This document shows, in pieces, positions 1 to 51,458 of a DNA stretch of 51,458 nucleotides. The position numbers were made by a program, and so were the translations under genes. The stretch's first letter is position 1; every line of letters begins with the position of its first letter. The DNA is from an uncultured Alphaproteobacteria bacterium (GTDB taxonomy: Bacteria; Pseudomonadota; Alphaproteobacteria; Rhodobacterales; Rhodobacteraceae), in the NCBI GenBank assembly GCA_902524655.1, contig CABZEG010000011.1, positions 1 through 51,458 of the forward strand, given 5' to 3'. The notes below the pieces were generated by a model. The model worked only from the letters and a program-made list of their open reading frames with translations. It had not been told where the DNA came from and searched no databases.

Positions 1-681
1 AAAAAATGGAGAAGTCCTTAAGTTCTTATAGGACAAAATTCCCGCTTCATGTCCATCAGCAATGTCGTGTGCACAATAAGCAATATCATCAGATAGTGAT
101 GCTACTTGTGCCTCTAAAGATGGGAATAGGCTTAAATGGTGTTCACCACCACCCTCTCCCAACGCAATATTCTCATCCCAAAACAGCCTAATAGTCTTGT
201 CTTTTTCATCAATAGGTCCATTATGCTTAACTATGCCATCTAATGACTCAAAACATAAATTTAGCCCAAAAAACTTTACGTATTGTCGCTCTAGTATAGT
301 AACTAATTTAAGGGTTTGAAAATTATGGTCAAAACCACCAACTTCTTGCATAAGATTATTCAGCCTTTCTTCACCGGTATGACCAAAAGGAGGGTGCCCT
401 AAGTCATGGGCGAGGGCGATTGTTTCACAAAGATCGATATTTAGACCGAGATGATTTGCGATAGTTCTAGCAATTTGACTTACTTCAATCGTATGTGTAA
501 GTCGCGTTCTAAAAATATCATTGGTTGTAGAAAAGAAAACTTGAGATTTATTTTGTAACTTCCTAAAAGCTTTGGAATGAATAACTCTATCTCTATCTCT
601 CTGGAAATTTGATCTTATGGTACAAGGTTTTTCTTCATGCACTCGTCCTAAAGATCTGTCGGGATCAGATGCTATCTTCAA
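1..681 (-). CDS. dgt: Deoxyguanosinetriphosphate triphosphohydrolase-like protein, 5' part (runs off the window)
   Basis: Read on the minus strand, this frame is open from about 681 to the window edge and encodes the N-terminal part of a Dgt-family HD-domain dNTPase, which hydrolyses dNTPs to deoxynucleosides and triphosphate. The signature pieces are visible: RDRDRVIHSKAFRKL, then RTRLTHTIEV with the first HD-domain histidine, AHDLGHPPFGHTGE with the HD pair, and further on SLSDDIAYCAHDIADG with the late metal-binding aspartate. The start is uncertain. TTG at 681 is the only common start codon after the in-frame stop at 724-726 that keeps the conserved N-terminus (DPDRSLGR); there is no good ribosome site, and an AUA start slightly upstream cannot be excluded. 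The gene is divergent from erpA across about 76 bases, an arrangement seen in many alphaproteobacteria. The C-terminal part lies outside the window. Confidence 0.93.
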   Translation of the reverse strand, partial: MKIASDPDRSLGRVHEEKPCTIRSNFQRDRDRVIHSKAFRKLQNKSQVFFSTTNDIFRTRLTHTIEVSQIARTIANHLGLNIDLCETIALAHDLGHPPFGHTGEERLNNLMQEVGGFDHNFQTLKLVTILERQYVKFFGLNLCFESLDGIVKHNGPIDEKDKTIRLFWDENIALGEGGGEHHLSLFPSLEAQVASLSDDIAYCAHDIADGHEAGILSYKNLRTSPFF

Positions 682-696
682 AAAAAAGCTCTTTTC

Positions 697-725
697 TTGC
701 CTATTTAAATAGACAAGTATATATT
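697..725 (+). promoter_or_regulatory. Candidate sigma-70-type promoter of erpA-xthA
   Basis: TTGCCT at 697-702 and TATATT at 720-725 are separated by 17 bases and lie 32 bases before the erpA start, inside the short dgt/erpA divergent gap. The match is by eye to TTGACA/TATAAT (4/6 and 5/6). In AT-rich DNA such matches arise by chance, so this is a candidate only. Confidence 0.4.
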
Positions 726-757
726 ACGCTAAAGCTTAAAATGTAAAGAAAGAAAAA

Positions 758-1096
758 ATGAATTTAAGAATACCACCGAGGGTAACCGACAGAGCCTTTA
801 GAAAAATAGCAGATTCTTGTAAAAGCAAGACATTAAGAGTCTCTGTTAAAGGTGGTGGATGCTCGGGATTTCAATACATTTTCAATATTGTTGATGATGT
901 TAAAGAGGACGACCACGTTTTCGAAAAAAAAGGTTGTAGGGTCATCATAGATAACACTTCTTTACAATTTTTAGAAGGTGCAGAAATTGATTACTGTGAA
1001 GAGCTTATAGGTTCAAGCTTCAAAATTAATAACCCTAATGCAACCTCGTCATGTGGATGTGGCACAAGCTTTTCCTTCTCCCCTTCGTTCAAATAG
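758..1096 (+). CDS. erpA: A-type iron-sulfur cluster carrier/insertion protein (HesB/IscA/ErpA family)
   Basis: This 112-residue protein has the full A-type carrier fold signature. Cys35 sits in GGGCSGFQY, and Cys99 and Cys101 lie in the C-terminal SCGCGTSF motif; these are the three cluster ligands of the family. A-type carriers receive Fe-S clusters from the scaffold and pass them to target enzymes such as those of isoprenoid synthesis and respiration, in the cytoplasm. The length is normal. The start is an ATG preceded by an A/G-rich stretch. The next gene, xthA, begins 8 bases after the stop, so the two are probably co-transcribed. The choice of ErpA over IscA rests on the lone chromosomal setting beside dgt and xthA, away from any isc/suf genes in view, and is an inference. 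Confidence 0.92.
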   Translation: MNLRIPPRVTDRAFRKIADSCKSKTLRVSVKGGGCSGFQYIFNIVDDVKEDDHVFEKKGCRVIIDNTSLQFLEGAEIDYCEELIGSSFKINNPNATSSCGCGTSFSFSPSFK

Positions 1097-1104
1097 ATTA
1101 GCGG

Positions 1105-1878
1105 ATGAAAATAGTCACCTTTAATGTTAATGGTGTGCGAGCAAGGATTGATACACTAATTGAGTGGTTAAAAGAAACCAACCCAGATGTTGTAGCCCTT
1201 CAAGAGACAAAAATTCAGGATGCAGACTTTCCCAGATCTGCCTTTGAAAAGCTTGGCTATCATTGTTACCTTAACGGCCAAAAGTCATTTAATGGAGTCG
1301 CGATCCTTACAAAAGGTGAGGCTAAATTATCAAATAGGATCTTACCAGGTGATAGTGACGATAAACAATCACGTTTTATTGAAGCCTATTACCAAGAAAA
1401 GAGGTTTGTATGTATTTATCTGCCGAATGGTAACCCAAAAGGAACAGAAAAGTTTGCGTATAAATTAAAATGGATGGATAGACTGAATCAATATTGTAAA
1501 AAAGCTCTTATTTCCGAAGAAGAGATTATTGTTCTAGGAGATTTTAATGTAATTCCTCAATATATTGATTGTAAGTACCCTGATCAGTGGACACAAGATG
1601 CGTTATTTGACTCCCAAGTTAGAGCTAAATTTAATTACCTTCTCAATTTAGGTTACCTAGATTCAATAAGGATATTAAATGAAAATGACTCACTATTCAC
1701 TCAGTGGGATTATAGAAATCGAGCATGGGAGGAAAATAATGGCGTTAGAATTGACCATATAATTTTAAGCCCTAACGCAGCTGACAAACTGGAGAAAAGC
1801 TGGATTGAACCATCTTTGAGGAACCAAGAAAAACCATCAGACCATGTTCCTGTCTGGATTTCACTTAGTGAGAAATAA
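1105..1878 (+). CDS. xthA: Exodeoxyribonuclease III (AP endonuclease, EEP family)
   Basis: A 257-residue endonuclease/exonuclease/phosphatase-family protein. It cleaves DNA at abasic sites and removes 3' blocking groups during base excision repair. All catalytic motifs are present: FNVNGVRAR at the start (Asn7), LQETKIQD with the metal-binding Glu34, GDFNV with Asp146 and Asn148, RIDHI, and the C-terminal SDH (Asp246/His247). The length matches the E. coli family (about 260-270). It follows erpA by 8 bases and ends two bases before the 3' end of the convergent FAD monooxygenase, so no spacer is left for a terminator there. Confidence 0.96.
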   Translation: MKIVTFNVNGVRARIDTLIEWLKETNPDVVALQETKIQDADFPRSAFEKLGYHCYLNGQKSFNGVAILTKGEAKLSNRILPGDSDDKQSRFIEAYYQEKRFVCIYLPNGNPKGTEKFAYKLKWMDRLNQYCKKALISEEEIIVLGDFNVIPQYIDCKYPDQWTQDALFDSQVRAKFNYLLNLGYLDSIRILNENDSLFTQWDYRNRAWEENNGVRIDHIILSPNAADKLEKSWIEPSLRNQEKPSDHVPVWISLSEK

Positions 1879-1879
1879 G

Positions 1880-3076
1880 TCAACCTTTGTAATTATAAAT
1901 CCAATCGAGCCTCTTAAAAAACAAGTTTGGAGAAAATCTAGTTAGACTCCGCAAAACAAGAAAAAGAATCTTCCTTAACACTCTTTGTTCCAGATGATAT
2001 ACCTTCTCATTCAGCCTAGAAACTTGATCCAATTGATGTATTCTCTTTATTCTCTTTTTAGAGTAATTGTTCAGTGCCTTATTTATATCTAAGGGGAACT
2101 CCTTTATGCAATTTGCTAACTCCCAACTGTCCTCTAAAGCCTTATTGGCTCCCTGAGCCATGTAAGGAAGCATGCTTAGAGCAGAATCCCCTACCATAAC
2201 GACATTTTTTTTGTGTATTATAGTAGGTATTCCACTCTCAATAATAGGCCACCTGTATATCTGTTGCACATCAGGGAGACAAGTTTTAAGAGTCTCATTT
2301 AATTCAAAATCGTTTAAAAATTTCTGCTTAGTTACCATTTCCTTCCAGTTATTAATCGTCTGTCCTTTTTCTCTTTTACAGAAAACAAAATTTACCATTC
2401 CGTTATTTCCAGTTGGATAAGTTACAAAATGTCTGCCTCTACCAAAAAATAGGTTAATGTTATTTTTGGAAAAAATAGGGGGCAAAGTTTTTTTACTCAA
2501 TACAAATCGGTAAGCAGTTTGCGAAATGGTACGAGAATTGGTTTCTTTAAAGATATTTTTTTTCCACATAGAGCCAACGCCATCTGCGACAATAATGAGA
2601 TCTTTTTTAATTTTCTTCCCTTTGTACGATATGTAGATATTTCGTTCATTTTTTGAAACCAAGGGAAGCGCTCTTGAACCAAAGCTAACCTTTATTTCTT
2701 CTTCTTTAACTTTTTCAAACAAAATTTTTATGAGAAATGATCTATGTAGAGTAATGAAAGATTTGCCGTAGCGAGATTTTAATCTTTCTAGAATTTCCAA
2801 ACTACCGATACTTTTAAAGTCAGTTTCATCAAATAAACACAAATTTTTAGGCTTTAAACCAGCTTCAACCACCAATTTACCAAGTTTTAACTTTTCTAGA
2901 ACAAATAAGCCATTAGAGGTAAGCTGAATACCTGCTCCTTCGCCTTTCACTAACTTATCTTTTTCAAATATAGTGACGTCGCAACCGAGTTGCTTCAAAA
3001 ACAATGCGGAGCATAAGCCGGATATGCCTCCACCTATAATTGCTACTTTAAAACTTTTTGGTTTGTTGAGACCCAA
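1880..3076 (-). CDS. FAD-dependent monooxygenase (PHBH/UbiH-like fold)
   Basis: A single-component flavoprotein hydroxylase of the p-hydroxybenzoate hydroxylase superfamily. The N-terminal Rossmann motif VAIIGGGISGLCSAL binds FAD, a DG motif lies mid-protein (IIVADGVGS), and the second FAD motif is MVGDSALSMLPYMAQGANKALED. Such enzymes hydroxylate aromatic rings with NAD(P)H and O2; the substrate here cannot be read from sequence. The MLPYMAQGA version of the GD motif resembles salicylate or 3-hydroxybenzoate hydroxylase relatives, but ubiquinone-pathway hydroxylases share it in part. I chose TTG at 3076, 14 bases after the dksA stop and just before the Rossmann strand, over the GTG at 3145, because the extra 23 residues would come from sequence that codes for the DksA C-terminus. 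It is probably translated from the dksA transcript. Confidence 0.85.
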   Translation of the reverse strand: MGLNKPKSFKVAIIGGGISGLCSALFLKQLGCDVTIFEKDKLVKGEGAGIQLTSNGLFVLEKLKLGKLVVEAGLKPKNLCLFDETDFKSIGSLEILERLKSRYGKSFITLHRSFLIKILFEKVKEEEIKVSFGSRALPLVSKNERNIYISYKGKKIKKDLIIVADGVGSMWKKNIFKETNSRTISQTAYRFVLSKKTLPPIFSKNNINLFFGRGRHFVTYPTGNNGMVNFVFCKREKGQTINNWKEMVTKQKFLNDFELNETLKTCLPDVQQIYRWPIIESGIPTIIHKKNVVMVGDSALSMLPYMAQGANKALEDSWELANCIKEFPLDINKALNNYSKKRIKRIHQLDQVSRLNEKVYHLEQRVLRKILFLVLRSLTRFSPNLFFKRLDWIYNYKG

Positions 3077-3089
3077 ATTCTCTTCTAGT

Positions 3090-3527
3090 CTAATCGTCCC
3101 TATGATCTCTTTCGCGCCTCTCGTGTCGCTCTTGAGCTTCAACACTTAAGGTTGCTATAGGACGAGCATCTAATCTTTTTAAAGATATAGGTTCGCCGCT
3201 TTCTTCGCAATAACCGTAAGAACCATCATCTATTCTTCTTAAAGCAGCATCAATTTTAGAAATAAGCTTTCTCTGTCTATCTCTAGTTCTTAGCTCCAAC
3301 GCCCGATCTGTTTCTTCTGAAGCCCTGTCAGCAACATCTGGAATATTCCTTGTCTCCTCTTTCATTCCTTTAATCGTACCTTTACTCTCAGAAAGTATCG
3401 ACTTTTTCCAATCAAGGAGTTTTTCTCTAAAATATTCAACTTGATTTTCGTTCATGAAAGGCTCTTCTTCAGACGGCCTATAACCTTCATATAAAAATTC
3501 TTTTGACTTTACGAAATCTAAACCCAT
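3090..3527 (-). CDS. dksA: DksA/TraR-type RNA polymerase-binding regulator with degenerate zinc finger
   Basis: A 145-residue DksA-family protein. DksA enters the RNA polymerase secondary channel and, with ppGpp, adjusts promoter choice. The coiled-coil region is clear, with the tip Asp67-Arg68-Ala69 in VADRASEETDRALELRTRDR matching the functional Asp/Ala of E. coli DksA. The C-terminal globular part reads YGYCEESGEPI then ARPIATLSVEAQERH. Only Cys107 of the four usual zinc ligands remains; the others are Ser110, Ser128 and Ala131. Loss of zinc ligands is known in alphaproteobacterial DksA and in Pseudomonas DksA2, which work without zinc. An ATG start is preceded by a strong GGGGGA ribosome site. 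A further FAD monooxygenase gene follows within 14 bases. Confidence 0.93.
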   Translation of the reverse strand: MGLDFVKSKEFLYEGYRPSEEEPFMNENQVEYFREKLLDWKKSILSESKGTIKGMKEETRNIPDVADRASEETDRALELRTRDRQRKLISKIDAALRRIDDGSYGYCEESGEPISLKRLDARPIATLSVEAQERHERRERDHRDD

Positions 3528-3637
3528 AATTCCCCCAAAGTATTAGATTAAAATTAAGTTATTATGTATTCGATAATATAAATTTTAGCGTTTGTCACTA
3601 TAAGATTTAAATTTTATTGGATTGGAAAGGAAATTTT

Positions 3638-4486
3638 ATGAAGTTTGAAGGTACATCAAAATATATCTCTACAGATGACTTAACTTTGGCTGTTAATGCA
3701 TCGATAACTTTAGAGCGCCCTCTTTTAGTAAAAGGAGAACCCGGTACAGGAAAAACTGAACTTGCAAGACAAATTGCCGAGAGTCTTTCACTTCCAATAA
3801 TTGAATGGAATATTAAATCTACAACCAAAGCTCAACAGGGACTATATGAGTATGACGCTGTAAGCAGATTGAGGGACAGTCAGCTTGGTGATGAGCGAGT
3901 TAAAAATATAAAAAACTATATTAAAAAAGGAAAAATATGGGAGGCGTTTGAGGCAAATAGTAAAGCCGTTCTATTAATAGATGAAATAGACAAGGCAGAC
4001 ATAGAATTTCCGAATGATCTGCTTCAAGAATTAGACAAAATGGAGTTCTTTGTTTATGAAACAGGAGAGACTATAAGTGCAGCCAACCGCCCTATCGTTA
4101 TAATAACTTCAAATAATGAAAAAGAATTACCGGATGCTTTTTTGAGAAGATGTTTTTTTCACTTCATTAAGTTTCCTGAAAAAGAGATCCTTGAAGAGAT
4201 AGTCAATGTTCATTTTCCTAAAGTGAAGAAAAACTTGTTAGATGCTGCACTTAATCAGTTTTTTGAAGTTAGAGAAGTTCCAGGTTTAAAAAAGAAGCCA
4301 TCTACTTCAGAGATGTTAGACTGGCTGAAACTATTGTTGGTTGAAGAACTTGAGGCTGATGACCTCAAGATGGATGGCAAAAATATTTTGCCAAAGTTAC
4401 ATGGTGCGCTTTTAAAAAACGAACAAGACGTTCATCTTTTTGAAAGACTTGCTTTTATGGCCAGAAGGAATAATGAGAGCAATTAA
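3638..4486 (+). CDS. MoxR-type AAA+ ATPase
   Basis: A 282-residue AAA+ ATPase of the MoxR class. Walker A is GEPGTGKT (33-40), Walker B LLIDEIDKAD has Asp115/Glu116, sensor 1 is in IITSNNEKELP and the arginine finger region is DAFLRRCFFHF. MoxR ATPases act as chaperones that, with a VWA-domain partner, insert cofactors or activate enzymes or membrane complexes. The partner is downstream at 4657-5838. I start at ATG 3638, behind AAAGGAAA, and not at the upstream TTG 3617. The nearest named relatives of this pair are the CoxD/CoxE proteins of aerobic CO dehydrogenase maturation, but no CO dehydrogenase genes are present here, so the client is unknown. Confidence 0.92.
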   Translation: MKFEGTSKYISTDDLTLAVNASITLERPLLVKGEPGTGKTELARQIAESLSLPIIEWNIKSTTKAQQGLYEYDAVSRLRDSQLGDERVKNIKNYIKKGKIWEAFEANSKAVLLIDEIDKADIEFPNDLLQELDKMEFFVYETGETISAANRPIVIITSNNEKELPDAFLRRCFFHFIKFPEKEILEEIVNVHFPKVKKNLLDAALNQFFEVREVPGLKKKPSTSEMLDWLKLLLVEELEADDLKMDGKNILPKLHGALLKNEQDVHLFERLAFMARRNNESN

Positions 4487-4491
4487 AGAAA

Positions 4492-4644
4492 ATGTTTTTA
4501 ATTATAATGACCACAGTCGGCTTTGTATTGGGCATACTGTTAAACCGTAAACGTAAATTACTGGATATCTTGCATAGATCAACAGTACTTTCTATAATGT
4601 TTTTTGTTTTAGGTATAGTGTTTGCAATTATTTTTGGTAAGTAG
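4492..4644 (+). CDS. Small two-helix membrane protein (50 residues), unrecognised
   Basis: Between the MoxR ATPase and the VWA gene there is a 50-codon frame from ATG 4492 to TAG 4642-4644. It encodes a hydrophobic helix (about residues 2-16), a short basic loop (NRKRKLLDILHRS, 18-30) and a second hydrophobic helix (31-48) ending in GK. This is the pattern of a small inner-membrane protein with a cytoplasmic basic loop. It begins 5 bases after the ATPase stop and ends 12 bases before the next start, so it fills the gap exactly, which argues for real coding. The ribosome site is weak (AAAGAAA). I do not recognise a family. It could anchor the ATPase/VWA pair to the membrane; that is inference. 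Confidence 0.6.
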   Translation: MFLIIMTTVGFVLGILLNRKRKLLDILHRSTVLSIMFFVLGIVFAIIFGK

Positions 4645-4656
4645 CAAGGGTTCATA

Positions 4657-5838
4657 ATGTTTTTAAATCTTTTTGACGAAATGAAAAGCGCCAAAATACC
4701 CGTTTCGCTTCGGGAATATTTGACGTTCTTAGAAGCATTGACTGTAGGTGTAGCAATTTTTGATGTAAACGATTTTTACTATTTAGCCCGCACCTCTCTT
4801 GTTAAGGACGAGAGACATATTGATAGGTTCGATCAGGTTTTTTCGCATGTATTTAAAGGGCTCGAGGCTATTGAAATTGAAGAAGTTTTCAAAAAAATTG
4901 AAATTCCAAATGAATGGATAAAAAAACTGGCTGAGAAGACTTTATCTAAGGAAGAAATGGGAAAGATAAACAGCTTAGGTAGCTTTGAAAAACTAATGGA
5001 AACATTGAAGAAGCGATTGGAGGAACAAAAGGATCGCCATCAGGGGGGAAACAAATGGATTGGTACGGCGGGCACATCGCCCTTTGGGGCTTATGGTTAT
5101 AATCCAGAGGGAATTCGTATTGGACAACATGAAAGTAGGCATAAGCGTGCCGTTAAGGTCTGGGATAAAAGAGAGTTTAAGAATTTTGATAGTGATATAG
5201 AGCTCGGTACTAGAGGAATGAAAATTGCTCTTAAAAGACTAAGAAGATGGGCAAGAGATGGTGCAGATGAAGAACTAGATCTAGAGAATACCATAAGCTC
5301 CTCGGCTAAAAGTGGTTTTATCGATGTCAGAACTCGACCTGAACGTAGAAATGCTATTAAAGTGATAATATTTTTTGATGTTGGTGGATCAATGGACGCC
5401 TATATAAGACAGGTCGAAGAATTATTTTCGGCAGCTAGGACAGCATTTAAGCATCTTGAGTACTATTATTTTCATAATTGTCTCTACGAAGGAGTGTGGA
5501 AAAACAATCATAGGAGGTGGACTGAACAAACGCCCACGACAGAAGTAATGAATACATATGGTAAGGATTATCGATGTATCTTCGTTGGAGATGCGTCAAT
5601 GAGCCCTTATGAGATAGAATATCCAGGTGGAGCCAACGAACATTATAATGCAGAGTCAGGAAGAACATGGCTCGAAAGAGCCATTACAAAATGGCCTAAC
5701 TATTTATGGATAAACCCAACCAATAAAGACCATTGGGAATACACACATTCAACTCATATTATAAAAGACATATTTGAAGATAAAATGGTTCCTCTCACCC
5801 TAAATGGCCTGAAAGAGGGCATGAGACATCTTTCATAA
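4657..5838 (+). CDS. VWA-domain protein, CoxE-like
   Basis: A 393-residue protein with a C-terminal von Willebrand factor A domain. The MIDAS metal site begins IIFFDVGGSMDAY (Asp near residue 240), a variant of DxSxS with Gly in the second position, and a later strand reads CIFVGDASMSP. The N-terminal half is helical and charged (DUF-type CoxE N-terminus, with the SKEEMGKIN and KKRLEEQKDRH segments). CoxE-like VWA proteins pair with MoxR ATPases and are thought to recognise the client. It is the third gene of the group that starts at 3638, and an M48 protease follows 5 bases later. No signal peptide is seen, so it should be cytoplasmic. The client complex cannot be named. Confidence 0.88.
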   Translation: MFLNLFDEMKSAKIPVSLREYLTFLEALTVGVAIFDVNDFYYLARTSLVKDERHIDRFDQVFSHVFKGLEAIEIEEVFKKIEIPNEWIKKLAEKTLSKEEMGKINSLGSFEKLMETLKKRLEEQKDRHQGGNKWIGTAGTSPFGAYGYNPEGIRIGQHESRHKRAVKVWDKREFKNFDSDIELGTRGMKIALKRLRRWARDGADEELDLENTISSSAKSGFIDVRTRPERRNAIKVIIFFDVGGSMDAYIRQVEELFSAARTAFKHLEYYYFHNCLYEGVWKNNHRRWTEQTPTTEVMNTYGKDYRCIFVGDASMSPYEIEYPGGANEHYNAESGRTWLERAITKWPNYLWINPTNKDHWEYTHSTHIIKDIFEDKMVPLTLNGLKEGMRHLS

Positions 5839-5843
5839 TCAAA

Positions 5844-6545
5844 ATGATTACAAAGATTATTCCAATAGTTGTGTTAATATCTGTCTTTTATATAGGATCT
5901 ATTTATTCATCCAAAAATTTAAGCAAGAAGCTTGAGAAAAAATCTAAAATTTTCCATGATCCTGTGATTGACAATTATTTAAAAGCGTTTCAATCATTAC
6001 TCAACTTGGGCAAGTTGCAGGTTTTTGTTCTGAATGAGAAACAAATTAATGGTTTAGTAACACCCAATGGTAATATCTATATTACACAGGGCTTTATCAA
6101 CCAGTACAAGTTAGGCAAGGTTTCGGGAGTTGAACTGACTTCAGTTATTGCACATGAGCTAGGGCACTTAGCCCTAGGACATACAAAAAAACGTCTGATC
6201 ACTTTTTCGGCAATAAGCGCAATCTCTATGGTGATCTCGACGATTCTCAGTAGGTTATTACCATACATTGGAGCAATAATTGGGAGATACCTGTCTCAAA
6301 TCCTCATATCTGGGCTTTCTAGAAAAGATGAATTTGAAGCAGACTCATACGCTGCTGCCCTACTAATTAAATCTGGAATTGGTACTGCTCCACAAATTAG
6401 CCTACTGAAGAAATTAGAGCAATTAACGGGTATAGTTTCATCCAACGTCACTTGGACACTTAGTCATCCTTCTCCTGAGCAAAGAATAAACGCAATCCAA
6501 AACCTAGAAGCCTCTTGGATGACTGGAATTAAAGATCAAAATTAA
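5844..6545 (+). CDS. M48-family membrane metalloprotease
   Basis: A 233-residue zinc peptidase. The active site is HELGH (104-108), and the third zinc ligand lies in EFEAD (Glu163). The N-terminus has a hydrophobic segment (residues 4-20) that could be a signal anchor, and a second hydrophobic stretch (about 121-158) follows the active site. The C-terminus SHPSPEQRINAI is typical of the family, in which such a motif helps form the substrate cleft. Members act in quality control of membrane or periplasmic proteins (HtpX, BepA, LoiP). Lack of TPR repeats argues against BepA. It starts 5 bases after the VWA gene, so it appears to belong to that transcription unit, and its 3' end overlaps convergent soxG by 17 bases. 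Confidence 0.88.
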   Translation: MITKIIPIVVLISVFYIGSIYSSKNLSKKLEKKSKIFHDPVIDNYLKAFQSLLNLGKLQVFVLNEKQINGLVTPNGNIYITQGFINQYKLGKVSGVELTSVIAHELGHLALGHTKKRLITFSAISAISMVISTILSRLLPYIGAIIGRYLSQILISGLSRKDEFEADSYAAALLIKSGIGTAPQISLLKKLEQLTGIVSSNVTWTLSHPSPEQRINAIQNLEASWMTGIKDQN

Positions 6546-7077
6546 TTTCAGTTCCACTCCTGGTACATATTTCGAACCACTCAATCATATAATCTTTGTG
6601 AGAACGTATAACCGATACAAGTATTTCATCTAGCGATTTAAATAAAATATTTATTTGAATTTCACCCAATCTTGTTCTTAGAAAATTACTTTTTGATATT
6701 TTTGATTTTTCTAAGTCTAAAGGGACCCCTTTTCGCAATATATCTAATGCTCTATTACCTTTTATTAAAAACCAAACTCTCAGATCCGTTGTGTTTTCAG
6801 CAACCCCTGTTGTTAAGTTCATTTGCTTTTGAAATTCTTTAAGCAATGTATCGTTTTCTTTTCTTTGATTTAATAAGAGATACTCATCATTTGAAACCCA
6901 GCAAAGTGTTAAGCCATTTTTCTCTGTTGCATTCTGAATTGATGGAAGCTTTTCTTCAATATTTTTTTTTATAACATTAAGGCTTTTTTTATCCCTATGA
7001 TCTACTCGTATATTAAAGGATTTTATTGATCCAATTAAATAAACGTCTACAAATGTATCGCCCTTTATTCTATCCAT
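6529..7077 (-). CDS. soxG: Sarcosine oxidase gamma subunit
   Basis: About 182 residues with a GcvT/YgfZ-like fold expected for SoxG, the smallest non-cofactor subunit of heterotetrameric sarcosine oxidase. Recognisable parts are GSIKSFNIRV near the N-terminus, the NLTTGVAENTTDLRVWFLIKG segment that matches the conserved "sHa-R--i-G" core, and the C-terminal RSHKDYMIEWFE. Identification is supported strongly by its place after soxA in the order B-D-A-G. I start at ATG 7077, behind a GAGGG site; an upstream ATG at 7101 has no ribosome site and overlaps soxA further. Translation is probably coupled to soxA, whose stop lies at 7070-7072. Confidence 0.9.
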   Translation of the reverse strand: MDRIKGDTFVDVYLIGSIKSFNIRVDHRDKKSLNVIKKNIEEKLPSIQNATEKNGLTLCWVSNDEYLLLNQRKENDTLLKEFQKQMNLTTGVAENTTDLRVWFLIKGNRALDILRKGVPLDLEKSKISKSNFLRTRLGEIQINILFKSLDEILVSVIRSHKDYMIEWFEICTRSGTEINFDL

Positions 7078-10057
7078 CTTGTTTGGTACCCTCTGGGTCA
7101 TAAAAATTAGGATCTACAATCTTTGCAAAGACAGACTCTTTGGACGAAATATCAAACTCTAAGGTTGACCCTTTTCTAGACCCACCATTCTCTATTAATC
7201 CAAGTGCTATTGATCTCTTTAAGGTGGGCGAGAAATAAGTAGAGGTCACGTGTCCAATAGCTTTACCATCTTCTACGGCATGACATCCATCCGGGAGAAC
7301 TTTGTTTGTATCAAGGGTCAGTATGCCAACGAGCTGCTTTCTAACACTAGAATTTAAATGCGGCAGACTAAATGCTTTTTTTCCTATAAAGTCTTTTTTC
7401 TTTTTCGAAACAATCCACTCCATTCCCAAGTCGTGTGGAGTAACGGTACCATCTGTTTCATCTCCGACAACTATAAATCCCTTCTCAGCCCTTAGAATAT
7501 GCAGTGCCTCAGTTCCGTAAGGTTGTACTTTGTATTTCTTTCCCGCCTTAATAAGCTTATTCCATAACTCTTCAGCTTGATTGGAATTAACCGCTAATTC
7601 GTAAGATAGTTCACCTGAGAAGGATATTCTGTAAATCCTTACCCATATATCATCGATGGTTGTTTCTATGAAGTTCATAAAAGGAAGTTTTTCTGCGGAT
7701 AAATCAATCGACTTGAAGGTTTGTAAAAGCTCCTTAGATTTTGGTCCTGCAACTGCTATTTGTGAATATTGTTCGGTTAAATTGACAATGAATACCTTTA
7801 AGTGATGCCACTCTGTCTGAAGCCATTCCTCTAACCAGGCATACACTCTATCTGCACCCCCAGATGTTGTATGACATAAAAATGATTGATCATTGAGACG
7901 TGCTACCACACCATCATCAAAAACAAAACCCGCCTCATTACACATTAGACCATATCGACATTTTCCAGCTTTTAAAGTCGAAATCATATTGGTGTAAATT
8001 AAATCTAAGAATTGACCAGCATCAGGTCCTTTGACCAAAATTTTACCGAGAGTTGATGAGTCAAGAAGACCAACATTTTTTCTAACGCTTAAAACTTCCC
8101 GACTTAGTGTTTCCTCCAAACCTTCATTACCTTTGGGATATGCGTATGCTCTTCTCCAATCTGCTACGGGTTCCCATATTGCATTATTTAACAAATTCCA
8201 TTTATCGATAGGAGTTTTTCTAACAGGCTTAAATAGCTTTTTTGCATACTGACCGGCAATTAATCCGAGTGGAATTGGTTTATATGGCGGTCTAAAAGTT
8301 GTGTGCCCAATTTTATCAACAGGTTTTCCCAAGCTTTGTGATAATACGTGAATGCCATTAATGTTTGATGTCTTACCTTGATCAGTTGCCATTCCTAAGG
8401 TGGTGTATCTTTTTGCATGTTCTACATTCTCAAACCCTTCTTGAACAGCAAGTTGCAAATCACTAACCTTCACATCATTTTGAAAATCAATATACATCCT
8501 TTTTTGTTTGTCTTTTGACGCCCCATGAGGAACTACAAAAGTTGGTTTTGTCTTTTTTTCTGGCTCTTTAGCAAATACATTTGTCTCAATATATCGTTTT
8601 GACTTGATCTTTAGGCGCGAGGCCAATTGATTGATTTTGCGTGGGACTTGGTCTTGGATATCGTAATTACTAAAGACGCCTGCACAAGCACCAAGAGCTA
8701 GCATATTGGTTTCACCTTCCCTACCTGTTGGCGTGTTTTCAGGATCAGGTTTATAAAACCCACATTCACCATCCCATAGAAGTTTACCTCCACAATGCGA
8801 CCAAAGATTTACATTTGGCGTCCATCCACCAGACACCGCTATTGCATTACAGGGGATCAATTCTTCAATTGTACCTTCACCATTTACAGAACAAATACCT
8901 ATGGCGGACACTTTTCTTTTACCCTCTACCTTACCGATGCATTTTCCAAATAGTATTCTAATACCTAAACCCTCAGCCTCTTTGGTGATTGGGTTCTCGG
9001 ATGAAGCTCTTGCGTCTAGCACCACTGGTATATCGATGCCTCTGTGTTTGAGTTCAATCACAGTTTTATACGCATAGTCATTATTGGTTGTAAGTACTAA
9101 CCGGTCACCTAATAAAACACCATATTTTTGTAAGTAATCGCGAACTGAAGCAGCCAACATTATCCCTGGCAAATCGTTATCTGGAAATACTATTGGTCTT
9201 TCAATAGCTCCAGTGCAAAGAATCATTGTTTTCGCTCGAATTTTCCATAGTGCTTTTTTGGTAGCTGTATTGCTTTGTTGATTTTCTTCATAAGCCAATA
9301 CAAAACCATGGTCGAAAATACCAGTAACGGTGGTATTTAATTTAACAGAAATATCCTTGGACTTTTTCAAAATTCCTATATTCTTTTCATGAAACCTCTT
9401 GTATCGGTCTTTCTCCTCTAGTTTAGAATCCTCTAGGTACCTTCCACCAATCACACAATCTTTCTCACAAAGCATTATTGAAAGGCCTCTGTCTCTAAGT
9501 GCTTTAGCAGTCGTTATGCCTGCTAAGCCACCTCCGATTATTAGTACATCTGTATAGTGATAAATATGTTCATAATGCTCTTCATCATACTCTCTTGGTG
9601 CCTTTCCTAACCCGGATGCTCTTCTAATCATTGGCTCGAAGAGATACTTCCATGCTGCTCTTGGCCACATAAAAGTTTTATAGTAAAAGCCTGCAGCAAA
9701 GAACCTAGAGAATACATTATTAATTGAAAGAAAATCAAATCTTAACGATGGCCAGTGATTCTGCGAAGCAACATTCATATTTTGTTTTAGCTTTACCTCC
9801 GTGGCTCTGATATTCGGTTCGAAAGAAGGCCCTTCTCCTATGCCCATAAGAGCATTTGGTTCTTCTTCACCCACCGAGAAAATACCTCGTGGCCGATGGT
9901 ACTTAAAGGATCTTGCCACGAACATTTCATTATTGGCTAGCAGAGCAGATGCAACAGTATCACCATAAAAACCCTTAAGATTTTTTCCATTAAATCTGAA
10001 ATCAACTGTTTTTTCTCTGTTTATCCGAGAACCTTCCTGTGGCAGTCTAGAACTCAT
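7070..10057 (-). CDS. soxA: Sarcosine oxidase alpha subunit
   Basis: A 995-residue subunit of the four-part enzyme that oxidises sarcosine to glycine and passes the methyl group to tetrahydrofolate, or releases it as formaldehyde, with H2O2 formed. The N-terminal 2Fe-2S-like plug domain (FRFNGKNLKGFYGDTVASAL) is followed by the NAD/FAD Rossmann motif LIIGGGLAGITTAKAL (about 175-180), a second nucleotide site (CTGAIERPIVFPDNDLPG), and from about residue 600 a GcvT-type folate-binding domain with GFIVVGDETDGTVTPHDLG near the end. The length is normal. I start at ATG 10057, which overlaps the soxD stop as ATGA, not at the TTG 9 bases upstream. Confidence 0.97.
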   Translation of the reverse strand: MSSRLPQEGSRINREKTVDFRFNGKNLKGFYGDTVASALLANNEMFVARSFKYHRPRGIFSVGEEEPNALMGIGEGPSFEPNIRATEVKLKQNMNVASQNHWPSLRFDFLSINNVFSRFFAAGFYYKTFMWPRAAWKYLFEPMIRRASGLGKAPREYDEEHYEHIYHYTDVLIIGGGLAGITTAKALRDRGLSIMLCEKDCVIGGRYLEDSKLEEKDRYKRFHEKNIGILKKSKDISVKLNTTVTGIFDHGFVLAYEENQQSNTATKKALWKIRAKTMILCTGAIERPIVFPDNDLPGIMLAASVRDYLQKYGVLLGDRLVLTTNNDYAYKTVIELKHRGIDIPVVLDARASSENPITKEAEGLGIRILFGKCIGKVEGKRKVSAIGICSVNGEGTIEELIPCNAIAVSGGWTPNVNLWSHCGGKLLWDGECGFYKPDPENTPTGREGETNMLALGACAGVFSNYDIQDQVPRKINQLASRLKIKSKRYIETNVFAKEPEKKTKPTFVVPHGASKDKQKRMYIDFQNDVKVSDLQLAVQEGFENVEHAKRYTTLGMATDQGKTSNINGIHVLSQSLGKPVDKIGHTTFRPPYKPIPLGLIAGQYAKKLFKPVRKTPIDKWNLLNNAIWEPVADWRRAYAYPKGNEGLEETLSREVLSVRKNVGLLDSSTLGKILVKGPDAGQFLDLIYTNMISTLKAGKCRYGLMCNEAGFVFDDGVVARLNDQSFLCHTTSGGADRVYAWLEEWLQTEWHHLKVFIVNLTEQYSQIAVAGPKSKELLQTFKSIDLSAEKLPFMNFIETTIDDIWVRIYRISFSGELSYELAVNSNQAEELWNKLIKAGKKYKVQPYGTEALHILRAEKGFIVVGDETDGTVTPHDLGMEWIVSKKKKDFIGKKAFSLPHLNSSVRKQLVGILTLDTNKVLPDGCHAVEDGKAIGHVTSTYFSPTLKRSIALGLIENGGSRKGSTLEFDISSKESVFAKIVDPNFYDPEGTKQDG

Positions 10058-10380
10058 TTTACCCAACCCTTGAAATCAACTCTCGAACGCCGAATGGTTG
10101 CTAAAATAGATTTGGGTGGTTGCACCTCTTTGGCTGAATACGAGCCAAATACTTGATTGGTAAGGGTACATCTAGCTGTATGGAACCATTTTCCACAACC
10201 ATAAACATGCCTCCAACGCTCAAAAATAATACCTTTATCATTTTTTCTTTCGTATAAATATTCATAGAAATCTTTATCACTTGAAGCGTGATCTCTTCTT
10301 ATTAAGTGGGCTTGACCGCCACAACTCAACTCTGTTTCATCACAATCTCTTTGGCAAATAGGGCAAAATATATTTAACAT
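10054..10380 (-). CDS. soxD: Sarcosine oxidase delta subunit
   Basis: A 108-residue zinc-binding subunit. The N-terminal zinc motif CPICQRD gives Cys6 and Cys9; the second half of the site is in WRHVYGCGKWFHTAR (His and Cys). GGQAHLIRRD and the RWRHVYGCGKWF block are the family's most conserved pieces. In the solved heterotetramer the delta subunit holds a structural zinc and packs against alpha. Strong start: ATG behind AAAGGAGA. Ten bases separate it from the soxB stop and four bases overlap soxA, so the four genes form one operon. Confidence 0.96.
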   Translation of the reverse strand: MLNIFCPICQRDCDETELSCGGQAHLIRRDHASSDKDFYEYLYERKNDKGIIFERWRHVYGCGKWFHTARCTLTNQVFGSYSAKEVQPPKSILATIRRSRVDFKGWVK

Positions 10381-10389
10381 TACTCTCCT

Positions 10390-11637
10390 TTAATGAGCCA
10401 CTGCTGCCGCAGCGCTCTCATCTATTAATCTTCCTTCTGAAAACCTATCTATTGAAAATGGAGAGGCCAACTTTCCCGGTTGCTCATTATAAATCATTTC
10501 TGCCGTAGCCCAACCTGAACCTGGGATAGCTTTAAACCCCCCAGTTCCCCATCCACAATTTATATACAAACCATCAACAGGAGTTTTAGAAATTATCGGA
10601 GATCTATCGCCTGTCATATCTACTATTCCCCCCCATTGTCGCAGTTGTCGTAAACGACTTATTACCGGAAAAGTCTCTACCAAAGCACGCACTGTTTCTT
10701 CAATATGGAGAAAGCTTCCTCGTTGACTATAGTTATTATATCCATCGGCTCCACCGCCTATAACGAGCTCGCCTTTGTCAGACTGACTTAAATATCCATG
10801 TACCGTATTAGCCATAACAACACAATCTATTATAGGCTTTATTGGCTCCGACACCAATGCTTGGAGAGCCACTGACTCAATCGGCAATCTGAAGCCTGCT
10901 AAATCAGCCAGAACACTGGAATGACCTGCAGCTACAAAACAAACTTTTTTTGCTTTTATGTTTCCTTTGGTGGTTTCCACTCCCAAAATTTTCTCTCTTT
11001 TCTTTTTCACTCCAATTACCTCACACTGCTCTATAATGTCGATGCCAAAGTCAGAGCACTTTCTAGCATATCCCCAAGCCACAGCGTCATGGCGTGCTGT
11101 TCCGCCCCTGGGCTGCCATAGTGCTCCTAGCACTGGAAACCTTGGTCCATTGATATTAATAATTGGCACTAATTCTTTTACCTTCTCTGGAGTAACCATT
11201 TTGGTATCCACCCCACTAATTCTATTTGCATGCGATGTTCTCTTCATCGCTCTCAATTCATGCTCTGTCTGGCACAACATTAAAACGCCTCTAGGGCTAA
11301 ACATGATATTATAATTGAGATCTTGTGAAAGCGTCTCATAAAGAAATCGAGACTTTTCATAAATCCCGATGGAGCTTTCTTGCAAATAGTTGGAACGGAT
11401 TATAGTAGTATTACGCCCCGTATTTCCACCACCAATCCAACCTTTTTCTATCACAGCAATATCCGTTATATTAAAATTCTTAGCCAAATAATAAGCCGTT
11501 GCGAGCCCATGGCCTCCACCACCCACGATTATTATCTGATATTCCTTCTTGGGCTGTCGTTTTGTCCAAGCCTTTTCCCAACCCAGATTATCTCTAAAGG
11601 CTTCTGTAAAAATGGAAGAAAGAGAGTATCTTTTCAA
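10390..11637 (-). CDS. soxB: Sarcosine oxidase beta subunit
   Basis: A 415-residue flavoprotein of the D-amino-acid-oxidase family, which holds the sarcosine oxidation site. FAD motif: IIIVGGGGHGLATAYYLA. His183 in GGTARHDAVAWGYAR matches the histidine that binds FMN covalently in characterised beta subunits. The C-terminal GWGTGGFKAIPGSGWATAE closes the flavin site. TTG start at 11637 preceded by AGGGGAAA at good spacing. First gene of soxBDAG; the cluster lacks neighbouring glyA, purU or folD genes that often accompany it, so the one-carbon steps must be elsewhere. Sarcosine use fits a cell that degrades glycine betaine, choline or creatine derivatives. Confidence 0.97.
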   Translation of the reverse strand: MKRYSLSSIFTEAFRDNLGWEKAWTKRQPKKEYQIIIVGGGGHGLATAYYLAKNFNITDIAVIEKGWIGGGNTGRNTTIIRSNYLQESSIGIYEKSRFLYETLSQDLNYNIMFSPRGVLMLCQTEHELRAMKRTSHANRISGVDTKMVTPEKVKELVPIININGPRFPVLGALWQPRGGTARHDAVAWGYARKCSDFGIDIIEQCEVIGVKKKREKILGVETTKGNIKAKKVCFVAAGHSSVLADLAGFRLPIESVALQALVSEPIKPIIDCVVMANTVHGYLSQSDKGELVIGGGADGYNNYSQRGSFLHIEETVRALVETFPVISRLRQLRQWGGIVDMTGDRSPIISKTPVDGLYINCGWGTGGFKAIPGSGWATAEMIYNEQPGKLASPFSIDRFSEGRLIDESAAAAVAH

Positions 11638-11735
11638 ATTTTGTTTCCCCTAAATAACCCTTGTTTGGCTAGTACAAAAAATATATACCAATGACTACGT
11701 TTCCCTCAGAACTACGCCCTGGACAAGAAATAGAT

Positions 11736-12464
11736 ATGTACTTTTCAATTCTACTATTTGTTATAATCCTTACAAGCTTGTTTTTATCCTTTAGATACTT
11801 TATTTCTATATCGCACGTAGCTAATAAAAATCAAAAAAATCTATCTTCTTCGGAAACAATAATCAATAAACGCTTCGTATTTTCCATGCTAAGTTTTATT
11901 TTTCTCACTGTTTTACTTTATTCTAGTTTGGGAAGACCTGATCTCCTTCAACCGCAATTACAGCAAAAAAAATTAGAACTTCCCTATATGCAAAGCCTTC
12001 AGCTTAAAGAAGATGCGGGTGGGAATGCAGAACTGCTTTCATTATATAAAAAACTTAAGATGACACTGGTAAAAAGACCAAACGACATACCTGGGTACAG
12101 TTTATTGGTAAAAACCTGCCTTAGTTTGAATAAATACTCAGAAGCACGTATAGCACAAGAAAAAGTACTATCTTTGAAAAGTAAGTCCTCAAATTTAGAT
12201 GATTATATCCTCTTATTGGATACATACTTTATTGCAGCTGGGGGAAGATTCTCAATAGAGGCATCAAAAATTTTAAATAGAATGAAAAATGAATATGCTT
12301 TGAGTGAAAATATTCACTTTTTTACAGCCTTGGAGCACATAGAGCGAAAAGAGTATCAGTCTGCTATAAGTGTTTATAAAAAACTTAAAAATAAAAATAC
12401 GCTTAAAAAAGAAAAGTTAATATTATTAAAGAATAAACTTGAAAACTTGGGCCTTCCGATTTAG
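11736..12464 (+). CDS. ccmI: Cytochrome c biogenesis protein CcmI/CycH-like
   Basis: About 242 residues. Two membrane segments (about 3-22 and 52-72 from ATG 11736) enclose a charged cytoplasmic loop, and the segment after the second helix contains the LGRPDLLQPQL motif, close to the LGSPDLP motif found in CcmI. The rest is a helical, TPR-like periplasmic domain (KRPNDIPGYSLLVKTCLSLNKYSEA). CcmI presents apocytochrome c to the CcmFH haem-ligation complex. I prefer ATG 11736 over ATG 11691, since the longer version adds 15 polar residues ahead of the first helix; the ribosome site is weak in both cases. No other ccm genes are here. The call rests on architecture and is moderately sure. Confidence 0.75.
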   Translation: MYFSILLFVIILTSLFLSFRYFISISHVANKNQKNLSSSETIINKRFVFSMLSFIFLTVLLYSSLGRPDLLQPQLQQKKLELPYMQSLQLKEDAGGNAELLSLYKKLKMTLVKRPNDIPGYSLLVKTCLSLNKYSEARIAQEKVLSLKSKSSNLDDYILLLDTYFIAAGGRFSIEASKILNRMKNEYALSENIHFFTALEHIERKEYQSAISVYKKLKNKNTLKKEKLILLKNKLENLGLPI

Positions 12465-12477
12465 TGAAAAAAATAGA

Positions 12478-12963
12478 ATGATTAGGGAAAATTTAAATGA
12501 ATTTTTTAATGACACAAAAAGAGTTGGCCCTTTTCTAGGCATTGACTTAGGAGAAAAAAGGGTTGGCTTGTCTATATCAGACAGAACCCAAAGTATAGCG
12601 TCAAACTATGCTACTCTTCAAAAGAAAAAATTTTCCGTTTTTTCTTTAGACCTTAAGTCAATTATTGATAAAGAAATCGTTTGCGGAATAGTAATTGGGT
12701 TGCCTTTAAATATGGACGGATCAGAGGGGCCAAAATGTCAATCTGCCCGTGATTTTGCTAAAAACTTTTCTAACATTGTCGACCTTCCCATAACATTTTG
12801 GGATGAAAGGCTAACAACGGTTGCTGCGGAAAGATCTCTTTTGTCGGCCGATTTATCACGAAAAAAAAGACGGCAAGTGATTGACACAGTTGCCGCTGTT
12901 TTGATTTTACAAAATTTACTGGATCGTTTAAAAAACATGGATCTAAGAATGAATGAAAACTGA
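12478..12963 (+). CDS. ruvX: Putative pre-16S rRNA nuclease / Holliday junction resolvase-like protein (YqgF)
   Basis: A 161-residue RNase H-fold protein. The catalytic acids are Asp23 in LGIDLGEKRVGLSIS, Glu110 in FWDERLTTVAAE and Asp136 in VIDTVAAVLILQ, and GLPLNMDGSEG is the usual glycine-rich strand. YqgF acts in maturation of the 5' end of 16S rRNA in E. coli, and was earlier proposed to resolve Holliday junctions. Start chosen at ATG 12478 (14 bases after the preceding stop); the frame is open to 12439 but that would overlap ccmI. The 3' end faces dusA with only 35 bases between. Confidence 0.94.
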   Translation: MIRENLNEFFNDTKRVGPFLGIDLGEKRVGLSISDRTQSIASNYATLQKKKFSVFSLDLKSIIDKEIVCGIVIGLPLNMDGSEGPKCQSARDFAKNFSNIVDLPITFWDERLTTVAAERSLLSADLSRKKRRQVIDTVAAVLILQNLLDRLKNMDLRMNEN

Positions 12964-12980
12964 CGTCAGCTAATTGAAGA

Positions 12981-13000
12981 TAAAAATGGACTGCTCCATT
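12981..13000 (-). terminator. Weak Rho-independent terminator after dusA
   Basis: On the minus strand, AATGGA (13000-12995) and TCCATT (12990-12985) can pair across a four-base loop, and the second arm runs straight into five T residues ending at 12982. The hairpin overlaps the dusA stop codon. The stem is only six base pairs, so efficiency would be low. Confidence 0.4.
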
Positions 13001-13988
13001 AACAATAGATCGGAACCAAGTTAGAAAGCCTCTCTAATTTTTCCGAATCTGTTGTTTCATTGCAGAATAAAACACGTTTGAACTCCTTTGAGTTCGCTCG
13101 GCCTTTAAATGCGCCCTTCAAATGTTTTAAAATTCCTTTTATCGCTGTCCCTTCAGATTTTTCTCGATTACAATACTCAATCATACTCCTAATGACATCT
13201 TTCATACTTTTGACCTTTTCCTTTTGATCAAAAATTTCATTGTCTACATTCAATAATATTGATGGATTTTGATACGCTTCTCTACCAATCATTACACCTG
13301 CAACTCGATTTTTCACACAAGATTTCATCTCTTTTAAGTCAGTTAACCCTCCATTTAAAATGATATCAAGTCCTGGAAAATTTTTTTGCATTTCATAAAC
13401 TAAAGGATATTGGAGCGGAGGTATTATTCTATTGTCTTTCGGGGACAGACCTTGAAGTAGCGCTTTCCTAGCGTGTATAATAAACACGCTGCAACCTGAG
13501 TTTGCCACCTTTGTTATAAATTCAGGTAGTACTTCATCAGGCCTCTGATCATCTACTCCAATTCTTGACTTTACGGTTACTGGAATTTTTCCTGCAGAGC
13601 GTTTCATTGCTTCTACACAAGATCTAACTAAATCAATTTTTTTCATGAGTGCTGCTCCGAAGTTTCCAGATTTTACTCTAGATGACGGGCATCCAACATT
13701 TAGGTTAATCTCATCATATCCAAAGTCCACGGCTATCTTAGTGGCTTCAGACAAAAGCTTTGGATCATTTCCTCCTAGTTGTAGAGCGACAGGATGCTCA
13801 ATAGGATTAAACTTCAAAAACCTTTCTCTTTCACCAAAAATAATTGCTCTGTCAACAATCATTTCAGTATATAACAAGGCGTGTTGCGACAATTGTCTGT
13901 GGAAGTATCTACAGTGCCTATCAGTGCAATCCATCATAGGTGCAACGCTTAGTAGTCTATTTAAGCTATCCAACCAACTTCTCTTCAC
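12999..13988 (-). CDS. dusA: tRNA-dihydrouridine synthase A
   Basis: About 329 residues, the FMN enzyme that reduces U20/U20a in the tRNA D loop. The N-terminal SVAPMMDCTDRHCRYFHRQL is diagnostic for DusA, not DusB or DusC. The catalytic cysteine is in NLNVGCPSSRVKSGNFG (Cys100 with this start) and the FMN-phosphate region is GVMIGREAYQNP. The start lies between TTG 13997, GTG 13988 and TTG 13976; all overlap or abut the stop of the upstream amidotransferase gene, whose stop is at 13966-13968. I picked GTG 13988, but the difference affects only a few poorly conserved residues. Probably translated with the upstream gene. Confidence 0.94.
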   Translation of the reverse strand: MKRSWLDSLNRLLSVAPMMDCTDRHCRYFHRQLSQHALLYTEMIVDRAIIFGERERFLKFNPIEHPVALQLGGNDPKLLSEATKIAVDFGYDEINLNVGCPSSRVKSGNFGAALMKKIDLVRSCVEAMKRSAGKIPVTVKSRIGVDDQRPDEVLPEFITKVANSGCSVFIIHARKALLQGLSPKDNRIIPPLQYPLVYEMQKNFPGLDIILNGGLTDLKEMKSCVKNRVAGVMIGREAYQNPSILLNVDNEIFDQKEKVKSMKDVIRSMIEYCNREKSEGTAIKGILKHLKGAFKGRANSKEFKRVLFCNETTDSEKLERLSNLVPIYC

Positions 13989-14748
13989 TGCTAGCAAAAG
14001 TCTCGTTGCTTAATGCATCTCCAAAAGCTGAAAATAACTTCACTGAATTCTCATCTCTCGAAGCCTGCCACTCAGGATGCCATTGCACAGCCAGACAAAA
14101 TCCCTTTGACCCAGCAATTGATATAGCTTCTGGTGTGCCATCAGGTGCATAGCCATCTATTGATACCCTCTGTCCTGGTTGGTCGATGCCCTGTCCGTGT
14201 AGAGAGTTGACATTAATCTCTTTTTTACAAAATATCTTCTCGAAGATACTACCAGGCAAAAAAGTTACCTTATGTCTAAGTGCAAATTTCTGTTCCAAAG
14301 TGCCATCAGGTGGCATTCTGTGGTTCATCCTGCCGGGTAAATCACGTATTTCAGGATGCAAAGAGCCTCCAAAGGCTACATTAAACTCTTGAAAGCCTCT
14401 ACATATACCTAAAATAGGTTTTCCAATCCTCTCACATGCCTTTATTAGAGGAATTACAACTTGATCTCTTCCCACATCAAATTCCCCATGCTCTTTAGTT
14501 GCTTTTTGTCCGTAAAATTTTGGATGAACATTTGGCCGCCCGCCCGTAAATATAAAGCCATCACATATGTCGATGAGTTCTTCAGTGGTTGCGTTTTTCG
14601 GCACCCCTGGCACTACAAGCGAAATTGCGTTGCAGATTTCCATAATTGGCTCGATATTCATTAAACCCGTTGTTTGAGCTGGATAGGTGTCATTGATTAA
14701 GTGCGAGTTTCCTATTATGCCTACAACTGGCTTCAATATATTCTCCAA
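13966..14748 (-). CDS. Class I glutamine amidotransferase-like hydrolase (peptidase C26; PuuD-like)
   Basis: A 260-residue protein of the gamma-glutamyl-gamma-aminobutyrate hydrolase family. The catalytic triad is visible: Cys116 in LGICRGFQEFNV, and His224 and Glu226 in AVQWHPEW. PuuD frees GABA from gamma-glutamyl-GABA in putrescine breakdown; other members hydrolyse different gamma-glutamyl amides. No other Puu genes are near, so the substrate is uncertain. FTGGRPNVHPKFYG matches the oxyanion region of the family. Start is TTG at 14748 with GGAG nearby. The gene is divergent from pepN and is followed directly by dusA. Confidence 0.88.
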   Translation of the reverse strand: MENILKPVVGIIGNSHLINDTYPAQTTGLMNIEPIMEICNAISLVVPGVPKNATTEELIDICDGFIFTGGRPNVHPKFYGQKATKEHGEFDVGRDQVVIPLIKACERIGKPILGICRGFQEFNVAFGGSLHPEIRDLPGRMNHRMPPDGTLEQKFALRHKVTFLPGSIFEKIFCKKEINVNSLHGQGIDQPGQRVSIDGYAPDGTPEAISIAGSKGFCLAVQWHPEWQASRDENSVKLFSAFGDALSNETFASSEEKLVG

Positions 14749-14845
14749 AGCATCATTCGAATAGCTAAATAGCTATATTTTTTAATAAATCCTGTTATCT
14801 ATTAAAACATATTGTTGGATAAGTCAAAGTCGACATAAAGGAGGC

Positions 14846-17410
14846 ATGGTGGCTGAAGTTAAATATACATTACTTAAAGACTACGTTCCCCCTATTTATA
14901 GACAGCAGTCTGTTTCACTAGAATTTTTCTTAGACCCTAAAAAAACAGTCCTTAAGTCTAAGATTCACTTTTCACAAAATGATGATGACAAACCAACAGA
15001 TTTAATACTGCAAGGAGAAAATATTCAATTGCGTTATCTGAAAATAGATGGAAAGCAGATTGTGCTAGATCATCTTACTTTAATGAAGCACAAATTAGTT
15101 ATTCCCAAAAAATTTCTTGGTCCAAGAGACTTTCAGGTTGAGATGGAAAATATTCTTAATCCATCAATTAATAAAACCCTGGAGGGACTATATTTGTCTG
15201 AGGGCATTTTCGTAACGCAATGTGAGCCCGAGGGATTTAGAAAGATATGCTATTCTCTTGATCGCCCAGATGTTCTTTCTACTTACACAGTAAGAATACA
15301 TGGATCATTTGCTCACATGTTATCCAACGGAAACCCGATAACAATTTCAAATAATTACTCTGAGTGGTACGATCCATTTCCAAAACCCAGCTATCTTTTT
15401 GCGCTGGTGGCAGGTGATCTAAGGTTTGATGAAGAAACTTTTACAACTTTATCTGGCAAATTGGTAACAATAAAAATTTTTTACCAAAAAGAGCACGTTG
15501 GCAAAGCAAAGCATGCACTTAATTGTATTAAAAAAGCAATGGCGTGGGATGAAATTAATTATGGACGTGAATATGATCTCGATGTCTTTAATATAGTGGC
15601 TGTCGATGACTTTAATGCAGGAGCAATGGAAAATAAAGGCCTTAATATTTTCAATTCCAAATACATACTTAATGATGACGATACTTCTACAGACTCAGAT
15701 TATGCTCTTACAGAAGCGATCATAGCACATGAATATTTCCATAACTGGACTGGGAATAGGGTAACCTGTCGTGATTGGTTCCAACTATGTTTGAAAGAGG
15801 GGCTTACTGTTTTTCGCGAACAGGAATACATAGAAGACCAATTAGAGAAAGAAATCTCTCGTATAAATCAAACAGATTTCCTTATAAAAAACCAGTTTAA
15901 AGAGGACGCAGGACCACTTTCGCATCCTGCTAGACCAACGAGGTACGTTGAAATTAATAATTTTTACACGTCTACAGTTTACGAAAAAAGTGCGGAAATT
16001 ATAAGAATGCTCAAAAAAATTATTGGAAAAGAAAAGTTTTTACAAGGAATGGATCAGTTTTTTAAAAATCAAGATGGGTGCGCATGTACGCTGGAAGATT
16101 TTCAAAGAGATTTTGAACTCGCTTTAAACAAAAATTTGGAAAAATTTTTTAAATGGTTCCATGAGCCAGGAACACCAAAGTTAGTTGTTTCTGAAAAATT
16201 TGTTGGCAAAAATTACAAAGTGACATTCAGACAAGAAAAACCGATAAATCAAAGAAAATATTCAAATAAAGTCATTCCAATAACTTACAAGATTTTAGAC
16301 AGTAAGGGTCAATTTTTACAATCAGAGAAAACGCTCGTACTTGATGAAAAAACATCCTCAATTGAATTAAAGAACCTAAGTAAAAAACCAACCATTTCTC
16401 TATTGAATTCCTTTTCAGCCCCAATAATAGTTGAATTTAAACAATCGATTGATGATTTATTTTCTATTTTGGAGTTTGAAACAGATTTCACGAGCGTGTG
16501 GATGACCAAAAAGAGGCTCGACTATATAGCTTTGGAAAAAATAGCTTCTGACCAACCCAATGTAGAAAATGTTATCTCTAGAATTTATAAGATTCTTATA
16601 AATAAAATGGGTACCCGTTCACTACTTGCAAAACTTCTAGAACCACTCAATGATAATGAGTACTTCTCTAGATTATTAGAAACAACCACACCCGATCCAA
16701 AAGCCATACAAACAGACCTTCGTAAATACAAAGATTTATATAAGAGGTACTTTAAAGAGTTTTCCATAACATACTTTAAAAGTTTTATAGACAATAGACA
16801 ATATCTGACAGAAAACTCAAATTACCAGGAAAGACTGTTAGCATGTGCTTTAATATTTTTGAATAGAGGTACAAATTTCCTTGATGACTCTCTAGATATT
16901 ATTTTTAATACCTCAAATAATATGAGCTTAAAGGTTTCGTGCCTCATAAATTACATCGGCAGAAACGATAAAAAAGAAAATATTAAAACATTCTATCTAA
17001 AATATGGGAAAAACAAGGTCCTATTGAATAAGTGGTTTGCCACCCAAATACAATATTCAACTCCTAAATTGGCTTTGTATCGACTCCGCGAACTGACAAT
17101 CCACAGAGACTTTAACATGTTTAACCCCAATAACTTCCATAGCGTAATAGGAACTTTTGCAAAAAGAAATTTTCATGCTTTCCATCAAAGAGATGGGTGT
17201 GGCTATAAGGAGATTGCAGATTGGATAAAAAAAATTGATCCAGAAAATCCCCAAATTGCTGCAAGTACTACTAAGGCTTTTGAGCAAATCAAATTCTTAC
17301 CCAACATTTACAGGACGAAAGCGAAAGCTTCTTTAAATGCTCTTTCCAATGGCAATAACCTCTCTAAAGACACTTCTGAAATACTTAACAAGATTGAGGC
17401 GTCTTTATGA
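14846..17410 (+). CDS. pepN: Aminopeptidase N (M1 family)
   Basis: An 854-residue zinc aminopeptidase, close to the 870 of E. coli PepN. GAMENKG (from residue 259) recognises the substrate N-terminus; HEYFHNW gives zinc ligands His295 and His299, and Glu318 in LKEGLTVF is the third, at the usual HEXXH-X18-E spacing. The C-terminal half is helical and of the PepN type. It removes N-terminal residues during cytoplasmic peptide turnover. The ATG at 14846 has a near-perfect ribosome site (AAAGGAGG). gatB follows after about 60 bases. Confidence 0.96.
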   Translation: MVAEVKYTLLKDYVPPIYRQQSVSLEFFLDPKKTVLKSKIHFSQNDDDKPTDLILQGENIQLRYLKIDGKQIVLDHLTLMKHKLVIPKKFLGPRDFQVEMENILNPSINKTLEGLYLSEGIFVTQCEPEGFRKICYSLDRPDVLSTYTVRIHGSFAHMLSNGNPITISNNYSEWYDPFPKPSYLFALVAGDLRFDEETFTTLSGKLVTIKIFYQKEHVGKAKHALNCIKKAMAWDEINYGREYDLDVFNIVAVDDFNAGAMENKGLNIFNSKYILNDDDTSTDSDYALTEAIIAHEYFHNWTGNRVTCRDWFQLCLKEGLTVFREQEYIEDQLEKEISRINQTDFLIKNQFKEDAGPLSHPARPTRYVEINNFYTSTVYEKSAEIIRMLKKIIGKEKFLQGMDQFFKNQDGCACTLEDFQRDFELALNKNLEKFFKWFHEPGTPKLVVSEKFVGKNYKVTFRQEKPINQRKYSNKVIPITYKILDSKGQFLQSEKTLVLDEKTSSIELKNLSKKPTISLLNSFSAPIIVEFKQSIDDLFSILEFETDFTSVWMTKKRLDYIALEKIASDQPNVENVISRIYKILINKMGTRSLLAKLLEPLNDNEYFSRLLETTTPDPKAIQTDLRKYKDLYKRYFKEFSITYFKSFIDNRQYLTENSNYQERLLACALIFLNRGTNFLDDSLDIIFNTSNNMSLKVSCLINYIGRNDKKENIKTFYLKYGKNKVLLNKWFATQIQYSTPKLALYRLRELTIHRDFNMFNPNNFHSVIGTFAKRNFHAFHQRDGCGYKEIADWIKKIDPENPQIAASTTKAFEQIKFLPNIYRTKAKASLNALSNGNNLSKDTSEILNKIEASL

Positions 17411-17473
17411 TATTTTTTATTGATTATAGGAACAGGTTTAGATACTGATTGCGTAGAAAAGCGAAGAAGAAAA

Positions 17474-18967
17474 ATGAACATAGAAAAGTCACACTTAATA
17501 AAAGGAGCGAAGAGCGATTTTGTCTTCGTCATTGGTTTAGAAGTTCATGCTCAAGTAAAATCGAAATCCAAACTTTTCTCATGCGCTTCAACAGAATTTG
17601 GGGCTGAACCAAACACCAACGTAAGCTTTATCGACGCTGGGATGCCCGGAATGCTACCTGTTGTAAATTCGTTTTGCGTTGAACAAGCGGTGAAAACAGG
17701 TCTAGGAATAAACGCAGATATTAATCTCATTTCAAGATTTGATAGAAAAAACTACTTTTATCCTGATTTACCACAAGGTTACCAAATTAGCCAGTTATAC
17801 GAACCTATTGTTGGGAAAGGAAAAATATCGATTCAAACCGAAGAGAAATTACAAAAAGAGGTAGTTATAGAAAGAATACACCTCGAACAGGATGCGGGAA
17901 AGTCTATACATGACATGGATCCAACCACAAGTTTTGTTGATTTGAATAGAACCGGTATTGCGCTAATGGAAATTGTTTCCAAACCAGAAATCAACAGTCC
18001 ATTCGAAGCTGTAGAATATATAAAAAACTTAAGATTAATAATGAGGTATCTTGAAACATGTGACGGCAATATGCAAGAGGGGTCCTTGAGAGCAGACGTA
18101 AATGTTTCAGTTTGTGAGATCAACACTTTTAAAAAATTTATGGAAACGGGTGATTATGACTTACTTGGGACAAGGTGCGAGATAAAGAATATGAATTCAT
18201 TGAAATTTATACAACAAGCCATAAATTTTGAAGCTCGTAGACAAATAAAACTTATAGAGGCTGGAAAAAAAGTTGATCAGGAAACGCGCCTGTATGACCC
18301 AAGTAGGAATGAAACCCGTCCTTTAAGGAGTAAAGAAGATGCACATGATTACCGTTATTTTCCATGTCCCGACTTACTAAAACTTGTTTTAGACAAAGAG
18401 TGGGTTGATAAAATTAGAGCTGATCTACCAGAGTTACCTGACCAGAAGCGGTTAAGATTTATTGACGACTTTAATATTACGCCCTATGACTCGGAGGTTA
18501 TAATTGGAGAGCAGTTAACAGCAGAGTTTTTTGAAGCTATAGCTACAAATACGGATGGGAAAATAGCAGCAAACTTACTTATTAATGAATTATTCGGTCG
18601 ACTGAATAAGGATAACTTATCTTTCAACGAAAATCCAACTACTGTTGAACAGATTAGAGAACTAATAAATCTCATAAAGTCAGATCAAATCTCTAGTAAA
18701 GGAGCTAAAGAGATTTTTGATCACATTTGGACTTCTGGTGGCAATCCTATTGAGCTAGTGGATACGTTGGGGCTTCGTCAAGTGCAAGACACAAGTCTAA
18801 TCGAGCAAATAGTTGATGATGTTATTAAAGAAAATCCGTCCCAGGTGGATAAAGTCAAAAGCAATCCAAAACTGATTGGATGGTTTGTTGGACAAGTAAT
18901 GAAGAAATCTCAGGGAAAAGCAGACCCAAAAATCATTAATAAAATTATTAATGAAAAACTTAAGTGA
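17474..18967 (+). CDS. gatB: Aspartyl/glutamyl-tRNA(Asn/Gln) amidotransferase subunit B
   Basis: About 497 residues, the GatB kinase/tRNA-binding subunit of GatCAB, which converts misacylated Glu-tRNA(Gln) and/or Asp-tRNA(Asn) to the amide. The N-terminal VIGLEVHAQVKSKSKLFS is the family hallmark, followed by FYPDLPQGYQISQ, HLEQDAGKSIHD, VDLNRTGIALMEIVS and SLRADVNVSV; the C-terminal YqeY-like tail is LIGWFVGQVMKKSQGKADP. ATG 17474 behind GAAGAAG is preferred over the in-frame TTG 17420. Unusually, gatC and gatA are about 32 kb away (50371 onward) and not adjacent. Confidence 0.97.
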   Translation: MNIEKSHLIKGAKSDFVFVIGLEVHAQVKSKSKLFSCASTEFGAEPNTNVSFIDAGMPGMLPVVNSFCVEQAVKTGLGINADINLISRFDRKNYFYPDLPQGYQISQLYEPIVGKGKISIQTEEKLQKEVVIERIHLEQDAGKSIHDMDPTTSFVDLNRTGIALMEIVSKPEINSPFEAVEYIKNLRLIMRYLETCDGNMQEGSLRADVNVSVCEINTFKKFMETGDYDLLGTRCEIKNMNSLKFIQQAINFEARRQIKLIEAGKKVDQETRLYDPSRNETRPLRSKEDAHDYRYFPCPDLLKLVLDKEWVDKIRADLPELPDQKRLRFIDDFNITPYDSEVIIGEQLTAEFFEAIATNTDGKIAANLLINELFGRLNKDNLSFNENPTTVEQIRELINLIKSDQISSKGAKEIFDHIWTSGGNPIELVDTLGLRQVQDTSLIEQIVDDVIKENPSQVDKVKSNPKLIGWFVGQVMKKSQGKADPKIINKIINEKLK

Positions 18968-19106
18968 TCAAGAACATCGCATTGAGAAATATCAGACCGG
19001 AGCTTATTTGTTCTCTTCTAGGATTTGAGTTTTACTTATAGTTATAAAACAACGAGACGCAATTATGCTTTGTGTAATTAGTGATGAACGGTAGTAGTTT
19101 TCCATT
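18968..19106. other. Intergenic space between convergent gatB and bolA
   Basis: 139 bases with no open frame, tRNA or clear terminator hairpin that I can support. It separates the 3' ends of gatB and bolA and is long relative to the other convergent gaps of this window. Confidence 0.5.
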
Positions 19107-19361
19107 TTATTGAAATTTTATTGATAGTGCGTGAATATTTTGCATAATGTTAGAACCTAAAGCCTTATGAATAGCTCTTTCTCGAGATACCCTAGACATT
19201 TTTTCAAAGATTTTTGCACTGATTACTACTTTAAAGTGAGTTTGTATTCCCTCCTTAAAACCAACATGACCACGATGCAACTCACTCTCATCAACAACCT
19301 CCAAAAAGGTAGGTTGAAAACATTCGTACAGCGTTTGCTCTATTATGTTCACGTAATTCAT
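19107..19361 (-). CDS. bolA: BolA-family protein
   Basis: An 84-residue BolA-fold protein. The helix-turn region VDESELHRGHVGFKEGIQTHFKV, the conserved SRVSRERAIHKAL and the final IHALSIK are typical. BolA proteins bind monothiol glutaredoxins and a shared 2Fe-2S cluster and take part in iron regulation, or act as transcription factors. The length is short but normal for the alphaproteobacterial form. It is divergent from the J-domain gene at 19451, an arrangement common next to cobS and cobT in alphaproteobacteria. Confidence 0.92.
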   Translation of the reverse strand: MNYVNIIEQTLYECFQPTFLEVVDESELHRGHVGFKEGIQTHFKVVISAKIFEKMSRVSRERAIHKALGSNIMQNIHALSIKFQ

Positions 19362-19450
19362 ATATTTTATCTAAAAGTTTAAATTTTTTCTTGGTAATTT
19401 ATATAATGGCACTATTGTATATACTTCCATATTTGTAACAGAAAATCGAG

Positions 19451-20095
19451 ATGCAAAACAAATCTTTCCTTGATTATGACATATCCGTATCCGCAGATAA
19501 GAAGAGGCGATCAAAAAGAACTTCCGCTTCTGGAGGGTTTGAGTCATCTTTAAGAACGTGTGAAGTTGAAGGGTGCTCTGAAGAAGCAAAGTACAGAGCT
19601 CCTAAATCCCCAAAAGATTTAGAAAATTTCCATTGGTTTTGCCTAAAGCATGTTAAAGAGTACAACACTAGGTGGAACTTCTTTAAAAATCACTCAGAAG
19701 AAGAATTTGAGAAAGAGGTTAATCTATCAAAAACTTGGGGCAGAAAGACAAAGCCATTTGGATCCAAGTCATCTGCAAATAAACCTCACTCTGATGGAAA
19801 CTCTAGACTGCGGTTTGGAATTGATGACCCATATGGTTTTATTGATAGTTTGGGGAACAAAGACACTAATTCATTAGGTGCTAAAAAAAGACTTAATCAT
19901 TCGGAGCAAAAAGCACTATCAATACTGGGAGCAACTGATGCCATGACTAAAGACGAGATAAGAAAACTATATAAAATTCTGATTAAAGATTTGCATCCCG
20001 ATACAAATGATGGGAAAAGAGATGATGAGGAAAGAATGACAGAGGTAGTTTGGGCATGGGATCAAATAAGAAACAGTAAACAATTTGACGTTTGA
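19451..20095 (+). CDS. J-domain (DnaJ-like) protein with cysteine-containing N-terminus
   Basis: A 214-residue protein whose C-terminal 60 residues form a J domain: ALSILGATDAMTKDEIRKLYKIL, then KDLHPD with the invariant HPD that stimulates DnaK ATPase, and WAWDQIRNSKQF. The N-terminal half has CEVEGCSEEAKYRAPKS and later FCLKHVKEYN, a C-X4-C...C-X2-H pattern that may bind zinc. It lacks the Gly/Phe region and zinc fingers of DnaJ, so it is a specialised co-chaperone. Its fixed position beside cobS in alphaproteobacteria suggests a link with the CobS/CobT machinery, but that is inference. Confidence 0.9.
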   Translation: MQNKSFLDYDISVSADKKRRSKRTSASGGFESSLRTCEVEGCSEEAKYRAPKSPKDLENFHWFCLKHVKEYNTRWNFFKNHSEEEFEKEVNLSKTWGRKTKPFGSKSSANKPHSDGNSRLRFGIDDPYGFIDSLGNKDTNSLGAKKRLNHSEQKALSILGATDAMTKDEIRKLYKILIKDLHPDTNDGKRDDEERMTEVVWAWDQIRNSKQFDV

Positions 20096-20137
20096 ATAAC
20101 TGCCTAAATTAAAATGATATTGAGATAAGGATTTGTA

Positions 20138-21112
20138 ATGAAAGAAGAGAATATTCCAAAGAAAAAAGTTGATGTATCTGAAGTATTTGGAATAGAGACC
20201 AAAATGGAGGTTTTTGCTTTTGAAACTCCGACAGAGAGAGTGCCTGAAGTGGAGAAGTCATATGTATTTGATAATGACACCACCTTATCAATTCTGGCAG
20301 GATTCTCAAAAAACAGAAGAGTAATGATACAAGGATATCATGGTACGGGAAAGTCTACCCATATTGAGCAAGTTGCAGCTAGATTAAACTGGCCTTGTGT
20401 TCGCGTTAATCTCGATAGCCATATTAGTCGTATTGACCTTATTGGGAAAGATGCAATTAAGCTTAGAGAAGGAAAGCAAATAACTGAATTTCAAGAGGGC
20501 ATTCTTCCATGGGCTTTGAGAAATCCATCTGCTCTAGTTTTTGACGAATATGATGCAGGTAGACCTGATGTCATGTTTGTTATACAAAGAGTATTAGAAA
20601 CCGAGGGTAAATTAACCCTGTTAGATCAAAATGAAGTGATAACACCGCATCCTTTCTTTAGACTATTTGCTACTGCCAACACGGTTGGCCTAGGTGATAC
20701 TACGGGCCTCTACCACGGAACCCAACAGATAAATCAAGGTCAAATGGATCGCTGGTCTTTAGTGGTTACACTCAACTATCTTAAAAATGAAGTAGAGGAA
20801 GAGATAATAATTGCTAATTGTCCAGAATATGGCAGTGATGATGGACGAGTTGATATTAAAAAGATGGTACTAGTTGCTGAACTAACACGAAAAGCATTTA
20901 TAGTAGGTGACATATCAACAGTAATGTCACCTAGAACAGTTATAGCCTGGGCTCAAAATAATCTAATTTTCAATGATATAGCTTTTGCTTTCAGAATGAG
21001 TTTTTTAAACAAGTGTGACGAATTAGAGAGATCAACCGTTTCTGAATTCTTCCAACGTTGTTTTGACATTGAACTACCGGAGAGCATATTGTTGAAGGCT
21101 GCCTCCGAATAA
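20138..21112 (+). CDS. cobS: CobS-like AAA+ ATPase
   Basis: A 324-residue AAA+ protein that matches cobaltochelatase CobS in length and motifs: Walker [10 protein letters not shown] (66-74), Walker [11 protein letters not shown] (Asp136/Glu137), sensor 1 [11 protein letters not shown], and the N-terminal CobS domain [18 protein letters not shown]. CobS and CobT form the ATP-driven motor of aerobic CobNST, which inserts cobalt into hydrogenobyrinic acid diamide. No cobN is in the window, and stand-alone CobST pairs are common in alphaproteobacteria, so a role outside cobalamin synthesis is possible. ATG with AAGGA upstream; cobT starts two bases after its stop. Confidence 0.94.
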
Positions 21113-21113
21113 G

Positions 21114-22949
21114 ATGAACAAAGAAAAAAAATCTGAGGCAACTGATGACATCAAAAAATCAATATCCGAGACGACGAGAGCTATTTCTGGAAAAGACACA
21201 CTTAAGATAAAATTTTCTGCAGACCCAAGTGGCGATTATGGTGAAGTAGTTAAGCTTCCTCAGATTAGTAAAGAGCCAACGGAGTCAGAAATTTTGAAAG
21301 TCAGAGGTGTAGCGGACTCTTTGGCTTTACAAGCGAGATACAAAGATGAAGAAACATTTTCAAAATATGATCCATCAGGTGAACAAGCAAGAGAGATATA
21401 CCAAGAGCTAGAAATAGCAAGGTGTGAGCTACTCGGGGAAAGGTATTATCCTGGTTCAAAGAGGAACATTTGGCAAAAAACAAAAGTAGAAGCTTCAGAC
21501 TACTCAAATAAAAGCTCTATTGCAGTTCAGGAGGAAAATATTTCGCAATTAGCAAGATATTTTATAAAACGTCAACTATCTGAAATAGATTTGCCTTCTG
21601 AAGCGTCTCAACTTTTGGATACAAAAGAAATATTTATGGATTTAACTAGTTCCCCAGAATTTAATAAAACTGAAGATATTTTTGATCAAGAGAAATTTGC
21701 TATCCTAAGCCGAAAATTAATTGAAAGGCTTGGATATGGCGAACAGCTAGGTGAAATAGACGATTTAGATAGTGATGCAGACGAAAATAATCAAGACGAA
21801 GTAGAACAAGAAGATGAGGGACAGGGATCAGACAATGAGGAAGATGATAGTACAGATAACAATGATCAAGATGATGGGGATTCACATCAAAGTACCAGTG
21901 CTGATGCAGATATAGAAGATAGTCAAGTTGAAGAATCTATTGAAGGTGAAGACCAAAGTCAAACTCAAATTACTCAAAATACTCAGGGTAACCAAAGCAC
22001 CGAAACATTTTATCAAATATTTGATGCAACTAGCGATCAGGAAGTAAATGCCAATAAACTAGCGGATATAAATGAATTAGAAAAATTGAGAGAATACTTA
22101 GATCAGCAGCTAGATAGCCTAAAGGGCGCGGTGTCTCGCCTAGCAAACAAACTTCAGAGAAGGCTGCAGGCCAAACAAAATAGAACTTGGAAATTTGACC
22201 TTGAGGAAGGCTTATTAGATGCTGCAAAGCTATCACGAGTAGTATTGAATCCAACTACACCTTTAAGCTTTAAACAAGAGAGTAGTACAAATTTTAAGGA
22301 TACTGTAGTTTCTTTATTGATTGATAATTCAGGATCAATGCGGGGCAGACCAATATCTATTGCAGCAATATCTACAGAAATACTGGCTAAGACTTTAGAA
22401 AGATGTAATGTTAAATGTGAAATACTAGGATTTACAACCAAGGCATGGAAAGGAGGGCATTCGAGGGAGAAATGGTTATCAGAGGGGCGACCGAAGAACC
22501 CAGGTCGACTTAATGACCTCAGACATATTGTATACAAAAATGCTGATGAGCCTTGGAGAAGAGCAAAGTTAAATCTAGGTTTGATGATGAAAGAAGGACT
22601 TTTAAAAGAAAATATTGATGGGGAAGCATTGGAATGGGCTCACAAGAGACTAGTTAAGAGAGAAGAAAATCGAAAAATCCTGTTAGTTATATCTGATGGA
22701 GCACCGGTTGATGACTCAACTCTTTCTGTAAATCCTGCCAACTATCTAGAGAAACACCTCAGACATATTATTAACAAAATAGAAACGACCAATAGAGTGC
22801 AGCTACTTGCTATTGGCATTGGACATGACGTAACAAGATACTATAAAAAAGCTGTTACGATTACAGATGCTGAACAACTTGCCGGCGCCATGACAGAGCA
22901 ATTGGCTGACTTATTTGAAGAACAAAAAACCAATGTAGGAAATTCCTGA
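21114..22949 (+). CDS. cobT: CobT-like VWA protein
   Basis: A 611-residue partner of CobS. The N-terminal part ([29 protein letters not shown]-type helices) is followed by a long acidic, Gln/Asp/Glu-rich linker (about 215-300), then a VWA domain with the MIDAS sequence [14 protein letters not shown] near residue 403 and a second strand [15 protein letters not shown]. The C-terminal [19 protein letters not shown] is characteristic of CobT. The VWA domain should bind a metal and dock the client that the CobS hexamer acts on. The stop TGA abuts the GTG start of the next gene, so translation is likely coupled to the aminopeptidase. Confidence 0.93.
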
Positions 22950-24743
22950 GTGTTTACTCAAAAAAAGCATAAACATAATCAAAAAGAATTATCTATCAGA
23001 GAAAGACTTGCTCTTCTCAGAAAAAAACTCAAAGAGCATAAGGTCGATGCTTTTTTGGTTCCTCATAATGATATGTATTTTAATGAAATTACGGCACCCC
23101 ATCACAAGCGTTTAGAATGGATCACAGGTTTTACTGGGTCTGCAGGATTTGCAATAATATTTAAAAGCTCAGCTATCATATTTACAGATGGTAGATACAG
23201 CATTCAAATCCAACAGGAGGTTAATCAATCTTATTTTGAAATTGAAAACATTACTCAAAACAAACCATTTTCTTGGTTAAAAAAAAATGTAAAAAAAAAT
23301 ATAACAATAGGGTTTGACCCTTGGCTGCACTCCATTAAGGAGGTCGAAACGCAAAGCGAGGCTCTCCGAAAATTTATAACACTAAAAGCAGTTAATAATT
23401 TAATAGATGAAATTTGGATCAAAAAACCAGCTGAAATTTTAGAGAAACCCTTTTTAAGGGCATCCAGGCTCTCTGGAGAAAATACGACAAAGAAAATCAA
23501 AAAAATACAGAAGAAACTCAGCCTAAATAAAGAACAGGGTTTTATACTTACCTGCTCTGACTCCATTTGCTGGCTTACAAATATAAGAGGAGAAGATGTT
23601 CCAAACTCACCATTAATGAACTGCTATGCAATAGTGCACCAAGATCATGTTTGTATTTACTCAATGAAGAACAGCTACAGAGATAATGCCATCGAACTTA
23701 GAAAAAATGTGACATTGAAACATTTTAATGTTTTTTTTGCAGATATTAAAAAATTAAAGAAGGTTTTATTTGAACCGTCTAGCACCCCTTTTATTCTAAG
23801 AAATAAAATCAAAAGACGTAGTATAAAATCCGAGGAATCGTGCAATCCAGTGTCTTTATTTAAGGCTATAAAAAACCCAACTGAATTAAAAGGCTCTGCT
23901 AAAAGCCATGAAAAAGATGGAGTAGCCTTACTAAGATTTCTAAGATGGTTTAAAAGTACGAAAACTAACAGTCTTGATGAAATTACCCTTGTAAAGAAAC
24001 TTGAAAAAATAAGAAAGCTTGAGTGCTCTTTTTATTACAACTCTTTTGATACTATAAGTGCAGCAGGATCTAACGCTGCTATTACTCATTATAGAGTGTC
24101 AACTAAGAGTAATAGAAAAATAAATACTTCGGAACTAATTTTGGTTGATAGTGGCGGGCAATATATTGAGGGGACAACAGATGTTACCCGAACTTTAATT
24201 AAGGGACGAGCTTCCACGGAACAGAAGTTCCTTTACACAAAAGTATTACAGGGCCTCATTTGCTTAAGTAAACTCAAATGGCCTGAAGGATTGACAGGAA
24301 AGGAATTAGATCCGTTAGCTAGATACTTTTTATGGGAACACAATTTAGATTATGATCATGGTACTGGACATGGGGTAGGAGTATTTTCAAATGTGCATGA
24401 AGGTCCTCAAGGAATTACAAGACTTAATTCGGTTCTATTAAAACCTGGGATGATTTTGAGCATTGAACCGGGAGTCTATTTGCAAGGCAAATTAGGAATA
24501 AGATTAGAAAACCTTGTGTACATTAAAATGAATAGTGAATACTCTGGGGGGAACAGAAAATTTTTAGAATTTGAGCCATTAACCCTCGTTCCATTCGAGA
24601 AAAATCTTATTGAAAAAAAGTTGCTTAGCATTGACGAGTTACGGTGGCTTAATTTGTATCACCACAATGTCTACAAAAAACTATGTCCTTTTTTAAGTGG
24701 CTCAGAGAAAAAATGGCTTAAAGACCTATGTAAGCTTTTATAG
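22950..24743 (+). CDS. pepP: Xaa-Pro aminopeptidase (M24B, AmpP family)
   Basis: A 597-residue M24 metallopeptidase of the long form with two creatinase-like N-terminal domains. The N-terminus LRKKLKEHKVDAFLVPHNDMY, ITGFTGSAGFAIIF and the later SDSICWLTNIRG are typical. Dinuclear metal ligands are Asp400 and Asp411 in DSGGQYIEGTTDVTRT, His474 in GTGHGVGVF, then a Glu in SIEPGVYL and one in RLENLVYI. It removes N-terminal residues before proline. GTG start at 22950 directly follows the cobT stop (TGA-GTG), so it is in the cobST transcription unit. The gene symbol is a family label. Confidence 0.92.
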   Translation: MFTQKKHKHNQKELSIRERLALLRKKLKEHKVDAFLVPHNDMYFNEITAPHHKRLEWITGFTGSAGFAIIFKSSAIIFTDGRYSIQIQQEVNQSYFEIENITQNKPFSWLKKNVKKNITIGFDPWLHSIKEVETQSEALRKFITLKAVNNLIDEIWIKKPAEILEKPFLRASRLSGENTTKKIKKIQKKLSLNKEQGFILTCSDSICWLTNIRGEDVPNSPLMNCYAIVHQDHVCIYSMKNSYRDNAIELRKNVTLKHFNVFFADIKKLKKVLFEPSSTPFILRNKIKRRSIKSEESCNPVSLFKAIKNPTELKGSAKSHEKDGVALLRFLRWFKSTKTNSLDEITLVKKLEKIRKLECSFYYNSFDTISAAGSNAAITHYRVSTKSNRKINTSELILVDSGGQYIEGTTDVTRTLIKGRASTEQKFLYTKVLQGLICLSKLKWPEGLTGKELDPLARYFLWEHNLDYDHGTGHGVGVFSNVHEGPQGITRLNSVLLKPGMILSIEPGVYLQGKLGIRLENLVYIKMNSEYSGGNRKFLEFEPLTLVPFEKNLIEKKLLSIDELRWLNLYHHNVYKKLCPFLSGSEKKWLKDLCKLL

Positions 24744-24752
24744 CTTATTTTT
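24731..24752 (+). terminator. Weak hairpin with T-run at the 3' end of the aminopeptidase gene
   Basis: TAAGCT (24731-24736) and AGCTTA (24742-24747) pair across five bases, followed by TTTTT at 24748-24752. The arms overlap the aminopeptidase stop codon. The stem is short and AT-rich, so it is at best a weak terminator between two convergent genes. Confidence 0.35.
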
Positions 24753-25251
24753 GTAATGTGATTTTCCTCCCTATAACTGTAGGTATCTTATCCTTATCCA
24801 AAGATGATTTAAAAACATTAAATAGTTCCAATACTCGACCTGGATACTGTTTAACTTTACGTGCGCTTAGGTCCATGTTCATCAACACCGTTTCAAAAAT
24901 AGCTGATAACTCTGCCGACTTATCTTTTCTCATCTCACCAAAGACATGCACTCTTTTGGTATCAAATTCTAAAATACTGATATCAACAAAAAAGCTTTCA
25001 CCTTCCAATAGCTCGCTATAATAATTGTAGCTAGCTTTTAGCGCGAACGGGCCTTCACTATTTTTTTCTACAAATGAAGGTCCAATGTTAAGAACATCTT
25101 CAAAAAAGAAATCTAAAGCCTTGTCAAAAGCTAGAGTGTAATAGGCCACGTTCATATGACCGTTGTAGTCTATCCATTCACTAAGGACAGTTTGATTTCT
25201 GGTTCTGTATGGCGATCTTAAAGTATTATCGGCTTGATTTTGGGACATCAT
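24745..25251 (-). CDS. Hot-dog fold acyl-CoA thioesterase-like protein
   Basis: A 168-residue 4-hydroxybenzoyl-CoA-thioesterase-family protein. The helix motif SEWIDYNGHMNVAYYTLAF contains the conserved D-x-N-x-H-M-N active-site pattern and SYNYYSELLEGESFFVDISI the expected central strand. Such enzymes hydrolyse short acyl-CoA thioesters; proteins of this type also appear in carnitine breakdown as betainyl-CoA thioesterases, but no carnitine genes are near, so the substrate is open. Convergent with the aminopeptidase gene with one base between and divergent from the flavoprotein gene at 25310. Confidence 0.82.
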   Translation of the reverse strand: MMSQNQADNTLRSPYRTRNQTVLSEWIDYNGHMNVAYYTLAFDKALDFFFEDVLNIGPSFVEKNSEGPFALKASYNYYSELLEGESFFVDISILEFDTKRVHVFGEMRKDKSAELSAIFETVLMNMDLSARKVKQYPGRVLELFNVFKSSLDKDKIPTVIGRKITLQK

Positions 25252-25309
25252 TTATATTTTATTTTATATTTTTAACTGTTACAGTTATTCTTTATTTGAG
25301 AGACCAAAC

Positions 25310-26683
25310 ATGTCAATTGAAAATGCTATAAGAGAGTTAAAAACTTTAATGGGAGATCGCATCTGCATTTCAGCATCTGAAAGAAAGCAGTATGGCCAAA
25401 ACGAAACCTATTACAAGGAAATGCTCCCAGACGCTGTTTGTTATCCAAAAGAAGAAAAAGAAGTGTCTGAAATCTTGGAAATATGCAACAAACATAAATG
25501 TCCAGTTATACCTTGGGGTACAGGAACTAGCCTTGAGGGAAATTCAATCCCTATAAATGGTGGAATAACTTTATCCTTTGAGAATATGAAAAATATCTTA
25601 AATGTAAATCCAGATGATATGGATGTTACAGTACAGCCCGGAATTACAAGAGAAGAGCTTAATATCAACTTGAAAGAATTTGGCTTATTTTTTCCTGTAG
25701 ACCCAGGAGCCAACGCGTCAATTGGAGGTATGGCAGCTACACGAGCTTCAGGTACAACAGCTGTTAGATATGGTACTATGAAAGAAAATGTGATCGGTCT
25801 AAAGGTTGTAATGTCGGATGGCAGAATCATAAAAACTGGCTCTAGAGCAAGAAAGTCTTCAGCTGGTTATGACCTCACGAAGCTAATAGTTGGATCGGAG
25901 GGAACACTAGGCGTAATAACAGAATTAACTTTACGGCTGCAAGGTATACCAGAGGAGATAGCATCTGCAATTTGTTCATTTCCAGATACATCTAGTGCAG
26001 TAAGGACTATAATTGAAACAATTCAACTTGGGATACCAATTGCAAGATCAGAACTTATGGATTCGACCTCCATCGAAGCTGTAAACGAATACTCAAAACT
26101 CGACTTACCAATAAAAGAACACTTATTTTTTGAATTTCATGGCAGCACAACTTCGGTAATGGAACAATCTGAAACCGTACAACAAATTGCGGCTGAGAAT
26201 GGTGGCAGCGATTTTCAATGGAGCACTGCAACTGAAGATAGAAACAAGCTTTGGAAGGCGAGGCACAACTATTATTATGCAATTAAAGCCAAAAACCCTA
26301 ACCACACATTTTTAGTGACCGATATTTGTGTGCCAATATCAAACTTAGCAGCAATGATAGATCAAACAGCTAAAGAGATGAAATCAAGGGGAATATCCCC
26401 CACTATAATGGGACATGTAGGTGATGGAAATTTTCACTCTGGAATTATGGTTAGACCTAACAATGATGATGATATAGATATGGCTAAAGATCTCACTAGG
26501 CGAATAGTAGAACGTGCCTTAGAATTGGAAGGTACATGCACTGGAGAGCATGGGGTCGGAATAGGTAAAATTGAGTTCATGGAAAAAGAGCATGGCGAGG
26601 CTTACCAGGTAATGTCTTCGATAAAAAGAACATTTGATCCAAATGGGATACTAAATCCTGGTAAGGTTGTAAAAATTAACTAG
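25310..26683 (+). CDS. FAD-linked oxidase, D-lactate dehydrogenase / GlcD type
   Basis: A 457-residue flavoprotein of the FAD_binding_4 family. The FAD-binding pieces are VIPWGTGTSLEGNSIP, VQPGITREELN, GANASIGGMAATRASGT and KLIVGSEGTLGVITELTL; the catalytic C-terminal half has MGHVGDGNFH, GEHGVGIGKIEFM and the ending PNGILNPGKVV. This combination matches cytochrome-linked D-lactate dehydrogenase (LDHD type), though glycolate oxidase subunit GlcD and D-2-hydroxyglutarate dehydrogenase are close relatives. No Fe-S partner (GlcF) is adjacent, which favours a self-contained 2-hydroxyacid dehydrogenase feeding electrons to the respiratory chain. Its 3' end overlaps convergent recN by 8 bases. Confidence 0.88.
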   Translation: MSIENAIRELKTLMGDRICISASERKQYGQNETYYKEMLPDAVCYPKEEKEVSEILEICNKHKCPVIPWGTGTSLEGNSIPINGGITLSFENMKNILNVNPDDMDVTVQPGITREELNINLKEFGLFFPVDPGANASIGGMAATRASGTTAVRYGTMKENVIGLKVVMSDGRIIKTGSRARKSSAGYDLTKLIVGSEGTLGVITELTLRLQGIPEEIASAICSFPDTSSAVRTIIETIQLGIPIARSELMDSTSIEAVNEYSKLDLPIKEHLFFEFHGSTTSVMEQSETVQQIAAENGGSDFQWSTATEDRNKLWKARHNYYYAIKAKNPNHTFLVTDICVPISNLAAMIDQTAKEMKSRGISPTIMGHVGDGNFHSGIMVRPNNDDDIDMAKDLTRRIVERALELEGTCTGEHGVGIGKIEFMEKEHGEAYQVMSSIKRTFDPNGILNPGKVVKIN

Positions 26684-28340
26684 TTTCTTTACTTGAATTT
26701 CTCAATTTGGCTGCTGCGGCCATAGCTTCAGAGGTTACCAATTCTCCCGATAGCATTCTTGCTATTTCCCTAATAGTCTTTTCTTCATTCAGGCTAACGA
26801 CTGTTGTAATTGTTAACGTGTTGGAGTTAGTTTTCTCTACCTTAAGATGGTTATCAGAATAAGCTGCAACTTGAGGAGAATGGGTGACAACTAATACCTG
26901 TTCATGTTTAGATACTTCGAGCAATCTTTTTCCAATTGCTGACGCTGTAGCTCCACCGACGCCTCTGTCAATCTCATCGAAGATTTGCGTTTTATTATTA
27001 TTATTTTCTCCCAAAAAGCATAGCTTTGCAGCAAGAAGAAATCTTGATAACTCTCCACCAGAAGCAATTTTATTAAGCGGCTTAAAGCCAGAGCCTGGAT
27101 TAATTTCAGTAGTAAAGCAAACATAATCAAATCCAAATCTAGACTCTTTATCCACTCTTATATCTGTTTTAAACCTAGCTGACTCCAGCCTTAAAGGCTT
27201 CAATTCTTTTTCTATCTTTTTATCCAAAATAGAGGCAAATTTTTGTCTTTCGTTTGATAGAAAAATTGTTTCTCGCTTAAACTGTTCCTCTCTAAATTTG
27301 ACCTCCTTCTCTATTTCATTTATTTTTTCATCAACTCCTTTAATACTAATTAAATCCTCCTCCAGTGAACTTTTCAGATTAAAGATTTGGTCCAACTCAA
27401 CATTGTGTGCCCTACATATTCTCTTTATTGAATGGTACCGATCTTCTATTTCAATAAGCTGCCTTTCACTATGAAGACTTGCTTCTCTGAGTTGTTCTAA
27501 ATTATCACAAGCTTGCGAAAAGTGTTCTAATGCAACATAAAACTCTTCGATTGGCAAATTAAATTTGGGGTCTACTTTTTTTTGTAATCTTTCAAGCGAT
27601 TTTACGGCACCTAAAATGCTCTCTTCCACGAGCTCCCGATTCAAATTTTGAAAAGCATCGATGATACCAGAGCTATTTCGACTCACTTTTTTCAACTCGT
27701 CTCTACGTGACTCAATACTCTCCAATTCGCTATCATGTAGTTCCAGCTCAGTAATTTCTTTAATTGATCTTTCCAGAAAGTCTGTATTTTCTACCAGATC
27801 TTTTCTTTTATACTCGGTACCTAGAAGTTTTTTTAATTTTCCAATTTCAGTCCATGACTTCTCAACATTATTTACAATTTGCTGTAAATTACCAAAGGAG
27901 TCCAGCAATCCTCTATGAGTTTTTACGTTTAATAACCCTTGCTCCTCGAACTGACCATTTAAATCTAGTATTAGGTTGCCTAGTTCTCGAACCATTTCGA
28001 CTGAACAGGGAACGTCATTAACAAAAGCTCTTCGCTTGCTATTGGCACCTATGCTCTGTCTCAATATTATGTTATCGCTTAATGAAAAACCTTTTTCAGC
28101 CAGAAATTGACTTGCTAAGCCCTCTTTATCTAATTGGAACTCTCCGATAAGAGCTCCGGTATCGCCAAAATTTCCAAGCTCAATCCTTGTATTTTTTTTG
28201 CCAAAAAGATATCCCAAGCAATCCAAAAGAATTGATTTACCAGCACCTGTCTCACCGGTAAGTACGTTTAGACCTGAGGTAAATTCCAGTTCCAGATCAT
28301 CAATTAAAAAAATATTTTGTACAAATAGTTTTTTTATCAA
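26676..28340 (-). CDS. recN: DNA repair protein RecN
   Basis: A 554-residue SMC-like ATPase. Walker A GETGAGKS lies in the N-terminal head (NVLTGETGAGKSILLDCLGYL), a long coiled coil fills the middle, and the C-terminal head has the ABC signature IASGGELSRFLLAAKL, Walker B KTQIFDEIDRGVGG and the VVTHSPQVAAYSDNHL switch. RecN holds broken DNA ends together and helps RecA-dependent double-strand break repair. TTG start two codons after the bamD stop. It is the last gene of the long minus-strand cluster, and no SOS box is visible upstream since it lies in the operon. Confidence 0.96.
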   Translation of the reverse strand: MIKKLFVQNIFLIDDLELEFTSGLNVLTGETGAGKSILLDCLGYLFGKKNTRIELGNFGDTGALIGEFQLDKEGLASQFLAEKGFSLSDNIILRQSIGANSKRRAFVNDVPCSVEMVRELGNLILDLNGQFEEQGLLNVKTHRGLLDSFGNLQQIVNNVEKSWTEIGKLKKLLGTEYKRKDLVENTDFLERSIKEITELELHDSELESIESRRDELKKVSRNSSGIIDAFQNLNRELVEESILGAVKSLERLQKKVDPKFNLPIEEFYVALEHFSQACDNLEQLREASLHSERQLIEIEDRYHSIKRICRAHNVELDQIFNLKSSLEEDLISIKGVDEKINEIEKEVKFREEQFKRETIFLSNERQKFASILDKKIEKELKPLRLESARFKTDIRVDKESRFGFDYVCFTTEINPGSGFKPLNKIASGGELSRFLLAAKLCFLGENNNNKTQIFDEIDRGVGGATASAIGKRLLEVSKHEQVLVVTHSPQVAAYSDNHLKVEKTNSNTLTITTVVSLNEEKTIREIARMLSGELVTSEAMAAAAKLRNSSKETS

Positions 28341-28341
28341 G

Positions 28342-29112
28342 CTAATTCAGTCCTGACTTATCAATTAAGCTATCTGCCTCACCGGTCCAGCTACTGTCTG
28401 GGAACTTTTTTCTCATATATTCTCTTTCCGATAGTGCCTCTCTAAATAGACCAACCACTAAAAAGCTTTCAATTAGTCTGTAGGACACTTCGGGTAAAAA
28501 CTTTGAAACTTTGGTGCTTTTCTTTATTTTTTTTAATCTTTTCATAGCGGCGGTTGGGTTATTTCTCTTTAAATAATATCTACCAACATTTAGCTGCTGC
28601 CCCACTAAGAATTCTCTTGCGGTGAAAATGTTTCTCTGTACTTCTTTTTTAAAACTACTTTTGGGGTATAAACTTTGGAAAGCAGTAAAACTTGCTATAC
28701 AATCTCGTGCGGCTGCTTGATCTCTTTCAATAATATCTATCTCATCACAAAAACTCTTTGATCTAAAAAATAGTACTTTTTGAGCTTTAGTGCTTTCAGG
28801 ATAGAGACTTAAAAACTTGCTCGCGGCTATCCGTGAGTCTTCAAACTTTTTCGCTCGATAATAGGCCTCTACAGCTTTACTTAATCCTAGCTCGTCTTCT
28901 ACTGTATATGGAAAATACCTGTTAACCTCAAAGTAGTAGTCCCCAGCCCGTTCGAAATAGCCTTTTTCATATGCTTCATCCCCAAGTTTGATTATCTCTG
29001 CAGGAGAATTGCTTTCATTAATCTCGCTGGGTAACTTGTTAGTGCAACCTAGCAGTAGAAAAAGCACCCCGTACCTAAAGAAAATTTTTAACAAAGCTGA
29101 CAAATGAAGCAT
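28342..29112 (-). CDS. bamD: Outer-membrane assembly lipoprotein BamD
   Basis: A 256-residue lipoprotein with TPR repeats. A hydrophobic signal (about 7-22) ends in the lipobox LLLGC, so Cys23 should be lipid-modified. The TPR-type sequence begins with IIKLGDEAYEKGYFERAGDYYFEVNRYFPYT, the usual BamD repeat 1, and continues with SRIAASKFLSLYP and DCIASFTAFQSLYP. BamD is the essential partner of BamA for folding outer-membrane beta-barrels. It lies between lpxC and recN, and follows lpxC by 63 bases, an order common in alphaproteobacteria. Confidence 0.93.
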   Translation of the reverse strand: MLHLSALLKIFFRYGVLFLLLGCTNKLPSEINESNSPAEIIKLGDEAYEKGYFERAGDYYFEVNRYFPYTVEDELGLSKAVEAYYRAKKFEDSRIAASKFLSLYPESTKAQKVLFFRSKSFCDEIDIIERDQAAARDCIASFTAFQSLYPKSSFKKEVQRNIFTAREFLVGQQLNVGRYYLKRNNPTAAMKRLKKIKKSTKVSKFLPEVSYRLIESFLVVGLFREALSEREYMRKKFPDSSWTGEADSLIDKSGLN

Positions 29113-29175
29113 TCCTCTTTCTAACTTCTATATCGAGCAAAAGTCAAGATTAGTAGTTAAAAATTCAAAAAGTCT

Positions 29176-30105
29176 CTATTGATACAGTATATTCTTTGTA
29201 TCAGTCTCTGAAATATTGAAACCTGGAAGCTTATCTTTATCTCGATCTGAGAAATCTTTGCTTATGAAAACGTCTCCTCTTTTAAAGCTTTCTCGCAACA
29301 AAAGATTTGTGAGGCCATGACCACCAGAGCAAGACACAAATTTACCTAGAATTGGCCTCCCTACGAGGCTCAGGTCTCCGAGAGCATCAAGTATCTTATG
29401 TCGAATACACTCATCTTCATATCTCAGTCCATCTTGTGCCATCATATCGTCTTTCCCAACAACAATTGCGTTTTCTATTCCTCCCCCCAAAGCAAAACCC
29501 TCTTCCTTCAGTCGAAGTACATCACTGCTCCGACAAAACGTCCTACTGTCACAGATTTCTCGAACGAACGCTCCATTTACTATCGGCATATCAAGGCTTT
29601 GTTTACTGAGTGCTGTTCCAGGCCAGTCCATCTTGAAATCTATCGAGAAAGTATTTGCAGGTCTTAATTCTGCCCAAGCATTCGAACTGCCCACTCGAAT
29701 ACTGTTTACTACTTGATATAGTTTAGCCTTCTTTTCTAGCTCAACGACTCCTGACTCAAGTATTGCTTTTACAAATATTCTCGAGGAACCATCAAATATG
29801 GGAACTTCAGCCTCATTCAACTCTACCAACGCATTGTGAATTCCCAGCCCTGCAAACGCAGCCAAAATATGTTCGGCAGTTATTATCGAAACCCCACATG
29901 CATTTGTAAGTTGTGTTCGAAGATAGGTCTTGGACACATTTTCAAAACTAGCCTTAACGTAGGCTTTATCGCCTTCAATATCTAATCTTTTAAAGAATAT
30001 ACCGTAGTCTGCTGGTGCTGGATGGACGGTCATATTTACATCTTTACCAAAATGCAACCCTTTACCTAAAAGCGTGAACGATTTTTTAATTGACTTCTGA
30101 AACAT
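29176..30105 (-). CDS. lpxC: UDP-3-O-acyl-N-acetylglucosamine deacetylase
   Basis: A 309-residue zinc deacetylase that commits UDP-3-O-acyl-GlcNAc to lipid A synthesis. SFTLLGKGLHFGKDV at the start, STAEHILAAFAGLGI with a zinc-ligand histidine, the ELNEAEVPIFDGSS block and CIRHKILDALGDLSLVG (HKxxD, the remaining ligands) identify it; the catalytic base region is CSGGHGLTNLLL. The presence of lpxC shows a Gram-negative cell with LPS. It follows ftsZ by 80 bases, the standard position in this cluster. Confidence 0.96.
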   Translation of the reverse strand: MFQKSIKKSFTLLGKGLHFGKDVNMTVHPAPADYGIFFKRLDIEGDKAYVKASFENVSKTYLRTQLTNACGVSIITAEHILAAFAGLGIHNALVELNEAEVPIFDGSSRIFVKAILESGVVELEKKAKLYQVVNSIRVGSSNAWAELRPANTFSIDFKMDWPGTALSKQSLDMPIVNGAFVREICDSRTFCRSSDVLRLKEEGFALGGGIENAIVVGKDDMMAQDGLRYEDECIRHKILDALGDLSLVGRPILGKFVSCSGGHGLTNLLLRESFKRGDVFISKDFSDRDKDKLPGFNISETDTKNILYQ

Positions 30106-30185
30106 AGCAACCTTCGTCTATATAGTTACTTGAATGATCAGAAAGCTCAATACACACTTATATGTCAGAATAATTCAATTATTGC

Positions 30186-31670
30186 TCAATTGGCTTGTCG
30201 ACGTAAAAAAGCTGGAATCTCTAATTTGCTTTCATCTTCTCTATCTGTAATTAAATTTTCTTTTTCTTCAAATACAGTACTTTGAATATCTTTTTTATCT
30301 TCTCTCTCTCTTTTTTCTCTAAACCCTGTCATACGTTTTATAAGATTGTTTAATCCCCTTCCTGAAACATTAGATTCGTTATTTTGTTTTCTTGAGGGTA
30401 TATTTATTTCTGATGCAGATTGATTATGCGGTCCCTTCACTTCTTTCTCAGTTTCACTTTTTTCAGCGTTATCACGGGTTTCTGCAAATGAAAATTGTGC
30501 AGGATTTAAAGTACTTTCTTTTGGCTCGATCTCTGATTTTGCTTCGTCTGAAGCTTCTCTGTGTATACTGGATTCTGCCGGTTTTGTCTGCCTTTCTTGT
30601 TCGACATTTTCAGAAGAATAAGTCTGCTTGTTAGTCTCATCGATGTCTATATCATTTGATCCCTCTAACTCATTTATGCTTTGAGACTTGGGCTTTGAAA
30701 ATTCTGCAACATCTATTCCAGTGGCTACTACAGATACTCTTATAGAGCCTGTAAGATCGGAGTCAAAGGTCGATCCAATTATTATATTTGCCTCTGGGTC
30801 TACTTCGTCTCTTATCCTATTTGCGGCCTCATCTACCTCAAAAAGTGTCATGTCATTGCTGCCAGTCACGTTTATAAGTACTCCTGTAGCTCCCTTTAGC
30901 GAAATCTCGTCCAGTAAGGGATTGGCTATCGCCTTTTCGGCGGCTTGTAAAGCTCTATCCTCACCACTCGCTTCTCCTGTACCCATCATCGCTTTTCCCA
31001 TCTCATCCATGACTGACTTAACGTCGGCAAAGTCTAAATTGATATGTCCAGGCTTAACCATGAGGTCTGTTACCCCTTTTACGCCTTGATAGAGTACATC
31101 ATCAGCCATAGAAAAAGCTTCTGTGAAAGTCGTTTTTTCTGTAGCAAGTCTAAATAAGTTTTGATTAGGAATTACTATCAGAGTGTCTACAACCTTTTGA
31201 AGTGCTGATATTCCAAAGTCAGCTTGTTTCATTCTAGTCGATCCTTCAAATTGAAAAGGTTTTGTAACAACACCTACCGTAAGTATGCCCTTCTGCCTGG
31301 CCAGCTCAGCGACAATGGGAGCTGCCCCCGTTCCTGTGCCGCCTCCCATTCCAGCTGTTATAAAACATAGATTTGCTCCATCTAGGATGTCAGCAATCTG
31401 TTCAGTACTTTCAACTGCAGCGTCGCTTCCTACCTCCGGTTTCGCACCGGCTCCAAGTCCTTGAGTTCTCTTTAAACCCAACTGTATCTTGGTATTAGCG
31501 TTAGACTGCTGTAGGGCTTGTGCATCCGTATTTGCCGCTACGAATTCTGCTCCCTCCAGATTTTTTAACATCATATTGTTTACGGCGTTGCCGCCGGCAC
31601 CTCCAATACCAAATACTAGTATGCGAGGCTTCAACTCCTGATGTTCAGGAATCCTGATATTTATTGCCAT
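30186..31670 (-). CDS. ftsZ: Cell division GTPase FtsZ
   Basis: A 494-residue tubulin homologue that forms the division ring. The GTP-binding signature [13 protein letters not shown] (about 107-118), the N-terminal [12 protein letters not shown] and the T7 loop [11 protein letters not shown] identify it. After about residue 320 comes a long, charged, poorly ordered linker of roughly 155 residues, typical of alphaproteobacteria, and the C-terminal peptide [11 protein letters not shown] that binds FtsA, MinC or ZipA-like partners. ATG start. A candidate promoter is at 31715-31743 with GANTC sites around the -10. Confidence 0.98.
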
Positions 31671-31714
31671 TATTGCCTGCCATTATGTTTTATCGTTTTT
31701 TACTGCTGATTCGT

Positions 31715-31743
31715 ATAATAACCGAATCACTTTAACTCGTCAC
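31715..31743 (-). promoter_or_regulatory. Candidate ftsZ promoter with two flanking GANTC sites
   Basis: On the minus strand, GTGACG (31743-31738) and TATTAT (31720-31715) are separated by 17 bases in the 111-base ftsA-ftsZ gap. A 6-base inverted repeat GATTCG...CGAATC (31728-31723 and 31713-31708) straddles the -10, and each arm contains a GANTC, the CcrM methylation target of alphaproteobacteria. Confidence 0.4.
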
Positions 31744-31781
31744 CTTTTTTATATTCAATTTGAGTTTTTCTGAGGAAAGTT

Positions 31782-33113
31782 TTACCAGTTTGATTTAACC
31801 CAACGCCATGTTCTCCTAATTAATTCATCTCCCTCATGTTCAAAAGGTGCTTTAAAATCCCAAATCTCATCTTGTGGTTGAGCCAAATTTAATGCGAGGC
31901 CTATAACAGCAGCAGCTTCAGGGCCGTGAGCCGAAGCAGGCAAGCCTTGAATTCTCATTGGCACAGCAACACGCGTTGGTTTTCCAAGAAACATGGACGT
32001 GAAATCTAATATGTTTGCTAACTTACTACCACCGCCAGTTAAAACGATTTTTTGTCCTGGTAGAAATTCGAAATCCGACATATCTAATATATTTCTTAGT
32101 GAGTCAAAAATCTCTTCAACTCTGGGCCTTATTACTCCTAATAGTTCAGACTTTGTTATAGTTCTTCTGTCAGTATAAAAATCTGCACCAGTCTCAGGTA
32201 ATTCAATAGTTTCTCTATCATCTGAGTTCGTTGGCATCAAACCACCGTGTAAAACTTTCAATCTCTCAGCTGCCAAAAAAGAAATTTGAAATGCCTGCAT
32301 AATGTCACCAGTTATATGATTTCCACCAATTCGTATCGACTCAGAAAAAATTAAATTCTTCCGAAAGAAAATTGACATGCTGGAATTAGCAGCTCCTAAG
32401 TCAATACAAACAACACCTAATTCCATTTCATCTTCAAGAAGGCTTGATTGTCCAGAGACGTAGGGAGCAAGTGCTATTCCTGCCAAAGACAAATCACATT
32501 TGTTTAAACAAGTAACCATATTCTTTATTATATCTGACTGGATAGAAACTATGTTTACGTCAACTGCCACCTTAGATCCACTTATTCCCCTAGGGTCCAT
32601 GTATCCGTGTTTATCATCAACGCTAAAATTAACTGGTAGGGCATGAATTATTTCTGTTTTTAAATCATCATTGGCAATATTAAGTTTTGACAGCGCATGT
32701 CCTATATCCAGCCCTGTTACTTCCCTCTGAGTAAAGTCAATAGATGAAGATATTAAATTAGATTTTTGAGTGCCACTGGAAAAAGTTAAAAAAACATTCT
32801 CAATTAAACAGCCCGCCATTTTTTGAGCACGCTGGATAACTGTCCTTATTGCACTTTCTGCTTCTCTCATCTCATATATTTCACCATTCCTGATACCTCT
32901 AGATTTTGTAGTTGAAGCACCAATAACTCTGAAAGTCACTCCACTTTGTGATTTACCTATTGAGAAAGAATTTATTTGATTTGATTCTGTAATTGAAACT
33001 ACAAGGCACATTACCTTTGAGGTCCCGATGTCTAATAGTGCAACTGTTCCCTTCTTTATTGCTAACAGCCTTTTTTGTCTTAACTGCCTCTGACTCTGTA
33101 ACAATTTCCTCAA
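31782..33113 (-). CDS. ftsA: Cell division protein FtsA
   Basis: A 443-residue actin-like ATPase that anchors FtsZ to the membrane. The phosphate 1 motif is VALLDIGTSKVMCLV, phosphate 2 VVCIDLGAANSSMSIF, and the adenosine motif GQKIVLTGGGSKL; the SHS2 (1C) domain lies between. The C-terminus ending in RRTWRWVKSNW looks amphipathic, as expected for the membrane-targeting helix. The start is a TTG whose last two bases form part of the ftsQ stop (TTGA overlap at 33110-33113), so expression is coupled to ftsQ. Confidence 0.96.
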   Translation of the reverse strand: MRKLLQSQRQLRQKRLLAIKKGTVALLDIGTSKVMCLVVSITESNQINSFSIGKSQSGVTFRVIGASTTKSRGIRNGEIYEMREAESAIRTVIQRAQKMAGCLIENVFLTFSSGTQKSNLISSSIDFTQREVTGLDIGHALSKLNIANDDLKTEIIHALPVNFSVDDKHGYMDPRGISGSKVAVDVNIVSIQSDIIKNMVTCLNKCDLSLAGIALAPYVSGQSSLLEDEMELGVVCIDLGAANSSMSIFFRKNLIFSESIRIGGNHITGDIMQAFQISFLAAERLKVLHGGLMPTNSDDRETIELPETGADFYTDRRTITKSELLGVIRPRVEEIFDSLRNILDMSDFEFLPGQKIVLTGGGSKLANILDFTSMFLGKPTRVAVPMRIQGLPASAHGPEAAAVIGLALNLAQPQDEIWDFKAPFEHEGDELIRRTWRWVKSNW

Positions 33114-33973
33114 CCCGCCAACCTTCCTGTTTTTTTACGATTATATTCTAAGGGTGGTATTTTCTTAAACTTTATTATTGGTTTATCGATATTTCTAAAG
33201 TCAACAGAAACTATAGGTTTTAAGAGCTTATTTGTCTCATTTAAAAACATATGCATCAACTCTAATGCTTTGTTCAACTTATTCTCGGGCAATTTGAAAA
33301 CCAACCCATCTTTCATATGAACATTCCATCGTCTTTCACCAACCCACTCATAGTACAATACGTCAGACTTATGGGATCCCATTTCATTTACTAGTAATAA
33401 AAGTTCGCGGATGTTTTTTGATCCATTTTTTCCGACTAAAAGAGGAAAACTCGACAAACCCTCATAATCAGGATTTGTTGACAAAATGACTCCATTATTA
33501 TCAAGGACCTCATATAACTCTTTATTGAAAAAGACTAATGCTTCTTTTCTTTCAACTACATTTACATTTACCAGTCCATCAGTAGAAAATTTAACAAATG
33601 CTTTATCTACCTTATTTATTTTTTGTATTTTTTCTCTCAAGGACTGAGCTTTTAATGCAGAAAACCCCTCAGCCGCAGCTTTTTGAACCAGAATTGTTAT
33701 CTCTTTTTTCAAAGGTTCCTTGGCACCTTCTACTGAGATTCTATTTATAGATAATTCCGTTAGCCCTCTATACAGAGCCGAACTTTCCTCACTTAAGAGT
33801 TTAATTTCTTCATTTAGATTTATGTTCTCATGTAGTAATTTTATTGATAGCAATACTATTGAAAACAAAAAAATTGTCATCAAAAGTAGCTTAAACCAAG
33901 ACTTGTAAAATAGTCTGTTTACCTTGTAAAATAATTTTGATGGTGCTGGGTCGTTAGATTTCAATAAGTTCAT
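33110..33973 (-). CDS. ftsQ: Cell division protein FtsQ
   Basis: A 287-residue bitopic membrane protein. One hydrophobic helix lies around residues 31-49 after a basic N-terminus, followed by a POTRA-like segment (LTELSINRISVEGAKE) and a beta domain containing ALVFFNKELYEVLDNNGVIL and LPLLVGKNGSKN-like sequence. It links early FtsA/FtsZ with the septal synthases and binds FtsL and FtsB. Weakly conserved, so identity rests on the fold pattern and its position between ddl and ftsA. Confidence 0.9.
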   Translation of the reverse strand: MNLLKSNDPAPSKLFYKVNRLFYKSWFKLLLMTIFLFSIVLLSIKLLHENINLNEEIKLLSEESSALYRGLTELSINRISVEGAKEPLKKEITILVQKAAAEGFSALKAQSLREKIQKINKVDKAFVKFSTDGLVNVNVVERKEALVFFNKELYEVLDNNGVILSTNPDYEGLSSFPLLVGKNGSKNIRELLLLVNEMGSHKSDVLYYEWVGERRWNVHMKDGLVFKLPENKLNKALELMHMFLNETNKLLKPIVSVDFRNIDKPIIKFKKIPPLEYNRKKTGRLAG

Positions 33974-33981
33974 TTTTTTAC

Positions 33982-34926
33982 CTATTTATTACAAGATGCG
34001 TCTTTAATTAACTCTGAGCAAAGGTATTTTAAGTCTAAACCGAGATATCTTGCTTGTTCGGGCACAAGTGAAGTTTTTGTCATTCCTGGTTGGGTATTGA
34101 GTTCAAGGATGTATAAGCCTTTATTGCCATCGTTTTCATTCCATCTAAAATCCGAACGAGTAACACCTCTACAACCCAAAGCATTATGTGCCTTAACTGC
34201 ATAGTTAATGCACAAATCGAATATCTCCTGAGGAATGTCTGCAGGTATTATATGCTTGGAACCACCAGTCTTATACTTCGCATCATAATTATACCACTCG
34301 TCAGTTACTATGTCTGTAACTGTCAACGGTTTTCCATTAAGAACGGAAACAGTTAACTCTCTTCCAGGGATATATTTTTCTAAAAGATACCTTCTGTCTA
34401 GCTTTGCTCTACACTCGACTACTTTCTCAAGATCTTCTCTATATTTAATCAAGTTAATTCCAACAGAAGAACCTCCATTATTTGGCTTTATTACAAATGG
34501 GAGAGCAATGGGTATCCGCTTTAATTGGTCTATCTCATTTATTAACAAATCCTCTATTACTGGCAATCCAGATGTCTTAAATATTTTTTTTGAAATAAAT
34601 TTATTCATGGCTATCGCTGAAGATAAAACTCCTGAATGCGTATATGGAATTTTTAGTGTCTCAAACAAACCCTGTATAGTTCCATCCTCTCCGATACCAC
34701 CGTGCAGGGCATTAAAGATAACGTCTGGATTTTTGCTTTTTACAATCTCAGCCATCTCACACATATTGACCGAATTCATACTTACCGCTTCCACATCAAA
34801 CTGTGTTTTTTTCAATGCATCTATACAGGATTCCGCAGTTGAATTAGATACCTCTTTCTCTTCCGAAACTCCTCCTTGCAAAACTAAAACTTTTGAGATA
34901 TTTTTGCGGTTGTGTATGTTATTCAA
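33982..34926 (-). CDS. ddl: D-alanine--D-alanine ligase
   Basis: A 314-residue ATP-grasp enzyme that makes the D-Ala-D-Ala dipeptide of peptidoglycan. It shows VLVLQGGVSEEKEVS at the start, NALHGGIGEDGTIQGLFE, the ATP-grasp strand FVIKPNNGGSSVGI and the metal-binding LYILELNTQPGMTKTSLVP. Start is TTG at 34926, two bases after the murB stop and preceded by GGGAGAAAG. ftsQ follows after 8 bases. Confidence 0.96.
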   Translation of the reverse strand: MNNIHNRKNISKVLVLQGGVSEEKEVSNSTAESCIDALKKTQFDVEAVSMNSVNMCEMAEIVKSKNPDVIFNALHGGIGEDGTIQGLFETLKIPYTHSGVLSSAIAMNKFISKKIFKTSGLPVIEDLLINEIDQLKRIPIALPFVIKPNNGGSSVGINLIKYREDLEKVVECRAKLDRRYLLEKYIPGRELTVSVLNGKPLTVTDIVTDEWYNYDAKYKTGGSKHIIPADIPQEIFDLCINYAVKAHNALGCRGVTRSDFRWNENDGNKGLYILELNTQPGMTKTSLVPEQARYLGLDLKYLCSELIKDASCNK

Positions 34927-34928
34927 AC

Positions 34929-35858
34929 TTACTTTCTCCCAACCCTAATTACCTCCCAGTCAAGCGAAACCTTGTATTTTTTATAAACTGATTTCCTAAT
35001 ATATTCCCCAAGGGACTCCATTTCTTGAGCCGTAGCACCGCCTAGATTTAATAGAAAGTTAGGGTGCTGATCCGATACCATCGCTCTTCCTAACTTTTTT
35101 CCCCTTAATCCCGCTCTGTCAATCAAATTCCAAGCTTTTAAATTGATAGAGTCCTCCATTAGACGTGATGATTTTCCATCAGGGTTTTTGAAAGTTGAGC
35201 CACAGGTCGCTTTCTTGATAGGTTGCGTTTCTTCCCTTTTGGATAACATTTCTTTCATTTTCTTTTCTATAACACTTTTTTTTTCTATTTTTGGCCTCAC
35301 AATGACGGAGGTGATTATGAGGTCTTTTGGCAAAATATTAGACCGATATTTAAATTGAAGATTTTCTTTACTTACTTGAATAATTTTGCCTGACTTATTC
35401 ACTCCTTCGATACTTTCAACGTAATCTCCTATGTAGTTGCCATAGCACCCAGCATTCATAGCTATTGCGCCTCCAATAGTTCCAGGTATCGTCCTTAAAA
35501 ATGATAAATCGTAACCCTTTTGTGATAAACTAACAGCGACCTTAGAGCTAAAATTCCCAGCACCTAGTTTTACTTGATTATCCTTTAATTCTATTTCCGC
35601 AAAGTTTCCCCCTAGCTTTACCGCTACCCCTGAAAGGCCTCCATCTCTAACCAAAAGATTTGAGCAAGCACCTATTGGCATTATGTTCACTTCATGAGGT
35701 GCTAAAAACAGGAATCTAGATAAATCTTCTAAGTTTTTTGGCCTAAACAAAACATCTACGGGTCCACCCACCTTTAACCAGCTAATTTTTGATAAAGGGA
35801 AGGAATAATTTATTGAGCCTAAAAATTTATTTTGATTAACGAAAGCAAGTTTACTCAT
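34929..35858 (-). CDS. murB: UDP-N-acetylenolpyruvoylglucosamine reductase
   Basis: A 309-residue FAD enzyme that reduces the enolpyruvyl group to form UDP-MurNAc. FAD-binding motifs are SWLKVGGPVDVLFRP, IGACSNLLVRDGG and TIPGTIGGAIAMNAGCYG; the catalytic serine is in ATCGSTFKNPDG and a late acidic residue in QHPNFLLNLGGATAQE. It overlaps the murC stop by 8 bases, and the ddl start follows immediately, so the three are coupled. Confidence 0.96.
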   Translation of the reverse strand: MSKLAFVNQNKFLGSINYSFPLSKISWLKVGGPVDVLFRPKNLEDLSRFLFLAPHEVNIMPIGACSNLLVRDGGLSGVAVKLGGNFAEIELKDNQVKLGAGNFSSKVAVSLSQKGYDLSFLRTIPGTIGGAIAMNAGCYGNYIGDYVESIEGVNKSGKIIQVSKENLQFKYRSNILPKDLIITSVIVRPKIEKKSVIEKKMKEMLSKREETQPIKKATCGSTFKNPDGKSSRLMEDSINLKAWNLIDRAGLRGKKLGRAMVSDQHPNFLLNLGGATAQEMESLGEYIRKSVYKKYKVSLDWEVIRVGRK

Positions 35859-37266
35859 TATATTCCTGCCCTGGATTATCCATCAAAAAAGATAAGCTAT
35901 TGACCCAATTAGTTATACTGCCGGCCCCTAGAGTTAAGAAAATGTCACCTTTATTACAATTATTTTTTAAAAATTTACTAAACGAAGCTTCATCCTCAAT
36001 ATACTCAACCTTTTGCGTCTTATTACTTGAAACGGATTTGATCAAGTTTTGACTATCGAAACCATCAATCTTGGGTTCACCAGCCGCAAAAACAGGTGCT
36101 ATGCCAAGAACATCTGCGTCTCTAAAACATTTCTTAAAGTCTCTGTATAACGACCTTAGCCTAGAAAACCTATGAGGCTGATGTACCACTATTATTTTTC
36201 CCGTTACAATCGCTTTCGCAGCAGAAATAACAGCTTCGATTTCTGCAGGATGGTGTGCATAGTCATCTATAATCGAGGCTCCATTAAAAAAGCCGACTCG
36301 TGTAAAGCGCCTAGAGACCCCTTCAAATTTGGCTAACGCACTCTTGATAAACTTTATTGGGATTGACAAATTTGACGCTGCCAAAATAGCGGCACAAGCA
36401 TTTAGTGCGTTATGTTGACCTATCATTGGCAAATAGAAATCTCTTAAATAAATATTTGCAACTTTGTCATCAAGGTCAAATCTAGTACCTCGTTCACTAA
36501 CCGTTAAATTTCTTATCGTAACGTCAGCTCTTTCTGAGAATCCATATGTAATAATTTTGCGATCATTGACCTGTGAAATAACACTTGAAACATTTTTGTC
36601 ATCTATACAACAAATGGCTACTCCATAGAAAGGAACACTAGAAATAAATTTTTCAAAAGCTCTTTTTAAGTTAAGAAAATTACTATAATAGTCTAAGTGT
36701 TCCTTATCGATATTAGTTACTATGGCAACTGTTACAGGTAATTTGTTAAAGGATCCATCACTTTCATCTGCTTCTACTACCATCCATTCTCCTTCTCCTA
36801 ACCTGGCATTAGAACCATATGCTTTTATAACTCCACCATTGATGACAGTTGGATCCAAATTTCCTACTTCTGCAATTGAGGCGACAAGAGAAGTTGTTGT
36901 TGTTTTGCCATGAGAGCCCGCAACGACGATGTTCAACTTCATTCTCATTAACTCTGCTAGCATTTCTGCTCTAGAAACAATCGGAATCCCTAGACCTTTC
37001 GCAAAGGCTAACTCTATATTGTCCTTTCTTATTGCAGAAGAAATAACAACAACAGAACTATTGCTGACATTATCCCGATCATGCTCGTAAAATATCTTTA
37101 TACCTAAAGATGAAAGTCTCGCAGTTATTTTGGTTTTCTTTATATCAGAGCCTTGAATGGAATAACCAAGGTTTACAAGAACCTCAGCAATTCCAGACAT
37201 GCCTATGCCACCAATCCCGATAAAATGTATTGGCCCCAAACTCAAAGGCAATCTAGTAGCAATCAT
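35851..37266 (-). CDS. murC: UDP-N-acetylmuramate--L-alanine ligase
   Basis: A 471-residue Mur ligase that adds L-Ala, the first residue, to UDP-MurNAc. HFIGIGGIGMSGIAEVL binds UDP, VAGSHGKTTTTSLVASI is the ATP P-loop, VVEADESDGSF holds the catalytic acid, and DDYAHHPAEIEAVI is the conserved central motif. Its ATG start overlaps the murG stop as ATGA (37263-37266). Confidence 0.97.
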   Translation of the reverse strand: MIATRLPLSLGPIHFIGIGGIGMSGIAEVLVNLGYSIQGSDIKKTKITARLSSLGIKIFYEHDRDNVSNSSVVVISSAIRKDNIELAFAKGLGIPIVSRAEMLAELMRMKLNIVVAGSHGKTTTTSLVASIAEVGNLDPTVINGGVIKAYGSNARLGEGEWMVVEADESDGSFNKLPVTVAIVTNIDKEHLDYYSNFLNLKRAFEKFISSVPFYGVAICCIDDKNVSSVISQVNDRKIITYGFSERADVTIRNLTVSERGTRFDLDDKVANIYLRDFYLPMIGQHNALNACAAILAASNLSIPIKFIKSALAKFEGVSRRFTRVGFFNGASIIDDYAHHPAEIEAVISAAKAIVTGKIIVVHQPHRFSRLRSLYRDFKKCFRDADVLGIAPVFAAGEPKIDGFDSQNLIKSVSSNKTQKVEYIEDEASFSKFLKNNCNKGDIFLTLGAGSITNWVNSLSFLMDNPGQEYNE

Positions 37267-38363
37267 TCCTTTTCTCCTAAAAATACCTCAATTGTTTTAA
37301 TTATATCTTTTGAAGCATCAGGCTTACCCGTTTTTAGTGCTTTTTCAGCCATAGTTCTTGTTTTTGAAGGAGATTTTAAAACTAGACGTAACTTTTCAGA
37401 TAGCTCTTCGACAAGACTGGGACTTTCTTCAACCACGAGGGCTCCACCCTGCTCAGCAAATAGTCTAGCATTATGAAGTTGGTGATCATCTTTGGCATGC
37501 TTTAAAGGTACAAGAATTGCTGGTCTTCCAACGATTGATATATCTGCCAATGTGTTAGACCCTGCTCTGCAAATAATTAGTTGAGCCTCTGACATTAGCC
37601 TTTCTACATCTTCAAAGAATGGCTGGACGCATACCCTTAGGTCCATTTCTCTATAAGCTGCAAGAACTTTGCTCATATCATTCTTTCTTGCCTGATGAAA
37701 TACAGTCAACCGTTCCTTTGTTTTTTTCGAAAGTGTTTGTATACATTTCGGTAAGACTTCGGATAGTAAATTTGCACCTTGTGATCCACCAAGAACCAAA
37801 AGAGTAGTAGGCCAAGGACCAGGCTCTAAGTATTGTGAGCAAGACTTTTTTAACACTGTATTTCTTATCGGGTTACCTGTATTTAAGCTTATTTTTGGGT
37901 CCAAAAATAAAGTATTTGAAAAATGGCAAAAAACTTTTTTACTAAACATTTGAAAAAATCTATTTACTCTACCAAGAACTGCATTCTGTTCCTGAATAAA
38001 TAAAGGGACTCTGAGTAGTACAGACATCAGCAGAATGGGGAGAGTAGAAACTCCACCAAAACCTATGACAAACTTGGGTTTTTTCTGAAACAGAATTTTG
38101 CCCGAGAGTAAAGCTCCAAGGGGTAATTGATAAAACAGGTCCATGAGTCTTTTTCGACGTGATGCTGTTTCCGAAGAGATTTTGACGAGCTCTATCGAGT
38201 ACACATTTGAACTTTTATCGAGATATTTTAAACCCCTTATGTCAGTAAAAATTAAAACCTCCCATCCGATATTATGCAGTTCGGTCGCCAGAGCGACACA
38301 AGGCAAAACATGACCACCAGTACCTCCTGTTGATAGAACGCAAACACCTTTTTTTTTATGCAT
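37263..38363 (-). CDS. murG: Undecaprenyldiphospho-muramoylpentapeptide beta-N-acetylglucosaminyltransferase
   Basis: A 366-residue GT28-family glycosyltransferase that adds GlcNAc to lipid I to give lipid II on the inner face of the membrane. The N-terminal loop STGGTGGHVLPCVALA, GFGGVSTLPIL and the C-terminal ICRAGSNTLADISIVGRPAILVPL are the donor and acceptor signatures. The start ATG shares one base with the stop of ftsW. Confidence 0.97.
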   Translation of the reverse strand: MHKKKGVCVLSTGGTGGHVLPCVALATELHNIGWEVLIFTDIRGLKYLDKSSNVYSIELVKISSETASRRKRLMDLFYQLPLGALLSGKILFQKKPKFVIGFGGVSTLPILLMSVLLRVPLFIQEQNAVLGRVNRFFQMFSKKVFCHFSNTLFLDPKISLNTGNPIRNTVLKKSCSQYLEPGPWPTTLLVLGGSQGANLLSEVLPKCIQTLSKKTKERLTVFHQARKNDMSKVLAAYREMDLRVCVQPFFEDVERLMSEAQLIICRAGSNTLADISIVGRPAILVPLKHAKDDHQLHNARLFAEQGGALVVEESPSLVEELSEKLRLVLKSPSKTRTMAEKALKTGKPDASKDIIKTIEVFLGEKE

Positions 38364-39523
38364 TACGTGCCACCCATGAAGCTATCTAAATTATCTGTGG
38401 TTCTACGCCTCGTTACGTTGAGTAGAAGGCCCATTAATATCCCCATAGCTACCATTGAGGAACCTCCATAACTAATGAAGGGTAAAGTGATCCCTTTTGT
38501 TGGAAGGAGGCGTGCCGCCACCCCCAAATTTATAAGAGCCTGTGTTTGAATTATGGTCAGTAATCCTAAGCCGACCAATAATGAAAACGGATTTCTTTCG
38601 TTAAGTAATCTTGATAATGTGCTTAACAAAATAACAATAAACAGTGTTAAAATCAAAATAAAGACTATCAGACCAAATTCCTCTATGGCAACAGCGATGA
38701 TGAAATCAGTATGAGCATCGGGTAGGTTATATTTTACCTTTCCATTTCCTACCCCAACACCCAAAAACCCTCCCGAGTGGATTGCTTGCTCAACTAGACC
38801 TATCTGAGATGTTGGTTCAATTACATTTGAAAAAAAATTATGTAGTCTGGTCGCTACATGATCAGAAAATTGATAAAATATATAAGCAATAGCTGAAATA
38901 AAAGTAAAAAAAACTACCGAGAACAGCCAAGAAACCCCGACGATAAAATGTATCAGAACCCAGCAACTAATCAAAACTACTGTCTGACCTAGGTCAGGTT
39001 GCATGGTTAGTAAAAATACACAAATAACCATAGAAAAAAAAGATAAAATCATTCCTGCTCTCGGATTACTATGTATATTCCCTGCGATAATCCAAGATAT
39101 AAAAACGACAAAAAATGGCTTTAAATATTCAGATGGTTGAATTGTCAACCAATTAAACGAGAACCATCGCACTGCGCCCTTACCAAAATCCGTACCAAAA
39201 ATTGGAAGAAACACAAGGGCAGTAACTACTAAAAAAAAACCTACTATTCCTACCCTTCGCACCACTGATAAGCTTGTGGTGGATAAAAAGATAATCATAA
39301 AAAATGCTATTATTCCATAAATAGCTTGCCTGTAAACGTAGTAGAAAGCAGGCATATCATTGGCGTTTGCCAGAGGAATAGATGCCGCCATTGATAGAAG
39401 CAACCCATTTATAATAAGGCCTATTGTCGCAACCATAGACCATTGATCGACTGATTGCCACCAACGAAAAAATGGATTATCTACAGGCACAGCACGAGGG
39501 CTACCATGTATTATATCTGTCAT
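38363..39523 (-). CDS. ftsW: Septal peptidoglycan glycosyltransferase FtsW (SEDS family)
   Basis: A 386-residue multi-pass membrane protein of the SEDS family, which polymerises lipid II at the septum with FtsI. About ten hydrophobic segments are visible; the conserved pieces include DFGKGAVRWFSFNWLTIQPSEYLKPF, LTMQPDLGQTVVL with the catalytic-site aspartate, HTDFIIAVAIEEFG and the final LPFISYGGSSMVAMGILMGLLLN. The N-terminal 30 residues are polar and cytoplasmic. Confidence 0.96.
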   Translation of the reverse strand: MTDIIHGSPRAVPVDNPFFRWWQSVDQWSMVATIGLIINGLLLSMAASIPLANANDMPAFYYVYRQAIYGIIAFFMIIFLSTTSLSVVRRVGIVGFFLVVTALVFLPIFGTDFGKGAVRWFSFNWLTIQPSEYLKPFFVVFISWIIAGNIHSNPRAGMILSFFSMVICVFLLTMQPDLGQTVVLISCWVLIHFIVGVSWLFSVVFFTFISAIAYIFYQFSDHVATRLHNFFSNVIEPTSQIGLVEQAIHSGGFLGVGVGNGKVKYNLPDAHTDFIIAVAIEEFGLIVFILILTLFIVILLSTLSRLLNERNPFSLLVGLGLLTIIQTQALINLGVAARLLPTKGITLPFISYGGSSMVAMGILMGLLLNVTRRRTTDNLDSFMGGT

Positions 39524-39577
39524 TTTTACTGCTCGTTTTTGGTTTTACAGTATCATTAGTTGAATTAAAAAGACACA

Positions 39578-40978
39578 CTAAATTGTATTTTTTCTATATT
39601 CTTCAACTAGAGAGATGAAGTGATTACCTCTTTCTTCAAAATTTGAGTATTGGTCAAAACTAGCACAAGCAGGAGAGAATAAGATCGTATCCCCATCTTT
39701 TGCAATGCATATTGCTCTATTAAGTGCCTCAGACAAACTATAAAATTGCTCAATTTGATGACCATCGAAGTTCCTCGCAATAAGAGCTGCCGCTTCTCCT
39801 ATAAGATAGAGCTTAGAAATATTTGTCATATTATCCTGAAGTTGATAAAAATTATCTTCTTTTGCGCGTCCACCTAAAATTAAATGTATATTTTTATGAG
39901 TTGTTAAAGCATGTATAGTTGCATCAACATTTGTAGCTTTGCTATCGTTGATAAATGTTACACCTTTAATAACGTCCACCCATTGATTTCTGTGCGGAAG
40001 TGGCTCAAACCCATTACAATTGGTTATGATGCACTTAGGAGAAATACCCAATGATCTTGCGAGTGCATAAACTGATAAAAGGCTTTCACGGAAGCTTAAG
40101 AAATTACCATCTAAATTCCTTAAATCATATGAGTAAACTTGCTTACCTCTTTTCCATTCCGTAATGAAACATCCTTTGAGACCCACAGCCCATAAATAAT
40201 CTTTGACATCTAATTTACTGCTAACCGCGATTATTTTATTTTCAGCTGATTTAAGTCTCTGATATAAAAATAAACCCTCAGCTGAGTCAATATTAATCAC
40301 TGACATATCTGTTAAGTTATCCAGAAATAGTCTTGCCTTAGCATAAAAATAACCCCCGCGTCCCCCATGTCTTTGAATATGGTCTGATGAAAAATTAATG
40401 AAGGCTGCGAGATTTGGAGACAAAATATTCGCTAATTCGATTTGATAAGAAGAAAGTTCTACGATCCTGATAGACCCTTCCCTGAGAGGACTTAACTCTA
40501 AAACAGGTTTACCTATATTACCTCCCATCTCTACATCACTAAAAACTTTAGAGAGTATATGACTAGCCAAAGCAGTCGTGGTCGACTTACCATTTGATCC
40601 CGTTATAGCGATGATTTTTGGTAGATCACTGAAAGTTTCATACTCTTCTAAAATATGACTTGAAAAAAAAAGCCCAACATCGTTGTCTACCGTAATATTA
40701 AATTCATAAGCCAACCTAACTATTGGATGTGCCTTTGGGTACAAGTGGGGAACCCCTGGGCTTACAACTAATAGATCGAGCTCCCTAATTACGTTTTTAT
40801 CCCTGAGATCTCTCATGATGATACCATCGACATTTAAATTATCTCTTTTTTCTTTATCGTCATCCCAACAAATTAAAAATCCTCCTGCTTGTTCCACAGC
40901 CTTAACAACGGACAAACCTGTCTTTTCAAGGCCCAAAACCCCTACTTTTTTATTTTTGAGGTTTTTTAAATTAATCAT
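39578..40978 (-). CDS. murD: UDP-N-acetylmuramoylalanine--D-glutamate ligase
   Basis: A 466-residue Mur ligase that adds D-Glu. VGVLGLEKTGLSVVKAVEQAGG is the UDP-binding N-terminus, AITGSNGKSTTTALASHIL the P-loop, and FINDSKATNVDATIHAL the conserved MurD-specific central motif. It starts with ATG one base after the mraY stop; 54 bases separate it from ftsW, the largest internal gap of the mur block before ftsA, and this could hold an internal promoter. Confidence 0.97.
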   Translation of the reverse strand: MINLKNLKNKKVGVLGLEKTGLSVVKAVEQAGGFLICWDDDKEKRDNLNVDGIIMRDLRDKNVIRELDLLVVSPGVPHLYPKAHPIVRLAYEFNITVDNDVGLFFSSHILEEYETFSDLPKIIAITGSNGKSTTTALASHILSKVFSDVEMGGNIGKPVLELSPLREGSIRIVELSSYQIELANILSPNLAAFINFSSDHIQRHGGRGGYFYAKARLFLDNLTDMSVINIDSAEGLFLYQRLKSAENKIIAVSSKLDVKDYLWAVGLKGCFITEWKRGKQVYSYDLRNLDGNFLSFRESLLSVYALARSLGISPKCIITNCNGFEPLPHRNQWVDVIKGVTFINDSKATNVDATIHALTTHKNIHLILGGRAKEDNFYQLQDNMTNISKLYLIGEAAALIARNFDGHQIEQFYSLSEALNRAICIAKDGDTILFSPACASFDQYSNFEERGNHFISLVEEYRKNTI

Positions 40979-40979
40979 T

Positions 40980-42065
40980 TTATCTAAGCTTAAGGGTCGC
41001 CATTCCGAGAGCAGCTAATATGACTGCGATAATCCAAAACCTTATCACTATTTGGGACTCCGACCAACCTAGCTTTTCAAAGTGATGATGTATCGGTGCC
41101 ATCAAAAAGACTCTTTTTCCGGTGATCTTAAAAAATAAGACCTGAATTATTACAGAAAGTGTCTCGATAACGAACAAGCCTCCAACAATCAATAAAACAA
41201 GTTCATGTTTAATTGATACTGCTATACAACCAAGAGCTGAGCCCAAAGATAATGATCCAGTATCTCCCATAAAAACTGCTGCGGGAGGGGCATTATACCA
41301 CAAAAACCCCAAACCACTACCTATAAGAGCTGAAGAAAATATAAGTATTTCTCCACTACCTTTTATATAATGCACATCTAAGTATGATGAATAATCTGCT
41401 CTTCCGACTATATACGCGATTATACCCAACGATGCTCCTGCGATTATAACCGGCATAATAGCCAATCCATCCAGTCCATCCGTTAAATTAACTGCATTAG
41501 CAGAACCAACAATCACGATCATAGCAAAAGGGAAAAACAGGACTCCCAAAAATATTAAATAATCTTTAAAAACTGGCAAAGCCAAGGACCTACTTAAATC
41601 ATCAAGGTGTTGAATTTGAATGAAGTAGACTGCTATGAAAGCTATCAGAAATCCAAGTAGCAATCGCAAACGACCAGAAAAACCCCCATAACTTCTTTTA
41701 ACGACCTTGATATAGTCATCGATCAGTCCAATTAAACCAAATGAAAAAGTTACAAACAGTATGATCCAAACATACTGGTTGTCCAAGCGAGCCCATAAAA
41801 TGGTAGAGACTGTAACCGCTAATAATATAATCACGCCCCCCATTGTAGGAGTTCCAGCTTTTTTGATAATATGCTCCTCAGGACCATCCTCTCTTATTGG
41901 TTGCCCTTCCTTCTGCAATTTCTTTAAAAAATTTATACTGTATTTCCCAAAGGTAAAAAATATTATTAGTGCTGTAAAAAAAGCACCCCCTGCACGGAAT
42001 GTTATATATCGGAATAAGTTATAAATATCGCCACCATCAGATAAAAAACTCAATAAGTACAACAT
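40980..42065 (-). CDS. mraY: Phospho-N-acetylmuramoyl-pentapeptide transferase
   Basis: A 361-residue membrane enzyme with ten hydrophobic segments that transfers phospho-MurNAc-pentapeptide to undecaprenyl phosphate, forming lipid I. Key motifs: KKAGTPTMGGVIILLA, GLIDDYIKVVKRS (metal-binding DD), NAVNLTDGLDGLA, VFMGDTGSLSLGSALG and APIHHHFEKLGWSE. The length is that of the family. Confidence 0.98.
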   Translation of the reverse strand: MLYLLSFLSDGGDIYNLFRYITFRAGGAFFTALIIFFTFGKYSINFLKKLQKEGQPIREDGPEEHIIKKAGTPTMGGVIILLAVTVSTILWARLDNQYVWIILFVTFSFGLIGLIDDYIKVVKRSYGGFSGRLRLLLGFLIAFIAVYFIQIQHLDDLSRSLALPVFKDYLIFLGVLFFPFAMIVIVGSANAVNLTDGLDGLAIMPVIIAGASLGIIAYIVGRADYSSYLDVHYIKGSGEILIFSSALIGSGLGFLWYNAPPAAVFMGDTGSLSLGSALGCIAVSIKHELVLLIVGGLFVIETLSVIIQVLFFKITGKRVFLMAPIHHHFEKLGWSESQIVIRFWIIAVILAALGMATLKLR

Positions 42066-42083
42066 TGCTGAAACTCTAAATTG

Positions 42084-43499
42084 TTAAGTGTTTTTTAATT
42101 TGTTTACTATTGTGTTCATTCCCATTGAGAGAGAGCCCTTAATCATTACTATATCGCCATTTTTAAGTTTATTTACTAAAACATTTTGCATTTCTTCAGC
42201 GGTTTCAGTCCAAAACCCCTGCTTTGAAGAAGGTAATACGTCATAGAGTTTTCGCATCCGAGACCCTACACAATAAATTTTATCGATTTCATCCAATCGA
42301 GCGAATTTAGATATATTTACATGCTCTTGCATTTCAGTGCATCCTAGTTCTAGCATGTCTCCTAATACAGCTATTCTCCTTTTAAACTTACATTTGGCTT
42401 TTTGGCTGGTGAAAATACAGGTAAGGGTTTGTAAGGAGGCTTTTACTGAACCAGGATTTGCGTTATAACTCTCATCTATCAGGTGTATAACTTTACTGCA
42501 ATTTCCGTGTTTAATTTTAATTTCTAGGACTTGACCACGCCCAGCTAATGGAGACCAATTCTGTAAAGCTAAAATTGCTTTACATGAATTCAACTTTAGT
42601 AAAGAAACAAGTGTTAATAATGCAACAGCATTTTTCATGTAATGTCTGCCTGCAGTTTTAAGCTTTATATTGAATATGTTTTGTTTTTGATCTGAGATTT
42701 TTGAGGTAATGACATTTTCCAACAATTCTGTATTGCTAATCCTTACATCACTCTTTTCATTTTCTCCGAATGATATCACTCTCGGACCAAAACATTCGAT
42801 ATTTTCTTTTAGCTGGCTAAATTTTTCAATGTCTCTTGGTATAACTGCAGTACCAGTTTGTCTTTGGCCTGAACAAATTGAAGCTTTCTCTTTGACAATA
42901 TGATCTAGAGATTTCAGACCCTCAAGATGACCTATTGATACATCTGTTATTAAAACATGATCAGGCTTAACTATCCGAGACAATTCTGCAATCTCTCCTA
43001 AGCTATTTGTACCGATTTCTACCAAAACATATTTAGTATCTTTTGGTATGGTAGCTAATGTTAATGAACACCCTAGAACATTATTGTAACTTTTCTCTGA
43101 AAAATGTGTTTTGCCAAACCTCTTAAAAATCATCCCTCCCATATCCTTTGTAGAGGTCTTCCCGGATGTTCCGGTAATTCCAATGAAAATGGCCTTAGAT
43201 TTATTTCTGGCAGTCTTTGCCATTCTGACTAATGCCTTCATAACGTCTTCAACAACTAATAACTTAGAATCGTCGTTTAAACCATTTGGTATTTTACTAA
43301 CCATTGCAGCTGCAGCACCATTATCAAAGGCTGCTTTAACGAAATCGTGACCATCTCTATTACCTGGCAAAGCTATAAATAAGTCTCCTTTTTTAATTTT
43401 CCTGGTATCAAACGATATTCCTGTAACTTTCCAGAAAGATTTGCTTTGACCAGAGGTAGCAGCCTCTGCAGTAAATCTATCCCATAAAACTTCAACCAA
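42084..43499 (-). CDS. murF: UDP-N-acetylmuramoyl-tripeptide--D-alanyl-D-alanine ligase
   Basis: A 471-residue Mur ligase that adds the Ddl product D-Ala-D-Ala. ISFDTRKIKKGDLFIALPG recognises the substrate, FIGITGTSGKTSTKDM is the P-loop, VLVEIGTNSLGEIAEL and LIDESYNANPGSVKASL are MurF hallmarks, and RRIAVLGDMLELG lies near the C-terminus. TTG start directly after the murE stop (TAA-TTG), with GGAG upstream. Confidence 0.96.
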   Translation of the reverse strand: MVEVLWDRFTAEAATSGQSKSFWKVTGISFDTRKIKKGDLFIALPGNRDGHDFVKAAFDNGAAAAMVSKIPNGLNDDSKLLVVEDVMKALVRMAKTARNKSKAIFIGITGTSGKTSTKDMGGMIFKRFGKTHFSEKSYNNVLGCSLTLATIPKDTKYVLVEIGTNSLGEIAELSRIVKPDHVLITDVSIGHLEGLKSLDHIVKEKASICSGQRQTGTAVIPRDIEKFSQLKENIECFGPRVISFGENEKSDVRISNTELLENVITSKISDQKQNIFNIKLKTAGRHYMKNAVALLTLVSLLKLNSCKAILALQNWSPLAGRGQVLEIKIKHGNCSKVIHLIDESYNANPGSVKASLQTLTCIFTSQKAKCKFKRRIAVLGDMLELGCTEMQEHVNISKFARLDEIDKIYCVGSRMRKLYDVLPSSKQGFWTETAEEMQNVLVNKLKNGDIVMIKGSLSMGMNTIVNKLKNT

Positions 43500-44984
43500 T
43501 TAAAATTGCTCCATTAACTCAATTGCTATACTGGCTTGCTCAAAATCATTAAAAGGAAAATAATTATCTCTTATTATTTGTACTTGTTCATGACCTTTAC
43601 CTGCAATAATTACTACATCATTTAGTCCTGCCTTTTGAATTGCTGTTGTTATTGCCTCTGCTCGATCTTCAATTTCAACAGCACCTGGACAGCTCTGCAT
43701 AATTTGCTTTCTAATAGATTTAGCATCCTCATGTCGAGGGTTATCATCAGTAACATAAATCAAATCGCAGTATTTAAATGCGATCTCACCCATGGGTTTC
43801 CTTTTGTCTTTATCTCTCTCCCCACCTGCACCAAAAACCAATAACAAGTCGCCTTTTTTTAACCCTCCTAGTGTTTTCAAAAGATGCTTTAAAGCGTCAG
43901 GAGTATGCGCAAAGTCTATATATACCAAGGCTCCTTTTTTTGTTTTCCCGACGAATTCCAATCTACCAGGAACTGGTTTCAGTAATTTACAAAAATCCAC
44001 CAACTCCTTAAACTCAAACCCAAATTTTTCACAAGTAAGCAGAGCCATTCCTAAATTCAATGCTTGAAACGCACCTATCAATTGCGTTTTAAATCCATAA
44101 ATCAAATCACCTTTCTTGATTTCGATAAATTGAGTATCTGGTGTTCCTTGGGTAACCCGTAGCTTAACATCCGCAGTGTCGCCGAAACCAATTGTTTCGA
44201 TCTTAAAACCTCTATTTTTTGCTTTTGAAAAGAATATTCTTCCGTATTCATCATCAATATTTACGATTATGATCGTATCCAAAGTTAGTATATCAAGAAT
44301 ACGTAACTTGGCTTGAAAATATGTTTCCATATCTTGATGGTAATCTAAGTGATCTTGCGATAAATTGGTAAAACAGAAAACTTTGAATGCCACACCATTT
44401 ATTCGTTGTTGCACTAGAGAATGAGAGGAAACCTCCAAAAGAGCATAATCGGCTCCCTTTAACTTTGCCATTTGCAAAATTCTGGCAATAAATGGTTGGT
44501 CAGGCGTAGTATTTTCAGTTCTTAAACTTATAATTCCACAAACTCCCAGAGTCCCTATAGTAACACATGATCTGTTTTTTTTTTCGATAAGCTGCTGGCT
44601 AAAATTTACTACTGATGTCTTTCCATTTGTTCCAGTAATTCCCATAACAAAATTTGGCTTGCTCGGATAAAACTTTTTACAAATGTGATCCAAAGTGGAT
44701 ACAAGATCTTCAACCAATAAAAAAGGTATGGTTGCTTCAAAATTTTTATCTACTGCTAATTTATAGCCCTCTGTATCAGTAATAACAAGACACGCACCCC
44801 TCTCAATAGCTTCATAACTGAAAAGTACTCCATGGCTATTTTTTGTGTTACCTGCCTTCGCAAAGAATATATCTCCTTTTTCAACCCTAAGTGAGTAAGT
44901 TTCAACGCCGCTTATATCAGGATCCTCATTACTCCATTTTCCTTTCCGCTCAATTTCTTTAATGTGAAGATCTGAAAGCCTCAT
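43500..44984 (-). CDS. murE: UDP-N-acetylmuramoyl-tripeptide synthetase, meso-diaminopimelate type
   Basis: A 494-residue Mur ligase that adds the third residue of the stem peptide. FVMGITGTNGKTSVVNFSQ is the P-loop and the DDNPRHED motif (DNPR) recognises meso-diaminopimelate, not lysine, as expected for a Gram-negative. I use ATG 44984 (MRLSDL) as start because MurE proteins start close to this point and GGGAGA lies just upstream. The frame is open to a TTG at 45008, which overlaps the ftsI stop as TTGA and cannot be excluded. Confidence 0.96.
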   Translation of the reverse strand: MRLSDLHIKEIERKGKWSNEDPDISGVETYSLRVEKGDIFFAKAGNTKNSHGVLFSYEAIERGACLVITDTEGYKLAVDKNFEATIPFLLVEDLVSTLDHICKKFYPSKPNFVMGITGTNGKTSVVNFSQQLIEKKNRSCVTIGTLGVCGIISLRTENTTPDQPFIARILQMAKLKGADYALLEVSSHSLVQQRINGVAFKVFCFTNLSQDHLDYHQDMETYFQAKLRILDILTLDTIIIVNIDDEYGRIFFSKAKNRGFKIETIGFGDTADVKLRVTQGTPDTQFIEIKKGDLIYGFKTQLIGAFQALNLGMALLTCEKFGFEFKELVDFCKLLKPVPGRLEFVGKTKKGALVYIDFAHTPDALKHLLKTLGGLKKGDLLLVFGAGGERDKDKRKPMGEIAFKYCDLIYVTDDNPRHEDAKSIRKQIMQSCPGAVEIEDRAEAITTAIQKAGLNDVVIIAGKGHEQVQIIRDNYFPFNDFEQASIAIELMEQF

Positions 44985-45004
44985 ACTATTTAAATTCTCC
45001 CTTA

Positions 45005-46699
45005 TCAAAAATCTGTCTGAGGCTTTGAAGCGCGTCGCTCGGGAAAAACATTCATTAATGGTCCAGTTCTCTCAATTAATTTTTTGACCATAGGTACGAC
45101 AGTACAGCTTGCATATCTACATGGCTCACGCAAAAGATTATTCTCTGGCTCATCTAAAAAAGCTGCAATAACGAACTTAGGCTTTTCCAAAGGAAATAAT
45201 CCTACGAAATTTGCTACCACCTTATCTTTTTCATAGCCCCTTTTATCTAAAGAAATTTTTTCAGCAGTTCCTGTTTTTCCACCGATACGATAATATTTAC
45301 TTCCCAAAATTCTTGCAGTCCCTCTTTGATCCGTGACGACGGCTTCCAGTAATTTAAGTATTTCATCAGAGGTTGATTGTTTCAATACTCTAGAATCCAA
45401 ATTGCCCTTATGGTTATTTTTCAAAATTGTTGGCTCCACATTAAATCCTCCATTACCTAATATGGCGTAGGCTTTAGCTAGATGTAATAGTGAAACTGAT
45501 ATTCCATATCCATATGAAACGGTTGCTAAAGTTATATCTCGCCATTTTTTTGGCACAATAGGTTGAGTTAGACTTGCTTCCCTAACTTCTAAGTGCACCG
45601 GCTCCATAAGTCCCAGAGTAGATAAAATTTCCTTTAATCCCTTCTCTCCAACTATAAGAGCGAGTCTCGCGGCGCCAACATTTGATGATCTCACAATTAT
45701 TTCATAAATAGAGCTCTTGGCATTGAAGCTGTATTTATCTTCAATTTTTTTTGAGTTAATTTTAAACGCTTTTGTATCAATAAGGGAATCAACAGTGAAT
45801 AAACCCTTCTCTATACCTTGGGCAACTGAGAATATCTTAAAAGTTGATCCCATCTCATAAACCCCTTGAACAACTCGATTAAAATAAATGCTGTTATCTT
45901 CATTTTTTTCTAGTTCGCCTTTTTCTTTATTTGCATCAAAGCCTGGAGAGGATGCAAGTGCAATTATTTCTCCATTATGTATGTTCATTATAACAACACC
46001 TCCGGCTTTTGCGCTCATCCTTTTTTGCCATTCTTTTAAAACATTTTCCACTTCTGCTTGCACTGGTAAGTCTAAAGACAAAGCAATTGTCTCGTTCTTT
46101 CTATGGGATAATTTTTGTTTCACCAATTCCTTATCAAAAGCTTTCTCAGCGCCAGAGACTCCCGATATATTGACGTAATTGACATCGAACTCATTTACCT
46201 TGGTAAAGCCAATTATGTGAGATGCCAAGGTTCCATAAGGATAAAAACGGTACTCTCGTTCACCAAAATAAATTCCAGGTTGACCCAAATTAAAAAGTGC
46301 CTTTTCCTGTTTCGGTGATACCAGACTTTTCAACCAGAAAAATTTTCTGCCGTCGTTCAATTTGTTTAGTAACACCGATTCATTTAGCTCGGGAAATATA
46401 TTTTTTATTTTTTTGGCAACTAGTGCTTTTTCCTGGACCTCTTCAGGACGAATATAAACAGAAGCTCCTTCCAAGTTTGTTGCTAGAATATATCCATTCC
46501 TGTCGGAAATATCTGATCTAGAGTTTATGTTTTCTAATCCAGAGTAACGTATATTCTTTTGATTTTCTTTTGATGCTAAAAAAGCTATCTTTATGCTTAT
46601 CAACAAAAAGCCAACCATGACGAAAAGACTGAATAGAATTAGTCTCGCTCTAGTTCTTGGAAACTCGGCGAAATTTGTTTTTTTATTACTAATCACCAT
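45005..46699 (-). CDS. ftsI: Peptidoglycan D,D-transpeptidase FtsI (penicillin-binding protein 3)
   Basis: A 564-residue class B penicillin-binding protein that crosslinks septal peptidoglycan. A single membrane helix follows a short basic N-terminus (about residues 19-43). The dimerisation domain comes next, and the transpeptidase domain has all three motifs: STFK (serine near 285), SSN (near 338) and KTGTAE (lysine near 475). ATG 46699 lies inside the last codons of ftsL; a TTG two codons further upstream is also possible. Partner of FtsW. Confidence 0.96.
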   Translation of the reverse strand: MVISNKKTNFAEFPRTRARLILFSLFVMVGFLLISIKIAFLASKENQKNIRYSGLENINSRSDISDRNGYILATNLEGASVYIRPEEVQEKALVAKKIKNIFPELNESVLLNKLNDGRKFFWLKSLVSPKQEKALFNLGQPGIYFGEREYRFYPYGTLASHIIGFTKVNEFDVNYVNISGVSGAEKAFDKELVKQKLSHRKNETIALSLDLPVQAEVENVLKEWQKRMSAKAGGVVIMNIHNGEIIALASSPGFDANKEKGELEKNEDNSIYFNRVVQGVYEMGSTFKIFSVAQGIEKGLFTVDSLIDTKAFKINSKKIEDKYSFNAKSSIYEIIVRSSNVGAARLALIVGEKGLKEILSTLGLMEPVHLEVREASLTQPIVPKKWRDITLATVSYGYGISVSLLHLAKAYAILGNGGFNVEPTILKNNHKGNLDSRVLKQSTSDEILKLLEAVVTDQRGTARILGSKYYRIGGKTGTAEKISLDKRGYEKDKVVANFVGLFPLEKPKFVIAAFLDEPENNLLREPCRYASCTVVPMVKKLIERTGPLMNVFPERRASKPQTDF

Positions 46700-47042
46700 G
46701 GTCAATTTCAGTCAGACTTTTACCTGCCAATTCTGTATGAATCTTTTCATTAGATTGATCCCAAAATATTTCTGAAAACAAAACAAAATCATCAGGGCTG
46801 ATCGGATTTAATTTCAGCTCCAAATAAAAATACTTAACCAATTTTCTTAAACGATCTGGACTATTTAAATGAGCCCATTCTGCATTTAAGATTTTGATCT
46901 CCTTGTTTGCTAAAAGAATAGATTTTTCAAGTTGTCTTACTCTTTGATAAGCCGCACGACTCTCATAATTTATTTTGTAAGCCCACAATCCCAACATGAA
47001 AGTGCTTACTACAAGAAATATAAAAAGCGAAAATTTTAACAC
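46689..47042 (-). CDS. ftsL: FtsL-like cell division protein
   Basis: A 117-residue bitopic protein: an N-terminal hydrophobic helix (about 3-22), then a heptad-like region (AYQRVRQLEKSILLANKEIKILNAEW) that should form a coiled coil with FtsB, then the LNSPDRLRKLVKYFYLELKLNPISPDD stretch seen in alphaproteobacterial FtsL. Sequence conservation of FtsL is low; the call rests on topology and on its place between rsmH and ftsI. GTG start one base after the rsmH stop. No ftsB is in the window. Confidence 0.88.
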   Translation of the reverse strand: MLKFSLFIFLVVSTFMLGLWAYKINYESRAAYQRVRQLEKSILLANKEIKILNAEWAHLNSPDRLRKLVKYFYLELKLNPISPDDFVLFSEIFWDQSNEKIHTELAGKSLTEIDHGD

Positions 47043-47043
47043 G

Positions 47044-48021
47044 TCATATCCCTAACTCAACCTCTGGAAATTCTATTTTTGCCAAAACTCCAGATGGGCT
47101 ATCTGAAACTTTTTTATAAACCCTTAGTTTTGCAGATCTTGATCTTTTATTTTTCTCAATCTCATCAACTGCAGCAATTACCGGTTTTTTATTTATAGGG
47201 ATAAGGGATGGATTAACTCTAGAGGTTGCTGGACTATACCTATTGGTTGGTGATCCCTTTCCTGACATTATTTTTCCAAAATCCTTAACGATTCTGTCCT
47301 CAAGGCTATGAAAAGTCACCACCGCGATAATTCCGCCTTTTTTGACCTTTTTCTCAGCAAATACTAAAGCTTTGCATAGGTCCTTTAATTCGTTATTAAC
47401 TGCGATCCTGATTGCCTGAAAAGTTTTTGTTGCAGGATCTTTTTTAAAATTTTTTGGAACTAAAGCTCTTATTATCTCTGCTAACTCTAGAGTGGTATTT
47501 ATTTTTCTTTTTTTTCTTTCTCTAACAATTCTATTTGCAATTTTTCGTGCTTTTCTCTCTTGTCCATAAAAAAAAATCAAATCCGCTAAAGTTGCTTCTG
47601 AACATAGATTGATTATCTCAGAAGCAGTTGGTCCTGGCTGATTCCCCATCCTCATATCAAGAGGACCACTTTCCTTGAATGAAAATCCTCTCAAAGGGTT
47701 GTCCAAATGCATGGATGAGACGCCAAGATCTAAAACAATCCCATAGATATCATCTCTGCTGGCAATTTCTTCATTTTTTTCCATATCAGCAAAGCTTTGA
47801 TTATAATACTTTATCATATCACCATATACATTTTGTATTCCTTTAAGAAAAACCTTCGTAGTAGGATCCTTATCAATTGCTAAAACTTTGCAAGCACCAC
47901 TTTGAAGCAAAGCTTTACTGTAACCACCAGCCCCAAAAGTACCATCAACCCAACAGCCGGTAATAGGAGTAGCCAAGCTTATAAAATCCTTTAGTAAAAC
48001 TGGTTCATGTATTTGCTCTAT
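47044..48021 (-). CDS. rsmH: 16S rRNA (cytosine-1402-N4)-methyltransferase, apparent non-AUG start
   Basis: About 325 residues of the MraW/RsmH family, which methylates C1402 in the ribosomal P site. WVDGTFGAGGYSKALL is the SAM-binding motif, GIVLDLGVSSMHLDNPLRGFSF the catalytic region, and GGIIAVVTFHSLEDRIVKDF a conserved block near the C-terminus. The first ATG/GTG/TTG in frame is TTG 47976, but the family's N-terminal HxPVLL motif is present upstream as HEPVLLKDFI, in frame with no stop. A GAGGAG ribosome site at 48031-48036 is followed nine bases later by ATA (48021), which I take as the start; ATT at 48030 is the other option. If TTG 47976 is used, a conserved strand would be lost. Confidence 0.92.
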   Translation of the reverse strand: MEQIHEPVLLKDFISLATPITGCWVDGTFGAGGYSKALLQSGACKVLAIDKDPTTKVFLKGIQNVYGDMIKYYNQSFADMEKNEEIASRDDIYGIVLDLGVSSMHLDNPLRGFSFKESGPLDMRMGNQPGPTASEIINLCSEATLADLIFFYGQERKARKIANRIVRERKKRKINTTLELAEIIRALVPKNFKKDPATKTFQAIRIAVNNELKDLCKALVFAEKKVKKGGIIAVVTFHSLEDRIVKDFGKIMSGKGSPTNRYSPATSRVNPSLIPINKKPVIAAVDEIEKNKRSRSAKLRVYKKVSDSPSGVLAKIEFPEVELGI

Positions 48022-48043
48022 TTTACTAATCTCCTCAAAATGA

Positions 48044-48541
48044 TTAATCTTGCAACTGATCTAGTTTCAAGAAAGGATTTTCATTTTCTGATAAAGACTT
48101 GAAAGATACGTCCAATTCAGCTACTTCTTTTTGATATTTTTTTGGTTCCCATATTTGAAACTTTTCGCCCATACCAGCAAATATTGCTTCGTCTTGAATA
48201 CCAATTATTTCTTTGAGCCGGGGAGATAACACAATTCTTCCTGTCTCATCAAGCTGCATATATGTAGATTGAGTGTTAATAAATCGTTCAAGCATTTCTC
48301 TATCTCTCGAAAACCTTGGTAGTTTACTTATTAGGTTATCAACTTTTGTTATTGAGGTAATTGTATAACCCTCTAAACAATTACCTCTTACGCCACCATA
48401 GACAACTACAAAGTTTGGATAGGAACTTCCACTAAAGTCAGGATCACCGTCTTCGAGAACTCGGCGAAAGGCGGCAGGAACTGAGACTCGCCCTTTTGCA
48501 TCTACCTTGTGTAATGACTCGCCTCTAAATCGTTTAATCAA
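48044..48541 (-). CDS. mraZ: Transcriptional regulator MraZ
   Basis: A 165-residue protein with two AbrB/SpoVT-like halves: HKVDAKGRVSVPAAFRRVLED and LDETGRIVLSPRLKEII. MraZ is a ring-shaped DNA-binding protein that represses its own operon, the division and cell-wall cluster, by binding spaced TGGG-like repeats. TTG start at 48541, six bases after a GGGAGA site. First gene of the cluster. The upstream leader (48542-48737) contains repeat and dyad structure described separately. Confidence 0.95.
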   Translation of the reverse strand: MIKRFRGESLHKVDAKGRVSVPAAFRRVLEDGDPDFSGSSYPNFVVVYGGVRGNCLEGYTITSITKVDNLISKLPRFSRDREMLERFINTQSTYMQLDETGRIVLSPRLKEIIGIQDEAIFAGMGEKFQIWEPKKYQKEVAELDVSFKSLSENENPFLKLDQLQD

Positions 48542-48609
48542 TAAAAATCTCCCAAGAAACCTCTCTTACAACGGTTTTTGTCGAGTTACTAAACTGTTGT
48601 TGCTTTGGT

Positions 48610-48680
48610 GCAGACGCGATGCCTGTATAAACCTGCTTATTTTCCTTGGAAATTATCCTCATTTTTAATATCGCGTCTGC
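48610..48680. repeat. Large dyad in the mraZ leader
   Basis: GCAGACGCGAT at 48610-48620 is the perfect inverted copy of ATCGCGTCTGC at 48670-48680. Near the centre is a smaller inverted repeat, TTTCC-TT-GGAAA (48641-48652). The arms are much more GC-rich than the surrounding DNA. The element lies in the region between rnpB and mraZ and could form a branched RNA hairpin in a transcript passing from rnpB into mraZ, or be a protein-binding or processing site. Confidence 0.6.
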
Positions 48681-48686
48681 CATCTA

Positions 48687-48723
48687 ATGGGATATCATGG
48701 AAATTTATGGAAATCAATGGAAT
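48687..48723 (+). promoter_or_regulatory. Four 10-bp-spaced ATGG(G/A)A repeats upstream of mraZ; possible MraZ operator
   Basis: ATGG occurs at 48687, 48697, 48707 and 48717, with exact 10-base spacing, followed by GA, AA, AA and AA. On the minus strand this reads as repeats close to ATTTCCAT. Regularly spaced TGGG-type boxes are the known operator of MraZ in E. coli, with 5-base spacers. Here the motif runs opposite to the mraZ coding direction and only the first copy is TGGG, so assignment to MraZ is tentative. Confidence 0.45.
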
Positions 48724-48739
48724 TTTTATTTTTTTTTGT

Positions 48740-49090
48740 GCGGATGATCTATAAGCCGGATCCTGTAAACACATTGTGTTTGGTGACCATTCATCTTGAC
48801 CTGTTGTTGCCAACAAGTTCTTGCGACCAACCCAGACCCTGTCCGGAATAACTGAGCTATGCTCACGGGTCCCTATTAGGTCTTGCTCCTGGTGGGGCTT
48901 GCCATGCCTTTTTTGTTACCAAAAAAGCGGTGAGCTCTTACCTCACCATTTCACCCTTACCTTAAAAAAAGGCGGTGTATTTTCTGTTGCGCTTTCCCTC
49001 AAGTTGCCTTGGCCAGCGGTTAGCTGGCACCATCTTCCATGGAGTCCGGACTTTCCTCAGCTCCTAGGCTGCAGCCACCCGATCATCCGC
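48740..49090 (-). ncRNA. rnpB: RNase P RNA component (M1 RNA, alphaproteobacterial type)
   Basis: About 351 bases, transcribed leftwards. The 5' GCGGATGATC (49090-49081) pairs with the 3' GATCATCCGC (48749-48740) as the P1 helix. The universal P4 strand GAGGAAAGTCCGGACTCC lies near the 5' end, and GGAGCAAGACC with AATAGGG, AGATGAATGG and ACAGGATCCGGCTTA follow in order. RNase P removes 5' leaders from tRNA precursors. The 3' strand differs slightly from the common ACAGAA-CCGGCTTA. There is no T-run terminator on this strand after 48740. Confidence 0.95.
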
Positions 49091-49096
49091 AACAAG

Positions 49097-49125
49097 GATT
49101 TACAACAAAAAATAAGCAAATTCAA
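49097..49125 (-). promoter_or_regulatory. Candidate rnpB promoter
   Basis: On the minus strand, TTGAAT (49125-49120) and TAAATC (49102-49097) are 17 bases apart, and the predicted RNA 5' end follows about six bases downstream of the -10. The -10 match is weak (3/6), but its distance to the P1 helix fits. Confidence 0.35.
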
Positions 49126-49130
49126 TCATT

Positions 49131-49859
49131 TTAAGTCCAGAAATTTTTTAAAATACTGTAATTCTCAAGCTTTAATTTTTTTGTCTCACCAATTTGTAAC
49201 TTACCTAAATTGAATGGTCCAAACCTCTGCCTAATCAATCTAACTACAGTGAGGTTGAAACTAGCTATTATCTTTCTAATTTCTCTATTTTTTCCTTCGG
49301 TTAACACCATTTCAATCCATGAGTAAGACTTATCACTTTCTAAAACTCTAGTACCTACGGGTTTATAATTTACCCCTCCCAATGAGATACCTTTATTTAT
49401 TGTGGATAAGTCTGAACTATTTAAGTGCCCCTTAATTTTTACCTTGTATATTCTTTCAAACTTATTTTTTGGCAATTCAAGGTGTCTTTTTAATTCTCCA
49501 TTATTTGTTAAAATCATCAATCCTTCGGAATTGTAATCCAGACGACCTATAATCATCAAATGCTCAGAATTTACTCTCATAAGGTCAAATATGGTTTTCC
49601 TGCCTAATTCATCTTTAGAAGTACTTAAGTAACCCCTAGGTTTATGAAGCTGATATAAAACTGTAGAAATTGCATCATTTACAATAATGCCATCTAATTT
49701 TAGTACGTCTTTCTCAGTACAGTTTCGCCAAGGCTCTATAATAGTCTCTCCATTTAATGTAACCCTTCCATCAAGGATTAACTTTTCAGCCTCTCTTCTT
49801 GATGCCAAGCCAGCCTTGGCCAAATACCTCGACACCCTTATTTCACTTTTAATTGACAT
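49131..49859 (-). CDS. rluB: rRNA pseudouridine synthase, RsuA/RluB family
   Basis: A 242-residue pseudouridine synthase. An N-terminal S4 RNA-binding domain (RVSRYLAKAGLASRREAEKLI) is followed by LHKPRGYLSTS and the catalytic GRLDYNSEGLMILTNNGEL with Asp108; EGKNREIRKII and VVRLIRQRFGPF are the usual later motifs. RluB modifies U2605 of 23S rRNA; RluE, RluF and RsuA share the architecture, so the site is inferred from family resemblance. The C-terminus is short, without the basic extension of many alphaproteobacterial homologues. It is divergent from tadA with about 50 bases between and ends just ahead of rnpB. Confidence 0.88.
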   Translation of the reverse strand: MSIKSEIRVSRYLAKAGLASRREAEKLILDGRVTLNGETIIEPWRNCTEKDVLKLDGIIVNDAISTVLYQLHKPRGYLSTSKDELGRKTIFDLMRVNSEHLMIIGRLDYNSEGLMILTNNGELKRHLELPKNKFERIYKVKIKGHLNSSDLSTINKGISLGGVNYKPVGTRVLESDKSYSWIEMVLTEGKNREIRKIIASFNLTVVRLIRQRFGPFNLGKLQIGETKKLKLENYSILKNFWT

Positions 49860-49910
49860 ACTCAGAAATTAAACATAAATCGTAATAACATTCTAACTTT
49901 TATACACGTT

Positions 49911-50387
49911 ATGATAAAAGACGAAAACATGGAATTAGCAATCAATGAGGCAAAAAAAGCTGCTCAGAGAGATGAAGTGCCTGTAGGAGCTATAATCACT
50001 GAAGCCTCTGGAAGAATAATTGCCGTGGAAAGCAATAAAATGTTCGAACTTTGCGATCCTACAGCACATGCAGAAATTAACGCAATTAGAAGAGCATGCG
50101 AGGTGCGTAGAGAATGTTATTTATCCGATTGTACTATTTATGTAACATTGGAACCATGTTCAATGTGTCTAGCTGCTATAGCTAATGCAAGACTTAAAAA
50201 GCTAATATATGGATTGCCGTCTCCTAAATACGGTGCTATCACTTCAAATCATTTATCTTGTCAAAACGTAGAAAGACTTGTTAAAAATACCGAAGTATAT
50301 GGTGGATTTTATCAGTTAGAAATTTCACTAATAATGAAAAAGTTTTTTAAAAATAAAAGGAAGAAGTTCTATGGAAATAGATACTGA
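49911..50387 (+). CDS. tadA: tRNA adenosine(34) deaminase
   Basis: A 158-residue zinc deaminase that makes inosine at the wobble position of tRNA-Arg. The zinc site is His53 in TAHAEINAIR with proton-shuttle Glu55, and Cys83/Cys86 in LEPCSMCLAAI; YGLPSPKYGAI matches the tRNA-binding loop. Start could be ATG 49911 or ATG 49929; neither has a strong ribosome site. The 3' end overlaps gatC by 17 bases in another frame, so the two genes are coupled. Confidence 0.93.
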   Translation: MIKDENMELAINEAKKAAQRDEVPVGAIITEASGRIIAVESNKMFELCDPTAHAEINAIRRACEVRRECYLSDCTIYVTLEPCSMCLAAIANARLKKLIYGLPSPKYGAITSNHLSCQNVERLVKNTEVYGGFYQLEISLIMKKFFKNKRKKFYGNRY

Positions 50388-50658
50388 AACAGTTTTAAAA
50401 ATTGCGAGACTATCTCGAATAAAAATTACAACTAGTGAGACCAGTGAAATTCAAAAAGACCTAAACAGAATTGTTGAATTCGTAAAAAAACTCGAAGAGA
50501 TTGACGTCGAAGGAATTGGTGAATTTAATTTTGGAAAAACATACCTAAAAGATATGAGACAAGACGACTTTATAGTTAATGATGATACGAATGATATTCT
50601 CAAAAATACAAAAAATAAGCGGCAAGATTTTTTTACAGTCCCAAAGATTGTGGAATGA
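50371..50658 (+). CDS. gatC: Aspartyl/glutamyl-tRNA amidotransferase subunit C
   Basis: A 95-residue subunit that wraps around GatA and GatB and stabilises the complex. The N-terminus [20 protein letters not shown] and [18 protein letters not shown] match the family, as does the [14 protein letters not shown] stretch. ATG 50371 has a good ribosome site (GGAAGAAG). The stop overlaps the gatA start as ATGA. Confidence 0.94.
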
Positions 50659-51458
50659 ATGAAGTGAAATTAACAGAATTAAGTATCAAAGACTCCAGAG
50701 ACTTGCTGAACAAAAGGGAAATAAGCGCCACAGAGCTAACAAATGCTTATATTCAAAACATAGAAAAGAGCTCTAAACTAAACGCGTTTATTGAAAAAAC
50801 TTTTGATAAAGCTTTAATACAAGCCTCAGAGGCCGATAAAATCATAGGAACTGATTCACAAAAATCACTTTGTGGGATACCGCTTGGTATCAAAGACTTG
50901 TTTTGCAGTAAGAATGTAAAGACACAGGCGGCGTCACATATATTGGATAATTTCAAACCACCTTACGAAAGCACAGTCACGCAAAAACTGTGGGCCGAAC
51001 AAGCTATAATGTTAGGTAAATTAAATATGGATGAATTTGCTATGGGTTCATCGAATGAAACCTCAACTTATGGACCTGTGATTAATCCTTGGAAATCGAC
51101 TGGCTCCGATGAACCCTTAACACCAGGAGGTTCTTCCGGGGGTTCTTCAGCAGCAGTTGCCGCCAACCTCTGTGCTGCCGCAACGGGTACCGATACTGGT
51201 GGGTCGATACGGCAACCTGCAGCATTCACTGGGACTGTTGGACTGAAACCTACCTATGGTAGATGTTCAAGATGGGGGATCATAGCCTTTGCGTCTTCTC
51301 TTGATCAAGCCGGTCCTATCACCAAGACCGTTGCGGATACCGCAATAATGTTAAACGCTATGTCTGGTTTTGATCCTTTGGACAGTACCTCGGCAAAAAT
51401 AGAGGTCCCAGATTATGAGAAAGGATTAGAAAAAGATATAAAGGGATTACGTGTAGGC
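50655..51458 (+). CDS. gatA: Aspartyl/glutamyl-tRNA amidotransferase subunit A, 5' part (runs off the window)
   Basis: The first 268 codons of GatA, the glutaminase/amidase that provides ammonia to GatB. The amidase-signature catalytic triad is complete: Lys80 in [10 protein letters not shown], the cis-serine Ser160 in [15 protein letters not shown] and the nucleophile Ser184 in [14 protein letters not shown]. The frame stays open to the window end. ATG 50655 overlaps the gatC stop by four bases. With gatC it is a two-gene unit; gatB is at 17474-18967. Confidence 0.97.

Follow-up and report, generated by a model that had tools for sequence, protein, structure and literature searches.

Conserved weak non-AUG start codons on regulated genes are already known. 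IF3 is reported to repress non-canonical starts and thereby to control its own gene (PMC5472188). In Staphylococcus aureus, AUA start codons have been reported for infC, ccpN and citZ; non-AUG reporters in this organism gave ~10% of the AUG level in poor medium, and the ccpN AUA gave at most 30% in rich medium (PMC13009471).

Start-codon choice has also been connected with the N4-methyl mark on C1402 of 16S rRNA, the product of RsmH (MraW). The original E. coli result on this mark is reportedly that of Kimura and Suzuki in 2010. E. coli lacking N4-methylation at C1402 shows more non-AUG initiation (PMC7379855, PMC6821322, PMC7600485). The non-AUG codon concerned in E. coli is AUU, and a preprint describes initiation at GUG and UUG as impaired in the mutant (PMC13317604). 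rsmH is conserved in nearly all bacteria, and its deletion in the laboratory is described as mild (PMC5053481, PMC13317604). A limited literature search for a non-AUG start of rsmH (mraW) found none by title or abstract among the matches listed. Here we report that, judging from comparative sequence evidence, rsmH of one bacterial genus is very probably translated from AUA (48021 in our window), which would be chosen by a Shine-Dalgarno (SD) sequence 9 nt upstream.

The window, i.e., the whole stretch of 51,458 nucleotides analyzed, is contig C11 of G000, a draft genome of 1.77 Mb in 72 contigs with 71% completeness; in a plasmid collection, no near match was found. The product of the gene at issue matches the NCBIfam equivalog TIGR00006 with 284.5 bits (cut-off 154.3) and Pfam PF01795 with 288.5 bits, and it has PDB sequence matches to 1wg8, 3tka (RsmH) and 1m6y (MraW). 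Its placement is as expected, with mraZ (173 bits against a cut-off of 162 for its equivalog) upstream and a penicillin-binding (ftsI-like) gene and murE downstream. By these matches, the gene is identified as that of RsmH, the 16S rRNA C1402 N4-methyltransferase. The gene that follows it is named ftsL by position only; a Pfam search with it gave zero matches at E 0.001. The features of this region are collected in Table 1.

Table 1. Features of the rsmH region, in window coordinates
Feature	Position	Strand	Remarks
Proposed AUA start codon of rsmH	48019..48021	-	Aligned ATA in 15/17; SD spacing 9 nt
Shine-Dalgarno GAGGAG of rsmH	48031..48036	-	9 nt before ATA 48021
rsmH CDS from AUA, 325 residues	47044..48021	-	TIGR00006, PF01795 and PDB sequence matches
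HEPVLL N-terminal motif, residues 5-10	47992..48009	-	5' of first canonical start codon
First in-frame canonical codon, TTG, residue 16, rejected as start	47974..47976	-	3' of invariant motif
mraZ, start TTG, upstream neighbor in division cluster	48044..48541	-	NF001476 equivalog
Gene in ftsL position, GTG start	46689..47042	-	Between rsmH and ftsI-like gene

rsmH is encoded on the minus strand, where its frame reads ATT (48030) AGT AAA ATA (48021) GAG CAA ATA CAT GAA CCA GTT TTA CTA and continues AAG GAT TTT ATA AGC TTG (47976). An earlier, sequence-only reading of this DNA had claimed that the HxPVLL motif is encoded upstream of the first usual start codon, and a script indeed places the first canonical codon at residue 16. 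A script count also bore out that ATG, GTG and TTG are absent between the upstream stop and the motif, with zero such codons among the 17 open codons 5' of the HxPVLL His. The frame is open back across the mraZ junction and GAGGAG (48036-48031) lies nine nt before ATA 48021 and abuts ATT 48030, both as described earlier. An ATG in another frame does stop after five codons, although it begins at 48008 and not, as had been given, at 48009. Stop-free stretches of 17 codons without ATG, GTG or TTG are common by chance (2764 of 6133 sampled in the window); the unusual point is not the gap itself but that it spans the conserved N-terminus of RsmH. mRNA folding near the start was nothing out of the ordinary (z -1.12, -0.60 and 0.14).

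We searched 22 genomes of the genus, drafts of 30 to 90 contigs, and found an rsmH match in 17; the remaining five are drafts with a completeness of 58-72%. A 16S gene match was found in 0 of the 22, missing 16S genes being a frequent gap in metagenome assemblies. In fifteen relatives, RsmH is 79-82% identical to the window protein, and these together with the window form the set of 16 referred to below as close species. The seventeenth genome, G009, stands outside this set: its RsmH is just 54% identical to the window protein despite being filed in the same genus.

When the relatives were compared for the same codon and ribosome site, the aligned first codon of rsmH proved to be ATA in 15 of the 17 genes (the window counted), TAA in G018 and AAA in G009. 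In all 15 ATA species, the ATA lies 9 nt past the last GGAG or GGGG. ATG, GTG or TTG at the aligned codon was found in none of the 17 genes, TTG standing one codon further on in 11 of the 16 close species. In the rsmH tree, several deeper supports of which are only 77-83, ATA occurs on every main branch of the close group, including the first-branching G001. Around it, codon 4 is GAA in nine close species, AAA in four, ATA in two and GCA in one; codon -3 is ATT in 11, GTT in two, and ATA, GTA or GAT in one each; codon -4 is GAG in 14 of the 16. Third bases in conserved four-fold columns of rsmH are invariant in 3 of 53 cases. Of the 14 columns with isoleucine in all 16 species, three have ATA throughout, and ATA can persist for other reasons; its conservation by itself is suggestive and not proof. 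That a sequencing or assembly error made a canonical start into ATA might be suspected of a window taken from a draft of 72 contigs and 71% completeness. The chance of this is next to nil, because ATA stands at the same site in 15 separate genomes and an indel does not explain 15 separate assemblies, unless one artefact is common to them all.

Three other codons in the same frame might serve as the start, i.e., AUU 48030, the second ATA at 48012, or TTG 47976 with a shorter RsmH, and we consider it very improbable that any of them does. The sequence-only reading had left AUA and AUU side by side; AUA is supported by its conservation and constant SD spacing, whereas AUU 48030 was rejected because the SD abuts it directly and the codon is less conserved (the ATT count at codon -3 given above). 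ATA 48012 is common to the window and G018, but it is found in just 2 of the 16 species, and the SD is 18 nt away. A program-made list of open reading frames uses TTG 47976, the first canonical codon; the codon at this residue is TTA in 14 of the 16 close species. We aligned 19 RsmH proteins, namely those of the 16 close species (one of which is the window), of G009 and of two family members. H5, V8, L9 and L10 do not vary in any of the 19; as all four precede residue 16, initiation at TTG 47976 would yield a protein without this conserved piece. Gene calling restricted to ATG, GTG and TTG would trim the motif in the same way. The kind of observation that would speak for a start other than ATA 48021 is exemplified by a protein beginning within HEPVLLKDFISL.

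A further possibility is that frameshifting or read-through from mraZ yields RsmH as an MraZ extension, with no need for a start of its own. Just 22 nt separate the mraZ stop (48044) from ATA (48021), and in the window the rsmH frame is open over the junction. Across the relatives, however, the SD-ATA spacing is constant whereas the mraZ stop differs in frame and distance: it lies in the rsmH frame in 13 of the 16 species, nine of them with an adjoining second stop, TAG; the window, G001 and G018 have it in a different frame. Since the frame of the stop varies, no single frameshift or read-through fits, and such an extension would leave the SD unexplained, which makes this explanation extremely unlikely.

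Spacing from the SD was calibrated on G000/G001 ortholog pairs in which a single canonical codon is shared in the vicinity of the conserved block. This sample of 289 genes, in which overlapping open reading frames are retained and one gene may count in both genomes, starts with ATG in 223 cases, TTG in 47 and GTG in 19. Among the 80 canonical starts with GGAG within 22 nt, the spacing is 6-8 in 52, 9 in five, 10 in five and 12 in one. ATA at a spacing of 9 is therefore acceptable, if not favored (5/80), and TTG at 12 is rare (1/80).

These figures bear on the most obvious competitor of ATA, namely initiation at a TTG right after it, with ATA merely the last untranslated triplet. TTG is a common start here, as the 47 of 289 genes attest. 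It is codon 2 of rsmH in 11 of the 16 close species, the others having TTA (G011, G014 and G005), GAG (the window) or TCA (G010). Twelve of the 15 ATA species have a canonical codon nearby: in ten it is a TTG at codon 2, and in G014 and G005 a TTG that overlaps the SD five codons before ATA, so that a TTG start is possible in these species. In the other three, i.e., the window, G011 and G010, there is no in-frame ATG, GTG or TTG from the stop to the motif, and with GAG at codon 2 this alternative is inapplicable to the window. In the rsmH tree, the species with a codon 2 other than TTG fall into two clades, supported at 82 and 100; as codon 2 varies there while ATA stays, codon 2 has lost any start function it might have had. 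A TTG start would also have to work at the rare spacing of 12 nt from GGAG. We therefore regard initiation at this TTG as unlikely and AUA as the start.

The two genes without ATA are instructive in different ways. In G018, an indel puts TAA in place of ATA, followed by TTG CGA ATA CAT. This TTG, which is likely the start in G018, comes after AAAGGA and appears, by our reckoning, to sit at the same spacing as ATA does elsewhere; thus, where ATA is lost, a canonical codon is found at about the same place. G009, in which a GGAG or GGGG was looked for within 24 nt of aligned codon 1 and not found, carries two TTGs, which lie 10 and 11 codons upstream of that position. The G018 gene can be cited in favor of initiation at the TTG after ATA; G009, without ATA and with upstream TTGs only, counts against the AUA reading.

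As a control outside the genus, we assembled 93 rsmH loci, of which 84 were readable and nine unreadable. Thirteen came from family or class genomes and 80 from titled contigs; the latter are the best 80 of at least 592, all at most 47% identical and thus no genus members. Nearer records may be missing among them, and at least three of the 80 carry titles of other phyla. ATG, GTG or TTG lies within 60 codons 5' of the motif in 84 of 84 readable loci (ATG in 77, only GTG or TTG in seven), a weak control at this distance because such codons also arise by chance; the nearest canonical codon lies within 20 codons in 82 of 84. As far as examined, the ATA start of rsmH appears to be a feature of this genus.

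We further asked how general AUA starts are, in a survey of 1.21 Mb of G000 (the window included) against 0.87 Mb of G001. The 543 reciprocal best pairs were reduced to 426 by removal of overlaps, and after exclusion of 15 edge-touching and 14 non-coding-looking pairs, 397 were tested. In 370 pairs both genomes had a canonical start no later than the conserved block; in six only one genome did, and in 21 neither. Inspection by eye of these 27 flagged pairs found a usable ATG, GTG or TTG slightly further on in 24. Two were left without a fitting canonical start, rsmH (G000 has zero canonical codons, G001 a TTG as codon 2) and an HAD phosphatase-like gene. The third pair, C2:23682-24050 (L156:3682-4050), encodes a protein that may start either at ATT or at a later GTG; it is conserved in G001, and Pfam and NCBIfam searches gave no match to it. 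Coding-type substitutions precede its first GTG, near an ATT after GAGG, a possible AUU start. Of the 397 pairs, 176 have an SD-supported canonical start in one genome or both, with ATA opposite it in 0 of 176; the other 221 have no such start. With two clear cases in 397 pairs and none opposite in 176, AUA starts appear to be rare and not a habit in the genus.

The phosphatase-like gene (PNKP-phosphatase-like; G000 C17:32129-32590, L246:12129-12590) matches PF25109 with 99.6 bits and was found in 15 of the 22 genomes, with the N-terminus included at 13 loci. These loci have ATA (11), ATG (G018) or TTG (G021) as the aligned first codon. In G000 the first canonical codon falls after the DxDGT motif, and in G020 an in-frame TAA lies three codons 5' of ATA. 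Sequence comparison makes this gene a likely second AUA start in the genus, and the interchange of ATA, ATG and TTG at one site is the behavior of a start codon, which strengthens the AUA reading of rsmH. infC was matched in 13 of the 22 genomes, 12 of them read (L123 was unreadable): AAGGAG is followed at 6 nt by the apparent start codon, which is ATC in ten and ATA in two, so the classic infC arrangement is kept in the genus. G018 has canonical codons at both ATA genes (TTG in rsmH, ATG in the phosphatase-like gene), yet its infC has ATA. A gene acyl-CoA-ligase-like by look has ATG in G000 (C9:26234, plus strand) and ATA in G001 (C10:17084, minus strand), with a further ATG a few codons past the ATA in G001.

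Two neighbors in function or position help to place the rsmH start. At all 18 loci of rsmI, which was matched in 18 of the 22 genomes, an ATG stands no later than the conserved block, and non-AUG starts thus do not govern the C1402 marks as a whole; in the sequences compared, the odd start among the two C1402 methyltransferase genes is limited to rsmH. For mraZ, the aligned start (48539-48541 in the window) is TTG at all 12 genus loci read, four of the 16 loci being unread, and G011 has an ATG two codons before this TTG. With TTG on mraZ and ATA on rsmH, the first two genes of the cluster are mostly without ATG.

The AUA start may be real and still neutral, i.e., a low-GC genus may tolerate an occasional AUA without any regulation, an alternative that concerns function and not the start codon. 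The ATA of the phosphatase-like gene fits such tolerance, as does that of the G001 acyl-CoA-ligase-like gene, which stands opposite an ATG in G000 and is followed by a later ATG. Against it are the rarity of AUA starts (27 of 397 pairs flagged, with two clear cases and one open) and their absence opposite the 176 SD-supported canonical starts. A special initiator tRNA was rejected as well: all 27 matches, which come from 25 of the 41 genomes across the class, share the initiator-tRNA stem TCAGG. The stem is thus no peculiarity of the genus, which also counts against neutral tolerance. A code change with AUA read as methionine was judged unlikely given the presence of three CAT tRNA genes, which we take to be those of initiator Met, elongator Met and Ile2. 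We give neutrality a substantial chance, somewhat short of even; that a weak codon has been kept throughout the genus points to selection without proving it.

A feedback of the infC kind may be inferred, because IF3 and the RsmH C1402 mark are both reported to disfavor non-AUG starts. The ordinary initiator tRNA would decode the AUA at 48021 as formyl-methionine, and this codon would keep rsmH translation low. With too little RsmH or IF3, rsmH translation would rise, and with too much it would fall; under-methylated 30S subunits would preferentially translate rsmH. Genes for IF3 and RsmI are present in the genus, and a dependence of the rsmH start on IF3 is plausible, infC being present and itself having a non-AUG start codon. 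The sequence-only reading had raised IF3 but made no mention of the reported restraint of non-AUG initiation by RsmH. That RsmH sets its own level in this way, its mark rejecting non-AUG codons while its own gene starts with AUA, is a tentative proposal that we consider possible but rather doubtful.

If the proposal is true, rsmH would be the second fidelity gene after infC to be wired via its own start codon, in this case through rRNA modification. The product of rsmH is reported to restrain non-AUG initiation, and a conserved AUA on its gene points to a simple and testable feedback loop; the rsmH start might serve as a natural reporter of the methylation state of the ribosome.

One close parallel is infC (AUU, AUC or AUA). 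Like infC, rsmH is an initiation-fidelity gene with an SD and, in all likelihood, a non-AUG start against which RsmH itself would be expected to act. Unlike the infC product, RsmH works via an rRNA methyl mark and not by binding each initiation complex; any feedback would therefore be slow. Autoregulation is reported for infC (PMC5472188), whereas for rsmH we infer it. The S. aureus ccpN and citZ AUA starts and the cvfC1 AUU start offer a second parallel: an SD directs initiation to AUA there, as it would in rsmH, and the ccpN start is called conserved (PMC13009471). Those genes are not translation-fidelity genes, and their starts were supported by ribosome profiling and reporters (PMC13009471), whereas the case for rsmH is drawn from sequence comparison. 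Streptomyces sigR, with an IF3-repressed GTC start, likewise combines a conserved non-canonical start missed by annotation with low expression; it differs in having GTC and not ATA, and its start was demonstrated via start-codon changes and infC mutants (PMC5472188). E. coli pcnB has a non-AUG start, AUU, that is likewise reported to limit translation, with another codon and on another gene (cited in PMC13009471). What rsmH would add to these systems is that the gene product itself is reported to be an enzyme of start-codon fidelity.
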